A DNA stretch of 64,000 bases from a filamentous cyanobacterium ESFC-1 (GTDB lineage Bacteria; Cyanobacteriota; Cyanobacteriia; Cyanobacteriales; Spirulinaceae): NCBI GenBank assembly GCA_000380225.1, contig KB904821.1, positions 4,401,108-4,465,107 on the forward strand, in the 5' to 3' direction. Shown one piece after another: positions 1 through 64,000 of the stretch. The translations under genes and the position numbers were made by a program. The notes under the pieces are model-generated. The model saw only the letters and a list, made by a program, of their open reading frames with translations, was not told where the DNA came from and did no database searches. How positions within the stretch are numbered: position 1 is the stretch's first letter; every line of letters starts with the position of its first letter.

Positions 1-2192
1 CCATCAAAGAACAAACCCTCGGTAGCGACCATCCCAGCGTTGCCACGAGCCTCAACAACTTGGCATTACTGTACCAGAATATGGGGAACTACAGGGAAGC
101 CGAACCCCTCTACCAACGCTCCCTAGCCATCCGCGAACAAGCTTTAGGTCGCGACCATCCCGATGTTGCCCAAAGCCTCAACGGATTGGCAGTGCTGTAC
201 TCGAATATGGGGAACTACAGCGAAGCCGAACCCCTCTACCAACGCTCCCTAGCCATCAAAGAACAAACCCTCGGTAGCGACCATCCCAGCGTTGCCACGA
301 GCCTCAACAACTTGGCATTACTGTACCAGAATATGGGGAACTACAGTGAAGCCGAACCCCTCTACCAACGTTCTTTAGCCATCTGGGAACAAGCCCTGGG
401 TAGCAACCATCCCGACGTTGCTATCAGCCTCAACAACTTGGCAGTGCTGTACCAAGCACAGGGAAATATTGATTTAGCTACCGACTACTTCACTCGCACT
501 TCTAATATCGAAGAAAATAACCTCTCCCTCATCTTCACCACAGGTTCAGAAGCCCAGAAACAGGCTTATATGAATACCCTCTCTGGTACAACTCATCGAG
601 CAATTTCCCTACACCTACAAGATGCTCCCAATAATCCCGAAGTGGCGCAACTGGCGTTAACCACACTGCTACGGCGTAAAGGGCGTATTCTCGACGCTCT
701 CACCGATAATATCCAACTGATTCGCGAAAACTTAACCCCAGAAAACCAACAACTCCTCGACCAACTTGCCGATACTCGCACCCAACTGGCAACCCTCATC
801 TACAATAAACCAGAAAATCTGGACGGGGAAGCCTACAAAACTCAAGTTGCTAACCTCAAAGCCGAAGCTAACCAACTCGAAGCCGAACTTTCCCGTCGTA
901 GTGCTGAGTTTCGTACCCTTAGCCAACCTGTTACTATCGAAGCCATACAGCAACAGATTCCAGAAAATTCAGTATTAGTTGAATTAACGCTTTATCAACC
1001 TTTCGATGTAAACAACCGCCAGTGGGGTGATCCTCGCTATGCGGCTTATATCCTACACGCTACAGGTGAGCCGCAGTGGGTGGATTTAGGGGAAGCTGCA
1101 CCCATCAACGCAGCCGCGAAAGACTTACAAAACTCTCTCGCGAGGTACGGAAATCTTACTACTCTGCAAGAAACAGCCCGCGAACTCGACTCTCTGCTCA
1201 TGCAACCAATTCGGGCGAAATTGGGCGATAAAACTCACATTCTGATGTCTCCGGATAGCCAGCTTAATCTCATTCCCTTTGCGGCTTTGGTAGACGAAAA
1301 CAATCAATATCTCGTCGAGAATTATCAAATTACCTATCTCACCACGGGACGGGATTTATTGCGTCTAGAAAATAAGCAACAACCCCGTCAGGCTGCGGTG
1401 ATTGTCGCCAATCCCGATTACGACGAACCGGGGGTAAATAACTCAGAAATTGCTTTTAATCGCGGTAGCAATCAACGCTCATCTGACATTGATAGCATTC
1501 GTTTTGGCGAGTTACCGGGAACTGCCGCCGAAGCGGACGCGATTCAGCCTTTACTACCCAATGCGACGGTTTTGACAGAAGCAAAAGCGACAGAACAGGC
1601 GATTAAACAAGTCGAAGCCCCGCGCATTCTCCATGTCGCCACCCACGGCTTTTTCCTGAATGTAGATTTAGTTGCACCCACAGCGAATCCCTTTGAGAAT
1701 CGCGGTTTTGTGGGTGTACAGGCTCGCCCAGATGCCGATTTTACGCCTTCTGCCCCCGTAAACCAAGAAAATCCGCTTTTGCGTTCGGGTTTAGCCCTGG
1801 CAGGCTTTAATAGTCGCTCTGGCGGTGGTTCTGAGGATGGGGTGTTAACTGCCCTAGAACTGGCGGGTTTGAATTTGCGGGGGACGCAGTTAGTCGTGCT
1901 GTCGGCTTGCGAGACGGGAGTGGGAGATGTGGCGAATGGGGAGGGGGTGTATGGGTTGCGTCGGGCTTTAGCTATTGCAGGGGCAGAAAGTCAGTTGATT
2001 AGTTTGTGGAAGGTGTCGGATGAGGGGACGAAGGATTTGATGGTGGACTATTACCAGCGTTTGCTGTCGGGAGAGGGACGGAGTGCGGCGTTGCGAGAGG
2101 TGCAGTTGGCGATGTTACAGGATGCGGAGTATCAACATCCTTTTTTCTGGGCTTCGTTTATTCCGTCGGGGGAATGGGCGGCGATGGAGTAG
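1..2192 (+). CDS. TPR-CHAT domain protein (5' end outside window)
   Basis: The reading frame is open from the left edge, so the N-terminus is missing. The first ~470 nt encode at least four kinesin-light-chain-type TPR units with an exact 126-nt period (units start at 3, 129, 255, 381). A linker with helical segments follows, then a C-terminal CHAT (caspase-like) domain. The caspase-type dyad is visible: His in HVATHGFF (codon at 1644) and Cys in LSACETG (codon at 1908). CHAT proteases with TPR scaffolds are known signalling or immune effectors in bacteria, and cyanobacteria carry many TPR-CHAT proteins of unknown substrate. Both catalytic residues are intact, so a protease is likely; the target is unknown. 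The 3' end is followed by an inverted repeat at 2200-2261. Confidence 0.88.
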   Translation, partial: IKEQTLGSDHPSVATSLNNLALLYQNMGNYREAEPLYQRSLAIREQALGRDHPDVAQSLNGLAVLYSNMGNYSEAEPLYQRSLAIKEQTLGSDHPSVATSLNNLALLYQNMGNYSEAEPLYQRSLAIWEQALGSNHPDVAISLNNLAVLYQAQGNIDLATDYFTRTSNIEENNLSLIFTTGSEAQKQAYMNTLSGTTHRAISLHLQDAPNNPEVAQLALTTLLRRKGRILDALTDNIQLIRENLTPENQQLLDQLADTRTQLATLIYNKPENLDGEAYKTQVANLKAEANQLEAELSRRSAEFRTLSQPVTIEAIQQQIPENSVLVELTLYQPFDVNNRQWGDPRYAAYILHATGEPQWVDLGEAAPINAAAKDLQNSLARYGNLTTLQETARELDSLLMQPIRAKLGDKTHILMSPDSQLNLIPFAALVDENNQYLVENYQITYLTTGRDLLRLENKQQPRQAAVIVANPDYDEPGVNNSEIAFNRGSNQRSSDIDSIRFGELPGTAAEADAIQPLLPNATVLTEAKATEQAIKQVEAPRILHVATHGFFLNVDLVAPTANPFENRGFVGVQARPDADFTPSAPVNQENPLLRSGLALAGFNSRSGGGSEDGVLTALELAGLNLRGTQLVVLSACETGVGDVANGEGVYGLRRALAIAGAESQLISLWKVSDEGTKDLMVDYYQRLLSGEGRSAALREVQLAMLQDAEYQHPFFWASFIPSGEWAAME

Positions 2193-2199
2193 GTACAAA

Positions 2200-2261
2200 A
2201 ACCCCGGTTTCTTATGGGCTTACCCCATCGAGGTTAGAATTTTATTCGAGAAACCGGGGTT
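2200..2261. repeat. AACCCCGGTTTCT inverted repeat, copy 1
   Basis: Arms AACCCCGGTTTCT (2200-2212) and AGAAACCGGGGTT (2249-2261) enclose a 36-nt spacer just after the CHAT gene stop. The same motif recurs near 32271, 40196 and 46440, and more loosely near 44650, so this is a dispersed palindromic element. It may also act as a terminator, but no U-tract follows. Confidence 0.7.
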
Positions 2262-2281
2262 CTAGAGTTGTTTTACCGTAA

Positions 2282-2390
2282 GCCCTTGTAGAACGAAGTG
2301 AAACTCAACAAGAATAGAGGTTTTGTTGGGTTGAGGTCACGAAACCCAACCTACAGCTAGAGAGGATGGGCGATGCCCACCCGACTGCCT
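2282..2390. repeat. Dispersed GTTGGGTT / GGGCGATGCCCACC repeat patch
   Basis: This stretch holds GTTGGGTTGAGGTCACGAAACCCAAC, an inverted repeat, followed by GATGGGCGATGCCCACCC. Relatives of the first occur at 37030-37090 and 44752-44782, and of the second at 4792-4816 and 5140-5160. No coding potential was seen. Confidence 0.5.
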
Positions 2391-2525
2391 GCTATACAAA
2401 AGACAAAGGACTGACGACCAACAGAACTTGTTACAATACTTAATATGGAAATTGTAAACTTTATTAAGATTAAGATAACCGCGATCGCGCTTTAGCATCC
2501 ATATATTGTTAAATCATAGATACTC

Positions 2526-4565
2526 ATGCCCAATTCCACGACCGCTTCAACCATCACCCCGAACCGGGAAAGAGAAAAAAAGCTCGAAGCCATATTTTAT
2601 GACCTGAGCGAACAGGAAATGGCGCAAATGCCGAAAGGAGAACTCCAATCGGTCAATCAATACCCTGAGAAAAAGCATTATAACCCGGACGCGATCGTTG
2701 GTTACTACAATCGCCGCCCCTGGCATACCCTCAGTCGCCTCATCCGTGTATTAGTACCGACATTGGGCTTTGCTTTGCGGATTTGGTGGGACAAAATCAG
2801 AAAGCGCGTCCGCCAAAACGAACGTCTGCGGGCGGTTCAAATGCGGGAAATCCTGACTAAACTCGGGCCGACCTACATCAAAATTGGTCAAGCCCTCTCG
2901 ACGCGGCCCGACCTCGTTCCCGCGACTTATCTCGAAGAACTGGCCTTTCTCCAAGACCAACTGCCCCCCTTCCCCAACGAAGTCGCCTATCACTTCATCG
3001 AAGACGAACTGGGCAAACCCCCTCAAGAAATTTACGCTTACCTTAGTCCCGAACCTGTGGCTGCGGCTTCTCTGGGTCAAGTCTACAAAGGCAAACTCAA
3101 AACCGGGGAAGATGTCGCGGTCAAAGTGCAACGTCCTGACCTCATTGGCGACATCAGCTTAGATGTCTACATTATGCGGAGTTTGGCGGGTTGGGCGCAA
3201 AACAACTTCAAAGCCATTCGTAGCGATTTAATCGCCATTATCGATGAATTTGCGGGACGTATCTTCGAGGAAATGGATTATTCCCAAGAAGGTCGCAACG
3301 CCGAACTTTTTGCTGAATTCTACGGCTACCTCCCCGAAATTTATATTCCTTCAATTTATTGGGAATATACGGGACGACGGGTTTTGACTATGGAATGGAT
3401 TACCGGGACAAAACTTACCAACGTTCCGGCGATTCAAGCCCAAGGCATTGACGCGACGCATTTAGTTGAAGTGGGAGTTGAGTGTTCTTTACGGCAACTC
3501 CTCGAACACGGCTTTTTCCACGCTGACCCCCACCCCGGTAACTTGCTGGCGACCCCGGACGGTAAATTGGCTTATCTTGACTTTGGTATGATGAGCCAAA
3601 TCCAATCCTATCAGCGTTATGGCTTAATTGAAGCGGTGGTGCATTTGGTCAACCGCGATTTTGACTCCCTGGCTCAAGACTACATCAAACTCGACTTTCT
3701 CACCCCTGACACCGATGTACGCCCGATTATCCCCGCTTTAGCCAATGTTTTCGGCAATGCGTTGGGGGCAAGTGTGGCAGAATTAAACTTCAAAAGCATC
3801 ACCGACCAAATGTCGGAAATGATGTATGAGTTTCCCTTCCGCGTCCCGGCTTATTATGCGTTGATTATTCGTTCTTTGGTGACTTTAGAAGGGATTGCCA
3901 TTGGCATTGAACCGAATTTCAAGGTTCTGAGTAAGGCTTATCCCTACATTGCCAAACGTCTTCTCACCGACCCGTCACCGCAGCTACGCGCCTCGTTAAA
4001 AGACTTGTTGTTCAAAGAAGGCAGTTTTCGCTGGAATCGCTTAGAGAACTTGTTACGGAACGCTCGGAACAGCCAAGACTACAACTTCGATAAAGTCGTA
4101 GACCAATCGACAGATTTCCTCTTTAGCGATCGCGGTAACTTCATTCGTGAGAAACTGGTCGATGAAATCGTTAAAGCCATCGATATCTACGGACGGCGCA
4201 CCCTGTTTAACTTCTCGGCTAATGTCCGCGAACGAGTAGGTCTAGCTGCGGTTACCGAAACCCAACCGGAAGTCAGCCAAAGCGCCAAAAGCCTAGAACA
4301 CCTCAAAAACATTATCGACATCCTCAAGGATACCCCTGGCTTCGACCCAATGCGGTTACTGCCCCTGATTCCCAAGTTGCTTTCTAAACCCGAAACCCAA
4401 CAAATGGGACAGCAAATTGCCGGACGTTTAGCCCAACGCCTTGCGGCCCGCTTGATTCGCAATCTTTTACTTGAAAATAGCGACAACAACCGCGTGCCAA
4501 ACAGTCCTGTACCACCTGCATCCCGTTCCCCGCAGTTGTCTTTACCTTCGGCGGCTTTCCAATAA
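2526..4565 (+). CDS. ABC1/UbiB-family atypical kinase (AarF-like)
   Basis: A 679-aa protein of the ABC1K/UbiB family of atypical kinases or ATPases, which in cyanobacteria and plastids act in prenylquinone metabolism and membrane homeostasis. Family motifs appear in order: the KxGQ signature in IKIGQALSTRP (about residue 118), the ATP-binding lysine in VAVKVQRP (about 197), the catalytic stretch HADPHPGN (about 332) and the metal-binding LDFGMM (about 352). The C-terminal ~180 residues are a longer tail that ends in a Pro/Ser-rich stretch. The ATG at 2526 is the first good start after an AT-rich leader. It is monocistronic and ends at a strong terminator. The specific substrate cannot be inferred. 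Confidence 0.9.
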   Translation: MPNSTTASTITPNREREKKLEAIFYDLSEQEMAQMPKGELQSVNQYPEKKHYNPDAIVGYYNRRPWHTLSRLIRVLVPTLGFALRIWWDKIRKRVRQNERLRAVQMREILTKLGPTYIKIGQALSTRPDLVPATYLEELAFLQDQLPPFPNEVAYHFIEDELGKPPQEIYAYLSPEPVAAASLGQVYKGKLKTGEDVAVKVQRPDLIGDISLDVYIMRSLAGWAQNNFKAIRSDLIAIIDEFAGRIFEEMDYSQEGRNAELFAEFYGYLPEIYIPSIYWEYTGRRVLTMEWITGTKLTNVPAIQAQGIDATHLVEVGVECSLRQLLEHGFFHADPHPGNLLATPDGKLAYLDFGMMSQIQSYQRYGLIEAVVHLVNRDFDSLAQDYIKLDFLTPDTDVRPIIPALANVFGNALGASVAELNFKSITDQMSEMMYEFPFRVPAYYALIIRSLVTLEGIAIGIEPNFKVLSKAYPYIAKRLLTDPSPQLRASLKDLLFKEGSFRWNRLENLLRNARNSQDYNFDKVVDQSTDFLFSDRGNFIREKLVDEIVKAIDIYGRRTLFNFSANVRERVGLAAVTETQPEVSQSAKSLEHLKNIIDILKDTPGFDPMRLLPLIPKLLSKPETQQMGQQIAGRLAQRLAARLIRNLLLENSDNNRVPNSPVPPASRSPQLSLPSAAFQ

Positions 4566-4590
4566 TTTAGTTTCAGCATAGTTTGACTTC

Positions 4591-4623
4591 AAAACCCCGG
4601 CTTATAGGAAAAGCCGGGGTTTT
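4591..4623 (+). terminator. Rho-independent terminator of the UbiB-like gene
   Basis: Stem AAAACCCCGGCTT / AAGCCGGGGTTTT with a 7-nt loop, 26 nt after the stop codon. The CCCCGG core resembles the dispersed AACCCCGG palindromes but here the loop is short and a T-run closes the stem. Confidence 0.8.
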
Positions 4624-4699
4624 GTTGGATTTGTGCCTAAGATTTGTTGCCTTGCAAGTTTTTTCTTTCTCTTGAGTGGAGAAACCCCGTCTCTATCGT

Positions 4700-4735
4700 G
4701 CTATTGCCGTGACACAGCTAAAGATGTGGATAATG
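4700..4735. repeat. Degenerate copy of the TGTCGTGACAC terminal motif
   Basis: GCCGTGACACAGCTAAAGATGTG is close to the reverse complement of the CACTTTTAGCTGTGTCACGAC segments at 5341-5365 and 5462-5484. It is an isolated end of the same repeat family. Confidence 0.45.
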
Positions 4736-4925
4736 CACCGAAATACGAGCATTTTGGCTACAGTCAGTTCGGGATAAGTTTAAAGCTAGAGATGGTGGGC
4801 AATGCCCACCCAGCCGGAGTCAAGGTGCTAGACTTCGCTTGAGTTTTACGGGTTTGAGAGGGGGAGGAGTGGGAAGAGGGGGAGGAGGGGGAAGAAAAGA
4901 ACTGTGCAACAGGTGTGCTATCTGT

Positions 4926-5055
4926 TATGGCAACCGCCAAATCGGTCAGGACAACATATCCATCCTTAAAAATTAAGCCCCTCTCCTGTGGGAGAGGGGT
5001 TGGGGTGAGGGCAAACCTCAAATCAAACGTCCTAACTGTTTTGCTTGCTGCTATA
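4926..5055. repeat. MITE-like element, family 1, copy A
   Basis: About 130 bp, starting ATGGCAACCGCCAAAT and ending in TTGCTTGCTGCTATA. The two ends are imperfect inverted repeats of ~26 bp. The interior has a palindromic CCCCTCTCC...GGAGAGGGG core followed by TTGGGGTGAGGGC. Related copies lie at 23544-23682 (same orientation) and 31955-32091 (inverted). No ORF inside. Confidence 0.75.
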
Positions 5056-5160
5056 CCAAGTTTTAACAATGTGAGCGTAAATGACCCCAAAAAAGCGGCT
5101 TTGAGGCTGATTCTCTGGTCAGAAAATTACACCTTGACAGGGCTGGCAATGCCCACCCTA

Positions 5161-5490
5161 CTGTCGTGACACACTTTAAATGGTGGGTTACGGCGGATTC
5201 GTGGATTACAGTCATAGCCTAGATTCTAGCCCCCTAACCCACCCTACTGGCGCGACACACTTTAAATGGTGGGTTACGGCGGATTCGTGGATTACAGTCA
5301 TAGCCTAGATTCTAGCCCCCTAACCCACCCTACAATAAAGCACACTTTTAGCTGTGTCACGACACTACTGTCGTGACACATCTTAAACGGTGGGTTACGG
5401 CGGATTCGTGGATTACAGTCATAGCCTAGATTCTAGCCGCCTAACCCACCCTACGTTAAAGCACACTTTTAGCTGTGTCACGACATTACT
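5161..5490. repeat. Three-copy tandem repeat, 83-87 bp core
   Basis: Three near-identical cores (5165-5247, 5251-5333, 5372-5454) each begin GTGACACA-CTTAAA and GGTGGGTTA and end with TAACCCACC, so each can fold on itself. Cores 2 and 3 are followed by a ~34-nt tail with CACTTTTAGCTGTGTCACGAC. The whole third unit is bounded by TGTCGTGACAC and its inverse GTGTCACGACA, like terminal inverted repeats. It occupies most of the gap before patU; no gene was seen. Confidence 0.8.
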
Positions 5491-5509
5491 GCTCACCCCA
5501 AATCACCCA

Positions 5510-6658
5510 CTACTGACACACAGCCATAAACTGTAAAGACTGATGCTGACGGTCGTTTAAGCTCACTTCGACTGCATAACGTTCGCCGGGTTGCCAGTCG
5601 AATAATTCCACACTCAAAAAGCCCGGATAAATTCGTTCAGCCTGAGCTGTTTCTCGGTCGGTTTTGACGTTTAAGCAGCCGCCTTTGGGCAGACGAGCGC
5701 TGATTTTTAAGGGTTCCCTGGTCGGAACTGTATTATCGGGGTTGTAGTGCAGTTTGAGCCAAACTAAGCCCGCCGTGGTGCGCCACTGACGTTCGTTGGT
5801 TTGTTGTTGGGAGGAGACGGTTAAAGTCAGGGCTTCTAGGATTTCCCGCGCTGCCAACAGGGTCATGGCCATTTGTTGTTCGGAGGTTCCGGCTTCGTAG
5901 CTTTCGGGTAAGGCTTGCGCGAGGGCTTGCCGTTGGTTTTCGCGATCGCCCCGACTCAAGCGACTAGAGGCTAAATTGGGCGATAGGCGGATTTGGTTGG
6001 CGACTTGATTCAGTCGGTGTAAATGTTCGGGAAACAAGGGTTTCACGGCATTGACCAACTGCGCGACCGGAGATTGCAAGGTTGCGACTCCTTCTGTACA
6101 CAGATCGAGCAGTTGAGAAAGCACAGTGTCCGGCACAGAAATCGGTAAAATGCTGACAAGTTGAGGAATCCAAAGTTGTCGCGAGGGATTCGGCATTGCG
6201 GGAACTTCGTCAGCATATTCGAGTTGATAATCGGCCATTTCGGTTTCCCAAGGAAATAAGGGTGGATGGCGTTCGATTTCGGCTTGGAGTTTACGCTTCA
6301 GAATTGCTTGAAAACGTTTTTGCACGATTGGTATTTCTCCCATATCGAAAGATTGGCTCGATTGGGCAGATGCAGACTCGTTTAAATCGTGGTCGAGGTC
6401 TAAGTCTTCTAGTTCCCAGGTTAAAGGGTCTTCTAGTTGAGCATCAAAGTTGCTCTGGGTTTCAGAAAATTCAGGAGTTTGCCATTCTATCATTGACTCT
6501 ACAGGATCGACTGGATTACGGATTTGCCCCCGGTTGGAGGAAGCTAAATTGGATGTGGCTGGTCGATCCGTTGCCGTCACTTCGGTTTCTGGATTTTGCA
6601 GCCATTGAAGTAGCTGTTGATACAAAATATCTGAATTTTGTTCGTTGTCACTATTCAT
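5510..6658 (-). CDS. patU: PatU-like protein
   Basis: A 382-aa protein from the ATG at 6658 (a longer frame reaches 6751 but would overlap hetZ). It follows hetZ on the same strand with a 16-nt gap, matching the hetZ-patU order of filamentous cyanobacteria. The N-terminal start resembles the short ILYQQLLQWLQ helix seen in PatU, followed by an acidic Gln/Ser-rich linker and a C-terminal globular part of mainly beta character. In Anabaena the corresponding genes (patU5, patU3) affect heterocyst patterning; here the two parts are one protein. The role outside heterocyst formers is not established. The identification leans on the gene context as much as on the sequence. Confidence 0.72.
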   Translation of the reverse strand: MNSDNEQNSDILYQQLLQWLQNPETEVTATDRPATSNLASSNRGQIRNPVDPVESMIEWQTPEFSETQSNFDAQLEDPLTWELEDLDLDHDLNESASAQSSQSFDMGEIPIVQKRFQAILKRKLQAEIERHPPLFPWETEMADYQLEYADEVPAMPNPSRQLWIPQLVSILPISVPDTVLSQLLDLCTEGVATLQSPVAQLVNAVKPLFPEHLHRLNQVANQIRLSPNLASSRLSRGDRENQRQALAQALPESYEAGTSEQQMAMTLLAAREILEALTLTVSSQQQTNERQWRTTAGLVWLKLHYNPDNTVPTREPLKISARLPKGGCLNVKTDRETAQAERIYPGFLSVELFDWQPGERYAVEVSLNDRQHQSLQFMAVCQ

Positions 6659-6674
6659 GGTGAGATGCCCCCGA

Positions 6675-7793
6675 TCAGGATACCGAACGGTTCCGAATGT
6701 CCCAGGCGAGTTCGAGCAATTTAAACCACTGTTTCTCGGTTTGAGCAACACTCAGGGATAAAGCTTTAGCAATGTCGCTGGTTTCGGCTTTTTCCTGTTT
6801 GAGCTTGAGCAGTTGACTTTGCTGGGGTGTTAATTGGCTCATGAAGGCCTGCCACTCGTAGGGGGTCAGCCCTAGGTTATGTTCGAGGTCGGCTTCTAAC
6901 CATTGATGAACCAATTCCCACTGATGGGACAATGCAAACCGGACGAGATGATATTTAAAACGCTGTTGTAAATAATCTCGTTGTCTTGAGGTTAACCCTA
7001 AAACCGTTTCGATTTCACTAGCCGCTAAATCTTGCAGTCGCAAGACGAAGTACTGAACGCACTCCTCTTGCTGTCGGTCTTTGAGATAGCGGATCAGTTC
7101 TTCGATGATGGTTTCATACATCTGAATGTCCGCGATCGCGTTGTCTTGACCGACCATAAACGACCGTAACTCATGCAATACAGCGCTGTGGCTGTCGGTT
7201 TCGGTGCTGGCAGAACTGCCTTCGGCAGCCATGTCCATATCTACTGACATTTCCGAGGGTTGCTTTTGAGAAAAGGTCTGGGCCCTTAAAATGATTAATT
7301 GTTGGGCGCGATGGCCGGGTAAAGGAATGCGCCGTTTGGCGTACCGTTCGGCATAGGCCATATATTCGGCAAGTTCGAGGCGCGATCGCGGCGTATAATC
7401 TGGCCGGAGTTTGGCTTCCCGTCGAAAGGCGTTGAGGGCTTCTGCAAAAAATCCTTGTAAAAAGTCTTCAAGCAAAGTCACCCGCGCTTGATAGCTCGAT
7501 CGCGCTTTCGAGGGGGAAATATAACGGTACACAATGGCACTTAAGGTGCTACTCAATTCAATTCGACCCCGATTTGAGCCAAGCTTGTAGTAGCGAAAAC
7601 AGAGCTTCAGCCGATGATTCGCGAGGGTTTTAGCCCAGTTTTCTACTTCACCAGAGGCTTGGATGCGACGACTTTCGTGACAAATCCGAGTCACTTCTTC
7701 GTCGATTCGCAGGGCTACCTCGCAACAGTTATTTTCTGAAGCTTTGGTCTGCTGTCGCAGTTGATCGAAAACTAGCTTGTAGATAATCTCCAC
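6675..7793 (-). CDS. hetZ: HetZ-like regulator
   Basis: A 372-aa protein with family features I recognise as HetZ: an N-terminal helical region with EVENWAKTLANHRL, the stretch RRIPLPGHRAQQL, and AQTFSQKQPSEMSVD just before a Ser/Glu linker (about residues 165-200). The C-terminal part ends in a probable helix-turn-helix (QQSQLLKLKQEKAE and following). In Anabaena HetZ is a DNA-binding regulator needed early in heterocyst differentiation; HetZ also occurs in filamentous strains without heterocysts. The start is GTG at 7793: an in-frame stop lies only six codons upstream and no ATG is available. It is first in a two-gene operon with patU. Confidence 0.8.
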   Translation of the reverse strand: MEIIYKLVFDQLRQQTKASENNCCEVALRIDEEVTRICHESRRIQASGEVENWAKTLANHRLKLCFRYYKLGSNRGRIELSSTLSAIVYRYISPSKARSSYQARVTLLEDFLQGFFAEALNAFRREAKLRPDYTPRSRLELAEYMAYAERYAKRRIPLPGHRAQQLIILRAQTFSQKQPSEMSVDMDMAAEGSSASTETDSHSAVLHELRSFMVGQDNAIADIQMYETIIEELIRYLKDRQQEECVQYFVLRLQDLAASEIETVLGLTSRQRDYLQQRFKYHLVRFALSHQWELVHQWLEADLEHNLGLTPYEWQAFMSQLTPQQSQLLKLKQEKAETSDIAKALSLSVAQTEKQWFKLLELAWDIRNRSVS

Positions 7794-7947
7794 TCTATGC
7801 CGCGCAGTTTAAATAAATTTGCTAACGCCGAGGGCGTTATCAACGAAGCTAACACACCTTCAAACGATCTTTAAAAATTAAGTTTAAACTCTAAGTAAAA
7901 TAACGGCTCCGGCTCTAACTTACCGTAAAATCACTGAGACAATTTTC

Positions 7948-8439
7948 ATGCAACCTGAAGATATCCAACAACTAGACCAACAAATTCAAGCTTTACTTGA
8001 TAATGCTCCAAAGCAGGGAAACATGGAGACTGTCCTTAAAGAAGCTGTCGTTCCCACGATTAAAGCCTTTGCCCTACAAATGCAGCATCTAGAGTATTAC
8101 ATTCTCCAAAGTTCTGATGGCGGTTGGGTATTAACGACTTTAAGAAATCGCCAACATCCGCAAATGGAAAAAAATGTAATTTATGCTTTTTCGACTCATA
8201 AAGATGCTCTCGAATTTAGTCGTACTGCCATGTCTAAAATGATCCCGATGCCGATTGCGGTGGCACAAATTCTGTTTCAACTGTTTGCTCTCGACCGGGT
8301 TGATAGTCTGGTCTTTTTAGAAACTCCTGGCGATCGCGTTAACGGTATCGAAGTTCATCGCGACAATTTACAAAAATTAGTTCAACAAAACTTACAAGAA
8401 TTTAAAAAACGCGACAATTTACCCCCGGATATTGCTTAA
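7948..8439 (+). CDS. Conserved cyanobacterial protein of unknown function
   Basis: A 163-aa soluble protein with no signal peptide or membrane segment. The N-terminus is helical and the middle (HLEYYILQSSDGGWV, LFALDRVDSLVFLE) looks alpha/beta. It is divergently placed to hetZ, with ~150 nt between the two starts, so they may share a regulatory region. I do not recognise the family. Codon use and HIP1 content match the neighbours, so it is probably a native gene. Confidence 0.75.
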   Translation: MQPEDIQQLDQQIQALLDNAPKQGNMETVLKEAVVPTIKAFALQMQHLEYYILQSSDGGWVLTTLRNRQHPQMEKNVIYAFSTHKDALEFSRTAMSKMIPMPIAVAQILFQLFALDRVDSLVFLETPGDRVNGIEVHRDNLQKLVQQNLQEFKKRDNLPPDIA

Positions 8440-8461
8440 AATTCTGGAATATTTTGGCTCC

Positions 8462-9229
8462 TTACTGCTCAAAACTTTCTGCGGCTTTGATGGTAGTTTG
8501 AATTGCCCGGTCTATGGCGATTTCCTTAGATTCGGGTCTGATTGCTTCGCTTTGAGTCCGTTGAGCAATGACTCCACAAATACAAGCGGCTTTAAAACCA
8601 TAAACTCCTGCCATTTTGAGAAGAGTTCCGGCTTCCATTTCATAATTGAGTAAATTTAAAGCTTGGTATTCTTCTGTAATTTCACGCAAATGCCGTTGCA
8701 GATAAGTATTTCCCGAAGTGTTGCAGCGGCCTTGACCTTCGTAAAAGGTATCCACCGAAGCGGTCAAACCCAGATGATAGGGAATATGAAGCGATCGCGC
8801 CGCTTCCACCATTGCCACTGTCCAAAAAGGATCGGCCACCGCCGGATATTCCACTGGCGCTACATCTAACGCTGCTCCCTGGCGACACAAGGCACCTTGA
8901 GTAATAATGACACTCCCCACCTCAATTGAGGGCTGAATCGCGCCACAAGTGCCAATACGGACGATCTGTTGAATCCCGACCTGGATTAACTCATTCACCA
9001 CAATACTCAACGACGGTGCGCCCATGCCACTGGTACTCGATAAAACCGGGACGCGATCGCCTAAATATCCTAGATAAGTCACTAAACCGCGATTTTTAGC
9101 CAAACAGCGAGCATCTTGTAGATAATTCTGGGCAATCAACTCAGCGCGACTGGGGTCTCCTGACAAAAACGCCAAACGCGGGGAACAATTCCCCAAATCC
9201 GCCATTCCAAAACCCAAATGATACAACAC
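8462..9229 (-). CDS. Nucleoside phosphorylase (uridine phosphorylase-like)
   Basis: A 255-aa member of the PNP/UDP phosphorylase family, which splits nucleosides with phosphate to give base and pentose-1-phosphate. Signature stretches are the phosphate and ribose loop LSSTSGMGAPSLSI, RIGTCGAIQP (about residue 92) and the nucleoside-binding YEMEAGTLLKMA (about 198). The MEAGT form is nearer uridine phosphorylase than MTA/SAH nucleosidase. The start is GTG at 9229: AAGGAGG lies ten bases upstream of it and no ATG fits. It converges with the gene at 7948-8439. Base specificity cannot be read from sequence alone. Confidence 0.85.
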   Translation of the reverse strand: MLYHLGFGMADLGNCSPRLAFLSGDPSRAELIAQNYLQDARCLAKNRGLVTYLGYLGDRVPVLSSTSGMGAPSLSIVVNELIQVGIQQIVRIGTCGAIQPSIEVGSVIITQGALCRQGAALDVAPVEYPAVADPFWTVAMVEAARSLHIPYHLGLTASVDTFYEGQGRCNTSGNTYLQRHLREITEEYQALNLLNYEMEAGTLLKMAGVYGFKAACICGVIAQRTQSEAIRPESKEIAIDRAIQTTIKAAESFEQ

Positions 9230-9552
9230 GCGATCGCCCCCTCCTTTCTGGTTTCAAAAATCAAAGCATCCCCTCATCTACTGCATATCAAGTACAAAAT
9301 GTCAAAGGGACGGCAAAAAAACTGACACATCCTGCATTTTCAGCCCTGCCCCTCTCCGTAACAATGTTAAAGATAGTAAACGTGCCTTTGACTGACCCAA
9401 AAGCTGGAAACAATCCGACAGAACTTAGAAAATCTTTACAAATGAAATTGCTGTGGTACTATCTGGATGGTTTAAAGGGACTGGAGAGGGTTCATCGTAA
9501 TTAATCGCTTTTTATGTGGTAGAGGAGTCTACAGGAGTGCAATATAGATAGA
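9230..9552. other. Intergenic region with no recognised gene
   Basis: A 323-nt stretch between divergent genes. The only short frame is a 20-codon ORF at 9442-9504 with weak support. It probably holds the promoters of both neighbours; no specific box can be defended. Confidence 0.4.
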
Positions 9553-10623
9553 ATGTCGCAAGCACACCAAAACAGTTCAAGCCCCAGAAAACAACCGCAG
9601 CCGATTCGAGTTGGCGTGATTGGGGTTGGCAGTATGGGACAGCATCACACTCGCATCTTGAGCTTGCTCAAAGACGTAGAGTTAGTTGGTGTTTCTGATA
9701 TCAACGTGGAACGAGGCTTAGATACAGCCAGTAAATATCGCGCTCGTTTCTTTGAAAATTATCTGGATTTATTACCGCACATTGATGCGGCTTGTATTGC
9801 GGTTCCCACCCGCTTACATCATCGCGTCGGCTTAGACTGTTTACAAGCAGGCGTTCACGCTTTAATTGAAAAACCGATCGCAGCGAGTATTGCTGAAGCC
9901 GAGTCTTTAGTCAACGCCGCCGCCGAACACAACTGTATTTTACAGGTGGGACATATTGAGCGCTTTAATCCAGCGTTTCAAGAATTGAGCAAAGTTTTAA
10001 AAACCGAAAAACTATTAGCCCTCGAAGCCCATCGCATGAGTCCTTATTCTCATCGGGCTAATGATGTCTCGGTGGTTTTGGACTTGATGATCCACGATAT
10101 CGACTTGTTACTCGACTTAGTACCTGCCCCCGTGGTGAAGCTCACGGCAAGCGGTAACAACTGTTCGGGATCGGGGGGGTATTTAGATTATGTTACGGCG
10201 ACTTTGGGCTTTGCCAACGGGACGATCGCGACTTTAACTGCGAGTAAAGTCACCCATCGCAAAATTCGCCGCATTGTCGCTCATTGTCAAAATTCGATGA
10301 CGGAAGCCGATTTTCTCAACAATGAAATTTTGATCCATCGGCAAACCACCGCCAATTGTATGACTGATTACGGCCAAGTGCTGTATCGCCAAGACGGTTT
10401 AATCGAGAAGGTTTACACCAGCAACATCGAACCGTTACGAGCCGAATTAGAGCATTTTGTCACCTGTGTCCGGGGCGGTAATCAGCCTTCGGTGGGCGGC
10501 GAACAAGCCCTCAAAGCGTTGCGTTTAGCCAGTTCGATCGAGCAAATGTCCCTAGACGAGCAAGTGTGGCAACCTCAACCCAATTCGGCTATCAATTCGC
10601 CGTCTTTGACGGTTTCTCCTTAA
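9553..10623 (+). CDS. Gfo/Idh/MocA-family NAD(P)-dependent oxidoreductase
   Basis: A 356-aa protein. The N-terminal Rossmann fold carries VGVIGVGSMGQHHTR (about residues 19-33), then the family lysine in EKPIAAS (about 114) and the substrate-domain stretch GHIERFNPAF (about 139). The length is normal for the family. Members oxidise or reduce sugars or inositols, or act on related carbonyls (for example in UDP-sugar or bilin metabolism); nothing here fixes the substrate. It is followed by a heptamer tandem-repeat tract rather than a terminator. Confidence 0.88.
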   Translation: MSQAHQNSSSPRKQPQPIRVGVIGVGSMGQHHTRILSLLKDVELVGVSDINVERGLDTASKYRARFFENYLDLLPHIDAACIAVPTRLHHRVGLDCLQAGVHALIEKPIAASIAEAESLVNAAAEHNCILQVGHIERFNPAFQELSKVLKTEKLLALEAHRMSPYSHRANDVSVVLDLMIHDIDLLLDLVPAPVVKLTASGNNCSGSGGYLDYVTATLGFANGTIATLTASKVTHRKIRRIVAHCQNSMTEADFLNNEILIHRQTTANCMTDYGQVLYRQDGLIEKVYTSNIEPLRAELEHFVTCVRGGNQPSVGGEQALKALRLASSIEQMSLDEQVWQPQPNSAINSPSLTVSP

Positions 10624-10625
10624 GG

Positions 10626-10735
10626 GTTGTTGGTCATTGGTCCTTGGTCATTGGTCATTGGTCATTGGTTATTGGTCATTGGTCATTGGTTATTGGTTAT
10701 TGGTCATTGGTCATTGGTCATTGGTAATTTCCTCC
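10626..10735. repeat. Heptamer tandem repeats (TTGGTCA/TTGGTTA)
   Basis: About thirteen units of TTGGTCA with TTGGTTA variants directly after the oxidoreductase stop. This is the short tandemly repeated repetitive (STRR) type known from cyanobacteria. A second heptamer, GCCGATT, runs at 10943-10966. The gap up to 10988 holds no gene. Confidence 0.85.
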
Positions 10736-10988
10736 AACTCCTCCCACTCTGGACGAGGGCATAGCGCTCCTATAGACCCACTACCCTAAAAACTGATGAC
10801 TGATAACTCTCTTTGAAACGTTAATTTTACTTTTTGAGGCTGAAACCCTAGTATAGTCTAGTGTTGAGCCTTTTCTAGAGTCTGCCCTATAGGCCAAAGT
10901 TTCTGACTCACTTTCTAGGGCTTGCATCTCACCTCCCCCCCGACTGCCGATTGCCGATTGCCGATTGCCCCTTAGAGGCTGATGACTG

Positions 10989-11900
10989 TCAACTGTTGAT
11001 AGCCCACTCTCGTAAATGCTGACTCACCAAAATATTTCCCTGGGGGCTGAGGTGAATGCGATCGCGAAATAGAATTTCTGGGTTGGCTTGGCTTTGAAAC
11101 AGGGGCAGAAAATCAATAAACGCCAACGAATGACTTTCAACAAACTCTTGTAACCGTTGTCTGGCTTTGTGTTCGTAGTCGCGACCGCGATCGCGCACTT
11201 CTCGCTTCAGGGGCGTTAAAGCTAAGAGCAAATCCGCATTGTGGTGTTGGGCGATTTGTTGTATCTGGGCGATCGCGTCGAGGTTTTTTCCCACGCGATC
11301 GCCTTTTTCTTGAGCAATGGCAGCCAACTCTGGGATTTCCGGTGGTGGTAAAAAATAGCGCTGTACGGCTTCAATCAGGGCTAAAGGTGGTTTGTGGTCG
11401 GGGTAGTTGCGATCGCGCCCCACAGGTAGCGCCGAAGGCTGTGTACCAAACAAATCATCGGTATTGATCAGGACAATAATGCGTTGCGCCGCAAACGTCC
11501 CAAAACGCTGAAGATAAGCCAACTCATTGCGGGGATTCCAAGAATTAGCCGACGCATTCAAAATTTCTAGGGTTGAGTCTTCGGGCTGCATTAAAGCCGA
11601 AATCGTTTCATCTTGATCGGTCCACCAACCCCCATTAGCCACCGAATCCCCCAACAACAAAATGCGTAAACCCTCCGTCGTAGTGCGATCGCGCAAAGGC
11701 TCGCTTCGCATTGAATATTCATTAATCCGAATCCGTTTGCCCCAGCGATGGACATTTTGGTGAGGCGCGAGATAATAGCCAATGTCAGGATCGGCAAGAT
11801 AAAGCAACGGATTTCCTAACCCCACAATCGAGCGCAATCCCATCTCTGCGATCGCCCCTAATCCTAGCATTCCCGTCAAAATTGCCCATCCCAGTTGCAT
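10989..11900 (-). CDS. SGNH/GDSL-type hydrolase-like protein
   Basis: A 303-aa protein with one N-terminal hydrophobic segment (about residues 4-25), so probably membrane-anchored or exported. The SGNH block I is LLLGDSVANGG with the nucleophilic Ser (about residue 87), and the C-terminal catalytic pair is in DRIHLSPQG (Asp and His, about 283-286). Such enzymes are esterases, lipases or O-acetyl esterases acting on surface polysaccharides. The substrate is unknown. A small palindromic stretch (ACAGCCTTCGGCGCTACCTGT) lies inside the gene near 11424. Confidence 0.75.
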   Translation of the reverse strand: MQLGWAILTGMLGLGAIAEMGLRSIVGLGNPLLYLADPDIGYYLAPHQNVHRWGKRIRINEYSMRSEPLRDRTTTEGLRILLLGDSVANGGWWTDQDETISALMQPEDSTLEILNASANSWNPRNELAYLQRFGTFAAQRIIVLINTDDLFGTQPSALPVGRDRNYPDHKPPLALIEAVQRYFLPPPEIPELAAIAQEKGDRVGKNLDAIAQIQQIAQHHNADLLLALTPLKREVRDRGRDYEHKARQRLQEFVESHSLAFIDFLPLFQSQANPEILFRDRIHLSPQGNILVSQHLREWAINS

Positions 11901-12041
11901 GAATTTGGTTTTCTCCTTACTAAGCGCCCCTTTAATTTAAGGTTAAATTCATAGACGTTCGCTGCCAAGGATCGTTACTCTAGAACAGTAGTATTTTTTT
12001 GTTGTCCTTAGCTTCCTCTCAAAAACAAGGAATAATGGCTT

Positions 12042-12182
12042 ATGTCAGACCTCAATCGCGGAATCATGAAGTTCAAAAACGCCGACAAGCCCGTTGTGGT
12101 AGTGGCTTCGGCAATTTTAGTTTTGGGTAGTATTGTGGGATTAATTGGTTGGGCGCTGCAAACAGCGTACATTCTGAACTGA
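12042..12182 (+). CDS. 46-aa single-pass membrane protein
   Basis: A 46-codon ORF with an N-terminal MSDLNRGIMKFKNAD, then one hydrophobic helix (about residues 18-38) and a short tail. AAGG lies about 11 nt upstream of the ATG. The shape (polar N-terminus, one helix, short tail) fits the small thylakoid-complex subunits common in cyanobacteria, but I cannot assign it to a photosystem, cytochrome b6f or NDH subunit. Its compact, clean frame and position in front of tRNA genes make it likely real. Confidence 0.6.
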   Translation: MSDLNRGIMKFKNADKPVVVVASAILVLGSIVGLIGWALQTAYILN

Positions 12183-12368
12183 TGACAACTGTATAACTTC
12201 CATCCCCGGCGATCGCGTTTTCTGCCCATCCTAACTCGGTTGAGGCGCGATCGCGATTGAACAAATCCCTAACTTTTTTGGGGGTTTCCCCTTTCTTGAA
12301 AAAAACTTGAGTCAGGGGTTTGCATTTTTTTTAAACTGTTGCTAAGATTATAAATCGTGGGATTAAAA

Positions 12369-12453
12369 GGGTCGATGCCCGAGTGGTTAATGGGGGCGGA
12401 CTGTAAATCCGCTGGCTACGCCTACGCTGGTTCAAATCCAGCTCGGCCCACCA
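12369..12453 (+). tRNA. tRNA-Tyr (GTA), CCA encoded
   Basis: Acceptor GGGTCGA pairs with TCGGCCC; anticodon loop CTGTAAA gives anticodon GTA. A long variable arm fits class II tRNA-Tyr. CCA is encoded at 12451-12453. Confidence 0.95.
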
Positions 12454-12463
12454 CCCACCCCTT

Positions 12464-12535
12464 GCCCGTGTAGCTCAGTGGTAGAGCACACCCTTGGTAA
12501 GGGTGAGGCCACGAGTTCAATCCTCGTCACGGGCT
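12464..12535 (+). tRNA. tRNA-Thr (GGT)
   Basis: Acceptor GCCCGTG pairs with CACGGGC; anticodon loop TTGGTAA gives anticodon GGT; TTCAATC is in the T-loop. It lies 10 nt after tRNA-Tyr, so they are probably co-transcribed. Confidence 0.95.
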
Positions 12536-12614
12536 TTGGTTCAGAAAAAAAGAGATGAATTTAGCTGTCTGAGCTTATCGTTCAGGCAGCTTTTTGATGG
12601 GGATAGAAAAAAAA

Positions 12615-12688
12615 CGGGTGCGGCAGGACTCGAACCTGCGACTCGCTGCTTAGAAGGCAGCTACTCTATCCACCTGAGTTACGCACCC
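12615..12688 (-). tRNA. tRNA-Arg (TCT)
   Basis: Read on the minus strand, acceptor GGGTGCG pairs with CGCACCC; anticodon loop CTTCTAA gives TCT; the T-loop is TTCGAGT. It converges on the Tyr-Thr pair. Confidence 0.95.
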
Positions 12689-12879
12689 AATCATGGCCTT
12701 GGGCTAACTTGAGGCATTGTATACGCACAGCGTATCTTTGTGCAATGGTTCTTTAGTAATAGAGTTTAGCGTTTTTGGGCAGACAGCGACCGGAAGATCG
12801 CGGTAAACTATAATGCAATCCTTTGTAATGGCAAGACAAGGGCGCGATCGCGGGCAACAACTTCTCATCTGTTAAGACG

Positions 12880-12926
12880 AGACAAGGCATTGGCTTTAGC
12901 CTTCTCCCTTGGTCAACGCCTTGTCT
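12880..12926 (+). promoter_or_regulatory. Hairpin in the leader of the Npun_F0813-type gene
   Basis: AGACAAGGC (12880-12888) and GCCTTGTCT (12918-12926) are perfect inverted arms around a ~29-nt spacer, about 65 nt before the ATG. It may be a transcript attenuation or processing hairpin or an operator; no T-run follows directly. Confidence 0.4.
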
Positions 12927-12991
12927 TTAACAACTGTCCTTTATTATATTTTAGCCTCTGCAACCCTGTCAGGAGTAGATGTATCCAGATT

Positions 12992-13663
12992 ATGCTTATT
13001 TTAAAAAGACAGGACGTTGAAATATCGAGTATTCAGCATCCCAAGCGCGAGCAAAAAATCCCAATTTTAAAATATCAGGATCAAAGCTTTCGCTTGATTA
13101 GCGTGTTTGCTCAAGATCAAGCCGAAGAAGCCAAAAACTTTTGGCGCGAACTAACCGACAACCAAGGCAAGTTTTGCATTCTACTCGAAGAACCCAACCG
13201 TCACAGTGTTTGGGGACGGATTCGCCTTGACCAAATTGGGATTAAAGAAGCAGATTTAGAAAGCGACCTTAATACCACTCCTTTGGCTCAGGCAGGTTTG
13301 CTGTTATTACAAACTGTGTATATTGATGTCGAAGATCTATTGGGAAATCGGCAAGCCAAGCAGTTTCAAAAAGATATGGGTCAGGTGTTGAATGAGTGGA
13401 AGTTTCCCCAAGTGGAAAAACCCGAAGCGATTGGCCGCTTGTTGGTGCAAGTCGATCCTTTGGATTTAGCGCAAATTCCCCCTTGGGAAGAGCATCATGT
13501 GATTACCTTGCTCCAAGAATTGTATCGTTTGGGGAAAGATTATTTTGGTAATGCCACCTTCGCTGAAGAAGTCGAAGATATTTTACAAGATCAGCCAGCC
13601 CAAGAGCGAAAGCAGTTTTTGAGTTGGTTGCGACAATCTCCCCTAGGGAAACAATGGCGTTAA
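12992..13663 (+). CDS. Npun_F0813-family conserved protein
   Basis: A 223-aa soluble protein beginning LILKRQDVEISSIQ. I recognise this N-terminus and VWGRIRLDQIG as typical of a cyanobacterial conserved hypothetical family. The ATG at 12992 is preferred over an upstream in-frame start at 12890, which would lie inside the leader hairpin and add an unconserved, Cys/Leu-rich stretch. Function unknown. There is no membrane segment or known catalytic motif. Confidence 0.75.
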   Translation: MLILKRQDVEISSIQHPKREQKIPILKYQDQSFRLISVFAQDQAEEAKNFWRELTDNQGKFCILLEEPNRHSVWGRIRLDQIGIKEADLESDLNTTPLAQAGLLLLQTVYIDVEDLLGNRQAKQFQKDMGQVLNEWKFPQVEKPEAIGRLLVQVDPLDLAQIPPWEEHHVITLLQELYRLGKDYFGNATFAEEVEDILQDQPAQERKQFLSWLRQSPLGKQWR

Positions 13664-13886
13664 GCACTCAGGAGTCCGGGGGAATGCTGCATTTCGTTAA
13701 GATCGAAGCGCCTTTTCTCAAAGGCCGACAAAGGAAACGATAGACTACTAAGTAAAATCCTTCGCGATCGCCAGCACCATGAATAAGGGGCATTTTGATT
13801 GTCCGGGTTGATGGTATCGCTGAATGTCCAATGTGATGATGACTTAACTTCTTTATTTTGTTGTGGTTTAATCCCAAAAAAGTCTT

Positions 13887-14900
13887 ATGAGCAATGCTGT
13901 AGAAAAAACATCAGACACCGAGTCTTGGCTTCGGGGTCGCACTGTTATTTATTTAGGCGTAGCCTGGGGGGTTTTATCACTGGGATTATTTTTATTTGGC
14001 GCTTTTTCCCCCGAAAGTGAAGAATCCCTTTGGTATTTGATCAGCACATACATCGCTGAATTAGTGCCATTTTTGGCGGCGGTGGCTTTGTGTTATCGCA
14101 ACTGGCAAAGTCCGAAAATTGCCAGTGGTCGTAATGTCTGGTTGTTGTTGGGGTTGGGAACCCTAGCTTACTTCTTGGGCGATTTATTATTTGGCGTTTG
14201 GGAAGTGTATTGGGGGCTTGACCCGGAAATTTCCCCGGCAGATTTCTTTTTTACGGCCTTTTATTTGTGTTTAGGGGCAGGGATGCTCGTGGCGGTGTTT
14301 TCCCGTCGCTTGAATTTAGAAAAATGGCAATGGGCGATTCTCAGCACGATCGCCGCGATCGGGATTAGTATAGCCCTGTGGTTATCTTTTGCCGAACCCG
14401 CCGTTTCAACAGAAGTTCCCAACGCCGGTCTCGCCACCGAAGAACCCGCAACCGCCCCTGCTTCGACCGAAGCAGGCTTGATGATCCCTTTGTCGGCGGC
14501 TCCCACCTTCGGCGGCGAAGATTTAAGCAAGATTCCGCAAGGGGTGATTAATTTACAAGACTATTTACTGCAATTTGCCGAACCCGTCAACATTTTTTAC
14601 ATTATCTGTGATGTCGGTTTACTAATCATTTCTGCTATGCTGTTACTTGCCTTTTGGGGCGGTGCTTTTTCCCTATCTTGGCGTATGATTGCCGCAGCAG
14701 CCCTCGCAAGATATCTGGCGGATATGTGGTTCAAGTATGCAGCGACATTACCGACAGATTATGTGAGTGGCGGCTTTTTAGAAGTGTTTTTTGTCTTTAG
14801 CGGCATTCTGTTCGCGATCGGGGCTGCCCTAGAATATGACGTGTCTAGTCGCCCCCGGCAACGGCGCAGACGGACAAGCAAGAAAACGGAAGTCGCATGA
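13887..14900 (+). CDS. Polytopic membrane protein of unknown function
   Basis: A 337-aa protein with about eight hydrophobic segments (roughly residues 20-41, 52-71, 82-103, 115-135, 146-165, 230-255, 263-283 and 298-318) and an Ala/Thr/Pro/Glu-rich hydrophilic loop between segments 5 and 6. The C-terminus is a basic RRRRRTSKK-type tail. Its stop overlaps the next gene start (ATGA), so the two are translationally coupled. Family not recognised. Confidence 0.72.
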   Translation: MSNAVEKTSDTESWLRGRTVIYLGVAWGVLSLGLFLFGAFSPESEESLWYLISTYIAELVPFLAAVALCYRNWQSPKIASGRNVWLLLGLGTLAYFLGDLLFGVWEVYWGLDPEISPADFFFTAFYLCLGAGMLVAVFSRRLNLEKWQWAILSTIAAIGISIALWLSFAEPAVSTEVPNAGLATEEPATAPASTEAGLMIPLSAAPTFGGEDLSKIPQGVINLQDYLLQFAEPVNIFYIICDVGLLIISAMLLLAFWGGAFSLSWRMIAAAALARYLADMWFKYAATLPTDYVSGGFLEVFFVFSGILFAIGAALEYDVSSRPRQRRRRTSKKTEVA

Positions 14901-15847
14901 GTCCCAGAAAATTAACCGAGTCAGATAAACAGGAAATTCTCGAATTATATCGCTTACCCCAAGAAACAACATCCACCTTGGCCGAGCGATATGAAGTGAG
15001 TAGTTCAACCATTAGTCGCTTTCTCAAAAGCCAACTGCCCGGATCGGAGTACGAAGACCTGATCCAACAAAAACGTCTGAGTCGGACTCCGACCGGGGCA
15101 GCTCAGGTTTTGAATGAATACGCGAAAAAATCCCAAGACAGTCCCCCTTCGTCAAAGCCTAAACCGTCTAAAGCTCGTCCGGAGAAGGCGAAGCAGGTAA
15201 TAGAAGAAGCCCCAGAAACTGAAGAAGCCAAGCCTTCTAAGAGTAGTAAGCGATCGCCCAAAACCAAATCAGCCCCAGAGGAAGCCCCCGTTCCCCGGAT
15301 GCGGTCGGGTACGCCGAAACCCCGCTTGGTGGAGAAGGAAGTCGAAGAACCCGAAGAAACCGACGAGGAAGAAAATAAAGTTCACGTCTTACAAGGAATG
15401 TTAGGCGAAGATGTCGATGACTTCGACGAGGAAGAAGACGAATTTGACGAGGATGATGATTGGGATGAGGACGAAGACGAGGACGACGAAGACGAAATCG
15501 AAGCCCCGATACCGCGATCGCGCCGAGAAGCCCTCCAGGTTCAAGTCTTGCCGTTAGAGCGAGCCAGTTTGCCCCGAACTTGTTATTTAGTCGTAGACCG
15601 AGCGGCTGAGTTGATTACTCGTCCTCTGCGGGATTTCAGCGACTTGGGTCAAATTCCCACCGCCGAAGTCCAGCAGAAAACCTTACCCGTCTTTGACAAT
15701 CATCGCGTTGCCCGACGTTTTTCTAACCGTTCTCAACGGGTGATCAAAGTGCCGGACGGTCGGATGTTGGATAAAACCGGAGATTATCTCATGGCGAAAG
15801 GAATCACCCGGTTGTTGATTGACGGTCAAGTTTATTCTCTGTCTTAA
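14897..15847 (+). CDS. HTH protein with long acidic linker
   Basis: A 316-aa protein. Residues ~5-45 form a transposase-like or sigma-like helix-turn-helix (LAERYEVSSSTISRFLK). Then comes a Lys/Pro/Glu-rich disordered stretch, an almost pure Asp/Glu run (about residues 172-202), and a ~110-residue conserved C-terminal domain that ends in LLIDGQVYSLS. The domain set suggests a DNA-binding protein whose acidic region mimics or screens nucleic acid. It is co-transcribed with the upstream membrane protein through an ATGA overlap and followed by a terminator. Not a functional transposase: no catalytic domain is present. Confidence 0.72.
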   Translation: MSPRKLTESDKQEILELYRLPQETTSTLAERYEVSSSTISRFLKSQLPGSEYEDLIQQKRLSRTPTGAAQVLNEYAKKSQDSPPSSKPKPSKARPEKAKQVIEEAPETEEAKPSKSSKRSPKTKSAPEEAPVPRMRSGTPKPRLVEKEVEEPEETDEEENKVHVLQGMLGEDVDDFDEEEDEFDEDDDWDEDEDEDDEDEIEAPIPRSRREALQVQVLPLERASLPRTCYLVVDRAAELITRPLRDFSDLGQIPTAEVQQKTLPVFDNHRVARRFSNRSQRVIKVPDGRMLDKTGDYLMAKGITRLLIDGQVYSLS

Positions 15848-15875
15848 GAGGGGCGATCGCCGTCAAAATGTTAAG

Positions 15876-15914
15876 AAGCATCACAAGAATGTCCGCTTTT
15901 TGTGATGCTTTTTT
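15876..15914 (+). terminator. Rho-independent terminator of the 13.9-15.8 kb operon
   Basis: Stem AAGCATCACA (15876-15885) / TGTGATGCTT (15901-15910), 15-nt loop, followed by TTTT. Confidence 0.85.
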
Positions 15915-16108
15915 GATCGGAATTTAAAGTATTCTAACGAAGCTGGGGATTTCGTCACAAACCGCGATCGCGGGGTTTTACAATAAAATCAGCAACGGCG
16001 AACTGCCTAACCTTAAGGTTTTTCAATTGGCATTCAACCTATTTAGAGGCATCAACCAGAACGAATCGTCTTTCTCTCACCCTTCCCAGAACGGAACAGA
16101 TTTGAACA

Positions 16109-16936
16109 ATGAACGTAAGTGAACTACTGAAGCGTTATGAACGAGGCGATCGCGACTTTTCCGGCGTAGATTTAGCCGGGGTCGATCTGCGGGGCAAAAC
16201 CCTGATTCAAGTCAGTTTTAAAAATGCGAATTTATGCGGTGCAAATTTCAGCCGCGCTTTTTTGACCAAAGCCGATCTCAGTGGCGCAAATTTGAATTGG
16301 GCTGATTTGAGTTTCGCTAAATTAAGCAATGCCAAATTTGTAGAAACCGACCTCACCAAAGCCAATCTAGAAGGGGCATTTATGGTGAAATCGAAGTTCG
16401 CGCGAGCGAAATTGGCTGGCACGAAGTTAGCCCATAGCAACTTACGCGGCTCGAATTTGTGGGGCGCAAATCTATGCGGTGCGATGCTGCGGAAAGTGAA
16501 TCTGCGCGAAGCCAATCTAAGCGGTACAAACTTGAGTTGGGCCAACTTATATGAAAGCCGTTTGAGTGCGGCTCATTTGTATGGGGCAACCTTGAATGGC
16601 GCGAATTTGAGTCAAGCCTTTTTACGGAATGTAGATTTAAGTGGCTTCGATCTCGAAGACCTAAACTTAAGCGGAGCCAGACTCAATTATGCGAATCTAG
16701 AAGGCGCAAGTTTAGAAAGAGCCAACTTGCAGGGCGCTCATTTGCGTCATGTCAATTTACGTCATGCGAATCTAACCGGAGCCAATTTAACCGATGCGGT
16801 ATTAGAGGAAGCCGATCTCACCGCCACACTCCTCGAACAAGTCGATCTCAACCACGCCAACTTGGGTAAAATTGCCCCAAGAAATGCCGAAGAACAAGAA
16901 TCTGTGATGTGGGATCGTTTTTTGGCTTACGGTTGA
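16109..16936 (+). CDS. Pentapeptide-repeat protein
   Basis: A 275-aa protein made almost wholly of A(D/N)LXX pentapeptide repeats from about residue 20 to 255, which fold as a right-handed quadrilateral beta-helix. The N-terminal cap is MNVSELLKRYERGDRDF. Such proteins are abundant in cyanobacteria; a few elsewhere mimic DNA and bind gyrase, but most have no known role. No extra domain or signal peptide. The cutA start lies 17 nt after the stop, so the two may be one transcript. Confidence 0.88.
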   Translation: MNVSELLKRYERGDRDFSGVDLAGVDLRGKTLIQVSFKNANLCGANFSRAFLTKADLSGANLNWADLSFAKLSNAKFVETDLTKANLEGAFMVKSKFARAKLAGTKLAHSNLRGSNLWGANLCGAMLRKVNLREANLSGTNLSWANLYESRLSAAHLYGATLNGANLSQAFLRNVDLSGFDLEDLNLSGARLNYANLEGASLERANLQGAHLRHVNLRHANLTGANLTDAVLEEADLTATLLEQVDLNHANLGKIAPRNAEEQESVMWDRFLAYG

Positions 16937-16953
16937 AATCATTTAAGTTAACT

Positions 16954-17271
16954 ATGGATAGTTACGGCGTTGTTTTGGTCACAGTGGCTTCTGAGTCTGA
17001 GGGAGACGCGATCGCAGCAGCTTTGTTAGAGGCAAAGTTAGCCGCTTGCATTAGCATGACCCAGATTAAATCGATGTATCGCTGGCAAGGCAAAATCGAG
17101 AATGAGACAGAATGGCAATTAATAATTAAAACGGATTTAAGCCAATTTACGGCACTCGAAGCGAAAATACAAGAAATCCACAGTTATGATGTGCCAGAAA
17201 TTATTGCTTTGCCAATCACGGCAGGTTCAGCCCGCTATTTAAGCTGGATTAGCGAGAATGTGAGCAAATAA
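16954..17271 (+). CDS. cutA: CutA-like divalent-cation tolerance protein
   Basis: A 105-aa protein from the ATG at 16954. It shows the CutA1 pattern: VLVTVASESEGDAIA, LAACISM, MYRWQGKIE, E..LIIKT and the C-terminal HSYDVPEIIALPI. CutA1 forms very stable trimers; a role in copper tolerance was proposed in E. coli but remains uncertain in cyanobacteria. A longer frame overlapping the pentapeptide gene is less likely. Confidence 0.9.
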   Translation: MDSYGVVLVTVASESEGDAIAAALLEAKLAACISMTQIKSMYRWQGKIENETEWQLIIKTDLSQFTALEAKIQEIHSYDVPEIIALPITAGSARYLSWISENVSK

Positions 17272-17278
17272 CTAACCG

Positions 17279-17445
17279 TGACAAGTTAAGGTTTTGTGCC
17301 TATTGTCAAGTTTTTCGTAGGGGCGGGGAAACCCGGTCCAAGTTTACGTTTTAGCGAGGCGGCTGAACATCCCATCGTCAATTTCCCCAAAAGTTGAGAT
17401 TGGGCGAGGAGACCTGTTCCCCGATACAAAGGTTTAGAATGTTTT
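17279..17445. repeat. GTAGGGGCGGGG inverted-repeat element, copy 1
   Basis: Begins with a GACAAGTTAAGGTTTTGTGCC module also found at 28126-28150. From 17321 GTAGGGGCGGGGAAACC runs to GGAGACCTGTTCCCCGATACAAAGG at about 17436, a degenerate inverted pair. Related elements lie at 36871-37000 and 56490-56612. The rest of the gap to 17635 shows no convincing gene. Confidence 0.6.
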
Positions 17446-17635
17446 TGACATGAGGATTTTGGGCCTAACTTATAAACTAGAGGCATATCGACGACTCGGC
17501 ATTTCTGACGATCGCTCTCTTTGCGAACGAGAGGTAAACTCAACAGGAACACCCAAAGCATCGGCAACAGTCAAACCGATTAAGCCTGAGACAATAGGGG
17601 AATACTGGGAATATTGCGATCGCAGAGATTGATTC

Positions 17636-18394
17636 ATGAAACAACCTTTTCAATTTTCAGGACGTTGGACAGCAGCGATTTTTTTAACCGGACAGGTATT
17701 GGTTCGTTTATTTAAAGGTCGCCTCTATCGCCATAAAATCCTCGAACAGATGGTCACTGCCGGGCCGGGGGCATTGTTACCCGTTTTGTTGGTTACGGGG
17801 GCTTCTGGCATGATTTTTACGCTGCAAATGGGACGTTATTTGAGCGAATATAATGCCTTAAATGCCTTGGGGGGTGCATTTGGCGAGGCATTTTGCCGCG
17901 AACTTGCTCCGATTTTGACCGCTTGTGTTGTAGCCGGCCAAGTGGGATCGGCTTTTGCGGCGGAAATTGGCGCGATGCGAGTTACCGAGCAAATCGACGC
18001 TTTGCAGATGTTACGCACCGATCCGATTAATTATTTAGTCATTCCCCGCACCATTGCTTGTTGTTTTATGGTGCCGATCTTGACGATTTTTGCCCTCACG
18101 GTCGGATTAGGGGCAGGAACCGCGATCGCCGTTCAGTTTTATCAAATTAGTACCGGGGCGTTTCTCGACTCGGTACAGGCGTTTTTATCTCCTGGGGACG
18201 TGGCTGCTACCTTGTTTAAAGCCTTTATCTTTGGGGCGATTGATGCTTTGGTGGGTTGCAGTTGGGGGCTAACGACGCGAGGCGGCGCAAAAGAAGTGGG
18301 ACAATCAGCAACCACTGCGGTTGTCACCGCCTGGATTTTGATTTTTGCGTCGGATTTGGTGTTGTCTTTGCTTTTATATGGCAACCCCATCTAA
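17636..18394 (+). CDS. mlaE: MlaE-family ABC transporter permease
   Basis: A 252-aa inner-membrane permease of the MlaE/YrbE family with five or so hydrophobic segments. Conserved stretches are GASGMIFTLQ (about residue 60), FCRELAPILTACVVAG (about 84) and the EIGAMRVTEQIDAL loop (about 112) that contacts the ATPase. The family moves lipids between the membranes of Gram-negative cells; in cyanobacteria and plastids (TGD1) it is linked to lipid import. The partner ATPase and MCE-domain genes are not adjacent here. Confidence 0.88.
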   Translation: MKQPFQFSGRWTAAIFLTGQVLVRLFKGRLYRHKILEQMVTAGPGALLPVLLVTGASGMIFTLQMGRYLSEYNALNALGGAFGEAFCRELAPILTACVVAGQVGSAFAAEIGAMRVTEQIDALQMLRTDPINYLVIPRTIACCFMVPILTIFALTVGLGAGTAIAVQFYQISTGAFLDSVQAFLSPGDVAATLFKAFIFGAIDALVGCSWGLTTRGGAKEVGQSATTAVVTAWILIFASDLVLSLLLYGNPI

Positions 18395-18486
18395 GTTAGA
18401 GTCATTCGTGCTTGCATCGTTACAACTTGGTTGTTTGTTGTTGGTTGTTTGTTGTTTGTTATTGGTAGGGAACAGGGAACAGATTG

Positions 18487-18606
18487 TTTCTCTTTCAATT
18501 GGTAATTGGTAATTGGTAATTGGTAATTGGTCATTTCTTCCCACTCCTCCCCCTCTTCCCCCTCTTCCCACTCCTCCCACTCCTCCCCCTCTTCCCACTC
18601 CTCCCC
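18487..18606. repeat. Composite tandem repeat: (TTGGTAA)n then (CTCCTCCCACT)n
   Basis: TTGGTAA heptamers (18496-18530) pass directly into a pyrimidine tract of CTCCTCCC/CTCTTCCC units (18537-18605). The same two-part arrangement occurs at 33755-33957. The tract gives spurious Glu/Trp- and Ser/Pro-rich frames that are not genes. Confidence 0.85.
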
Positions 18607-18607
18607 T

Positions 18608-19045
18608 TCACTGGGTTTCGTCGTTGTCTTGATAGCGAGTAATGTCATCTTCGCCCAAGTATTCGCCGTTTTGAACTTCAATCATCACCAAGGGAATCAC
18701 GCCGGGATTTTCGACGCGGTGACGGGTATTGAGGGGAACATAAGTCGATTGTTTTTGCATTAAAACTTTTTCTTGGCCGTTGCAAATGACCCGTGCTGTC
18801 CCAGAAACAACAATCCAGTGTTCGCTGCGATGATAGTGCATTTGCGTACTGATGTGATGGCCGGGTTTGACTTCGATGCGGTTAATCCGGTAGCGTTCCC
18901 CTTTTTCTAGAACGGTAACCGTTCCCCAAGGTCGCATTTCGGTGGTTCCGGGGCTGAGTTTTTGGGCTTGGGGGTCTGGCTTTGCTTCTGGGGTGTTTTC
19001 TGCCTGGGTTTCGTTGGTTTTAGCTTCACTCACAAGATCGCTCAT
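18608..19045 (-). CDS. Cupin, mannose-6-phosphate isomerase type II-like
   Basis: A 145-aa single-domain cupin. RPWGTVTVLEKGERYR, HHISTQMHYHRSEHW (metal ligands HxH...E), VVSGTARV and PLNTRHRVENPG match the C-terminal isomerase module of bifunctional mannose-1-phosphate guanylyltransferase / phosphomannose isomerase. Stand-alone versions are common in cyanobacteria and may convert fructose-6-P to mannose-6-P for GDP-mannose. The first ~30 residues are an unconserved Glu/Ala-rich lead. Confidence 0.82.
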   Translation of the reverse strand: MSDLVSEAKTNETQAENTPEAKPDPQAQKLSPGTTEMRPWGTVTVLEKGERYRINRIEVKPGHHISTQMHYHRSEHWIVVSGTARVICNGQEKVLMQKQSTYVPLNTRHRVENPGVIPLVMIEVQNGEYLGEDDITRYQDNDETQ

Positions 19046-19423
19046 GGCTTTTTAATGGGTGTGGGTTACAGTGTATCTGCTTTCTTAGGATAGGCGGAAA
19101 CTTGAGGGCGATCGCGATTTTTTGACTCCTCCATCCTGATTGCCCCTTTTGAGGATCGACAGGTGTGGGATAATTACCACGGTTGGCTGTTCCTCAAGGG
19201 ATAATGAGGGGGTTGGGGTCATCGCTGTCACGCGATCGCATCTTAACGGACTTCTTGAGCTTCGATCATTTCTTAGGAGTTTCCTCATCGACCCAAGGAC
19301 GGTAAGCTAGATATACTAACTAAAAATCTTAACATTTACGAATTCATTAAAGAAAGAATTGCTAAAATATTAGATTGCAAAACAATTCTCTGAAGGTTTC
19401 TAAATTATTAGGTATTACTTATT
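19046..19423. other. Intergenic region with no recognised gene
   Basis: A 378-nt gap between divergent genes. The right 120 nt are AT-rich and probably hold the promoter of the NYN gene. No repeat family or RNA was recognised. Confidence 0.4.
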
Positions 19424-19942
19424 ATGCGTTTTTCTCAGAATCGGCTTTCTGTCTTTGTAGACGGAAACAATATGTTTTATGCACAACAAAAAAATGGCTG
19501 GTTTTTCGATCCCAGGCGTGTTATTGAATATTTTAAAACCGAACCTAATGTTATTCTCGTTAATGCTTTTTGGTACACCGGCTTAAAAGACCCCCAAGAT
19601 CAAAGAGGATTTCGAGATGCTCTTATTAGTTTAGGCTATACCGTCCGCACTAAAATCCTGAAAGAATATTATGATGATAGCTCCGGTCGCTATTCCCAAA
19701 AGGCGAATTTAGATATAGAAATTGTCGTTGATATGTTTAATACTTGCGATCAATACGACCGCGTTGTTTTATTTAGTGGTGATGGTGACTTTGAAAGAGC
19801 CATCGAGTTATTAAGATCTAAAAATACTCATATTACCGTTGTTTCTACAGAAGGAATGATTGCGCGGGAACTCCGCAATGCTACCGATCGCTATATTGAT
19901 TTAAACGATATCCGCGACAAAATTGAAAAAGTTGATTATTAA
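19424..19942 (+). CDS. LabA/DUF88-type NYN domain protein
   Basis: A 172-aa single NYN (PIN-like) domain. Acidic metal-site motifs are in order: FVDGNNMFY (about residue 11), KANLDIEIVVDM (about 101) and VLFSGDGDFERA (about 119). The family includes LabA of Synechococcus elongatus, linked to KaiC-dependent circadian output, and many predicted RNases. Because paralogs are common I do not equate it with LabA itself. No operon partner is evident. Confidence 0.85.
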   Translation: MRFSQNRLSVFVDGNNMFYAQQKNGWFFDPRRVIEYFKTEPNVILVNAFWYTGLKDPQDQRGFRDALISLGYTVRTKILKEYYDDSSGRYSQKANLDIEIVVDMFNTCDQYDRVVLFSGDGDFERAIELLRSKNTHITVVSTEGMIARELRNATDRYIDLNDIRDKIEKVDY

Positions 19943-20019
19943 TTCTTAAGTTTATTTTTGGGCAAAACTCGGAAGGGGAAACTTTTGGCAATTTCTTAAT
20001 TTTGAGGATATCTAAAAGT

Positions 20020-20090
20020 GAATTATATTTCTAGGGGCGATCGCGCTCCCCTCCCCTTCTTTAACAAGAGAGGAGCGATCGCGCTCTTAT
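20020..20090. terminator. HIP1-containing hairpins between the NYN gene and leuA
   Basis: GGGGCGATCGCGCTCCCC and AGAGGAGCGATCGCGCTCTT follow each other; both contain the HIP1 octamer and can fold. They may end the NYN transcript. Confidence 0.4.
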
Positions 20091-20168
20091 TGCCACAATT
20101 GAGATTAAATCAAGTAAAATCAATTAGAATAAAACTTCTAGTTTTTCGCGACAATTAGACAAGGAACT

Positions 20169-21776
20169 ATGAGCATCCAACCCGACCGCATTATTATCTT
20201 TGATACAACTCTCCGGGATGGCGAACAATCCCCCGGTGCGACCCTCAATGTTGAAGAAAAACTACTAATTGCGCGGTCTCTAGCAAAACTAGGGGTGGAT
20301 GTCATAGAAGCGGGATTTCCCTTTGCCAGTCCGGGGGATTTTGAAGCCGTCCAGAAAATTGCCGACACCGTAGGAACTCAAGACGGGCCGACAATTTGCG
20401 GCTTGGCCCGCGCCCGCAAAGACGACATCAAACGGGCCGGAGAAGCCCTCAAACCCGCCGCCAAAGGTCGCATTCACACCTTTATTGCCACTTCCGACAT
20501 TCACCTGAAATACAAGTTACGCAAAAGCCGGGAAGATGTTTTAGCAACAATCCCTGAAATGGTGGGCTACGCTAAATCCTTCGTGGATGATGTGGAGTTT
20601 TCCCCCGAAGATGCAGGCCGCAGCGACCCAGAATTTTTGTATCAGGTTTTGGAAACCGCGATCGCATCCGGGGCAACTACGGTTAATATTCCTGATACCG
20701 TGGGCTACTTAACCCCAGGCGAATTTGGCCAGTTGATTCGCGGTATTACCGAAAACGTCCCCAACATCAATCAAGCCATTATTTCCGTCCACGGTCACAA
20801 TGACTTGGGTTTAGCCGTTGCGAACTTCCTCGAAGCGGTGAAAAACGGGGCCCGTCAACTCGAATGTACCATTAACGGCATTGGCGAACGGGCCGGAAAC
20901 GCCGCCTTAGAAGAATTGGTGATGGCCTTGTATGTGCGCCGCCAATACTATAATCCTTTCCTCGGTCGTCCCCCAGAATCAGAAGCCCCCCTCACCAACA
21001 TCGACACCAAGCAGATTTACAAAACCTCCCGCTTGGTTTCTAACCTCACCGGAATGACGGTACAGCCCAATAAAGCCATTGTCGGGGCGAATGCTTTTGC
21101 CCATGAATCGGGGATTCACCAAGACGGCGTGTTAAAAAACAAGCTGACTTATGAAATCATGGATGCCGAGTCTATTGGTTTGAATGAAAATCAGATTGTT
21201 CTCGGCAAACATTCCGGTCGTCACGCCTTTAGCAAGCGCTTACAGGAATTGGGCTACAACCTTTCTGATACGGAACTCAACCGGGCTTTCTTAGTGTTTA
21301 AAGACGTTGCGGACAAAAAGAAAGTCATCACCGATTGGGATTTAGAAGCCATTGTCGGCGACGAAACCCAGCAACCCCCGGAACTGTTCCGGTTAGAATA
21401 TGTGCAGGTATCTTGTGGCGATCGCGCCCAACCCACCGCAACGGTGACAATTCGCACCCCCGAAGGCCGGGAACTCACCGATGCGGCTATTGGCACAGGG
21501 CCCGTGGATGCGGTGTACAAAGCCATTAACCGCGTGGTCAACGTCTCGAATCAGTTAAGCGAATTTGCCGTTAAATCCGTCACCGAAGGCATCGACGCGA
21601 TGGGAGAAGTGACCATCCGTCTGCGTCACGAAAATCAAACCTACTCCGGTCATGCGGCAGATACGGATATTATTGTGGCTTCAGCCCGCGCTTATATCAA
21701 CGCCCTCAACCGCCTTTACGATGCTTTAGAAAAGCAAGCCCAAGGCGAACCGAGTCAACCGATGGCGGGTGTGTAG
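20169..21776 (+). CDS. leuA: 2-isopropylmalate synthase
   Basis: A 535-aa enzyme that condenses 2-oxoisovalerate with acetyl-CoA, the first committed step of leucine synthesis. The N-terminal TIM barrel carries [14 protein letters not shown] (about residues 11-24), the metal-site [13 protein letters not shown] (about 208) and [22 protein letters not shown] follows in subdomain 2. The C-terminal ~150 residues form the LeuA dimer domain that binds leucine for feedback control. Full length for the family. Its last codons and 3' flank are duplicated downstream at 23466-23522. Confidence 0.95.
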
Positions 21777-21826
21777 TTCAATCTGAATGAGAAATTAAAG
21801 TAAGCAGGGGCGCGATCGCGTCCCTA
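21770..21826. repeat. Direct repeat, left copy (leuA tail and HIP1 palindrome)
   Basis: Starts at the GTGTAG end of leuA and runs through TCTGAATGAGAAATTAAA to GGGGCGCGATCGCGTCCCT. The right copy is at 23466-23522; by eye about 47 of 56 positions match. The terminal palindrome may serve as the leuA terminator. Confidence 0.7.
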
Positions 21827-21979
21827 TTTGTGCATAAATTGAGCTTTTTGTCAATTCCCCAAATTACGGTATTATCTGAGAAGCTGCGCGATCGCTCCGT
21901 ATTTTTACTGTTGTCTCTCTTTCATATCTCAGAGTAAGCTGAACACAAGCTTTAAAAGACTTTGGAGAACATCATAGTA

Positions 21980-23392
21980 ATGTCTCAAAAACAGCAATCG
22001 CTACGTCAGTCGCTTCTTGTTGGTAGTATTGCAGGCTTTCTTATTGGTGGTGCAAGTGCAATTCTTCAAAAAGATATAAAACCTGCCTTGATTTTGGGAG
22101 GTATTGCAGGTACTACAGGTACAGTCTCATCGTTGATGACATCAGGGACAAAAACAAAGACAACAGCAGTAAACCCTCCAGATAATATTCTTTCTTCTCC
22201 TCCCTTAACTCCTCCTACTCCAAATCAGATTGCTGTTTTTTGGGACTACGAAAATGTTAAAATTCCGAGCCAAAGTCAACAAACACAAACTAAACAAAAC
22301 CTCTACAAAATTGTAGAATACATTGAAACTCAAGGCAATCCGGCTATTAAAAACGTTTACTCTAAATGGAGCCGAGAAAATCAAAACACCCAACAAATAA
22401 TTGACAAACAAGGCTTCAACTTAATTCACGTTTCATCTCCAGAAACAAACAGCGTTGATATTCGCTTAATTGTTGATTGCTTGAGTACAGTTTATCGACT
22501 CTCTCACATTAGCAAATTTATCATCTTTACCAACGATAATGATTACGTTGAACTTGCAAATACTCTCCGACAACTCAACAAAACAGTCATTATTGTCGGA
22601 CACAAAAATAAAATCGGTAAAGCCCTCAAAGATAATGCTGATGAAGCGATTACAATTGAATCATTGATTGGTAGTCCAGAACCTAAATCACAAGATACTA
22701 TACCCTCTGAAAAGCCCTCCCCCAACGTTAGTTATGCTGATGCAGTTCAGTATTTACTTGAATCGACAAAAACACTGCAACAAGGTGGAAAAGTGACTTC
22801 CCCTAGCATGGTGAATGAAAAGATGTGTCATACCTATAGTGATTACCAGGGGTATAAATCGATTCAAGCACCAAATACTGTAGAATTTGGAAAATTTAAA
22901 ACATTTCTAAAACAGGCTGAAAAAGACGGCTTTATTCAAATAGAAAAACGAGTTAACAAGCGAGGAAAATCGCAAGAAGTTATTACTATTTCTAAAACGA
23001 GCCAGTCCAGTCAACCAATCGTGAAAACAAGCGAACCGATAAAGACTGCGGTAGAAGTAGACAAACCTGAAAACTCAAAGTTTGAACTTTCTTATGATGA
23101 AGGAGTTGTTTTGTTACTCAAAGCTATTGAACAGCTTAACAACGAACAAAAGAAAGCAACACTAAAACGACTAGGAGGCAAACTTAAAGAACTTGCGAAA
23201 CGAAATAAAAAAGTTTCTTTTCAACGTAAAAATGGTGCCAAATTTAGTAATTTAACTAAATTTATCAAGGCAGTCGAGCAAGACGGTAAAGTTAAAATGC
23301 AACGTCTACCCAATTCTGAAGACATGGAAGTTAAGCTAGTAGAAACACCAACCTTGGAACTTCTATCTTCTCCTGTTAAGCAATCGGCATAA
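21980..23392 (+). CDS. Membrane-anchored NYN protein with two LOTUS-like domains
   Basis: A 470-aa protein from the ATG at 21980, with GGAG 12 nt upstream. Residues ~12-57 form two Gly-rich hydrophobic segments (FLIGGASAIL, LILGGIAGTTG), a likely membrane hairpin. Residues ~83-228 are an NYN/PIN-like nuclease domain: IAVFWDYENVKIP, NSVDIRLIVDCL and FIIFTNDNDY carry the acidic site residues. Two C-terminal domains (about 251-340 and 370-450) have the helix-rich shape and the YADAVQYLLE / YDEGVVLLLKA openings of OST-HTH/LOTUS RNA-binding domains. Inference: a membrane-tethered, RNA-directed nuclease. The gene is clearly more AT-rich than leuA and is flanked by direct repeats. Confidence 0.78.
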   Translation: MSQKQQSLRQSLLVGSIAGFLIGGASAILQKDIKPALILGGIAGTTGTVSSLMTSGTKTKTTAVNPPDNILSSPPLTPPTPNQIAVFWDYENVKIPSQSQQTQTKQNLYKIVEYIETQGNPAIKNVYSKWSRENQNTQQIIDKQGFNLIHVSSPETNSVDIRLIVDCLSTVYRLSHISKFIIFTNDNDYVELANTLRQLNKTVIIVGHKNKIGKALKDNADEAITIESLIGSPEPKSQDTIPSEKPSPNVSYADAVQYLLESTKTLQQGGKVTSPSMVNEKMCHTYSDYQGYKSIQAPNTVEFGKFKTFLKQAEKDGFIQIEKRVNKRGKSQEVITISKTSQSSQPIVKTSEPIKTAVEVDKPENSKFELSYDEGVVLLLKAIEQLNNEQKKATLKRLGGKLKELAKRNKKVSFQRKNGAKFSNLTKFIKAVEQDGKVKMQRLPNSEDMEVKLVETPTLELLSSPVKQSA

Positions 23393-23465
23393 GATTCGAT
23401 TTAGAAAGCCGAATAATTTAGTCAAGTATAAAGCTTCAAACACAAGACAATATGTTATAGCTGGG

Positions 23466-23522
23466 GTGTAGTTTAGTCTGAATTAGAAATTAAACCAAGG
23501 ATGGGGCGCGATCGCGTCCCTC
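23466..23522. repeat. Direct repeat, right copy
   Basis: GTGTAGTTTAGTCTGAATTAGAAATTAAA leading to GGGGCGCGATCGCGTCCCT, matching 21770-21826. It keeps the GTGTAG of the leuA end although no leuA precedes it. A T-run (TCTTTTTT) follows, so it may terminate the NYN transcript. Confidence 0.7.
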
Positions 23523-23543
23523 TTTTTTAGAATTTCACTTAAG

Positions 23544-23682
23544 TTATAGCAACCGCCAAATTGGTCAGGACAACATCATCCATTCTTAGAAAATAAGCCC
23601 AAGAGATCAGTAGGAGAGGGGTTGGGGTGAGGGCGATCCTTGCGAGTCAAAACGTCCTAACTGTTTTGCTTGCTGCTATAAC
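23544..23682. repeat. MITE-like element, family 1, copy B
   Basis: About 139 bp with imperfect terminal inverted repeats: left end TTATAGCAACCGCCAAATT, right end (reverse complement) TTATAGCAGCAAGCAAAAC. The interior has the GGAGAGGGGTTGGGGTGAGGGC core. Its ends are better preserved than in copy A. The rest of the 23393-23876 gap shows no gene. Confidence 0.8.
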
Positions 23683-23876
23683 TTTTCGGCTTAAAAAACT
23701 ATAAATCTCAAGGTTTCATTTGGTTTAATCCCTCATCAGTCTTGATCGCAGATAAAAAATATTAGATTTTACCAAATAAGTACTCTCAGCGTTTCTATCT
23801 TTGGTTAGAATTTAAGTAAAAGTACAGTCAAGATGCTCCATACTGCAAAAGTGACGGCTGAGAAAGACGATCTACT

Positions 23877-26800
23877 ATGACACAACCCAGAGCCAAAAAA
23901 ATTCCACTTTACTTGGTTTTAGCCACCCAATTTACCGTTCAAGTCCTGGGAATTGTCGGTTTAGTGGGCTATTTATCTTATCGTAGCGGCCAACAAACCG
24001 TCGAAAAGCTGGTCGATCGACTCTTAGCAGAAACAGGAAATCGCGTCACCCAAAAACTCGACGATTATCTCGCAGAAGCCCATCAAATTAACCAATCTCA
24101 TGTTGCTGCACTCGAATCGGGAGTAATAAGCCTTGAAAATTTAGACCAACTCCATCGTTATTTGATACTACAACTGTTTCAAGCAGAAAACCCCTCAAGC
24201 TTCCTGTTTGGGACACAAAAAGGGGAATTTCGTATTATCCATAAATTAAATCCGAAAGATTATGGGGTAAATACTGGTGTGAAATCCGGTGAACTTCCCT
24301 ACGAAGCCATTGTAGCTCGACCCAACGACCCTGCCACCCTACAAGTTTATAGTGTGAACAAAAAGGGTAATTTGGCTCGGTTAGCAGGAAGGCTGGAAAA
24401 TTTAGATGTCCGTCAGCGTCCTTGGTACATTAAAGCCCTTCAAACTGGCAAACCTGGGTGGAGTGAGCCATTTCCTATTGGAGTCACCAATTTATTAGCG
24501 ATTAATGCTTATCATCCGGTTTATGATAATTCCCAGAATTTAGTCGGGGTATTTGGTGTTAACTTTGGTTTGCGTAAACTCAACCAATTTTTGCAAAAGT
24601 TATCTATTAGTCAAACCGGTCAAGTGGTAATTTTAGAACGAAATGGCTTGTTGGTGGCAGATTCGATTCGCGAGTCTTCTTTTAAGAGTTCTGATTCGTC
24701 TCGGAAACTCCCCAAAGAGCAGCCCGGAAATGTAAAATTTGAGCGCATTTCTATTTTTGAAGATTCCGATCCGGTGTTACAAACTGCTGCTGAGGAATTA
24801 CGAAATAATTTTGGCGGGTTGAGGCAAATTCAAGCTGAAGAAAGCCTAGAATTTACCGCAGACGCACAACAGCATTATTTACGGGTGATTCCCTATCAAG
24901 ATGAATATGGCTTGGATTGGTTGATTTTAACCGTTGTGCCTCGCTCAGAATTTATGGGAGCGATTACCGCAAATTTGCGCCGCACGATCGGGTTGTGTGG
25001 CTTGGCATTAATCGGCGCGATCGCGACCAGTTTGTGGACATCTCGACGCATTGCGCGATCGCTTTCTCACCTCAGCCAAACGGCTCAAGAAGTTAATACC
25101 GGAAACTACCAGGGAACTCCCAAAACAAGCCGCATTCAAGAAGTTGCAATTCTCTCTGATTCTTTTCAACAAATGCTCCAGCGCTTGCAAGCCGCAGACC
25201 AATTACAGCAAAACTATACCCAAGAATTAGAACAGCAAGTCCGAGAACAAACTGCGGCTCTTACCGAAGCGCAACACCTGGCGAAAGTGGGCAGTTGGGA
25301 CTTCGATCTGGTTCAGCAAACGGTTACTTGGTCAAGGGAACTTTATCGCATCTACGAAGTAAACGAGGAGGTGGTTGTGCCTCGACCCGATTTGACGATT
25401 CAACAAATTCATCCTGACGATCGCGAACATTTCCAGCAGGAAGTCCAAACGGCAATCGAGCAGCATCAAGCCTTTGATACCGACCTCAAAATTATCACCC
25501 AAAAAGACAATATTCGTTTTATTCAGACGAAAGGACAACCCATTCAAGATTCTCAGGGGGAAACCCTCAAATATGTGGGGACTGTCGCGGATATTACCGA
25601 GCGCAAACAGATCGAAGCGATCGCAGAACAAGCCAAAGAAAGTGCGATTGCCGCAGCAGAAGCCAAAAGTCTGTTTCTGGCAACCATGAGCCACGAAATC
25701 CGCACTCCCATGAATGGGACAATTGGGATGTTACAATTGCTGCAACATTCTCAACTGACTTCAGAGCAGCGATCGCACCTTAACCTTGCTCTTTCCAGTG
25801 CCGAATCTCTCCTTACCCTCATTAACGACATCCTCGATTTCTCCAAAATTGAAGCCGGAAAACTCGAACTAGAAACCCTTGACTTTGACTTGCAAACTTG
25901 TATCGAAGATGTGGTCAAAACCATGAGCCTGAGCGTCCAGCAAAAAGACTTAGACCTCATTCTCGATCTCGAAGGAGTACAGCAAAATATCGTTAAAGGC
26001 GACCCCTCCCGTTTGCGGCAAATCCTGACTAACCTCATGAGTAACGCCATCAAATTTACCCACCAAGGAGCGATTACCCTGAGTGCTTCCCTAACGCCAG
26101 TGGGAGAAAAGCAAGTTCTCACCGCCAAGGTTAAAGATACCGGAATCGGCATTCCCCCGGAAAAAATCCCCACTCTCTTTGATACCTTTACCCAAGTGGA
26201 TGCCAGTACCACCCGTCACTACGGCGGCACCGGATTAGGGCTGGCCATTGTCAAACAACTGTGCGAACTGATGGGAGGCGCAATTTCTGTTAAAAGTGAA
26301 GTAGGCAAAGGCAGTGAGTTTGCCTTTACCCTAACTTTCCAACCCGGTGAAGCCATCCCCCAACCCCAGACTGTTACCCCGTCTGCCTTACCCACCGAGC
26401 AAGTTCGTCTCCTCCTAGTCGAAGATAATCAAGTCAATCAATTAGTTCTGCAAGGTATTCTGCGTCAACAAGGTTTTCAAGACTTCGATCTTGCCCAAAA
26501 CGGTATTGAAGCCCTCGAACTTCTGCAAAAAAGTCCGCCAGACGATGCCTACACCTTGATTCTCATGGACTGCTTGATGCCGGAAATGGACGGTTATGAA
26601 GCGACTCGTCGCATCCGGGAAGGTCAAGGGGGGGCAATTTATCAAACCATTCCCATTATCGCTCTGACTGCTAATGCCATGGTGCGCGATCGCGAGAAAT
26701 GCTTAGAAGTCGGCATGAATGACCACCTCTCCAAACCCATTCAACCCCAAGCCCTCAGACAAACTTTGGCGCAATGGCTACCTCCCCTTACCGAAACCCC

Positions 26801-27194
26801 AAAAAATCAAGCCGTACAACACACCCACCCGAAAACCATGCTCATTTTTAAACCCGATGCTCTCCTAGAACTTTTTGCCGGAGATCAAATCAATGCGTCA
26901 AAGTTTTGCGATTTCGTCATCGAAGATATCAACAAGGCAATCTCCGCCTTAGAAGAAGCCCTGAGACAAGATGACGCTGCCGCAGTAAGGTTACACGCCC
27001 ATAGTATTCGCGGTGCTGCTTCTAATGTTTATGCCGTCCCTCTTACTGAAGTTTGCTCTACAATCGAACAAGCCGCCCAAGCTAACAATCTCAACTCTGC
27101 CACCAGCCATATTGAAGAACTCCACCAACAGTTTCAGCAACTTCAAGGGGCTATTGAACAATGGCAACAAGAAATAGTTAACTCAGTACAGTGA
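23877..27194 (+). CDS. Hybrid sensor histidine kinase (Cache-HAMP-PAS-HisKA-HATPase-REC-Hpt)
   Basis: An 1105-aa tripartite phosphorelay kinase. Order: TM1 (about residues 11-33), a large extracytoplasmic Cache-type sensor (about 34-367), TM2 (about 368-388), HAMP (about 388-440), a coiled coil, PAS/PAC (about 465-581), HisKA with the phospho-acceptor His606 in [11 protein letters not shown], HATPase with SNAIKFTH and [13 protein letters not shown] (about 783), a receiver with Asp898 in [13 protein letters not shown], and an Hpt domain with His1042 in [11 protein letters not shown]. All phosphotransfer residues are present, so a full relay to a separate output regulator is expected. The stimulus is unknown. 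Its 3' end overlaps convergent miaA by 17 nt. Confidence 0.92.
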
Positions 27195-28092
27195 ACTGCT
27201 GCACCCGCGCCCAAACTAACTCAAACAGATCGGGTTGCGTCACATCAAACCATTCAATTTCCGGATAAGCCCGAAACCAAGTGCGCTGGCGTTTAGCGAA
27301 TTGACGAGTATGCAGCACAATCAAATCTCTAGCTGCGAGTAAAGAAATTTCCCCGGTAAGATATTGTTTGATTTCGCCATAACCTAGGGTATTGAGGAGG
27401 GGTAACGTCCAGCCATATTTGCCCCCTAGAGCTTCGACTTCCGCTACAAAACCCATTTCGATCATTTTATCGGTACGTTGCCGAATACGCTGTTCTAAGG
27501 CTTCTGGGGTGCATTCTAAGCCGATGTGCAGAATGGGGTAAGACGGGGGATTTTCCCCTTGTTGAGCAGAAATGGGTATTCCGGTAACATAATAGACTTC
27601 TAATGCCCGTAAGGTGCGAATATGGTCGTTTGGGTGAATTTTGAGCGCCGAAGGGGGGTCTACTTGCTCTAGGAAGCTGTAGAGTTGTTGTTGTCCGAGG
27701 GACGCTAAACTATCGCGGAGTTGCGGCTGTGGGGCGACTCTGGGGATATTGAGTCCTTTGGTAATGGCTTTGATATAAAGTCCAGTTCCCCCAACCAGAA
27801 GGGAAAGGGGATTTTGAGTGATGAGGTGTTGGGCTTTGTCTTGGTAATCGGCAAGGGTGAGGGTTTCGGTGGGATGGCAAATATCAATGAGGTGATGGGG
27901 AACTAATTTTTGTTCTGCTGGGGTGGGTTTGGCGGTTCCGATGTCAAATTCGCGATAAACTTGCCGAGAATCGGCGCTAATAATGGTGGTATTAAGTTTT
28001 TGTGCCAGTTTGAGGGCAAGTCCCGATTTTCCGCTTGCCGTTGCACCACAAATAACGATGAGTTGCGTCGGATTCAAAAGTAGATTAGTCAT
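27178..28092 (-). CDS. miaA: tRNA dimethylallyltransferase
   Basis: A 304-aa enzyme that adds a dimethylallyl group to A37 of tRNAs reading UNN codons. Features: P-loop GATASGKS near the N-terminus, SADSRQVYR (the conserved DSxQ motif), GTAKPT, and [12 protein letters not shown]. The ATG at 28092 is preferred; other in-frame starts at 28113 and 28122 fall in repeat-like sequence (TTTGTCGTTGGTCATTTG). Normal length. Confidence 0.93.
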
Positions 28093-28125
28093 TTGTCCTT
28101 TGTCGTTGGTCATTTGTGACAAATT

Positions 28126-28355
<230 letters not shown>

Positions 28356-28389
28356 ACTGCCCCTTAATTGCTGATAACGAATAACTGAA

Positions 28390-28572
28390 ATGACGACTCA
28401 TTTTATTACCGCCGAAATCGACTTACAAGAAAGCCCGGTTGAATTACAAAAAGAAATCGAAAAGGAACTCAGCGAACAAGGTGAACCCCTGCGTTGGGCT
28501 GTAACTCAGGTGAATCAAGACCAGCAAACCGTTGAAGTTGAAGCGATTGTGACCAGCGATTCTGATTCTTAG
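28390..28572 (+). CDS. 60-aa conserved small protein
   Basis: MTTHFITAEIDL at the start, then a Glu/Gln-rich amphipathic region and VTQVNQDQQTVEVEAIV. Soluble, acidic, no Cys or membrane helix. It ends 3 nt before the DUF3326 gene, so the pair is an operon and the product probably works with DUF3326. Function unknown. Confidence 0.65.
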   Translation: MTTHFITAEIDLQESPVELQKEIEKELSEQGEPLRWAVTQVNQDQQTVEVEAIVTSDSDS

Positions 28573-28575
28573 ATT

Positions 28576-29622
28576 GTGAAACAACGTCCATTTACGGCGG
28601 TTTTAATTGTTCCTACGGGAATTGGGGCGAGTATTGGCGGTTATGCCGGGGATGCGATGCCTGTGGTTCGGGCAATGGCGCAAGTGTGCGATCGCCTCAT
28701 CACCCATCCTAATGTATTAAATGGCGCACAACTCTACTGGAATGCGCCCCCTATTCATTATGTCGAAGGTTACGCCCTAGACCAGTTTGCGGCGGGATTG
28801 TGGGGACTACAACCCGTTCATCAAAACCGCATTGGCTTGTTACTCGATGCCGCCATTGAACCGGAGTTGCGTTTGCGCCATATCCAAGCCGCAGAAGCCG
28901 CAAAAACCACTTTAGGGTTAAATTTAACCGATTATGTGGTTACAGACGCTCCTGTGGGCGTAGAACTGCGAACGGCGGCATCTGGGGCAAGCTGGGGAAC
29001 TATTCAAAATGAAGGGACTTTACTACGGGCTGCCGAAACCCTGATTTATAAAGCTCAAGCGGATGCGATCGCAGTAGTTGCCCGTTTTCCCGACGAAGAA
29101 CCGGATGACCCCAGTTTACAAGATTATCGTCACGGCGTTGGGGTAGACGCGATCGCGGGGGCTGAAGCCGTGATTTCCCATCTCATTGTGCGACAATTTC
29201 AGATTCCTTGCGCCCACGCCCCCGCCTTGTCTCCCCTACCCGTGGATGCAGAGGTATCCCCCAGGGCGGCAGCAGAGGAGTTGGGTTACACTTTCTTACC
29301 CTGCGTTTTGATGGGATTATCTCGCGCCCCACGCTTCCTCACAACCCCTTCTCCTCAAGGAATTTGGGCTGATAGCGTCGATGCGATTATTGTCCCGGCT
29401 AATGCTTGCGGCGGCAGTGCTACCCTGAGTTTAAGTCAGTCCCAAGTGATTACGGTGGCAGACAATCACACCCAAATGCAAGTCACCGCCGCCCCTTTAG
29501 GCATCAAAGCCCTTGAAGTGGAGTCTTACCTCGAAGCCATTGGGGTTTTAGCCGCTTTACAAGCCGGGGTAAATCCTCTAGCCTTGCGTCCCGAAGTTTC
29601 TCGTTTGCATTGCATTACCTAA
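28576..29622 (+). CDS. DUF3326-family protein
   Basis: A 348-aa protein starting at GTG. The N-terminal VLIVPTGIGASIGGYAGDA, NAPPIHYVEGYALDQFA and the C-terminal IIVPANACGGSA are the conserved blocks I associate with DUF3326, a family found in cyanobacteria and some plants or algae. Soluble; function unknown. It is second of four co-directional genes with very short gaps (3, 6 and 27 nt). Confidence 0.82.
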   Translation: MKQRPFTAVLIVPTGIGASIGGYAGDAMPVVRAMAQVCDRLITHPNVLNGAQLYWNAPPIHYVEGYALDQFAAGLWGLQPVHQNRIGLLLDAAIEPELRLRHIQAAEAAKTTLGLNLTDYVVTDAPVGVELRTAASGASWGTIQNEGTLLRAAETLIYKAQADAIAVVARFPDEEPDDPSLQDYRHGVGVDAIAGAEAVISHLIVRQFQIPCAHAPALSPLPVDAEVSPRAAAEELGYTFLPCVLMGLSRAPRFLTTPSPQGIWADSVDAIIVPANACGGSATLSLSQSQVITVADNHTQMQVTAAPLGIKALEVESYLEAIGVLAALQAGVNPLALRPEVSRLHCIT

Positions 29623-29628
29623 AAACCT

Positions 29629-30225
29629 GTGAAACCATCTACACCTCCCCCCGTTGAATCCCTGACGCGATCGCGAGTCTTAATTGCGATGGGTGCAACG
29701 GCTGTAATTTTACTCGCGATCGCCAAATTGTGGGAATATTTCGGCGCTGTAACTCGAATGCCCTTATATTGGACGGGTAAAGACTTTTTGCTCGGTCTTG
29801 CCTTAGCCGGGGCGATTACCGTAGCTAGTAATATTGCTCATCGAGTTTGGCCTGCTTATCGTCGCAGTGCCAACTTTTATTTACAATTAGTCCTTAAACC
29901 CCTCATTTTCACTGATTTTATCTGGTTAGGACTTTTACCCGGTTTAAGCGAAGAATTGCTGTTTCGCGGCGTAATGCTACCCGCCTTGGGGATGGATATC
30001 ACCGCTTTAGTCTTAACCAGCGCCCTTTTTGGCGTTTTGCACTTTAGCGGCGCGCAACAATGGCCTTACATTGCTTGGGCGACGACTATCGGTTTTTTCC
30101 TGGGTTTGAGTGCTTTACTCACCGGAAACCTACTCGTCCCGGTTGTTGCCCATGTCCTGACGAATTTTTGGTCGGGCTGCTTGTGGAAATGGCAAAATCC
30201 GGTTAATCTACCCGAATCTCAGTAA
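29629..30225 (+). CDS. CPBP-family intramembrane metalloprotease
   Basis: A 198-aa membrane protein with about five helices. The CPBP (CAAX protease / bacteriocin processing, Abi) motifs are present: EELLFRG (about residue 105) and FGVLHFSGA (about 130), with a later VVAHVLTNF. Such enzymes are glutamic-type intramembrane peptidases; physiological substrates in cyanobacteria are mostly unknown. The start is GTG, 6 nt after DUF3326, so translation is probably coupled. Confidence 0.85.
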   Translation: MKPSTPPPVESLTRSRVLIAMGATAVILLAIAKLWEYFGAVTRMPLYWTGKDFLLGLALAGAITVASNIAHRVWPAYRRSANFYLQLVLKPLIFTDFIWLGLLPGLSEELLFRGVMLPALGMDITALVLTSALFGVLHFSGAQQWPYIAWATTIGFFLGLSALLTGNLLVPVVAHVLTNFWSGCLWKWQNPVNLPESQ

Positions 30226-30252
30226 ACGCGATCGCGCTATATTATCAAAGCT

Positions 30253-30789
30253 ATGGTGAATCCCTTTGAAATTCTCGATGGCTTATCCGCCTCTTCTCCC
30301 CGTCGCCAAAATCTGATTCCGCAGCTACAACAAAACTTTGGCTGGATTGATGAGTTTTTGGGGGCAGGCGCATTACAGCGATGTTTCGATACAGATGACC
30401 CCATTACCATCTTAAATAACCTGTTAAAAAGCTATTTTGCGCCAGTTTTTGTCTACGGCACATTACTATCCGGTGAAAGCAACAGTTATTACCTCAAAAA
30501 TGCAACTTTCGTCGCTGAAGACGCTCTCAACGGTGGGACTCTCTACAACTGCGGTGCTTACCCGATGCTACTCCGGGGTCAAGGCATTGTCTACGGCCAA
30601 GTGTATCAAGTGCCATTATTTGATATGCCCGCCCTTGATGCTTTAGAAGACCACCCAAATCATTATTGTCGCCAAATTTCTGCCCTCGAAAGCGGTGCAT
30701 CGGCTTGGGTCTATTTTGGCCGCGAAGAATACGTTACGCCCTCTCAACTCATTGTAAGCGGTCGATGGCGCGATCGCGGGGTGGAGTAA
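30253..30789 (+). CDS. Gamma-glutamylcyclotransferase-like (AIG2/GGCT fold) protein
   Basis: A 178-aa protein. The first ~60 residues are a helical lead; then VFVYGTLLSGESNSYYL is the substrate-loop signature YGTL of the fold, with GIVYGQVYQV and the catalytic-type acidic residue in LDALEDHPNHYCR. Members cyclise gamma-glutamyl amines or related compounds. Last gene of the 28.4-30.8 kb operon. Confidence 0.83.
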   Translation: MVNPFEILDGLSASSPRRQNLIPQLQQNFGWIDEFLGAGALQRCFDTDDPITILNNLLKSYFAPVFVYGTLLSGESNSYYLKNATFVAEDALNGGTLYNCGAYPMLLRGQGIVYGQVYQVPLFDMPALDALEDHPNHYCRQISALESGASAWVYFGREEYVTPSQLIVSGRWRDRGVE

Positions 30790-30863
30790 TTTTGTCAGAT
30801 TTTAATCTGCGGGCGGGCTGTTGGTTCTTATTTAGAATTACCATAGCAAAAAATATAATTTAA

Positions 30864-30901
30864 CTCCTCAAATTAGACATCATCTGATTTGAGGAGCTTT
30901 T
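30864..30901 (+). terminator. Terminator of the 28.4-30.8 kb operon
   Basis: Stem CTCCTCAAAT (30864-30873) / ATTTGAGGAG (30887-30896), 13-nt loop, then CTTTT. Confidence 0.85.
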
Positions 30902-30947
30902 GAATGATGAAAAACTGGCAAATTTAAGAATCAAAATTTTGCTCAAG

Positions 30948-31196
30948 TTAAGCCTGTTTGATTTGTTCGAGTAGTACAGTGAGATCGGGGGAGTTTTTGC
31001 CGTCTTGCATCATTTGGGAAACTTCGTCAGCAATGCGATCGCTATATTCACGACCATGTTTTTCTTCAATTTGCTGGATACTATCTAAAATTTCTTGGGC
31101 CGCTGCATAGTCAAATACCCGGTCAATGGGTTGAGGGGTAGACTTAAGGGAATTTGTAATACTGCGTCCGATGTATAAGAGTGCGCCATTGACCTC
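30948..31196 (-). pseudogene. Headless gene fragment
   Basis: On the minus strand a frame reads NGALLYIGRSITNSL, then FDYAAAQEILDSIQQIEE and ends LLEQIKQA with a TAA at 30948. Codon use looks real (Q/E/D-rich helical protein), but no ATG, GTG or TTG occurs before the last ~25 residues, and upstream the frame meets the structured element at 31196-31430 and a stop at 31224. It looks like the 3' end of a gene cut off by an insertion. Family not recognised. Confidence 0.5.
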
Positions 31197-31430
31197 CTCA
31201 CCGCCGTAAACGGACGGTGATTCCTAAACCTTACGATTTAAGTTTGGAGCTTCACTCACATCTGCGTACACCACTAACTTTCATTAGTTATGTCCCCGTC
31301 TTACGCCATGTCCACAGACTTTTTAACCCATTACAGAGTCCCGATTCCGCCAGAGAAAGCGGTACGGTGTCCAACAAAGACTGTACTTGTTGCTTGGATA
31401 TTTTACTCGTGTCAGCTTTTCGACACGAAA
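31196..31430 (-). ncRNA. Candidate orphan HEARO RNA (IscB/IsrB omega-RNA type)
   Basis: The minus strand has a series of hairpins: CGTGTC/GACACG near 31410-31428, CCGC...GCGG near 31350, ACTAA...TTAGT near 31280 and, at its 3' end, CACCGTCCGTTTACGGCGGTG (31200-31220), followed by AGGAGGTCAATG. That 3' end looks to me like HEARO, the RNA found directly upstream of IscB/IsrB ORFs in cyanobacteria. No IscB frame follows: the sequence after it is the headless fragment. So this would be an ORF-less copy. Assignment rests on memory of the motif and needs a covariance search. Confidence 0.42.
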
Positions 31431-31530
31431 CCCGCTATATCCAATTTTCAAGGTGCTGATATCGAATAGCCTTGGTTTTCGCTTCTCGATATTGCCAATT
31501 TTACCCGAAAAATACAAAGCCGTCCTTAAA

Positions 31531-31634
31531 GCGCCGAGACCCCGCGCCGCCGAAAGCGTCGAGACCCCGCGTCGCCGTAAGGCGCAAGGGAATGCTCGAC
31601 AAGACAGGCGCAAGGGAATGCTCGGCAAGACAGG
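31531..31634. repeat. GC-rich tandem duplications (GAGACCCCGCG / GCGCAAGGGAATGC)
   Basis: Two copies of GCG(C/T)CGAGACCCCGCG are followed by two copies of GCGCAAGGGAATGCTCG. The same modules, inverted, sit in the STRR tract at 33787-33835 (GCGTTCCCTTGCGCC and GCGCGGGGTCGCACC). Confidence 0.65.
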
Positions 31635-31691
31635 ACGGGGTTTCAGACCCAGGAGGTTTTGATGAAGTTCATCATGATCGTTTAGGAACAA

Positions 31692-31954
31692 TTTGGTGAG
31701 TTTTTTTCATTTCTAATGATTTCTAAGTATAAACCGAGAAAGTGGATTTGGATAGTGAAAATACGGAGAAATTTAGTATTTATTTATTTTTAGCGGCAAA
31801 ATATCTAGTTATTATTGACGAGCCTGTCTTTATAACCAAGGGTCAGGCATTTAAGCGAAATTACGCGGATTCGTGCTTTTGAGGATTCAACCCCCATCGA
31901 TCCCAGATTGCACGATTTAGACTACAACATGACGATCGCGGGATTTTCTGGGTC
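31692..31954. other. Intergenic stretch without recognised content
   Basis: AT-rich on the left, then scattered stops in all frames. I see no gene, RNA or repeat family here. Confidence 0.4.
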
Positions 31955-32091
31955 ATATAGCAGCAAGCAAAACAGTTAGGACGTTTTGACTCGCAAGGAT
32001 TGCCCTCACCCCAACTCCTCTCCCACTGCTCTCTTGGGCTTATTTTCTAAGAATGGAAATGTTATCCTGACCGATTTGGCGGTTGCTATAA
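31955..32091. repeat. MITE-like element, family 1, copy C (inverted)
   Basis: About 137 bp, reverse orientation to copies A and B. It begins ATATAGCAGCAAGCAAAAC and ends GATTTGGCGGTTGCTATAA. Its outer arms match copy B almost exactly (GTTTTGACTCGCAAGG). It sits alone in a gene-poor gap. Confidence 0.8.
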
Positions 32092-32268
32092 TTCCCATTC
32101 AGTGCTTTTTGATCGAAGCCCAAACGGTCTGCAACAACAAGGCGATAATAGGGTTATGGGGATAGTAGATTTACGGAATCGAGTGACCTACACAAAAATA
32201 CTGAGATAGCCTCAGCCAATCCCCTAAAGTTATATTCAATCCCGAAAGACACCCACTACTTCACTACT

Positions 32269-32338
32269 CTAGAACCCCGGTTTCTGGCAAAACAATCTAA
32301 TCTTTATGATGTAAGCAGATAAAAAAGCCGTGGTTCTT
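32269..32338. repeat. AACCCCGGTTTCT inverted repeat, degenerate copy
   Basis: AGAACCCCGGTTTCT (from 32271) with a decayed partner AAGCCGTGGTTCTT (32325-32338). Confidence 0.55.
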
Positions 32339-32402
32339 AATTCTCACGACTTAAACAGATTTGATATTAAGTTGAGCGATCGCGAAATTAGTAGACGGCA
32401 AA

Positions 32403-32687
32403 TTAAACTTGGGCTTTCCGAGCTTTTTTCACCATTTCAATAAGCGTATGATGCGCGTCTTCAGAATCGGTTAACTCGCGCTCAAAACTAATACAAACCG
32501 GAACCATTTCACCGTCAATCAGGGCTTCGAGATTCATTTGTTGCGGTTCAATAGATAGCATTTTCGCGGCCTTGGCTTCGGGCTTATTGCCGTAGATTTT
32601 GGCATAAAGTAAAATAGCGTCGGCGTGATCGTCATTCATGTGGGCGCAAATGCGATCGCTCACTGCGGGGGTAATCGAGTCGGCCAT
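32403..32687 (-). CDS. DUF2470-domain protein
   Basis: A 94-aa protein with MNDDHADAILLYAK and the following MLSIEPQQMNLEAL, typical of DUF2470, the domain found at the C-terminus of HugZ-like heme oxygenases and of plant and cyanobacterial pyridoxamine-oxidase-fold proteins. Stand-alone small versions occur in cyanobacteria. It lies 5 nt after cobK on the same strand; a tetrapyrrole link is plausible but only by context. Confidence 0.85.
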   Translation of the reverse strand: MADSITPAVSDRICAHMNDDHADAILLYAKIYGNKPEAKAAKMLSIEPQQMNLEALIDGEMVPVCISFERELTDSEDAHHTLIEMVKKARKAQV

Positions 32688-32692
32688 AATCG

Positions 32693-33457
32693 TTAATCTC
32701 CTAAAATACCTTTACAAAAGTTTATAACAGCGTCGAGGCGATCGCATTGTTGGGGATAGTCAATTTGAGGCCGCGCGATCGCAATCAAAGGAATCCCCAA
32801 TTCCTCTGCGACTTGTTGTTTAATATCCTCTCCTCCCGCCTTACCCGAAGCTTTCGTCACCACCAGGGTAATGCCCCATTGCTGCCACAAAGCTCGCTCA
32901 AAAAGGGCAGTATAAGGGGGACGTAGGGCGATAATTTGCTGGGGCGGAATCCCTGACTCTAGCGCCGTTGTGAGAGAATTAATACTGGGTAAGATACGAG
33001 CAAATAATGTAGCGCGAGATAGCCAATCTCGAAACAAAGGTAAAGCTTTTGCCCCCACTGCCAGCAAAACACGCTGATTCGTCAGGTAGTCGCCTTGTAA
33101 AAGAGTCGAAAAACTGTCGAGGTAAACCACCTTAGAATTGTCAGTAGAGGGGCGTTCGTAGCGCAAATATGGCAACTGGAGACGATGGGCGATCGCGATC
33201 GCGTTTTCAGAAATGACTGTCGCAAAAGGATGAGACCCATCGATAATCCCCCCAATCCCCTGTTGCTGCACAAACTCCCCCAAAGAATCGGCGGTAATGC
33301 GTCCCACCCAGACTTCTAGATAAGGCGAAACCGGGTATAACTGCCGGGCTTCCGGGGTCGTTACCGTAATTAAACAACGAAAATGATGGGACGCGATCGC
33401 GATCGCAATATTGCGACTTTCACTCGTCCCACCAATCAACCATATACGAGGTGACAT
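32693..33457 (-). CDS. cobK: Precorrin-6A / cobalt-precorrin-6A reductase
   Basis: A 254-aa NAD(P)H-dependent reductase of the corrin ring in cobalamin synthesis. Signatures: IWLIGGTSESR at the N-terminus, IIDGSHPFATVISENA (about residue 78), PYLRYERP and VTKASGKAGG. The ATG at 33457 is chosen; an in-frame TTG three codons earlier gives little. Gene order small membrane protein - cobK - DUF2470 suggests one transcript. Confidence 0.9.
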   Translation of the reverse strand: MSPRIWLIGGTSESRNIAIAIASHHFRCLITVTTPEARQLYPVSPYLEVWVGRITADSLGEFVQQQGIGGIIDGSHPFATVISENAIAIAHRLQLPYLRYERPSTDNSKVVYLDSFSTLLQGDYLTNQRVLLAVGAKALPLFRDWLSRATLFARILPSINSLTTALESGIPPQQIIALRPPYTALFERALWQQWGITLVVTKASGKAGGEDIKQQVAEELGIPLIAIARPQIDYPQQCDRLDAVINFCKGILGD

Positions 33458-33475
33458 CACGCCCAAATCGGCAAC

Positions 33476-33670
33476 TTATCGACCTTTGAGCGCTTTTTGA
33501 AAATTATGGCGATAGGACTTATTCACCACCACCAAAGCAGGCCACAACAGCGATAAAGCCACGCGATTTCCGAGACTCGGCTGAAAATTCGTGCGTTGGT
33601 AGCCCTTCCAGAACTTCCAAGCCCCCCAAGCATAACCCCCAACCAAAACTACCAAGATTAATGATTTCAC
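33476..33670 (-). CDS. Small membrane protein, 64 aa
   Basis: Starts at GTG. One N-terminal hydrophobic helix (SLILVVLVGGYAWGAW), an aromatic patch, a second weaker hydrophobic stretch (VALSLLWPALVVV) and a basic C-terminus. It is 18 nt upstream of cobK in the same direction. No family recognised, but frame and spacing support a real gene. Confidence 0.6.
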   Translation of the reverse strand: MKSLILVVLVGGYAWGAWKFWKGYQRTNFQPSLGNRVALSLLWPALVVVNKSYRHNFQKALKGR

Positions 33671-33754
33671 AGTTACACCTAAAACCCTTCCATAAACGAC
33701 GGATCGGCATCAGCAAGCTGCGTTGATGCTGCCTTCCCTTTATTTTAGTTGACG

Positions 33755-33957
33755 AGATTGGTCATTGGTTATTGGTTATTGGTTGTTTCTGGTGCGCGTT
33801 CCCTTGCGCCTTTCGGCGGCGCGGGGTCGCACCAGTTATTGGTTATTGGTTATTGGTTATTGGTTATTGGTAATTTCTTCCCCCTCCTCCCCCTCCTCCC
33901 CCTCTTCCCACTCCTCCCACTCCTCCCACTCCTCCCCCTCCTCCCACTCCCCACTAC
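33755..33957. repeat. Composite STRR: (TTGGTTA)n, GC-rich palindrome, (CTCCTCCCACT)n
   Basis: TTGGTTA heptamers run at 33757-33785 and 33836-33873, split by a GGTGCGCG...CGGGGTCGCACC palindrome (33790-33833), then a CTCCTCCC tract (33878-33953). The arrangement parallels 18487-18606. The rest of the gap to 34170 has no gene. Confidence 0.85.
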
Positions 33958-34170
33958 TGCCTACTGCCCAAGACCCAAGAAACCCCCAATGATAAAATAA
34001 GCTCTGAATCACAAAGCCCAAGCCAAAATAACAGAGTTTCAGCAATCAAACATACAATTTAAGCGTAAGCAAAGGATTACAGAATCGTGCCTTTGCTTCT
34101 CGCCAACAGGAAAGTTTCCCAAAACTGACAACAACCCTGTTTAACAAAGCAAACCAATCAAGGAGGAATT

Positions 34171-36699
34171 ATGCGGGCAGTGTTAATGGCTGGAGGTTCA
34201 GGAACTCGGCTACGCCCCCTCACCTGCGATGTCGCCAAACCGATGGTGCAAGTTCTCAATCGCCCAATTGCCGAGCATATTGTTAACTTACTCAAACGCC
34301 ACAATATTACAGAAGTAATTGCCACCCTGCATTATCTTCCCGACGTAATGCGGGATTATTTTCAAGACGGCAGCGACTTTGGCATTCAGATGACCTATGC
34401 CGTCGAAGAAGACCAACCCCTAGGAACCGCAGGTTGTGTGAAAAACGTAGCTGATTTATTAGACGATACTTTTTTAGTAATTAGCGGTGATAGTATCACA
34501 GATTTTGACCTAACTGCCGCGATCGCGTTTCACAAAGAAAAAGGCTCAAAAGCCACCCTCGTTCTCACCCGCGTTCCCAATCCCATTGAATTTGGCGTGG
34601 TGATTACCGACGAAGAACAGCGCATCGTCCGCTTCTTAGAAAAACCGTCATCCAGCGAGATTTTTTCCGATACCGTCAACACCGGAACGTATATCCTCGA
34701 ACCCGAAGTTTTACAATACCTTCCGGCGGACGAAGAATCCGACTTTTCCAAAGACTTATTTCCCTTACTACTCGAAAAAGACGAACCGATGTATGGCTAC
34801 ATCGCCGAGGGCTATTGGTGCGATGTCGGTCACTTAGAAGCCTATCGCGAAGCCCAATATGACGGACTGCATAGCAAAGTCACCTTAGATTTTGCCTATG
34901 AAGAAAAATCCCCTGGTTTTTGGTTGGGTCAAAATACTTACATTGATTCGAGTGCCAAAATTGAAACCCCGGTTCTCATTGGGAGTAACTGTCGCATTGG
35001 CCCTCGGGCCCGTATTGAAGCCGGAACCGTCATCGGGGATAATGTCACCATTGGCGCAGATGCCAACCTCAAACGCCCCATTATTATGAATGGGGTCATC
35101 GTCGGGGATGAAGCCCATCTGCGGGCTTGTGTCATCTCCAGGGGAACTCGTATCGACCGCCGCGCCCACATCCTCGAAGGGGCGATTTTAGGCCCCTTGT
35201 GTAATGTCGGGGAAGAATCCCAAATTAGTCCGAATGTGAGGGTGTGGCCGAGTAAACGCATTGAATCGGGGGCAATCTTGAATATTAACCTGATTTGGGG
35301 TAATACCGCCCAACGGAATTTATTTGGTCAGCAAGGGGTATCTGGGTTAGCCAATATCGACATCACCCCAGAATTTGCCGTGAAATTGGGGGCGGCTTAT
35401 GGTTCGACTCTGAAACTGGGGTCGATGGTGGCGGTATCTCGCGACCAACGGGCCATTTCGCGGATGGTGAGTCGTTCGCTGATTGCGGGGTTAATGTCCT
35501 CTGGAGTTCACGTCCAGAACCTCGAAGCCACGGCGATTCCCATTGCGCGGGCCATGATTCCCCAACTTCCGGTTTCCGGGGGGATTCATGTACGCTTACA
35601 TCCCAATCGCCCGGATTCGATTTTGATTGAGTTTTTCGACCGCCAAGGCATTAATATTTCTAAAGCGAAAGAAAAGAAAATCGAGGGGTCGTATTTCAAA
35701 GAAGATTTACGACGAGTGCAAATTGCCGAAATTGGTACAATGTCGTATCCTTCCCAAGTTCTCGAAACCTACAGCGCCAGCTTTGAACATCATCTCAATG
35801 CTGAGGCGGTTCGCTACAGTCGCGCAAAAGTAGTCATTGACTATGTTTATGCGGTGTCTGGGGCAGTCTTACCCCGTCTGCTAGAGAAATTTGGCTGTGA
35901 TGCCGTCGTGATTAACGCCAGCTTGCGCGAAACCGCGATTTTTGCCGAAGAACGAGAAAAGCTGCTGCGGCAATTGGGTCAAGTGGTCGAAGCGGTGAAA
36001 GCCAATTTGGGAGTTCAGGTTTCTGCCAACGGCGAACAGTTGATTCTTCTCGATGAATCTGGGATTCCCATTCAAGGAGAACAGCTAACCGCCTTGATGA
36101 CCCATGTAATGATGACGGCTAATCCTCGCAGTACCGTTGTGGTTCCGGTTCATGCTTCTAGCGCCATCGAACAAATTGCCCGTCGTCACGATGGCCGGGT
36201 GATTCGCACCAAAGCCAGTTCAACCGCACTCATGGAAGCCTCCCAGGATAACCCCAATGTGGTGTTAGGGGGAAGTGGCGAAACGGGCTTTATTTTCCCG
36301 CAGTTACATCCCGGCTTTGATGCCATGTTCTGCATTGCCAAGCTCATTGAAATGTTAACCATTCAGGAGCGATCGCTGGCTCAAATTCGCAGCGAACTAC
36401 CCCGCGTCACCCATAAAAGTTATACCATGCGCTGTCCCTGGACGGTGAAAGGGGCGCTGATGCGTCACATGGTAGAAGTTCATCCTGCCGATAGTCTCGA
36501 ACTGATTGACGGGGTAAAAATCATCAATCGTCAAAACGACAACTGGGTGTTAATCTTACCCGATGCTGGCGAACCTTTAGTTCATATTTTCGCCAACAGC
36601 GATGACCGAGATTGGGTGGATAATGCCATTAAAGATTATCGTCAACGAGTGCAAGAGTTCATCGATTACGAACAAGGGGTAGAAGCAGCAACGGCTTGA
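34171..36699 (+). CDS. Mannose-1-phosphate guanylyltransferase-like protein with degenerate phosphomannomutase domain
   Basis: An 842-aa fusion. Residues 1-235: sugar-1-phosphate nucleotidyltransferase with LMAGGSGTRLRPLT and the catalytic-type ISGDSITDFD. Residues ~250-375: left-handed beta-helix hexapeptide repeats (IGSNCRIGPRARIEAG style). Residues ~385-842: alpha-D-phosphohexomutase fold. In that last part the usual phospho-serine loop (TASHNP) reads PVSGGIHVRLHP (about 466) and the metal loop (DGDGDR) reads GGSGETGF (about 700), so mutase activity is probably lost. SD AAGGAGG sits ideally before the ATG. Likely role: NDP-sugar supply for polysaccharides; the sugar is not certain. Confidence 0.88.
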   Translation: MRAVLMAGGSGTRLRPLTCDVAKPMVQVLNRPIAEHIVNLLKRHNITEVIATLHYLPDVMRDYFQDGSDFGIQMTYAVEEDQPLGTAGCVKNVADLLDDTFLVISGDSITDFDLTAAIAFHKEKGSKATLVLTRVPNPIEFGVVITDEEQRIVRFLEKPSSSEIFSDTVNTGTYILEPEVLQYLPADEESDFSKDLFPLLLEKDEPMYGYIAEGYWCDVGHLEAYREAQYDGLHSKVTLDFAYEEKSPGFWLGQNTYIDSSAKIETPVLIGSNCRIGPRARIEAGTVIGDNVTIGADANLKRPIIMNGVIVGDEAHLRACVISRGTRIDRRAHILEGAILGPLCNVGEESQISPNVRVWPSKRIESGAILNINLIWGNTAQRNLFGQQGVSGLANIDITPEFAVKLGAAYGSTLKLGSMVAVSRDQRAISRMVSRSLIAGLMSSGVHVQNLEATAIPIARAMIPQLPVSGGIHVRLHPNRPDSILIEFFDRQGINISKAKEKKIEGSYFKEDLRRVQIAEIGTMSYPSQVLETYSASFEHHLNAEAVRYSRAKVVIDYVYAVSGAVLPRLLEKFGCDAVVINASLRETAIFAEEREKLLRQLGQVVEAVKANLGVQVSANGEQLILLDESGIPIQGEQLTALMTHVMMTANPRSTVVVPVHASSAIEQIARRHDGRVIRTKASSTALMEASQDNPNVVLGGSGETGFIFPQLHPGFDAMFCIAKLIEMLTIQERSLAQIRSELPRVTHKSYTMRCPWTVKGALMRHMVEVHPADSLELIDGVKIINRQNDNWVLILPDAGEPLVHIFANSDDRDWVDNAIKDYRQRVQEFIDYEQGVEAATA

Positions 36700-36702
36700 T
36701 TT

Positions 36703-36812
36703 TAGTCATTGGTCATTGGTCATTGGTCATTGGTCATTGGTCATTGGTCATTGGTCATTGGTCATTGGTCATTGGTCATTAGTCATTAGTCATTAGTCAT
36801 TGGTCATTGGTT
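36703..36812. repeat. Heptamer tandem repeats (TTGGTCA)n
   Basis: About fifteen TTGGTCA units, three of them TTAGTCA, directly after the stop codon of the nucleotidyltransferase gene, as at 10626. Position right after a stop suggests tolerance in 3' flanks. Confidence 0.85.
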
Positions 36813-36870
36813 TGATTCCTCAAACCCCTCTCCTCCAAGGCGAGGGGCTTTGTATTTATGTTGCTTATCC

Positions 36871-37003
36871 GTAGGGGCGGGGTTTCTCTGCCCAATTTGG
36901 CGTTAATGTCTTGTCTGTTTTCGGCGCGATAACCGTATCAAACTGTAATTTCCTTCTGGTTGAGATTGGGTGAGGAAACCTCACCCCTACAAAGGTTTAG
37001 AAC
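36871..37003. repeat. GTAGGGGCGGGG inverted-repeat element, copy 2
   Basis: GTAGGGGCGGGGTTTCTC at the left and GAGGAAACCTCACCCCTACAAAGG at the right are imperfect inverted ends, with GATTGGG(C/T)GAGG near the right end as in copy 1. No ORF. Confidence 0.65.
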
Positions 37004-37029
37004 TCTCTTGAGAGCAAATCCATTTCCAT

Positions 37030-37105
37030 AGGGATGTCGGTTGGGTTGAAGTGACGAAACTCAACAAAGATGGAGGTTGGTTTTGTTGGGTTTCACTAAC
37101 CGACC
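37030..37105. repeat. GTTGGGTT inverted repeat before the Uma2 gene
   Basis: GTCGGTTGGGTTGAAGTGACGAAACTCAAC and GTTGGGTTTCACTAACCGACCC form nested inverted repeats just before the Uma2 start. Same family as 2320-2350 and 44752-44782. Confidence 0.6.
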
Positions 37106-37151
37106 CAGGGACAAAGATACAATCACAAATATCGATACAAAACGAGGCGCT

Positions 37152-37724
37152 ATGGTTGCAACTCCCGAAAAATCTGCCGCCCTCACCCTGGAGGCGTTTC
37201 TGGCGTTACCGGACACTAAACCCGCCCAGGAATACAGCCAGGGAACGATTACCCGAAAACCCATGCCCAAAGCGAAACACAGCCGTTTACAAAGCCGTTT
37301 AGCCCGAACCATCGATTTAGTTGCAGAAGAGAAAAAAATCGCCCTGGCGCTAACCGAATTGCGCTGTACTTTTCGCGATCGCTCCATTGTGCCAGATATT
37401 GCCGTATTGCGCTGGCAGAACTTACCGAGGGATGAAGATGGCGATATTGGCGATAACGTCAATCGCCCCCCAGACTGGATTATCGAAATCTTGTCTCCTG
37501 ACCAATCAGTAACTTTGGTGATGGAGAAAATTATATTTTGTTTAGAGCAAGGGACAGAACTCGGTTGGCTGATCGACCCGGCGGTTAAAGCCATTACCGT
37601 GTTTGCTGACAAATTGCCGAGGGTGTATCGCAGCGACAATACCACGCCGTTAAGGGTGCTTGAGGGGTTAGACGATTGGCAAATTACTGCCCCCGAAATC
37701 TTTGATTGGCTAAAAGTTGAGTAA
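37152..37724 (+). CDS. Uma2-family (DUF820) putative endonuclease
   Basis: A 190-aa protein from the ATG at 37152. It has the PD-(D/E)XK-like Uma2 pattern: TLEAFLALPDTKPAQEYSQG, ELRCTF...SIVPDIAVL, WIIEILSPDQS and a C-terminal GWLIDP. The E..PD..IEILS residues of the site are present. Uma2 genes are extremely numerous in cyanobacteria and often sit beside repeats; their biological role is unclear. A second copy is at 44850-45413. Confidence 0.85.
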   Translation: MVATPEKSAALTLEAFLALPDTKPAQEYSQGTITRKPMPKAKHSRLQSRLARTIDLVAEEKKIALALTELRCTFRDRSIVPDIAVLRWQNLPRDEDGDIGDNVNRPPDWIIEILSPDQSVTLVMEKIIFCLEQGTELGWLIDPAVKAITVFADKLPRVYRSDNTTPLRVLEGLDDWQITAPEIFDWLKVE

Positions 37725-37794
37725 ATGTAAATGAGGTTGAGTTGATTTAGAGCAGTTGAAAACAAGATTAGACCGAAGTAAACCGAGAACAAAT

Positions 37795-38043
37795 ATGAGT
37801 GTAACCATCCCCGACGAATTTTTAGAAGCTTCTGAATTAACCCACGCAGAGTTTTTACAAGAAATTGCTTTACATCTATTTCAATCGCAACGTTTAACCC
37901 TAGGCTATGCCGCGAAAATGGCACAAATGGAAGTTAGCGCTTTTCGAGAGTTATTAAAAGTCCGTCATATCCCGTTGTATGAGTACGATCTCGAAGACTT
38001 TGAGGTGGATTTACAAAACCTGAGAGAGTTAGGGCGTTTGTGA
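37795..38043 (+). CDS. UPF0175-family antitoxin-like protein (module A)
   Basis: An 82-aa protein from the ATG at 37795: EFLEASELTHAEFLQEIALHLF, then LTLGYAAKMAQMEVSAFRELL with a helix-turn-helix-like pattern. UPF0175 proteins are typical upstream partners of DUF3368 PIN-like toxins. Here the partner is reduced to 17 codons (38040-38093), so this antitoxin is orphaned. Confidence 0.82.
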   Translation: MSVTIPDEFLEASELTHAEFLQEIALHLFQSQRLTLGYAAKMAQMEVSAFRELLKVRHIPLYEYDLEDFEVDLQNLRELGRL

Positions 38044-38093
38044 TTATTAGCGACACTTCCGTTATCACAAATTTAATTCAAATTGAACATTGT
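38040..38093 (+). pseudogene. Truncated DUF3368 toxin start (module A)
   Basis: GTG at 38040 overlaps the antitoxin stop. The first residues IISDTSVITNLIQIE are the conserved start of DUF3368 PIN-like proteins with the first acidic site residue. After ~17 codons homology ends abruptly where the 3' end of the opposite-strand toxin B begins (38096). Confidence 0.7.
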
Positions 38094-38356
38094 GTTTACT
38101 CATCTGCGGCTTGTAAAATATCCGCATACAATTGGGGACTGATGCGGAAATTGGCCCGATCGATTAAATCGTCCATAATGGGTTTGATGGTAAGAATTGT
38201 CTTATTTTGTTTGGCTCGTAGCAGCATTCCTAATACTCCGGTGATTCTGACCCCTAAATCTTTTGCAGCTTGTCTACCCAAACGTTCGTCGATGATTAAT
38301 TGTGTCGCTTTTACTTCAACAGCCAACGCGATCGCCTCCGCTTCTCCAATATTGAC

Positions 38357-39681
38357 CCAAAATGATGGGTCTCAAGCCTCGCCCTTACAGGGCGACTTTA
38401 TCTAATTCTGGGTATAATTGATACAAGTTAGAGCAGTATCAAATGTTCGTCTTAGAGTATAAAGTTAATCCGAAACCCCACCAAATAGAAGCGATTGAAG
38501 AAGCAATCCGTACCACTCAGTTTGTGCGGAACAAAACTTTGCGCTTCTGGATGGATAATCGGGGTGTCGGTAAAACGGAACTCTTTAGATACAATACTCA
38601 ACTCAGAAGCGAGTTTGAGTTTGTTCAAGATTTGAACTCTCATGCTTGTCAAACGGCGGTTGAACGAACACTTAGAGCAATTACCCGTTTTTACGATAAC
38701 TGCAAGAAACAGGTTAAAGGAAGTAAAGGATATCCACGGTTTAAGAAAAATACTCGCTCGGTTGAATACAAAACCAGTGGTTGGAAACTAGACCTCCAAA
38801 CCAAAAAGCACATCACCTTTACCGATAAAAAAGGGATAGGTCGTCTAAAGTTAGTTGGGTCTAGAGACATCCAATATTACCAACCCGAACAAATCAAACG
38901 AGTCAGGATTGTTAGAAAAGCGGATGGTTATTACGTCCAATTTGCTATTAAGTTAGACCCTAGAGATACCGTAAAACCTTTAACACCCACACAGCAAGCA
39001 GTCGGAATTGATGTAGGGTTAAAGTATTTTCTAGCCGACAGTCAAGGAAATATTGAACCCATCCCCCAGTTTTACCGTAAAACTGAAAAACAACTCAATC
39101 GGCTTAACCGCCAAAAATCTAAAAAGTTTAGAAAAGGAAAACCGCAATCCAATAACTATCGTAAAGCTAGAGTTCGATATGCCCGTAAACATTTAAGAGT
39201 AAGTCGGCAGCGAGAGGAGTTTGTCAAGAGAGTGGCACTCCGTTTAATCCAATCAAACGATTTGGTGGCCTACGAAGACTTGAATGTGAAAGGGATGGTT
39301 AGAAATCGATGTTTAGCGAAATCGATAAGTGATGCAGGGTGGTCATTATTTCGCCAATGGTTAGAGTATTTTGGGGATAAGTATGGAAAGGTAACGATAG
39401 CTGTACCACCCCATAACACCTCTCAAAACTGCTCTAATTGTGGCGAAAAGGTGCAGAAATCTCTATCAACTCGAACTCATGTTTGTCCGCATTGTGGATT
39501 TGTAGCCGATAGAGATGTAAATGCTGCATTAAACATTCTGCAATTGGGATTAAGTAGGGTGGGGCGCACCCAAACTCACGCTTCAGGAGAGATTTCCTCT
39601 TATCCAGTTGGAGAAATCCTGCTGTCTAACGAAGCCTCGATGAATGAAGAATCCCCTACCCTTTAGGGAGGGGAGCGTCAA
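38357..39681 (+). mobile_element. IS200/IS605-superfamily element, tnpB only
   Basis: Boundaries come from the interrupted DUF3368 gene: left flank ATTGAC, right end GGGAGCGTCAA. No target duplication, as expected for this superfamily. Left-end hairpin GCCTCGCCCTTACAGGGCGAC (38376-38396), right-end hairpin CCCTACCCTTTAGGGAGGGG (39654-39673). No tnpA, so transposition would need a transposase in trans. A one-base shift of both ends is possible. The left end aligns with that of the element at 61565. Confidence 0.85.
38443..39666 (+). CDS. tnpB: TnpB RNA-guided nuclease
   Basis: A 407-aa TnpB, full length. RuvC residues are all present: Asp190 in GIDVGLKYF, Glu278 in YEDLNVKG, Asp358 in RDVNAAL. 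The zinc finger has CSNCG and CPHCG. N-terminal start MFVLEYKVNPKP is normal for the family. TnpB proteins cut DNA using an RNA derived from the element's right end (overlapping the gene's 3' end). The predicted guide would start at the right junction, ACGAGTTCTCAAGTCATTCA; predicted TAM is TTGAC or TTGA. Confidence 0.9.
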   Translation: MFVLEYKVNPKPHQIEAIEEAIRTTQFVRNKTLRFWMDNRGVGKTELFRYNTQLRSEFEFVQDLNSHACQTAVERTLRAITRFYDNCKKQVKGSKGYPRFKKNTRSVEYKTSGWKLDLQTKKHITFTDKKGIGRLKLVGSRDIQYYQPEQIKRVRIVRKADGYYVQFAIKLDPRDTVKPLTPTQQAVGIDVGLKYFLADSQGNIEPIPQFYRKTEKQLNRLNRQKSKKFRKGKPQSNNYRKARVRYARKHLRVSRQREEFVKRVALRLIQSNDLVAYEDLNVKGMVRNRCLAKSISDAGWSLFRQWLEYFGDKYGKVTIAVPPHNTSQNCSNCGEKVQKSLSTRTHVCPHCGFVADRDVNAALNILQLGLSRVGRTQTHASGEISSYPVGEILLSNEASMNEESPTL

Positions 39682-39905
39682 ACGAGTTCTCAAGTCATTC
39701 ACCAATGACTGATTTTGAACCCGCCGAACTTCCAACCAATCAGCATTTTGAACGGCTGTAATGACCGTTTCGCCTGCTCTAGAGTCTAGTAATTCTGCAT
39801 ACACCGCAGGGGGAATCAATATCGTGCCATATAGCTGAGGCATGAGGTTAAGTTGCCCGACCTTCGCCAAATTAGAAATAGGTGAGGTGTTACTCACAAT
39901 GGTCA

Positions 39906-40148
39906 TTATTTATCCATATCTTGCAACGTTCTCAGGTCTTCTTGAAACTCGGCCACATCGTAGTGAATATAGAGATTGCGGTCTGCGAGTAAGTCTTGAA
40001 ACTGCTGCCGATGCCATCCTACGATCTCGCTGGCTTTACCAAGGCTGATTTTGTCTTGACGAAACAACATGAGGACGATTTCGAGCAGTAATTCCTGTTC
40101 GGAGAGGCCGCTGGCTTGTACCAAGTCGTCGGAAAGGAGTAAGCTCAT
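39906..40148 (-). CDS. UPF0175-family antitoxin-like protein (module B)
   Basis: An 80-aa protein: SLLLSDDLVQASGLSEQELLLEI, ISLGKASEIVGWHRQQFQDLL. Same family as the gene at 37795 but clearly diverged. The stop shares one base with the toxin B start (TAATG), the usual translational coupling of these modules. Confidence 0.83.
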   Translation of the reverse strand: MSLLLSDDLVQASGLSEQELLLEIVLMLFRQDKISLGKASEIVGWHRQQFQDLLADRNLYIHYDVAEFQEDLRTLQDMDK

Positions 40149-40195
40149 GGTTTTCTTGCGGGTTTGGCAAATTCCTACCCATTATTCTAGATTCT

Positions 40196-40262
40196 AGAAC
40201 CCCGGTTTCTAGAATCAAATTCCAACTCAGCATAAGTCAGCAGACCAGAAACCGGGGTTCTG
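40196..40262. repeat. AACCCCGGTTTCT inverted repeat, copy at 40.2 kb
   Basis: AGAACCCCGGTTTCTAGA (from 40197) and CAGAAACCGGGGTTCTG (to 40262) around a ~32-nt spacer. It separates the antitoxin B start from the STAND gene 3' end. Confidence 0.75.
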
Positions 40263-40281
40263 GGCGCGAGAAACCGGGATG

Positions 40282-43200
40282 CTAGGACTCCAAGCGGGAG
40301 AGAATCAGGTCGCCGAGGGGGTGTTGGCGGAGATCGGTGTCGGGGAGTCCCGCAGCGAGGGCGGTTTGGTAGAAGATGATGACGTGATTCAAAACGGTTT
40401 GGGTATTGGGATGATCTTCACCCAAGCCTTGCCAAAAAATCGTTATAGCCTCAAGGTAGAGAGGTTCGGCTTCGCTGTATTTTCCTTGGGAATAGTACAA
40501 ACCCGCCAGGTTGTTGAGGTGGGAGGCTAAAGAGGGATGATTGGGGGGCAGGCTTTCTCGCTTGATGGCGATCGCTTCGGTGTAGAGGGGTTCGGCTTCG
40601 CTGTATCTTCCTTGGGAATAGTACAAACCCGCCAGGTTGTTGAGGTGGCGGGCTAATTGGGGATGATTGGGGGGCAGGCTTTCTCGGTCGATGGCGATCG
40701 CTTCGGTGTAGAGGGGTTCGGCTTCGCTGTATTTTCCTTGGGATTCGTACAAAAGAGCCAGGTTGTTGAGGTCGATGGCTAAATCGGGATGATTGGGGGG
40801 CAGGCTTTCTCGGTCGATGGCGAGGGCTTCGGTGTAGAGGGGTTCGGCTTCGCTGTATTTTCCTTGGGAATAGTACAATTCCGCCAGGTTGTTGAGGGAG
40901 ATGGCTAAGGAGGGATGATTGGGGGGCAGGCTTTCTCGCTTGATGGCGATCGCTTCGGTGTAGAGGGGTTCGGCTTCGCTGTATCTTCCTTGGGATTCGT
41001 ACAAAAGAGCCAGGTTGTTGAGGGCGGTTGCCGTGTCTGGGTGTTGGTTTCCCAATCGCTCCCGCGCTACTGCTAGGCATTGCTGTGACCAGGGTTCTGC
41101 CGACGCATACAACCCCTGCCCATAGTAATACTGTACCAGTGCGGACAATGGCGAAATAACATCCTCATCCGCGACCCAAGGTAACAACACCTGTGCCACC
41201 TCCTCCAAATGGGGAATCCAGGGGGCAAACTCTCGCGCCTGCGCCATCGTGAAAGAATAGGGAATTTGCTTACCCTGCTCGACAATTACCCCCGCCACTT
41301 CTCGCCGCAACTCGTCCGCTTCTTCGGGGGATAACTCCACCGTCAACTGTGCTTGGAAAAACTGCCGTACCAAAGGATGCAACCGCACCAAATCCGCCGC
41401 TTCTCGTTCCAACAGATGCAAGTTCGTCAACTGCCGTAAGGGTTTACGCCAGGCTGTTTGCTGCTCGTCCGTGAGGGGAATCGGTGCTGCACCATACAGC
41501 CCCAAATACAACGCCAAAATTCGCGCTTCTGCGTCCGCCAACCTCGCCCAACTCAACGCCAACGCCGCCTCAACCCCGTGGGGATAGGGCATTTCGATAT
41601 TATTTTCGAGGGATTCGTGGGTAAGGCTCAACTTCCGTACATAGTCCGCAATGGGCAAAAACTCATCTAGGGCTAAATATCTGGCGGCCAACTCCAACCC
41701 CAAAGGCAACCCCTCAAACCAAGCCAACAACTGCGCCACGGCTTCCGGTTCGTCCTCTAATCGCTTTGCGTCCAGATAGCTGGCCAACAGTTCCCCTGCT
41801 GCCGCTTCTGAGAGTTTATCGAGGGGATACTGTTTGACTCCTGACCAATTTTCCCGCGTCGTCCACAACACCCGAAACTGCGATTTCCCAGGCTGAAACC
41901 AATGTAGCTTTTCGGCATCTCGGTCGCGAGCCACATCATCTAATACAATCAACACTTCTCCGGTACGCCATTCCTGCCAATGCTGCCAACAGTAGGCGAT
42001 ACGCTCTGCCAGGGTGGGGAAATCGGGCAATTCTACGGCAAATTCCGTCTGACAAAACAAAATCAACTGTTCCCCCGGATTTCCGGCGGCCATATCCAAC
42101 CACACCACCCCACCGGGAAAGTTGCCTTGCTGGTGTTGCCAATCTGCCCATTGCCACGCTAACTCGGTTTTGCCCAATCCCCCCATCCCGGACACTGCCG
42201 CAGCAATCGCGACGGTTTCGCTACTCTGCAATAGTTTGGTGAGTTCGCTTATTGCGGTGTCTCGTCCCACGAATTTAGCCACAGCACGACGGTAGAGGCT
42301 CAGGTTTGTAGGGGGCGCTTGGGGGTTTCGGGGACGATTTGGGGCGGTTTGGCGAAATTCGTCAATAATGCGGTCTGCTTCTCGGACTACGGTTTCCTGG
42401 GTTTCTTGATGTCCTTGTATAACGGTTTCGCGGGTTTGTTCGTGTTCCTGTTCGACAATTGCGCGGGTTTGTTCGTGTGCTTTGGCGATTTCTTGGATAA
42501 CGCTGTCTACAACCCTGTCTGAAACCGACTTAACTTGTTCTGCTAAGGCTTTAAACTCCCGCTTTTCATACTGCTGCAACTGCCTTAACATCGCATCCAG
42601 TTTTTCAGCTTCTGCGGCGCTAAGATTGCTACTGTTGCGGATGGCTTTGACTTCCTGAGTCAAGTTCCCCAACAGGTCGAAAATCATCCCTGCAAAGGCT
42701 TCTTTTCCTTGCGCGAAATCCCGCTTCAATACCTCGCGGATGGCTTTGGGGAATAGCTGATGTAATTCTTGGGCTAAATGCTCGAAATCTTGGGGTTTAA
42801 TCGCCCTCAAGGAAAGAACATGACGGCTTTTCATGCGTCGCGGCGCTTTTTCTTTTAATTTCTCCAGCACAGGCAGCCAATCTTGCCATTTTTCTAATGT
42901 TTTTGTTTGTAACGAATCAAAATCTTCTGCTGCTGTGGAGAAATACTGCCGTGCTAACTGCGTTTCGTCTAATGCTGGGAGACTGGATTGTTCGAGGATA
43001 TCTTGAGTGATGTTTTCCCAATCTGTTTGGGCGGCTTGGGCAAGTCCTTCGAGGGCGATCGCGAAATCCCTGGAACGCCCTTTTTGTTTATCCTGTTTTA
43101 CAGTAAGAATGACGATCGCGATCGCTCGTCCCGTCGCCCGTGTGAGGTGAGCGTTGCGTAAATCCGGGGGGCGATTGAGGTAATGAGCATCGTTGAGCGC

Positions 43201-43359
43201 CCCTAAATCATTAGCCAGCATCCCCCCAACTACGCCAGATAAGGATGTTCCGGTAATAGCTACAGTAGCCGGAGCCGCGATCGCGCTTGTTGTTGCTCCG
43301 ACCAACACTGCCGCACCATACATCCCAATACGATACAAGGTTTCCCGATCCATCGCCAT
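40282..43359 (-). CDS. STAND NTPase (NB-ARC type) with TPR repeats
   Basis: About 1025 aa from the ATG at 43359 (an ATG at 43386 is also possible; longer starts run through repeat DNA). N-terminus: a hydrophobic Ala/Gly-rich segment (about residues 8-50), then a helical region with HEQTR-type coiled-coil heptads (about 287-327). NB-ARC core: P-loop SGMGGLGKTEL (about 390), Walker B VLIVLDDV (about 470), GLPLGLELA (about 550). C-terminus: six or so kinesin-light-chain TPRs (about 766-975) with an exact 42-residue period. STAND proteins use the repeats as sensor and the N-terminal region as effector, in immunity or signalling. Effector type here is not recognised. Confidence 0.87.
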   Translation of the reverse strand: MAMDRETLYRIGMYGAAVLVGATTSAIAAPATVAITGTSLSGVVGGMLANDLGALNDAHYLNRPPDLRNAHLTRATGRAIAIVILTVKQDKQKGRSRDFAIALEGLAQAAQTDWENITQDILEQSSLPALDETQLARQYFSTAAEDFDSLQTKTLEKWQDWLPVLEKLKEKAPRRMKSRHVLSLRAIKPQDFEHLAQELHQLFPKAIREVLKRDFAQGKEAFAGMIFDLLGNLTQEVKAIRNSSNLSAAEAEKLDAMLRQLQQYEKREFKALAEQVKSVSDRVVDSVIQEIAKAHEQTRAIVEQEHEQTRETVIQGHQETQETVVREADRIIDEFRQTAPNRPRNPQAPPTNLSLYRRAVAKFVGRDTAISELTKLLQSSETVAIAAAVSGMGGLGKTELAWQWADWQHQQGNFPGGVVWLDMAAGNPGEQLILFCQTEFAVELPDFPTLAERIAYCWQHWQEWRTGEVLIVLDDVARDRDAEKLHWFQPGKSQFRVLWTTRENWSGVKQYPLDKLSEAAAGELLASYLDAKRLEDEPEAVAQLLAWFEGLPLGLELAARYLALDEFLPIADYVRKLSLTHESLENNIEMPYPHGVEAALALSWARLADAEARILALYLGLYGAAPIPLTDEQQTAWRKPLRQLTNLHLLEREAADLVRLHPLVRQFFQAQLTVELSPEEADELRREVAGVIVEQGKQIPYSFTMAQAREFAPWIPHLEEVAQVLLPWVADEDVISPLSALVQYYYGQGLYASAEPWSQQCLAVARERLGNQHPDTATALNNLALLYESQGRYSEAEPLYTEAIAIKRESLPPNHPSLAISLNNLAELYYSQGKYSEAEPLYTEALAIDRESLPPNHPDLAIDLNNLALLYESQGKYSEAEPLYTEAIAIDRESLPPNHPQLARHLNNLAGLYYSQGRYSEAEPLYTEAIAIKRESLPPNHPSLASHLNNLAGLYYSQGKYSEAEPLYLEAITIFWQGLGEDHPNTQTVLNHVIIFYQTALAAGLPDTDLRQHPLGDLILSRLES

Positions 43360-43549
43360 TATCCCACAGAGCGCATTTCCCCTCATTTTAGCAAGACCGC
43401 CCTCACCCCAAACCCCTCTCCCACAGGGCGAGGGGCTTTGAATACCGGGACACGAACAACTAACAACCAACAACCAACAACAAATAACAAACAAGTACAA
43501 TAGTTCTACAATGTAAAATGCAAGAAAAACGTCAAGCTGAGGATATTTG

Positions 43550-44053
43550 ATGAATAGTTGCGTAATTATGGCGCGGATTGTCCAGCCTCCCCAAATTCGA
43601 TATACTCCTGATAATCTCGCGATCGCGGAGATGGTGGTTGAGTTTGAAAGTTCACGACCGGATTCTCCCCCCTCTACCCTCAAAGTGATTGGTTGGGGCA
43701 ATCTCGCCACAGAAATCGAGCAAAATCATAAGCTGGGCGATCGCGTTATCATTGAAGGCCGCCTGCGGATGAATGTTTTTGAACGGGAAGAACGGGGCAA
43801 CAAATTCAAAGAAAAACGAGCCGAATTGAGTGTCTCGCGTATTCATCCCCTCGACAGCGATCCCAACTGGACGGCAAGCGCCCCCCAAGCCGCCGCAAAT
43901 CCCAGTAATGTTGTCTCGATGGATAACTACAACCAAGCGCCCTCTCCCGCCCCAGAACCGGCTTATTCTGCCCCTTCGCGCGATCCTGAACCCGTCGCCA
44001 CTCCCGCCCCTTCTGCCCCCGAAGACAAGGATTTAGACGATATCCCCTTTTAA
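43550..44053 (+). CDS. ssb: Single-stranded DNA-binding protein
   Basis: A 167-aa protein. The N-terminal OB-fold (IMARIVQPPQIRYTPDN, VIGWGNLATEI, GDRVIIEGRL) covers ~110 residues, then a Pro/Ala-rich linker and the acidic tip DLDDIPF, which SSBs use to recruit partner proteins. The fold is more divergent than a main SSB, so this may be one of several paralogs in the strain. The start is ATG at 43550. Confidence 0.88.
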   Translation: MNSCVIMARIVQPPQIRYTPDNLAIAEMVVEFESSRPDSPPSTLKVIGWGNLATEIEQNHKLGDRVIIEGRLRMNVFEREERGNKFKEKRAELSVSRIHPLDSDPNWTASAPQAAANPSNVVSMDNYNQAPSPAPEPAYSAPSRDPEPVATPAPSAPEDKDLDDIPF

Positions 44054-44240
44054 GTTGGGTCTTATTTATGTTAGTCAGCAGTCAGGCGCGATCGCGTTCT
44101 GGCTGTTTTTGATATTCTTGGGGTGTTTACCCTCAAAAACAGAACGGCTAACCCCCATTTTGGTGATAGCAAAAAACAGTAGAATATACCATCATTTAGT
44201 AATATAATTAAAATTAATTAGACAGACTTCGTAATCAAAC

Positions 44241-44591
44241 ATGAGCGACATTCCTATATCTAATCCCGCCATTACCCGCATTGCCGAATATTTTAAAGTT
44301 CTTTCTGAAGTCAGCCGTTTACAAATTCTCTGTAGTTTAAAAACCGGGCCCAAAAATGTCACGGAAATTATAGGTAAAACAGGACTCGGCCAAGCCAACG
44401 TCTCGAAACACCTTAAAATTTTGACTCAGGTGGGAATGGTGATCCGCCAACCTCAAGGCGTTAGCGTTTATTATGACATTGCCGATCCGAGTATTTTTCA
44501 GCTATGCGAAATTGTCTGTAAACAGCTTTCGGTTCGTTTAGAAGAAGAATCTCAATACTTAGAAGCCTTGGATGCTTTCAAAGTTGGTTAA
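44241..44591 (+). CDS. ArsR-family transcriptional regulator
   Basis: A 116-aa winged-helix protein: EYFKVLSEVSRLQILCSL, then the recognition helix in GLGQANVSKHLKIL and the wing RQPQGVSVYYDI. It lacks the CxC pair of arsenic or cadmium sensors. Cysteines at 31, 89 and 93 fall where the sulfide/persulfide sensors BigR and SqrR keep theirs (one in helix 2, one in the last helix), so thiol sensing is possible. No obvious target gene is adjacent; AT-rich upstream DNA could hold an autoregulatory site. Confidence 0.85.
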   Translation: MSDIPISNPAITRIAEYFKVLSEVSRLQILCSLKTGPKNVTEIIGKTGLGQANVSKHLKILTQVGMVIRQPQGVSVYYDIADPSIFQLCEIVCKQLSVRLEEESQYLEALDAFKVG

Positions 44592-44635
44592 CCTCCATTG
44601 ATAACTCAATGTTCTGTTTGATATTACGACCTAGT

Positions 44636-44790
44636 TTTAAGGATTAAGAACTCCGGTTTTTTGTCTGTCTACCCAACAAGTTAGATTCTGACTCGCTGAA
44701 ACTGGGGTTCTCCAACAGCGATCGTTTTTTCGGATTTGATGTTAGTAGTTCGTAGGTTGGGTAGAACGAAGTGAAACCCAACACAACTTT
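44636..44790. repeat. Repeat patch (AAGAACTCCGG... and GTTGGGTAGAACG...)
   Basis: GATTAAGAACTCCGGTTTTT pairs loosely with AACTGGGGTTCTCC, a decayed member of the AACCCCGG family. It is followed by GTAGGTTGGGTAGAACGAAG and TGAAACCCAAC, the GTTGGGTT family. Confidence 0.55.
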
Positions 44791-44849
44791 AATTTAACCA
44801 ACATAACAATATTTTTTTTAAATAAAATCCCTAAAAATATAGTTCAAAA

Positions 44850-45413
44850 ATGGTAAAAATAGAATCAAAAAAACTAACATTAACCGAATTTCTCCAGCAA
44901 CCCGAAACCAAACCAGCTAGGGAATATATCGACGGAAAGATTATACAAAAACCAATGCCGCAAGGAAAGCATAGTGCTATTCAAGGGGAGTTAGTAACTG
45001 CGATTAACCAAGTTTTAAAACCAGCAAAAGTGGCGCGGGCTTTTCCGGAATTACGCTGTACATTTGGACAACGTTCGATTGTTCCCGATATCGTTGTTTT
45101 AACTTGGTCGCAGATTCCTCGTGATGAACAAGGCGAAATTGCTAATACGATAACAGTTGCACCCACTTGGACAATTGAGATTTTATCCCCAGACCAAAGT
45201 CAAACTAAAGTCATCAAAAATATTCTGTATTGTTTGAAAAATGGGACGCAAATGGGCTGGTTAATTGATCCTAACGAGAAAACTATTTTTGTGTATCGTC
45301 CGCAACAGGAAACCGAAATATTTGAAGAATCAGATATGATAATTCCAGTTCCTAATTGGGCGCAAAATTTACAGTTAACGCTTGCTGATATTTTTGCTTG
45401 GTTACGCGATTAA
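44850..45413 (+). CDS. Uma2-family (DUF820) putative endonuclease, second copy
   Basis: A 187-aa protein with TLTEFLQQPETKPAREYIDGK, ELRCTF...SIVPDIVVL, WTIEILSPDQS and GWLIDPNEK. Closely parallel in layout to the gene at 37152-37724 but diverged throughout and more AT-rich. Site residues are retained. It follows a repeat patch, as the first copy does. Confidence 0.85.
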   Translation: MVKIESKKLTLTEFLQQPETKPAREYIDGKIIQKPMPQGKHSAIQGELVTAINQVLKPAKVARAFPELRCTFGQRSIVPDIVVLTWSQIPRDEQGEIANTITVAPTWTIEILSPDQSQTKVIKNILYCLKNGTQMGWLIDPNEKTIFVYRPQQETEIFEESDMIIPVPNWAQNLQLTLADIFAWLRD

Positions 45414-45697
45414 AAAAAATTGAGTTAAAATTCGGGCTGAACACCTCAAATATCCATACAGAATTATTAATATATTTCTTTTTTTGTATTATATACTACA
45501 TCAAGATTTGGGGATTTAAAAATTTGTCTTTAGTTTATACAAGTGAGTCCATAAGGATGCTTGTCTTTATCATTCACAAAATTATTCAGTAAAGTTACTT
45601 TATGTAAATTAATTATTAAATTAACTTTAAATACTTTGTTTGTATTAGATTTAATTGTTTTAATTGATATTGTGTTGGCAATCAAGAGCTTAAAAAT
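45414..45697. other. AT-rich intergenic stretch
   Basis: A 284-nt, strongly AT-rich gap (TTAATTATTAAATTAACTTT and similar). No gene or repeat family seen. Probably the promoter region of the next gene. Confidence 0.4.
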
Positions 45698-46387
45698 ATG
45701 AGAGAAGATTTACAAGGACTACAAATTTCCTCACAAAAAGTAAAAGAGCTGAGTGGTCTCAATATTGAGTTGGATGAAAGTGCAGCTATAGAGTCATCCG
45801 AAGAATCACCAGGATTTTTTGGTACGTTCTTTGGGGGCATCTTTGTATTTTGGCTAATAGCTTTTTTTGGAGCAAAGTTTTTCGGTACAAGTTTAACTTA
45901 CAATACTACAACCATTAGCGTAATCGGTGGATTGAGTCTTGTAACAGCAATAAGCTCTCTTTTTGAGAAAAATGATAAAAAAAAGGACAAAAAGAAGGTT
46001 AGCAATGGTAACAAAGATTTAAACAAATTGATTGATGAAATCAAAAAATTCAATTCAATTGTTAAATCTATTGATGTTAAAGATCAATTAGTAGAAGCTG
46101 GTGGTGGAAAAGAAATGGAAGTAGAAGAACGGAAAAACGTGATTAATGCTCTTAGCTTAACCAGAGAAGACTTGGTTCGTGGATTGAAAATAGAAAGAAT
46201 TTTAAGAGAAAACCGTTCCTTAATTGAAGATAACTCGAGTATGTTTCAAAATAACAATTTATCTAATATAGAAGCTTTAAAAATTAAAGAAAAAGCAACA
46301 GAGGCATCTGACTTAATTGGAGAAACATTACAAGTATCTATCGGTGTACAAAATCAAATTAATCAGTTAATGCAAAATCCTGATTAA
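45698..46387 (+). CDS. Two-helix membrane protein, unknown
   Basis: A 229-aa protein. Two hydrophobic segments (about residues 44-63 and 70-87) in the N-terminal half, then a Lys-rich stretch (KKKDKKKVSNGNK) and a long helical, probably coiled-coil C-terminus rich in Glu, Asn and Ile. Base composition is far more AT-rich than the flanking leuS, which suggests recent acquisition. Family not recognised. Confidence 0.6.
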   Translation: MREDLQGLQISSQKVKELSGLNIELDESAAIESSEESPGFFGTFFGGIFVFWLIAFFGAKFFGTSLTYNTTTISVIGGLSLVTAISSLFEKNDKKKDKKKVSNGNKDLNKLIDEIKKFNSIVKSIDVKDQLVEAGGGKEMEVEERKNVINALSLTREDLVRGLKIERILRENRSLIEDNSSMFQNNNLSNIEALKIKEKATEASDLIGETLQVSIGVQNQINQLMQNPD

Positions 46388-46435
46388 TTAAAATAAATAA
46401 TACAATAACTCATATCAAATCTACTTAAATGGCAA

Positions 46436-46508
46436 GGATTAAGAAACCCGGTTTCTGAGTCAAATGCTTAACTTGATTGGGTAAGCAAATAAGAAACCGG
46501 GATTCTAA
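46436..46508. repeat. AACCCGGTTTCT inverted repeat at 46.4 kb
   Basis: AAGAAACCCGGTTTCTGAGT at the left (itself palindromic) and AAGAAACCGGGATTCT at the right, between the membrane protein and the leuS 3' end. Confidence 0.7.
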
Positions 46509-46527
46509 AAATTAGGCTGTTTTGACC

Positions 46528-49101
46528 TTACTTTTTCGCCAAAACAAAGTTAACTAACTTACCCGGAACGACAATCACCTTCTTGACTTCTTCTCCCTCT
46601 AAATACCGTTGGGCTGCTTCAGAATTGCGGGCAAATTCCTCTAACTCCTGCTTACTTGCGCCTGCGGGAACTTGAATTAAACCGCGCTTTTTGCCCATTA
46701 CTTGAATTACCAAGTCAATTTCGTCTACTTTCAGGGCTTCTGGGTCGTATTTCAGCCAGGATGCTTGATGCACAGAATTATTGTGACCCAAATTGTGCCA
46801 CAACTCCTCCGCGATATGGGGGGCAAATGGCGCAAGTAAGAGCAACAAAGCTTCAATTCCCTCGCGATACACGGGAGAATCAACGCATTTGGCATCATTG
46901 AGGGCGTTGCTGAGTTTCATCAACTCGGAAATGGCGGTGTTGAATTGATACTCGCCTTCTAAGTCCTCTGAAACCTCTTTAATTGCCGTATGAATCGCCC
47001 GGCGTAAATCCTTCTCGTCCTTGGTTAAATCGCCGTTTTTGCTTGTTTGAGAAGACCCTGAGGGGTTGTTGGTAAACTCCTCGACTAACCGCCAAACGCG
47101 ATTGAGAAAGCGGAATTGACCCTCTACATCTGCGTCATCCCACTCCAAATCCTTTTCTGGGGGGGCTTTGAATAAGATGAACATCCGGGCAGTATCGGCC
47201 CCATATTTAGCTAATACGCCTTGGGGGTCAACGCCGTTATATTTGGATTTAGACATCTTTTCGTAGAAGACCTGTAATTTTTCTCCGGTGTTGGGGTCTT
47301 TGGGGTCTTCGGGATTTTCTACTTGGTCGGGGGCAATATATTTCCCGGTGTTGGGGTTTTTGTAGGTAATTGCCTGTACCATGCCTTGGGTGAGGAGGCG
47401 TTTAAAGGGTTCGTCGCAAGTCACCAGACCGCGATCGCGCACCACTTTGGTAAAGAAACGGGAGTACAATAAGTGCAGAATGGCGTGTTCAATTCCCCCT
47501 ACATATTGATCGACCGCCATCCAATCGTCTACTTTATTCTTCTCGAAGGCTTCCCCTTCATTATTTGCGTCGGTATAGCGCAAGAAATACCACGACGAAT
47601 CCATAAAAGTATCCATCGTGTCCGTTTCCCGTTTTGCCGCTTCCCCACAACTAGGGCATTTCACATCCACCCAATCGGCCATTTTCGCCAAGGGAGAAGG
47701 GCCGCGACCGCTAAATTCGACGTTTTCCGGCAGTTTTACGGGCAAATCGGCATCGGGAACGGGAACAGCCCCACAACTGGGACAGTGGATAATCGGAATC
47801 GGACAGCCCCAATAACGCTGACGAGAAATCAACCAATCCCGCAAGCGATACTGTATTCTGGCTTTGCCATAACCCTTTTCTTCGGCATATTCAATAATGG
47901 CTTGTTTGCCTTCGACGGAATCCCTGCCGTCAAAGTCGCCGGAATTGACCATGACTCCGGGTTCGGTGTAAGCGGCTTTTAGGGGTTCCATAACAGTTGT
48001 TATGTCCGGCATAATAACTGTTATGATGGGCAGGTCATTTTGAGTGGCAAAGACGAAATCGCGAGTATCGTGGGCTGGAACCCCCATCACCGCCCCGGTT
48101 CCGTATTCGTACAACACATAATCGGCAATCCAAATCGGCACTTCTTCCCCGTTGAAGGGGTTAATGACTTTTCCTCCTGTGGGAATGCCGCGCTTGGGCT
48201 TATCTTCGGCAGTTCGTTCGATTTCGCTTTCTGCGGCTACCTCTTGAATAAAGGCTTCTACCGCTTCCTTGCGGTCGGGGGTGGTGACTTGGGGGGTTAA
48301 GGGGTGTTCCGGGGCCAAAACCACATAACTCACGCCGTAGACGGTATCGGGACGGGTGGTAAAGACGGCGATTTTCTCGTCCATCCCCACAATCGGAAAC
48401 TCTAAATAAGCCCCCACGGATTTGCCAATCCAGTTAGCCTGCATGGATTTAACTCGTTCGGGCCAACCTTCGAGTTGGTCTAAATCTTGGAGGAGTTGTT
48501 CGGCGTAATCGGTGATTTTGAAAAACCACTGATTCAGCAATTTTCGCTCAACTTTTGCCCCAGACCGCCAGGAATTGCCCTCGCTGTCTACTTGTTCGTT
48601 GGCAAGTACGGTTTGGTCGATGGGGTCCCAATTAACCGCCGCTTCTCTTTGATAGGCTAAACCGGAGGCGTAAAACTGTAAAAATAACCACTGCGTCCAT
48701 TTGTGATAATCTGGGGAACAGGTGGCTACTTCTCGGTTCCAATCGAGGGATAAACCGAGTTTTTGCAATTGCTCTTTCATTTGAGCAATATTTTGATATG
48801 TCCATTCTTGGGGGGGAACACCTCGGTCAATGGCGGCGTTTTCGGCGGGTAAGCCAAAGGCATCCCAGCCCATCGGGTGCAAAACGCGATACCCTTGCAT
48901 TCGTTTCAGGCGCGCGATCGCGTCAGTAATAGTATAGTTGCGAACGTGACCCATGTGTAGCTTACCCGACGGATAGGGGAACATCGACAGCGCATAAAAT
49001 TTGGGCTTGTTGCTATCCTCCGGCGTTGTGTCTAAGCCAAGTTCAGCCCATTGCTGTTGCCATTTTTGTTCAATCGCTGCGGGATTATATCGGGACTCCA
49101 C
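46528..49101 (-). CDS. leuS: Leucyl-tRNA synthetase
   Basis: An 857-aa class I synthetase. HIGH-type motif in [12 protein letters not shown] (about residue 45), CP1 editing domain ([12 protein letters not shown]), zinc-type CPSCG pairs ([19 protein letters not shown]), KMSKS in [11 protein letters not shown], then the anticodon-binding helices. GTG start at 49101 with AGGAG ten bases upstream. No CAAD insertion, although some cyanobacterial LeuRS carry one; here CAAD is on ValRS. Confidence 0.95.
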
Positions 49102-49250
49102 GACAAATTTACTCCTACTGGGTTACGAGTTCGTGCATATTTTATTGTATTGCAGGAGTTGACGAGCGTGGGAAGAGGGGCGCGATCTCTGGTAGTTTAA
49201 CGTTACAGGTCAAACAATTCTCAAAATATAGTTATCTTCAAATATAAAAA

Positions 49251-50148
49251 TCAAGGGCGAAAAATTGCCAGCGCAGCATTAATCAACAAATCTCGGTGTT
49301 GTTCTACATCCGCTTTAGTCCAAGCTGTTTTTGAGCCAACTTCTTTAGTTAATAGAACTGAAGATCGCTGATATAAATATTGCTTTTCAAGAAAACTTTT
49401 GTTACTTCCAATTCCATTCTGCGAAGGATCCATAATAGTTAAATTTCCAATTGTATTTTTCAACTGTTCTATATTTTCATCTTTCACATTACTGGCAGCA
49501 TTGCGAGGATATATATGTTCTATCGATGTACCAGCGAAATCGTAAACTCTGCTTTTATCAATTGATTAAGCTGATGAGCAGCTAATAACAAGGGAATTGA
49601 TAAAGTATGTCCCAATTCTACCGATAAAATACTTAAACGACTAATATCCCAGCCATTTATTGGCTGTTGTATCGGATGATATAGCCATTGACCTGTTACC
49701 AATTTTCTACAATTTAGGATATCTTTATGCAAAGAATCAACTGTTGCACAAATTTGATCGGCATCTGATAAATGTACATCAGGATTAGTATGTTGAGGAA
49801 AGAAATCAGCCAAAAACATATCAAATAAAGCATTTTTCTTAGCTCTACTCCCTTGATGAGATTCATATATCCAATGTAGATATTCAGTTGTCTCTGAAGG
49901 AGAATCTGCAAGAATTTGATTCCATCTTGTTTCTACAATATCTTGATTTTTGTCATATCCTTCCAAAAGCTCTAATATTCGGCAAATGTGAGTTTTTGGG
50001 TTGTTGTGGTCATCGCGTGCCGCTACGCGGATCCCTGCGGGATCGCGCTCCGATTTGATAGAGTAAACTTCAGGCTGCCTGAACTTATTATAAAGTTGCA
50101 AAATGTAAACTAATGTAACAGTTAGTATAATGCGCTACCGTTGCCAAT
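49251..50148 (-). pseudogene. Remnant of a DUF262/DUF1524 (GmrSD-like) nuclease gene
   Basis: Two frames on the minus strand. The upstream one (to ~49520) reads LVYILQLYNKFRQPEVYS, then NPKTHICRILELLEGYDKNQD, but opens without a start after a TAG near 50150. The downstream one reads TSIEHIYPRNAASNV, QLKNTIGNLTIMDPSQNGIGSNKSF, W..ADVEQHRDLLINAA, which is the HNH-like DUF1524 end. They are offset by a frameshift near 49550 and part of the middle is missing. Intact relatives are modification-dependent restriction enzymes. The N-terminal DUF262 domain is absent. Confidence 0.72.
50012..50050. repeat. Double palindrome inserted in the GmrSD-like remnant
   Basis: GCGTGCCGCTACGC and GATCCCTGCGGGATC are back-to-back hairpins. 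They are read in frame as RDPAGIRVAAR within the protein, so a small palindromic element entered coding DNA without breaking this frame. Confidence 0.6.
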
Positions 50149-50213
50149 CTCTTTAAGCGTTTAATTGAGTGAAGAAATGTCAGCAAACGCAAAGGAAAGA
50201 TTCAGGAGAAAGA

Positions 50214-51143
50214 ATGGCTCAACGTCGTATCATTTTAGGCATTGTTGGGGATAGTGCTGCGGGGAAAACCACCCTCACGCGAGGAATTGCTCAAGTCTTA
50301 GGAGAAGACAACGTTACAATTATTTGTACGGACGATTATCACCGCTTTGACCGCAAACAACGAGCAGAATTAGGCATTACAGCCCTTCATCCTGATTGCA
50401 ATTATCTCGATATTATTCAACAGCACCTCACCCTATTACGCAGCGGCCAGCCGATTCTCAAGCCGATTTATAATCACGATACCGGGTTTTTTGACCCGCC
50501 TGAATACATCAAACCCAAGCAATATGTGATTGTGGAAGGTTTACTGGGTTATGCGACCCGCGCCGCCCGCGATGCTTATGATGTTAAAGTGTATCTTGCG
50601 CCGCCAGAGTCCCTGCGGGCCCAGTGGAAAGTGAAGCGAGACACCCGCAAACGGGGCTACACCGAAGAACAAGTCCTTGCTGCCCTCAGTAAGCGAGAAC
50701 CGGATTCTGAAGCCTTTATTCGTCCGCAACGGAAAGGGTCTGATATGGTCGTCACGTTTTATCCGACCTCAGACGGAAACGAAGGGGATTTGAATGTGCG
50801 CTTGGTGTTGCGGCCTACGATTCCTCATCCAGAGTTGGTGAAAATGTTTGACCCTACCCAACCTCATCCCGATTCGGGGGTACGTTTGGGACTAGACCGG
50901 GATATGGGAAAACCCGTGGATGTGTTGGAAATTGACGGTCACGCGACAGACCAACAAGTGCGAGAAGTCGAAAAGTTGATGTGTGCGGATGTACCGTTTT
51001 TAGAAAGTTGCCGTTTAGATAATAACGTCGAGATTGGCAAGGTAGTCGGGACAACGGGGGAAACGATCCAAAGTTATCCTTTGGCGTTAACGCAGTTGTT
51101 GATTGCTTATCATATGCTGAAAGCGTCTACAACCTATCTTTAA
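50214..51143 (+). CDS. Phosphoribulokinase/uridine kinase-family protein
   Basis: A 309-aa protein. The start is ATG at 50214, placed by AGGAGA six bases upstream; an earlier frame start is unlikely. P-loop GIVGDSAAGKTTL (about residues 8-20), then ICTDDYHRFDRKQRAELG and HPDCNYLDI, PIYNHDTGFF, VEGLLGYAT, and KRDTRKRGY. These are phosphoribulokinase motifs, but the P-loop lacks the cysteine of canonical cyanobacterial PRK (GDSGCGKS), one half of the light-regulated disulfide. I read it as a PRK paralog with its own role rather than the Calvin-cycle enzyme; the substrate may still be ribulose-5-P. Confidence 0.82.
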   Translation: MAQRRIILGIVGDSAAGKTTLTRGIAQVLGEDNVTIICTDDYHRFDRKQRAELGITALHPDCNYLDIIQQHLTLLRSGQPILKPIYNHDTGFFDPPEYIKPKQYVIVEGLLGYATRAARDAYDVKVYLAPPESLRAQWKVKRDTRKRGYTEEQVLAALSKREPDSEAFIRPQRKGSDMVVTFYPTSDGNEGDLNVRLVLRPTIPHPELVKMFDPTQPHPDSGVRLGLDRDMGKPVDVLEIDGHATDQQVREVEKLMCADVPFLESCRLDNNVEIGKVVGTTGETIQSYPLALTQLLIAYHMLKASTTYL

Positions 51144-51172
51144 GGGATTTTAGGTCAAATTAAACCTAAAGC

Positions 51173-51655
51173 TTAGTTGTTGTTATTTAAAGTGGCTTCG
51201 CGGGCTTCTAGCTCTTGCAAACGCAGCTCGATTTGTTCTTTTTCTTCTTTGATGCTGTTTTCTAGGTCTTGGATTTGTTCGCGGCGGGTTTCAATTTCGA
51301 GGTTACGGCGAGTCATGTCTTGACTTTGCAGAGTTAATTCTTGTCGCCATTGTTCGATGGCAGCTTGTTCCTCCCCTAATGATTCAGAAGGCGTTTCGGT
51401 CGAAAGCTTTTTCAGGAGAGATAGTACCCAACTCGTTGCGTCTTGTAAGCTCAAAATTTGCTGACTTTCATCGAGATCGACGAGGACTAAGCGGCCAGCA
51501 CTTAATAAGGCAGTGTTGGCCACTTTTTCGGCTTCAATCGCGAGGGAGTCACTGTCTTTGACTGACCAAACTTCGTCATCGGTTTGGGCAGCGAGGAGGT
51601 GGAGGATAATGCCGCTATTATCAGCATCTTGTTGCACTTGGGCCAGGTGTAGCAT
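51173..51655 (-). CDS. Coiled-coil conserved protein
   Basis: A 160-aa soluble protein. The N-terminal ~90 residues look globular (SGIILHLLAAQTDDEVWSV, AGRLVLVDLD), the C-terminal 70 form a continuous Glu/Gln-rich coiled coil (RREQIQDLENSIKEEKEQI). No family recognised. It converges with the PRK-like gene and precedes the ValRS pieces on the same strand in reading direction downstream. Confidence 0.7.
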   Translation of the reverse strand: MLHLAQVQQDADNSGIILHLLAAQTDDEVWSVKDSDSLAIEAEKVANTALLSAGRLVLVDLDESQQILSLQDATSWVLSLLKKLSTETPSESLGEEQAAIEQWRQELTLQSQDMTRRNLEIETRREQIQDLENSIKEEKEQIELRLQELEAREATLNNNN

Positions 51656-51752
51656 CTTCGGTTATCGAGCGTGAAATGGGCTGAGAAACAAAGGGAAAGT
51701 GTGAAGGCGATCGCGGACTTACTGCACCCCAGACTATTTGAGGGAATGGGTT

Positions 51753-52265
51753 TTATTGAGGATTCAAAGCTTGGGCGCGATCGCGCAGAATCGCAACTTG
51801 TTTTTCGGCTTCAGCTAAAGCTTTCCGCGCACCTTGGACGACTTCTTTCGGTGCTTTATTCACAAAACCCTCATTACTCAGACGGCCTGTGAGGGATTTT
51901 ACCTCTCCTTCGACTTTGCTTAACTTTTTCTCTAGCTTGCCACGTAACGCTTCAATGTCAACTAAACCCGAAAGTAATAGTAATACTTGAACCGTTCCTT
52001 CTACGCCAGCAAAAGACTGTTTGTATTCTTGTTCGAGGGTCGGAACAATACTCAAAGATTCAACTTTAGCCAAATCTTCGATGTAATTGCGTCCTTTTTC
52101 TAAAATTTGACGCTCTGAGGCGTTTTCAGTTTGTAAAATAGCGGTGACTTGCGCGCCGGGTTTAATTTCGGCTTCAGCGCGAAGATTGCGTAAAACCCGC
52201 ATCACGCCAATAATTAACGCAAATTCCTTTTCAATTTCAGGATCAATTAAGGTTTGAATGGTCAT
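51753..52265 (-). CDS. Detached C-terminal region of valyl-tRNA synthetase
   Basis: A 170-aa ORF. The start IDPEIEKEFALIIGVMRVLRNLRAEAEIKPG is the usual late part of the ValRS anticodon-binding domain, followed by the junction and the C-terminal coiled-coil arm (KLSKVEGEVKSLTGRL, FVNKAPKEVVQGARKAL, KQVAILRDRAQAL) that grips the tRNA corner. In a normal ValRS these residues follow the anticodon-binding helices in one chain. Here they begin at their own ATG, in the same frame as valS but after a 75-nt gap with TAA and TGA stops. No good ribosome site precedes the ATG. Confidence 0.85.
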   Translation of the reverse strand: MTIQTLIDPEIEKEFALIIGVMRVLRNLRAEAEIKPGAQVTAILQTENASERQILEKGRNYIEDLAKVESLSIVPTLEQEYKQSFAGVEGTVQVLLLLSGLVDIEALRGKLEKKLSKVEGEVKSLTGRLSNEGFVNKAPKEVVQGARKALAEAEKQVAILRDRAQALNPQ

Positions 52266-52340
52266 AGTTTTGCGGCAGCATCAAATTAAGCAATAAATGA
52301 GTGATGAACGATCGGCATTCACCACTCCAAAACCGTTGAT

Positions 52341-55088
52341 TTATTCGCCTACGTTGGTCGAAGTCCGTTTCCCAAAGACTTGTTTTTTGAGACGATTGCT
52401 AATTTGTCCCAATTCTTCGCGATTTTGGGATTGCAGTAAATAACGCCACACAAACCAAATCACATAACCCAAACCCACTAACTGAAAAGTGGGAGAAAGT
52501 AACGGAATACTGTGAATCGCGTCTAGAGTGGCATTGAGTACCACCAAAGACACCAACGCCGCCAAAATTATGCCAAATACGGTGAGAGGACGGCGATACT
52601 CCCCAAAAAAGTTACTCACTTCATCGGGAAGTCGGTCTAAAAATCGCGCAATTTGATTAAACACTTGCGAAACTTGGGAAGATGCTTCTTCAGATGACGG
52701 CATCACCGCAACATCTCCAGAGGTTTCCGTGGGTTCAATTGCCGTTTCAGGGGGCGTAGGTTGTTCGGTATCAGACACAGGTTCAGTCTCCTTAGCAACG
52801 ACAGGTTCGGGATTTGGTGTTGATTCAGACTGTTCCGAAGCTTGTAAAATTTCGTCCACTTCTGGATAAGTTTGAACCGCCAAAAACTCCCCGGTTTTCT
52901 GGGTAAGATTGTGCCAGATTTCTTCGGTGATATGGGGCATAAACGGATGCAACAGCTTGAGAATGCCCTCTAGCACATAAGCCAGCGTTTGCTGGGCGAC
53001 TAAACGAGAGTTTGAAGTCGCATCTTGCCGCAGTCGGGGTTTGACAAGTTCAATATACCAGTCGCAGAAGTCCCCCCAAATAAATTCGTATAATCCTTTG
53101 GCTGCTTCTCCGAGGGCGTAAGTGCTGATATCTTCGCGGGTTTGGGCGACGGTTTGGTAAAAACGGGACAAAATCCAGCGATCGCAAAATTCCAGATTTT
53201 CCACATCAGGATAACCCAGTTGTTCGGGGGTTTTGCCGTCCAGGTTCATCAAGACAAACCGGGCTGCATTCCACATTTTATTAGCAAAGTTCCGGGAAGC
53301 TTCCACGGACTCCGATTCATCGGTTTTGCGGTTGTACTGTAAGCTAATATCTTGACCCGCCCCGGCAACTTCGCGGATTAAGGTATAGCGTAAGGCATCT
53401 GTACCGTATTTATTGATCAGTAAAAGCGGATCGATGCCATTTCCGGCAGATTTTGACATTTTCTTGCCATTTTCATCCCGCACCAAGCCGTGAATATACA
53501 CATCTTGGAAGGGCATTTCTTGGGTAAAATAACCCGCCATCATGGTCATGCGGGCGACCCAGAAAAAGATAATATCAAAACCCGTGACGAGGGTAGAAGT
53601 GGGATAATACTTCTGCAATTCCGGCGTATTTTCCGGCCATCCCATGGTCGAAAACGGCCACAACCCCGAAGAAAACCAAGTATCCAACACATCTGGATCG
53701 CGTTCGAGTTGGATATCTTCACCAAACTGGGCTTTGGCCTTTTCCCAAGCCTCGGTTTCATCGTGGGCGACAATAAAAGGCGTATCGTCGGTAATTTCCC
53801 CTTCCGTGGCGCTAACAACGTACCAAGCCGGAATTTGATGTCCCCACCACAATTGCCGGGAAATACACCAATCTTTGAGCCTTAATAGCCAATCTCGATA
53901 CACTTCTGACCATTTATCCGGAACAAAGGTAGGGGAGTTCGTCCCATTGAGACATTCTAAGGCTTTTGTTCCTAATGGCTCAATTTTGACAAACCATTGG
54001 GTGGACAAGAGGGGTTCGACGGGGACTTTGCCGCGATCGCTATAGGGAACCGAATGCTCGTAGTCCTCGGTTTTGAATAGTACCCCTTCAGCTTTTAAGC
54101 GCTCAACCACCCCTTTACGCGCCACGAAGCGGTCTTGTCCGGCAAATTCGCCTGCATTCTCATTCAACGTGCCGTCCTTGTTCATAATGTTGATAAACGG
54201 CAAATCGTGGCGTTTCCCCATCTCGAAGTCGTTGGGGTCGTGGGCCGGAGTAACTTTGACGCAACCCGTCCCAAATTCAGGATCGACCAATTCATCGGCA
54301 AAAATGGGAATCTCGCGATGCACAATCGGCAGGGTAACAGTTTTACCAATTAAATCTTTATAACGCTCATCATTGGGATTTACCGCGACTCCCGTATCTC
54401 CTAACATGGTTTCTGGGCGCGTTGTGGCGACTTCTACACACCCTTCCCCCTCGGTCAACGGGTAACGGAAGTACCATAAATGTCCCTGGACATCTACATT
54501 TTCGGCTTCAATATCTGAAACTGCCGATTGAGAGGCAGGACACCAATTCACCATGTAGTTGCCGCGATAAATCAAGCCCGCTTCGTAGAGATGGACAAAG
54601 GCTTCAATCACAGCTTTAGACAAGCCCTCATCGAGGGTAAAACGTTCTCGCGACCAATCCGCCGATAATCCTAGGCGTTTCAGTTGGTTGATGATTTTAC
54701 CACCGGATTCGGCTTTCCATTGCCAAGCCCGCTTTAAAAATTCCTCGCGGCCCACATCTTCGCGGGTTTTACCTTCGGCTTTGAGTTGCTTTTCGAGAAT
54801 GGTTTGAACCGCAATACTGGCGTGATCGGTTCCGGGCAAGCATAGGGTATTGTAGCCCCGCATCCGCTTGTAACGCACCAAAACGTCCATTAAGGTCGTG
54901 TTGAAGGCGTGACCCATGTGGAGACTGCCCGTAACATTCGGGGGTGGAATAACAATGCTGTAGGGCTGTCCTGCGGCGTTGGGGTCAGCTTGGAAAACGT
55001 CATGATCTCGCCAAGCGTTTTGCCACTTTTCTTCGGTGGCAAAGGGGTCGTATTGGGTTGCTAAAGGGGGAATGGTTGAAGCCGTCAT
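52341..55088 (-). CDS. valS: Valyl-tRNA synthetase body with C-terminal CAAD membrane domain
   Basis: A 915-aa class I synthetase body. HIGH motif in GSLHMGHAF (about residue 55), CP1 editing ([11 protein letters not shown]), KMSKS in [11 protein letters not shown] (about 544), anticodon-binding helices up to [13 protein letters not shown]. At about residue 750 it leaves the ValRS family and enters a Pro/Glu/Thr-rich linker, then a CAAD domain (about 800-905): amphipathic helix, two TM segments ([15 protein letters not shown] and [12 protein letters not shown]) and a basic end. CAAD is a known thylakoid anchor on some cyanobacterial aaRSs. The stop TAA at 52341 cuts off the C-terminal arm, which is a separate ORF at 51753-52265. 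Confidence 0.93.
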
Positions 55089-55246
55089 TTCAGTTATCAG
55101 TCACCAGTTATCAGTTATCAGTACCTCTGCGGGAAACCAGAAGATTGAGTTTTTATGTTTGGGTTATGCCAAAGAATTAATTATGAGGACAGGGGTTGTT
55201 AGTATAACCCCAGTGTATTCAAATTTTGCCATAGCCTTGTCACGGG

Positions 55247-56443
55247 TTAACGGTTATTTCGCTCGCAAGCGAGTTTTAAGGCGTGAATTTGGGCGGCGAC
55301 GTTTTCGCGGGGCGACCAACTACTGAGGCGATCGCGGGCCGCTATACTAAGTTCAGAAAGTTGCGAGCGATCGCTCAACACAGACTTTAACAATTGCCCT
55401 AACGCTGCAACATCGCCACAAGGGTAGATATAGCCTGTTTTACCATTTTCAATCAGTTCTGAACGGGCCCCCACGCGATCGCTTACAATCGCCGGACAAC
55501 CGCACAACATGGCTTCATTCACCACTACGCCAAAGGGTTCGTATTCCGAGGGTAAAATAAATAAATCGGCCAGGGTGTAAATTGCGGGGAGTTCTGATTG
55601 ATTGAGGAAACCGAGGAAAAGGACGCGATCGCGAATCCCTAATTTTTCCGCTTCTGTTTCTAATTCTGCTCGCATTGGCCCGTCCCCGGCAAAGACCAAA
55701 TAAGACCCCTCAACGCCTGCTTGGGCAAAACCTTGTAAAACATCCTGCGGTCGCTTCCAAGGCTGTAGCTTGGCACAGAATAGCAATACAGGGGCATTTT
55801 GGGGCAGTCCTAGGGAATTGCGCGTGGCGTTAACATCCACTTCTTGCGATCGCGCCAACCACCAATCATTATCCACTGTCGAAGGGGTCAAAATTACTCT
55901 TTCTTTCGGCATTCCCAAAGAACACACCATGTCCTGTCCCAAACGAGAGGAGACGAGAATTGCGTCACCGAGTTTAAAAATCCAAGGCAAAAGCCAGGGT
56001 TTGAGGCGAGATTTCAAGGTTTGGGCGCGATCGCTTCTCGGTTTTACCGTACTCGCATCCGTCACGAAAATAAAGCCTTTTTTCTTTAATTTCGCTGCCG
56101 CTAACGCAATCCAAAAGCTGGCATAAGCATAACCTGCATAAACTGCGACAACATCAACGCGATCGCTGGTTATCATGTCCCACAATTCCCAATTGACCAA
56201 GCCCCAAAACTTGCCTAATCCGGGTTTTTGTGCCTGATTTTTTAACTCAACCCAAGGATAACCCTCTAAAATTGGCACATCTTCCCAACTCACCTTCGTC
56301 CCAAACTCTGGGTCATCGTAAGATTGCGCCCCTTTCATGCTGCAATAAGCCACGCAAATTTCCACTTGCTTATGCTGCGTCATTAAGCGAAACTGCGGAA
56401 TGATATACGGTACGGGATGGGAAACGATGATTAACACTTTCAT
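55247..56443 (-). CDS. Glycosyltransferase family 4 protein
   Basis: A 398-aa GT-B enzyme. MKVLIIVSHPVPYIIP at the N-terminus, a hinge, then the nucleotide-sugar half with LLFCAKLQPWKRPQD, FAGDGPMRAELE, FLGFLNQSELP and the donor-site EPFGVVVNEAMLCGCP (E-x7-E motif). Likely adds a sugar to a lipid-linked or surface polysaccharide. No clustered biosynthesis genes here, so donor and acceptor are open. Confidence 0.88.
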   Translation of the reverse strand: MKVLIIVSHPVPYIIPQFRLMTQHKQVEICVAYCSMKGAQSYDDPEFGTKVSWEDVPILEGYPWVELKNQAQKPGLGKFWGLVNWELWDMITSDRVDVVAVYAGYAYASFWIALAAAKLKKKGFIFVTDASTVKPRSDRAQTLKSRLKPWLLPWIFKLGDAILVSSRLGQDMVCSLGMPKERVILTPSTVDNDWWLARSQEVDVNATRNSLGLPQNAPVLLFCAKLQPWKRPQDVLQGFAQAGVEGSYLVFAGDGPMRAELETEAEKLGIRDRVLFLGFLNQSELPAIYTLADLFILPSEYEPFGVVVNEAMLCGCPAIVSDRVGARSELIENGKTGYIYPCGDVAALGQLLKSVLSDRSQLSELSIAARDRLSSWSPRENVAAQIHALKLACERNNR

Positions 56444-56489
56444 GTACGGATTGGCAATTGAGAGGTAGTAGGCAGTGGACAGTAGGTGT

Positions 56490-56612
56490 GTAGGGGTGAG
56501 GTTTCCTCATCCAATCCCAATCATTAGGTACTCAGATTTTATGCCATTCTTGGACAAATTATGGATGAGTCTATCCAAACGTGATTGGGCAGGGAAACCC
56601 AGCCCCTACAAG
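56490..56612. repeat. GTAGGGGTGAGG inverted-repeat element, copy 3
   Basis: GTAGGGGTGAGGTTTCCTCA at the left; GATTGGGCAGGGAAACCCAG and CCCCTACAAG at the right. These are inverted ends of the family seen at 17321 and 36871. ACCAACAACCAATAACC heptamers follow at 56652-56690. The gap 56444-56724 has no gene. Confidence 0.65.
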
Positions 56613-56724
56613 TAAATCGACCAAAATATCATCACCTTAAACTCTGTCACGAATAACCAACAACCAACAACCAATAACCAATAACCAGCAAACCATCGCA
56701 AAAACCTTATAACAATCTAAATCA

Positions 56725-57519
56725 ATGGAATTAAAGATCGGTTGGCTTTATCCTAAACTCATGAGTACCTATGGCGATCGCGGCAATGCCATCTGCTTGC
56801 AGCAAAGGGCGGTTTGGCGGGGGATTGCGGTTAATCTTATCGAACTCGATCGCCAAGTGGATGCCACCGCCTTCGAGAATATCGATATTTTAGTCGGTGG
56901 GGGCGCACAAGACCGCCAGCAAGAGATTGTGATGCGCGACTTGCAGGGTGCAAAAGCCGAGATAATTCGCCAAAAAATTGAAGCGGGAATGCCAGGAGTT
57001 TTCACTTGCGGATCGCCCCAACTTCTGGGACATTATTATGAACCCGCTTTAGGCAAACGCATCGAAGGTTTAGGGATTTTGGATTTAGTTAGCAAACACC
57101 CTGGCCCCGAAGCGTCACGCTGCATTGGGAATGTCGTGTTTGAGGTTACTGCCTCTAAACTCGCCACAGAACTTAAAGCCATGACCGGGCAAACCCCGAT
57201 TGTGATTGGCTTTGAGAATCACGGGGGGCGCACTTATTTGGGTAAAACTGAAGCCCTAGGGAAAGTTATCAAAGGTTATGGCAATAACGGTGAAGATGGC
57301 ACAGAAGGGGCTTTTTATCACAACGCGATCGCGACTTATGCCCACGGCCCATTATTGCCCAAAAATCCCGCGATCGCTGATTGGCTGCTCCAAACTGCCC
57401 TCATGCAAAAATATCAAGATAAGATGACTTTGAGAAAACTCGACGATTCTCTGGCTTTGCAAGCTCGCCAAGCTATGTTTAATCGCTTAAACTTAACGAG
57501 TCTTGCCACTACCCTTTAA
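56725..57519 (+). CDS. GatD/CobQ-like type 1 glutamine amidotransferase
   Basis: A 264-aa class I amidotransferase domain. Nucleophile Cys95 in VFTCGSPQLLGHYY, GFENHGGRTYLG (typical of GatD, the glutaminase half of lipid II isoglutaminyl synthase) and His207 in YAHGPLLPKNP. In GatD systems a MurT ligase uses the ammonia to amidate the peptidoglycan stem. murT is not adjacent, so the partner must be elsewhere or the role differs. Confidence 0.87.
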   Translation: MELKIGWLYPKLMSTYGDRGNAICLQQRAVWRGIAVNLIELDRQVDATAFENIDILVGGGAQDRQQEIVMRDLQGAKAEIIRQKIEAGMPGVFTCGSPQLLGHYYEPALGKRIEGLGILDLVSKHPGPEASRCIGNVVFEVTASKLATELKAMTGQTPIVIGFENHGGRTYLGKTEALGKVIKGYGNNGEDGTEGAFYHNAIATYAHGPLLPKNPAIADWLLQTALMQKYQDKMTLRKLDDSLALQARQAMFNRLNLTSLATTL

Positions 57520-57629
57520 ACTGATGGAGTAGTCGGTTACTGCAAAAACAGCAAAAGTTTGTTGTATGCTATTTTTGCAACTCCCATTTTCGTGCAGTTT
57601 TCTTAAATTTACACCGTTAACCAGAAGCT

Positions 57630-58313
57630 ATGTCCGATAACGTAATCGAAGGCGGCGCTACTAGCATTCTGATTCTCATTCTACCCATTGCTTTTGCGCT
57701 GGTCGTTTTATACACGGCTTGGCCGTTGCTATTAGTATTGGTTGTACTCATTGGCTTATTTCGAGTTTGGCAACAATATCAATGGCAAAAATGGAGCGCA
57801 AAAATCAATCCTGACTTCAATGCTTTAGTCAAAGAGAATCAGGGAAAAGTCACACCGTTGGATTTAACCATAAAGGCGGGTTTAACCGCAAAACAAGCCA
57901 AACGTTTCCTCGAAAAAAAGTCCGAAGAATATGGCGCACAACGCAAAACTTACCAAGATTCAGGTACAGTTTACTACTTCCTAACTGCGAGTGCTTTGGG
58001 GACAATTCTTGATGACAGCGAACCCGTTTGGGAACTCGAAGAAGGAGAACTCGAACCTTCTGATTCTCCTGGGGAATCTGCGGCTATAGTCACAGAAACC
58101 CATACTCCTAGCACCACACAAACCCACGTTTTAACTGAAGTATCAACGCTCATTCAAACCGACTTAGCCAAGCGCTTAAACGTCAAAGACTATACAATTA
58201 GTCGGCGAAAATCCAATAAAGATTTCCCGCAGTGGAGTCAAGAATTAGACCCCGATGATATTGCTTGGGAGTATGTGGCTAAAGATAAAACCTTTGTTCC
58301 TCGTAACACTTAA
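57630..58313 (+). CDS. Membrane protein with winged-helix-like region
   Basis: A 227-aa protein. One long or two short hydrophobic helices at residues ~12-45, then a basic stretch and a helical domain (VTPLDLTIKAGLTAKQAKRFLEKK) like a winged helix used for proteins of the DNA-binding or assembly type. The C-terminal third is Glu/Thr-rich with a second compact region (LAKRLNVKDYTISRRKSNKDF). Function unknown; codon use matches the neighbours. Confidence 0.7.
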   Translation: MSDNVIEGGATSILILILPIAFALVVLYTAWPLLLVLVVLIGLFRVWQQYQWQKWSAKINPDFNALVKENQGKVTPLDLTIKAGLTAKQAKRFLEKKSEEYGAQRKTYQDSGTVYYFLTASALGTILDDSEPVWELEEGELEPSDSPGESAAIVTETHTPSTTQTHVLTEVSTLIQTDLAKRLNVKDYTISRRKSNKDFPQWSQELDPDDIAWEYVAKDKTFVPRNT

Positions 58314-58339
58314 TCCAAGCTAATATTTGGGGGTTATTC

Positions 58340-58545
58340 TTCTTCTCTATTTGGGTAATGGGAAGCTCGATCATAAATTCAGTTCCCCCTTGCAGCATAT
58401 TTTCGCACCGGAACCGATCGCCATAATTTTCGACGACAATTTGATAACTAATTGATGATTCTAAACCCGTTCCTTTGTTGACGGGTTTTGTACTCAAGAA
58501 AGGCGCAAAAATTTCTTGCAAAAACACCCCTCTATCTAGCCCAGA
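58340..58545 (-). pseudogene. Histidine kinase ATPase-domain fragment
   Basis: The frame reads FLQEIFAPFLSTKPVNKGTGL, SSISYQIVVENYGDRF and GGTEFMIELPI, the last ~65 residues of a HATPase_c domain (normally [22 protein letters not shown]...GTEF.IELPI). The N-terminal part of the kinase is missing: upstream is tRNA-Ser. One Gly of the G2 box is lost. It is a dead remnant. Confidence 0.72.
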
Positions 58546-58576
58546 AAAGGGGATGTAAGTTGAAATTAGATTAAAA

Positions 58577-58663
58577 CGGAGAGGGAGGGATTCGAACCCT
58601 CGAAGGCTTTGACACCTTAGCGGTTTTCGAGACCGCCGCATTCAACCGCTCTGCCACCTCTCC
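58577..58663 (-). tRNA. tRNA-Ser (CGA)
   Basis: Minus strand: acceptor GGAGAGG pairs with CCTCTCC; anticodon loop CTCGAAA gives CGA; long variable arm as for serine tRNAs; T-loop TTCGAAT. Confidence 0.95.
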
Positions 58664-58721
58664 AGAGGGCGCTTATCTATATTAATGATTTTGGGTACGG
58701 TTGACCAGTCTTTAGGCGAAA

Positions 58722-60953
58722 TTAAAATAACTCTGCGTCGGCTTCTGCATCCACAACCGTAGCCTGAAAGCCTGTTTCTGGTGTCCATTGAATCGCCCCC
58801 AATTCTTCAGTCAGGTAAAGTTGAACTGGGGAAGACTCGATCTGTTGCTGGGATGGTACAGAAGGCGCGATCGCGACATCAATCGGCAATTGTTTTAAAA
58901 TATCAAGGGATTTAGGCGGTTTAGTTGCAATCCAAACCCAGTTTTGAGCGATGCTGAGTTGCTGTTGAAGTTGCGGTAACGTTGTTTCATCCGCCACAAT
59001 CCAGAAGCGATCGCCCAGTTGGATTTGTAACACCACCGGGTCGAGATGAATTGCCGACACCGTAACATCCCCCAACTGCACTGTTTGATTTGAGGTAATT
59101 ACTTGAGGTTTAACCTCATTTTCTGCCGAAAATAGCGCCTCTTGCACCGTAGAAGCTGTTAGAAACGTTTTTATCTTTAAATTCTCAAAAATAGCAGACC
59201 AAGCACTCTCTACCGGATTCTGAGCCGCGATCGCGAGATGAACTTGATTTGCCCCTTGCGATCGCAAAAACGGCAAAACCGTATAACTCACCGTATCCCC
59301 ATCCCCACAATTAATCAGCGTTACCTTCCCCCGATCCTGAATCGCCACCACAGGTTCAGCATCCGTCGCCAAAACCGTCACTTGTACCAGGGTTCCCTGC
59401 TGATACCCCAAAGGAACAATTACTAAAATCGCGATCGCCCCTAGCATCCCCAACCAACGCCAACCCATCTTGAACCCCGGAATCAGCCAAACCGCCAAAA
59501 TCCCCGCGTAGATTAACAATAACTGGATCGTCGAAATCTTGCCCACCGCCCGCGAACTTGCCGGAAGATCGGTAAAAAACGTCACGATAGCGATTAGTAT
59601 TTGAGCCGGATAATATAGTAGGAACGCGATCGCGCCGCCTGCATCTGGCAACAGGAGGGCGATCGCACTTGCAACCATTCCCCCTAAACTGATTAAAGTC
59701 ACCAACGGCGTAACCACAACATTAATCGCCAAACTGTACACCGCCACCACATTAAATTTGTAAATCAATAACGGTAGCGTCCATAACGAAGCCGCCAACG
59801 GAACCGCAATTAACGTGGCAATCGTCGGTGGTAGCCAATCCAAGCGTTTCGCGATCGCCCCCACCGTCACAATTAAGCCCAGAGTCGCCAAAAAACTCAA
59901 CTGAAACCCCAAATCCCAAACCCACAACGGATCGATAACCAACAAAATCGTCGCCACCAACAACAACAACCCCAAAGGCTTCGTTTTCCGTTCCGTTACC
60001 AACGCAATTAAAACCCCCACCCCCATCAACGCCGCCCGCATTACCGACGGTTGCATCCCCGTCAAACCGATATAAAGCAGCAAAACCCCCAAACCGATCA
60101 AAAGACGCGATCGACTCCCCAAACGCCGCGTCAAGGTCAACACCAAGCCCAACAATAACGACACATGAAACCCCGAAGCCGCCAAAGTATGGGCTAACCC
60201 TGCCTTTACAAAACGTTTCTGGATATCAAACGGCAAATCCACCGCCCTGCGTCCCAACACCATTGAACTCACCAACTGTCCCGTTGGACTGCCCAAACCC
60301 CGCACTTGCGATCGCACAATGCGCTGTCGTAGTCGCCACCATCCCCAAGGCGGTTCCGTCACTTCCTGTACCAAACTGCCACTCACCCCCGCAAACACCC
60401 CCCGACGGGCTAAATATGCCCGAAAATCAAACGCCCCAGGATTTGCCGGGGCTGAGGGTTGATACAAATTGCCGATAATTTCAATTTCTTGACGAGGCGC
60501 TAAACCAGTTCCGTGTAACAACGGCAGCGTTACATACAATTTCCCTGTAACTGGCTCATTATTCACCGTTTGCGCCGCTAATACGAACCTGACTTTCTGT
60601 TTCGCATTCAGTCGCGGCATTTCCAAGATTTCGCCGCGTATAGTTGCCGCATCTTCTAACTGCGGCACTAACCAACTTACATCCAGCGGCCCCGGTTGCG
60701 GAATGCGGAACTGGAGATGCGCGATCGCCAAACCCGCGATACAGCCCGATACCACCCAAACCGGCCATCTTGGCCCCCGCAACCAAAAACGCGGGAGAAA
60801 ACCCCCCGCGACTGAACCAATAATGCACCAAGCCAGACTGTAAAACCCCCACTGGGGCCAAGAAACTGCCTCAGTCGAGAGATTAAACAGTCCCGTAGAT
60901 AGCAACCCGATGATATATGCCAGGCACGCGATCGCCCAGCCTTTGCCATTCAT
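58722..60953 (-). CDS. comEC: ComEC/Rec2-family DNA uptake channel
   Basis: A 743-aa polytopic protein. N-terminal TM helices and an OB-like DUF4131 region, then the Competence core (GLAHTLAASGFHVSLLLG, about residue 250) with many TM segments to about 515. The C-terminal ~220 residues align in position with the beta-lactamase-like domain of ComEC (LINCGDGDTVSY...VLPFLRSQG), but where HxHxDH should be the sequence reads VHLAIAAQNPVES. The family moves single-stranded DNA into the cytoplasm during transformation. The channel is intact; the nuclease-like domain seems not to be. Confidence 0.86.
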   Translation of the reverse strand: MNGKGWAIACLAYIIGLLSTGLFNLSTEAVSWPQWGFYSLAWCIIGSVAGGFLPRFWLRGPRWPVWVVSGCIAGLAIAHLQFRIPQPGPLDVSWLVPQLEDAATIRGEILEMPRLNAKQKVRFVLAAQTVNNEPVTGKLYVTLPLLHGTGLAPRQEIEIIGNLYQPSAPANPGAFDFRAYLARRGVFAGVSGSLVQEVTEPPWGWWRLRQRIVRSQVRGLGSPTGQLVSSMVLGRRAVDLPFDIQKRFVKAGLAHTLAASGFHVSLLLGLVLTLTRRLGSRSRLLIGLGVLLLYIGLTGMQPSVMRAALMGVGVLIALVTERKTKPLGLLLLVATILLVIDPLWVWDLGFQLSFLATLGLIVTVGAIAKRLDWLPPTIATLIAVPLAASLWTLPLLIYKFNVVAVYSLAINVVVTPLVTLISLGGMVASAIALLLPDAGGAIAFLLYYPAQILIAIVTFFTDLPASSRAVGKISTIQLLLIYAGILAVWLIPGFKMGWRWLGMLGAIAILVIVPLGYQQGTLVQVTVLATDAEPVVAIQDRGKVTLINCGDGDTVSYTVLPFLRSQGANQVHLAIAAQNPVESAWSAIFENLKIKTFLTASTVQEALFSAENEVKPQVITSNQTVQLGDVTVSAIHLDPVVLQIQLGDRFWIVADETTLPQLQQQLSIAQNWVWIATKPPKSLDILKQLPIDVAIAPSVPSQQQIESSPVQLYLTEELGAIQWTPETGFQATVVDAEADAELF

Positions 60954-60959
60954 CTCGTT

Positions 60960-61445
60960 TTAAATTGAAAGACCTAATTTTAATCCTAGTAAAGCATGAA
61001 TGACGAGCAACGCCAAGGCCACACTGCCCACATAAGCATGAGTAGTTCTCATAACCGCTTTATCGGGTTTAAAGCCAAACAACGCCAAAAACCCATTGAT
61101 CGACAGTAAAACAATGACAATCGAACCCGTCCAAAAATGAGAACTCTCAAAAATCGGTTGACCTTGCATTACCAAAGACAAAACGCCCCCCGTGTAACCC
61201 AAAGCAATAAAAAGGAACATCCAAGGGGCGAGTTTGCGATGATCTGCTTTATTTTTTAACGCCGCTTCTGTATCCGTCGCCGCCAAAACGCGACCTCGCC
61301 AACCCGCAAAGCCGACATAACTGCCCATCACAAATACCACAATCCCCATCATCACCGGATGTCCCCAATGGGTAATAGGTTCGGGCAGATTGAATTGATT
61401 AAACCAAGCCGCGATCGGTTCGAGTAAACTTCTGATGTTCTCCAT
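60960..61445 (-). CDS. DUF4079-domain membrane protein
   Basis: A 161-aa membrane protein with four helices (about residues 25-45, 70-90, 105-125, 135-155). GHPVMMGIVVFVMGSYVG, KLAPWMFLFIALGYTGG and THAYVGSVALALLVIHALLG match DUF4079, a cytochrome b561-like or thylakoid-type cyanobacterial family with conserved histidines. The ATG at 61445 is preferred to a longer frame from 61466. It is 6 nt upstream of comEC; probably one transcript. Confidence 0.85.
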   Translation of the reverse strand: MENIRSLLEPIAAWFNQFNLPEPITHWGHPVMMGIVVFVMGSYVGFAGWRGRVLAATDTEAALKNKADHRKLAPWMFLFIALGYTGGVLSLVMQGQPIFESSHFWTGSIVIVLLSINGFLALFGFKPDKAVMRTTHAYVGSVALALLVIHALLGLKLGLSI

Positions 61446-61564
61446 AAGATGGCATTTCGCAGTCAATTATTTAAACATTCTTAGTTTCTCTTATTCAAAG
61501 TCGATTAGGGGAGGCCTGGCTTAATTTTTTTTATGCTGGATCGGGAGGTTATCCTCAATTTGAT

Positions 61565-62908
61565 TACCGAAAGTTTTGGGTCTAAGGTTCCCCGTCCTTA
61601 AAGGACGGCTTTTTATTAATTGTGTTATGATTAGGGAACTAATTGGCATTTCATAGAATGCTTAACCTTTCGTATCAGTATAAACTGAAAGTAACGCCCC
61701 TACAAGCCGCCGTCATTGATGAGTGGCTTTCAGTTTGTCGTTCGGTTTATAACTATGCTTTGAAAGAAAGGAAAGATTGGGTCAACTCTCGGAAATGTCT
61801 AATAGACCGATGCTCAATTCGGTTAGAGTACATTATTACCGCCGATGCAAAACGCCCAACTTATGCCAGTCAGTGTAAATCCCTGACAGCAGCCAAGCGA
61901 ACCTACCCAAACCTTAAACTCCCTCAATCTCAAGTTCTGCAACAAACTCTAAAACAGTTAGAAGCAGCGTTTGTGAATATGTGGGATAGAGGGTTTGGGT
62001 TTCCTCGTTTTAAGAAACAGATGCGGTCTTTCGTATTCCCACAAGTCAAACCGGATGCGGTGAAGGGGAATACGATTGACCTCCCCAAAATTGGCAAGGT
62101 AGAGTTTCACAACTCCAGAAATATTCCCGATGGTTTCATCTGTAAACAGATACGAGTCATCAAGAAAGCCAGTGGCTACTATGTCTCGGTTTCAATTCAG
62201 TGTGACGTAGACGTTCCTGACGTTATGCCTCACGGCCACGCCATTGGGGTTGACTTAGGATTAAACAGCTTTATCGCCACCAGCGAGAACCAATTTGTCA
62301 AAGGACACAAGTTTTTCAAGGAATCTGAAGGCCAGCTTAAATCGCTGCAACGGAGACTGAAAAATAAGACCAAGGGTTCAAGACGGTGGTTGAGAGTAAA
62401 GCACCAAATTGGGCTACTCCACGAAAAGATACACAACTGTCGCAAAGATTTCTTCTTCAAACTGGCTCATCAACTGTGTGATGGAGTGGGCATGATATTC
62501 GCTGAAGATTTAAATCTCAAGGCGTTAGGACGGTCAGCTTTAAGGAAAGCTTGCCTTGATGCGGCTTGGGGTTCATTTCTGAATATCCTCCGTCACGTTT
62601 GCTGGAAAAGAGGCGTGTATTTTGCCAAGGTAAATGCTAATGGGACAAGTCAGATTTGTCCCCATTGCGGAACTAACTGTGGCAAAAAGTCTCTGTCTCA
62701 ACGAGTCCATTCATGCTCTAATTGCGGCTACACCACTGATAGAGATGTAGCCGCAGCCCAAGTGGTAAAAGAACGAGGATTAAGTGCGGTCGGGCAGGTC
62801 GTACCAACGCTCGTCGAGGGTAAAGATATCGGGGCTGGAGTTTATACTCCTGCTAGAATCTCCCTATGACGCGAGAATCCCCGCTCTTTTAGGACGGGGA
62901 GTTGTCAA
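61565..62908 (+). mobile_element. IS200/IS605-superfamily element, tnpB only, second copy
   Basis: Left end follows TTTGAT (61559-61564) and contains TTTTGGGTCTAAGG and the hairpin CCGTCCTTAAAGGACGG (61592-61608), aligning with the left end of the 38357 element (GATGGGTCTCAAGCC, CGCCCTTACAGGGCG). Right end: hairpin CCCCGCTC...GGACGGGG then GTTGTCAA, ending at about 62908. No tnpA, no target duplication. Boundaries are less certain than for the first copy because no gene is interrupted. Confidence 0.75.
61658..62869 (+). CDS. tnpB: TnpB RNA-guided nuclease, second copy
   Basis: A 403-aa TnpB from the ATG at 61658 (an in-frame TTG lies five codons earlier). RuvC residues: Asp199 in GVDLGLNSF, Glu283 in AEDLNLKALG, Asp363 in DRDVAAAQV. 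Zinc finger CPHCG and CSNCG. Full length, so likely active. It is not a recent copy of the TnpB at 38443: the two differ throughout. Predicted guide starts CGAAACCCACTTATATAATC at the right junction. Confidence 0.9.
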   Translation: MLNLSYQYKLKVTPLQAAVIDEWLSVCRSVYNYALKERKDWVNSRKCLIDRCSIRLEYIITADAKRPTYASQCKSLTAAKRTYPNLKLPQSQVLQQTLKQLEAAFVNMWDRGFGFPRFKKQMRSFVFPQVKPDAVKGNTIDLPKIGKVEFHNSRNIPDGFICKQIRVIKKASGYYVSVSIQCDVDVPDVMPHGHAIGVDLGLNSFIATSENQFVKGHKFFKESEGQLKSLQRRLKNKTKGSRRWLRVKHQIGLLHEKIHNCRKDFFFKLAHQLCDGVGMIFAEDLNLKALGRSALRKACLDAAWGSFLNILRHVCWKRGVYFAKVNANGTSQICPHCGTNCGKKSLSQRVHSCSNCGYTTDRDVAAAQVVKERGLSAVGQVVPTLVEGKDIGAGVYTPARISL

Positions 62909-62984
62909 CGAAACCCACTTATATAATCATTCCAAGCCGCGTTCCGTACAGTCATCTTCCCATACAGGTATTGTCTTACTCTTG

Positions 62985-63105
62985 AATCCCCCTCACCCCA
63001 ACTCGCGGGGAGAGGGGCTGTTGATTTTATAGTCCGTGAAGGCGGACTTTGCCCTTGTTAGCCGGTGGATTTTTAATCCACGGGCCGGTTGACGGTATAT
63101 TTAGG
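62985..63105. repeat. Palindromic repeats before glyQ 3' end
   Basis: CCCCTCACCCCAACTCGCGGGGAGAGGGG is a relic of the MITE family 1 core. GTCCGTGAAGGCGGAC and CGGTGGATTTTTAATCCACGG are two further hairpins, the second close to the convergent gene ends. Confidence 0.5.
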
Positions 63106-63116
63106 GCTTGCTGAAA

Positions 63117-63998
63117 CTAAGAAGCTGCGACGACCAACGGGAAACCCAAAGATTCTCGCTGTTGTAAATAAAGTTGTGCCACCTCACGGGCTAGATTGCG
63201 AATCCGTCCTATATAACGTGTCCGTTCTGTGACTGAAATCACACCCCGCGCATCTAAAAGGTTAAAAGCGTGGGAACACTTTAATACATAGTCGTAACTC
63301 GGCAGCACCAAACCGCGATCGATCAGTTGCTTAGCTTCTTGTTCGTACAGACTAAATAGATTAAAGAGTAAGTCCGGGTCGGAGGCTTCAAAGTTATAGG
63401 TACATTGTTCGATTTCTCCTTGGAGATGGACATCACCATAATTGAGGCGATCGTTCCATTGGATTTTCGCGATCGCTTCTACATCTTGGAGATACATCAC
63501 CAACCGTTCTAAACCGTAGGTGATTTCAATGGACACGGGACGGCAATCAATACCGCCGCATTGCTGGAAGTAGGTGAACTGGGTAATCTCCATCCCATCG
63601 AGCCAAACTTCCCAACCCACACCCCATGCACCCAGGGTAGGGGCTTCCCAGTTGTCTTCTACAAACCGAATGTCGTGATCTTCTGGATGGATTCCGAGCG
63701 CCCTCAACGAATCTAAATACACCTCTTGGATATTATCTGGCGACGGCTTGATCAACACTTGATATTGATAATAGTGCTGGAAACGGTTGGGATTTTCGCC
63801 ATACCGCCCATCAGTAGGTCGCCGGGACGGTTCTACATAAGCCACCGACCAGGGTTCTGGGCCTATCGCCCTTAAAAATGTATGGGGGTTCATTGTTCCC
63901 GCCCCCTTTTCCGTATCGTAGGGCTGCACGATCAAACAACCGCGATCGCCCCAGAACTGATTCAACGTTGTAATCACAGATTGGAAGTTGATAGACAC
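63117..63998 (-). CDS. glyQ: Glycyl-tRNA synthetase alpha subunit
   Basis: A 293-aa class II catalytic subunit of the bacterial alpha2beta2 Gly[22 protein letters not shown] at the start, [38 protein letters not shown] and [12 protein letters not shown]. Starts at GTG (63998), two bases from the window edge. The beta subunit gene glyS is not in the window. Confidence 0.94.
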
Positions 63999-64000
63999 TT

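Follow-up and report, generated by a model that had tools for sequence, protein, structure and literature searches.

Is the valS gene of the filamentous cyanobacterium ESFC-1 truly encoded in two parts, and if so, can the parts still make one valyl-tRNA synthetase (ValRS)? We addressed this question for a 64,000-nucleotide stretch of its genome (hereafter the window), where the initial annotation had placed a ValRS in two pieces with a CAAD membrane anchor at the break, and both pieces in one frame across a gap holding TAA and TGA. Domain matches, open reading frames (ORFs) and two further split genomes bear out this description, including its coordinates and the gap at 52340-52266 (Table 1). 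The body matches the ValRS profile TIGR00422 with 1095 bits (cut-off 612.1) over residues 10-753, and Pfam assigns it a class I synthetase region (PF00133), an anticodon-binding domain (PF08264) and a CAAD domain (PF14159). Its HMGH (57-60) and KMSK (543-546) motifs occupy invariant columns across 15 aligned sequences, and the body thus has the catalytic, editing and anticodon-binding parts and the HIGH- and KMSKS-type motifs of a bacterial ValRS. The junction domain and coiled-coil arm expected on the same chain are instead encoded by an ORF of their own: residues 5-162 of the 170-aa product align to positions 701-858 of the 860 in NF004349, and residues 103-167 match the ValRS tRNA-binding arm family PF10458 (E 2.2e-20).

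Table 1. Positions of the split valS locus within the window, and of partial arm copies found in other genomes.
Feature	Position	Strand	Description
valS body	52341..55088	(-)	915 aa; PF00133, PF08264, linker, PF14159, short tail, TAA
CAAD domain (PF14159)	52371..52622	(-)	body residues 823-906; E 4.6e-30; 103.8 bits vs cut-off 30.7; genome position G000:C1:4453478-4453729
Gap between ORFs	52266..52340	(-)	75 nt, frame shared by both ORFs; in-frame TGA, TAA just before
Arm ORF	51753..52265	(-)	170 aa; C-terminal part of ValRS, with junction domain and coiled-coil tRNA-binding arm
Downstream gene	51173..51655	(-)	160 aa, like N-terminus of HmpF; 82.5 bits, below model cut-off 200
Partial arm copies	L246 3954-6883 (G313); L248 1959-3175 (G249); L247 2293-2496 (G304)		also in G325 and G359

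A Pro/Glu/Thr linker (about residues 750-815) leads from the body to the CAAD, which lies between the anticodon-binding domain and the arm, at the same site as in unsplit relatives. In the window the TAA follows nine residues past the CAAD match, and the CAAD is terminal rather than internal to a continuing chain. The frame common to both ORFs and one other frame are stopped in the gap, and the third is open there and closed inside the CAAD and in the arm. None of the frames, therefore, runs through both ORFs. The gap contains a 12-pair hairpin with a T-rich tail (52327-52299), which is possibly an attenuator or terminator; its folding has a z-score of -2.08, and 5 of 200 shuffles fold equally well. 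The region holds 6 terminator-like hairpins against a mean of 5.8 in shuffles, which is no excess, and folds of the junctions in the two other split genomes contain no comparable hairpin. A simple scan with the sigma-70 consensus revealed no promoter-like site between the body and arm genes, and in neither the window nor one of those two genomes (G004) was a clear Shine-Dalgarno sequence read ahead of the start codon of the arm. Searched against its own genome, the gap gave no clear case of a repeat, the next best match being 30 bases (E 0.09). A small ORF of this kind could be mistaken by annotators for a fragment or pseudogene. The gene downstream of the arm has no Pfam family. Two other window ORFs, 38443-39666 and 61643-62869, we take to be TnpB-type (IS200/IS605 OrfB) with a C-terminal zinc ribbon.

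A second intact valS had been named at the outset as an observation that would overturn a split enzyme, and we looked for one in the window's own genome (G000; 3 contigs, 5,632,035 bases, listed as 100% complete with 0.22% contamination). The body query has a single full-length match, itself, and the seven other matches (27-40% identity) seem to be segments of related class I synthetases, together with one free Curt1-like ORF. Neither a further valS nor a further arm was found in the 5.63-Mb genome, the arm query matching only itself. Two genes thus cover one synthetase in a genome that has no one-chain copy, as in other split aminoacyl-tRNA synthetases.

The arrangement recurs among relatives. 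Across 13 genomes of the window's GTDB family, the arm was matched in 12, the exception (G011) being 82% complete. Three genomes from three genera (G000, G004 and G008) are split at the body/arm junction, with arm frames of 175, 182 and 171 codons, respectively, from stop to stop; in the other nine a single frame of 1070-1189 codons encodes body, CAAD and arm. PF10458 is matched by the arm of G004 as well. All three junctions differ. Against the 75-nt gap of the window, the G004 body ends in KEEVIGDR-stop and is followed by 96 nt to the arm ATG (93 from a start one codon earlier), in the same frame and with two stops, and the G008 body ends in ...TSDLKKGE-stop, its TGA lying inside an ATGA, a four-base overlap of stop and start. 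The arms of the split genomes begin MTIQTLIDP, MTATLIDP and MTTQTLIDP. Chance origin of the split is excluded, because two other genomes share the arrangement with different gap sequences. Relatives with an identical gap apart from the stops would likewise have spoken against fission; unsplit family members have instead a quite different linker at the junction, often Ser/Thr/Pro-rich, for example ...TSPTAPVFPQTLIDPKLEQDF. The translated gap is unlike these linkers, and its length, sequence and frame are not conserved among the split genomes. The G008 split depends on a single base within six consecutive A, where one extra A would join the frames, and an assembly error or slippage is therefore possible there; G000 and G004 are free of this weakness.

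Across the order, the arm was matched in 369 of 388 genomes, and we examined the rows of 332 of these; the remaining 37 all belong to family f33 and have two arm matches each, and in the examined f33 genomes a single frame of about 1000 codons contains both. No other break behind a CAAD was found among the 332. Besides the three split genomes, eleven have their main arm match in a frame shorter than 700 codons, and each was rejected as a further split. The frame change falls inside the body in G183, G022, G342, G204 and G370; the arm shares with body or CAAD one frame that reaches the contig end in G212, G206, G354, G319 and G345; and CAAD and arm are in one frame in G041. G333, G236, G363 and G376, with frames of 713-773, and G348, whose arm is spread over two contigs, lie outside this set.

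Two further kinds of arm sequence appeared in these searches. In four genomes of genus g112 (family f2) and in G359 (g144), valS is adjoined by additional, incomplete copies of the ValRS coiled coil (query about 95-167). G313 has five extra arm matches, some partial copies carry stops, and they look like 3'-end duplications. In addition, 17 phage records matched the arm, and three of the 5 listed are very short and unannotated (3.5-4.5 kb), are labelled as Listeria or Enterococcus phage and have the ValRS arm at about 33-35% identity; our guess is that these three are bacterial DNA.

Trees of other proteins point to a single origin of the split. In a three-gene tree of LeuRS, a GlgC-like protein and LeuA (2219 columns, 18 genomes; G007 without LeuA and with a partial LeuRS), the three split genomes form one clade (UFBoot 99), and the single-gene trees of the GlgC-like gene and LeuA also unite them, with local support of 0.92 each. 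The LeuRS tree alone places G000 with the unsplit G005/G009. In the ValRS gene tree the three are not a clade, and forcing them together is not rejected (AU p 0.246). An HmpF-N-terminus-like gene lies close behind the arm on the same strand in the window and at 15 of 16 other valS loci; the arm has therefore not moved, and the break happened in place. Fission of a CAAD-bearing ValRS into a body ending at the CAAD and a free arm, as first proposed, is upheld in three genera, with one valS in the window's genome. A separate peculiarity of G004 is its LeuRS (L155; frame 944 codons), which is about 60 residues longer than the query between positions 594 and 601, with no CAAD match reported there.

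The separate arm appears to evolve under about the same constraint as an arm within one chain, as distance ratios, invariant columns and pN/pS all resemble those of unsplit arms. The ratio of arm to body distance is 2.03-2.40 in the three split pairs, versus a median of 1.93 (1.22-2.67) in 66 pairs of the 12 unsplit enzymes compared, one of which (G095) is without CAAD. Each split arm retains 47 of 49 columns invariant in the 12 unsplit enzymes, a test of little power, because in a leave-one-out control unsplit arms retain 49 of 49-54 invariant columns and their 0-5 departures span the 2 of the split arms. The split bodies retain 380, 381 and 384 of 388 invariant columns (leave-one-out control, 388 of 388-401). 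Split arms have pN/pS values of 0.29-0.37 at pS values of 0.74-0.77, near saturation; the median for unsplit arms is 0.34 (range 0.22-0.47) over 78 pairs from 13 genomes, a set that omits G009 as a near twin of G005. Both parts of the split enzyme are under purifying selection.

Predicted alone from 17 aligned sequences, the arm folds into a well-ordered model (mean pLDDT 88.8). Its nearest solved structure is Thermus thermophilus ValRS with tRNA-Val (1gax; Foldseek E 1.1e-8), followed by the C-terminal domain of Pseudomonas aeruginosa ValRS (4xkz); the corresponding sequence matches have E values of 1.1e-5 and 2.9e-6. When body, gap and arm were modelled as one read-through chain, the result had a pLDDT of 62.3 and a pTM of 0.46, and this poor pLDDT makes it unusable for describing a docking interface. 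In the 1gax structure, the coiled coil of the arm reportedly extends to the elbow of the tRNA, with the junction domain packed close to the anticodon-binding domain.

We consider it likely that the locus encodes a natural two-gene ValRS, which arose by one ancestral fission behind the CAAD and in which a membrane-anchored body is completed by an arm docking in trans. The ancestor of the three genera would already have possessed a valS with a CAAD (Curt1-like) hairpin between body and arm. Once the gene was broken just behind the CAAD, a stop would have terminated the body at the tail of the CAAD, and the arm would have taken as its new start an ATG situated a few codons ahead of its conserved L-I-D-P. 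The CAAD presumably tethers the body to thylakoids, and the arm protein, comprising the junction domain and coiled coil, would be translated from the next cistron. This protein most likely docks non-covalently at the site it occupies in the one-chain enzyme and holds the tRNA elbow, and it is probably needed for full valylation. That the ORFs lie close together or overlap suggests that body and arm share one mRNA, with coupled translation in G008. In CAAD-containing enzymes the chain would exit the body, form the membrane hairpin and return by a linker to an arm held mostly by docking. The break may have been tolerable because the CAAD and flexible linkers had already made the body-arm connection a loose tether. 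According to PMC4893482, CAAD directs the ValRS of Anabaena to thylakoids, and deleting it changes the catalytic parameters little; if the arm is indeed held by docking, cutting the returning linker should therefore cost little as well. The fuller picture has about an even chance of being right: a heteromeric ValRS whose thylakoid-anchored catalytic subunit and diffusible arm meet at the membrane, with the bound arm setting valine charging, and whose body-arm connection had first been loosened by insertion of the hairpin.

That order of events, CAAD insertion before fission, was also the one initially suggested, and it is better supported than its converse, in which a curt1 copy with its own stop entered an unanchored valS, anchoring and splitting it at once, and unsplit relatives gained their CAAD independently or re-fused. 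The converse differs from fission behind a pre-existing CAAD in origin alone, so that the confidence we place in the two overlaps; we regard it as unlikely while giving it more weight than any other alternative. In its favor, the split bodies stop 2-9 residues past the CAAD glycine, near the 1-6 residues of the 11 free Curt1 proteins listed, and the best CAAD tree places the split CAADs, which cluster together (UFBoot 92), with Curt1 and the f15 ValRS CAADs, apart from the unsplit family (bipartition support 80). Tests on the same CAAD alignment lean the other way: a topology with a single insertion for all family members withstands the AU test (p 0.41), while one that nests the split CAADs directly with Curt1 is weakly rejected (p 0.037), although 88 columns are too few to settle the order. 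The body-side junction motif YP-x-VDE-[IVL]-L also argues for a shared insertion, being common to the three split and seven unsplit family members and absent from three f15 outgroups among those listed, though it may be older than any insertion. Each split genome has just two CAAD matches, a free Curt1 and the ValRS. In the ten other family members (including G011) a second ORF, 686-810 codons long, encodes a CAAD (L228-L237); that of G009 (L229) is an ArgRS by Pfam, with the CAAD ahead of the DALR domain, and the remaining nine were assessed from their N-termini.

The remaining alternatives concern what the two ORFs do now. The arm could be made and selected as a separate RNA-binding protein while the CAAD-anchored body valylates armless. 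Some ValRS lineages have no coiled-coil arm, the arm here is free-standing, and partial free-standing coiled-coil copies occur beside valS in some other cyanobacteria. A new role should, however, alter the pattern of conservation and position, and the arm retains the evolutionary rate and invariant residues of one-chain arms, including those of the junction domain, and adjoins valS in all three split genomes. We accordingly rate a separate role as improbable, and the same retained rate and residues disfavor the earlier suggestion that the arm is no longer essential. Still less probable is that some one-chain ValRS continues to be made by stop readthrough, frameshifting or transcript slippage. 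The two ORFs do share a frame in the window and in G004, and the G008 arm frame could be reached by a slip on the six A; yet both of the former junctions have two in-frame stops, and neither a conserved gap nor a linker-like translation marks the intervening DNA as coding. Least credible of all is an assembly error or recent pseudogene. Only the homopolymer at the G008 junction speaks for it, against three different junctions in three genomes, two in-frame stops in two of them, the lack of a second valS in the window's genome and purifying selection. On the strength of the junction diversity, the single valS and the conserved arm, we ruled out an error or decaying gene.

To our knowledge, core translation enzymes are rarely broken in free-living bacteria. 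The split valS is a natural domain dissection of ValRS, kept over the divergence of three genera, and it makes testable both a coiled-coil arm working in trans and the idea that insertion of a membrane hairpin can prepare an enzyme for fission. The literature searched, with most subscription journals outside its scope, contained no split ValRS and no CAAD enzyme that ends at its CAAD with the rest supplied in trans, in agreement with the initial annotation, which knew of none. The closest known counterpart of the window enzyme is the ValRS-C of Anabaena and other cyanobacteria, which likewise has a Curt1-like CAAD hairpin between the anticodon-binding domain and the arm (PMC4893482, available part); we equate the CAAD site in the window with the 'position 750' of that study. 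In ValRS-C the CAAD is inserted at internal positions, whereas in the window the chain ends at its CAAD and a separate gene encodes the arm. The main text of PMC4893482 contains no mention of 'split', 'fission', 'two genes' or 'stop codon'.

Synthetases in two genes have precedents in other enzymes. The LeuRS of Aquifex aeolicus is a class Ia synthetase in two genes whose products form one enzyme. The window ValRS resembles this two-subunit LeuRS, known here from a reference title in PMC9976931, in being encoded by two genes, and differs from it in the place of the break, in its membrane anchor and in being another enzyme. The AlaRS of Nanoarchaeum equitans, according to the available part of PMC3655853, is likewise encoded by two genes in one lineage and unsplit in a relative, Nst1. 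Unlike the window ValRS, it is a class II enzyme of a reduced symbiont with multiple split genes, and its pieces lie far apart, judging by gene numbers. Split synthetases and CAAD-carrying ValRS are thus already known, and what appears to be new here, as we found none earlier, is a ValRS split behind its CAAD.
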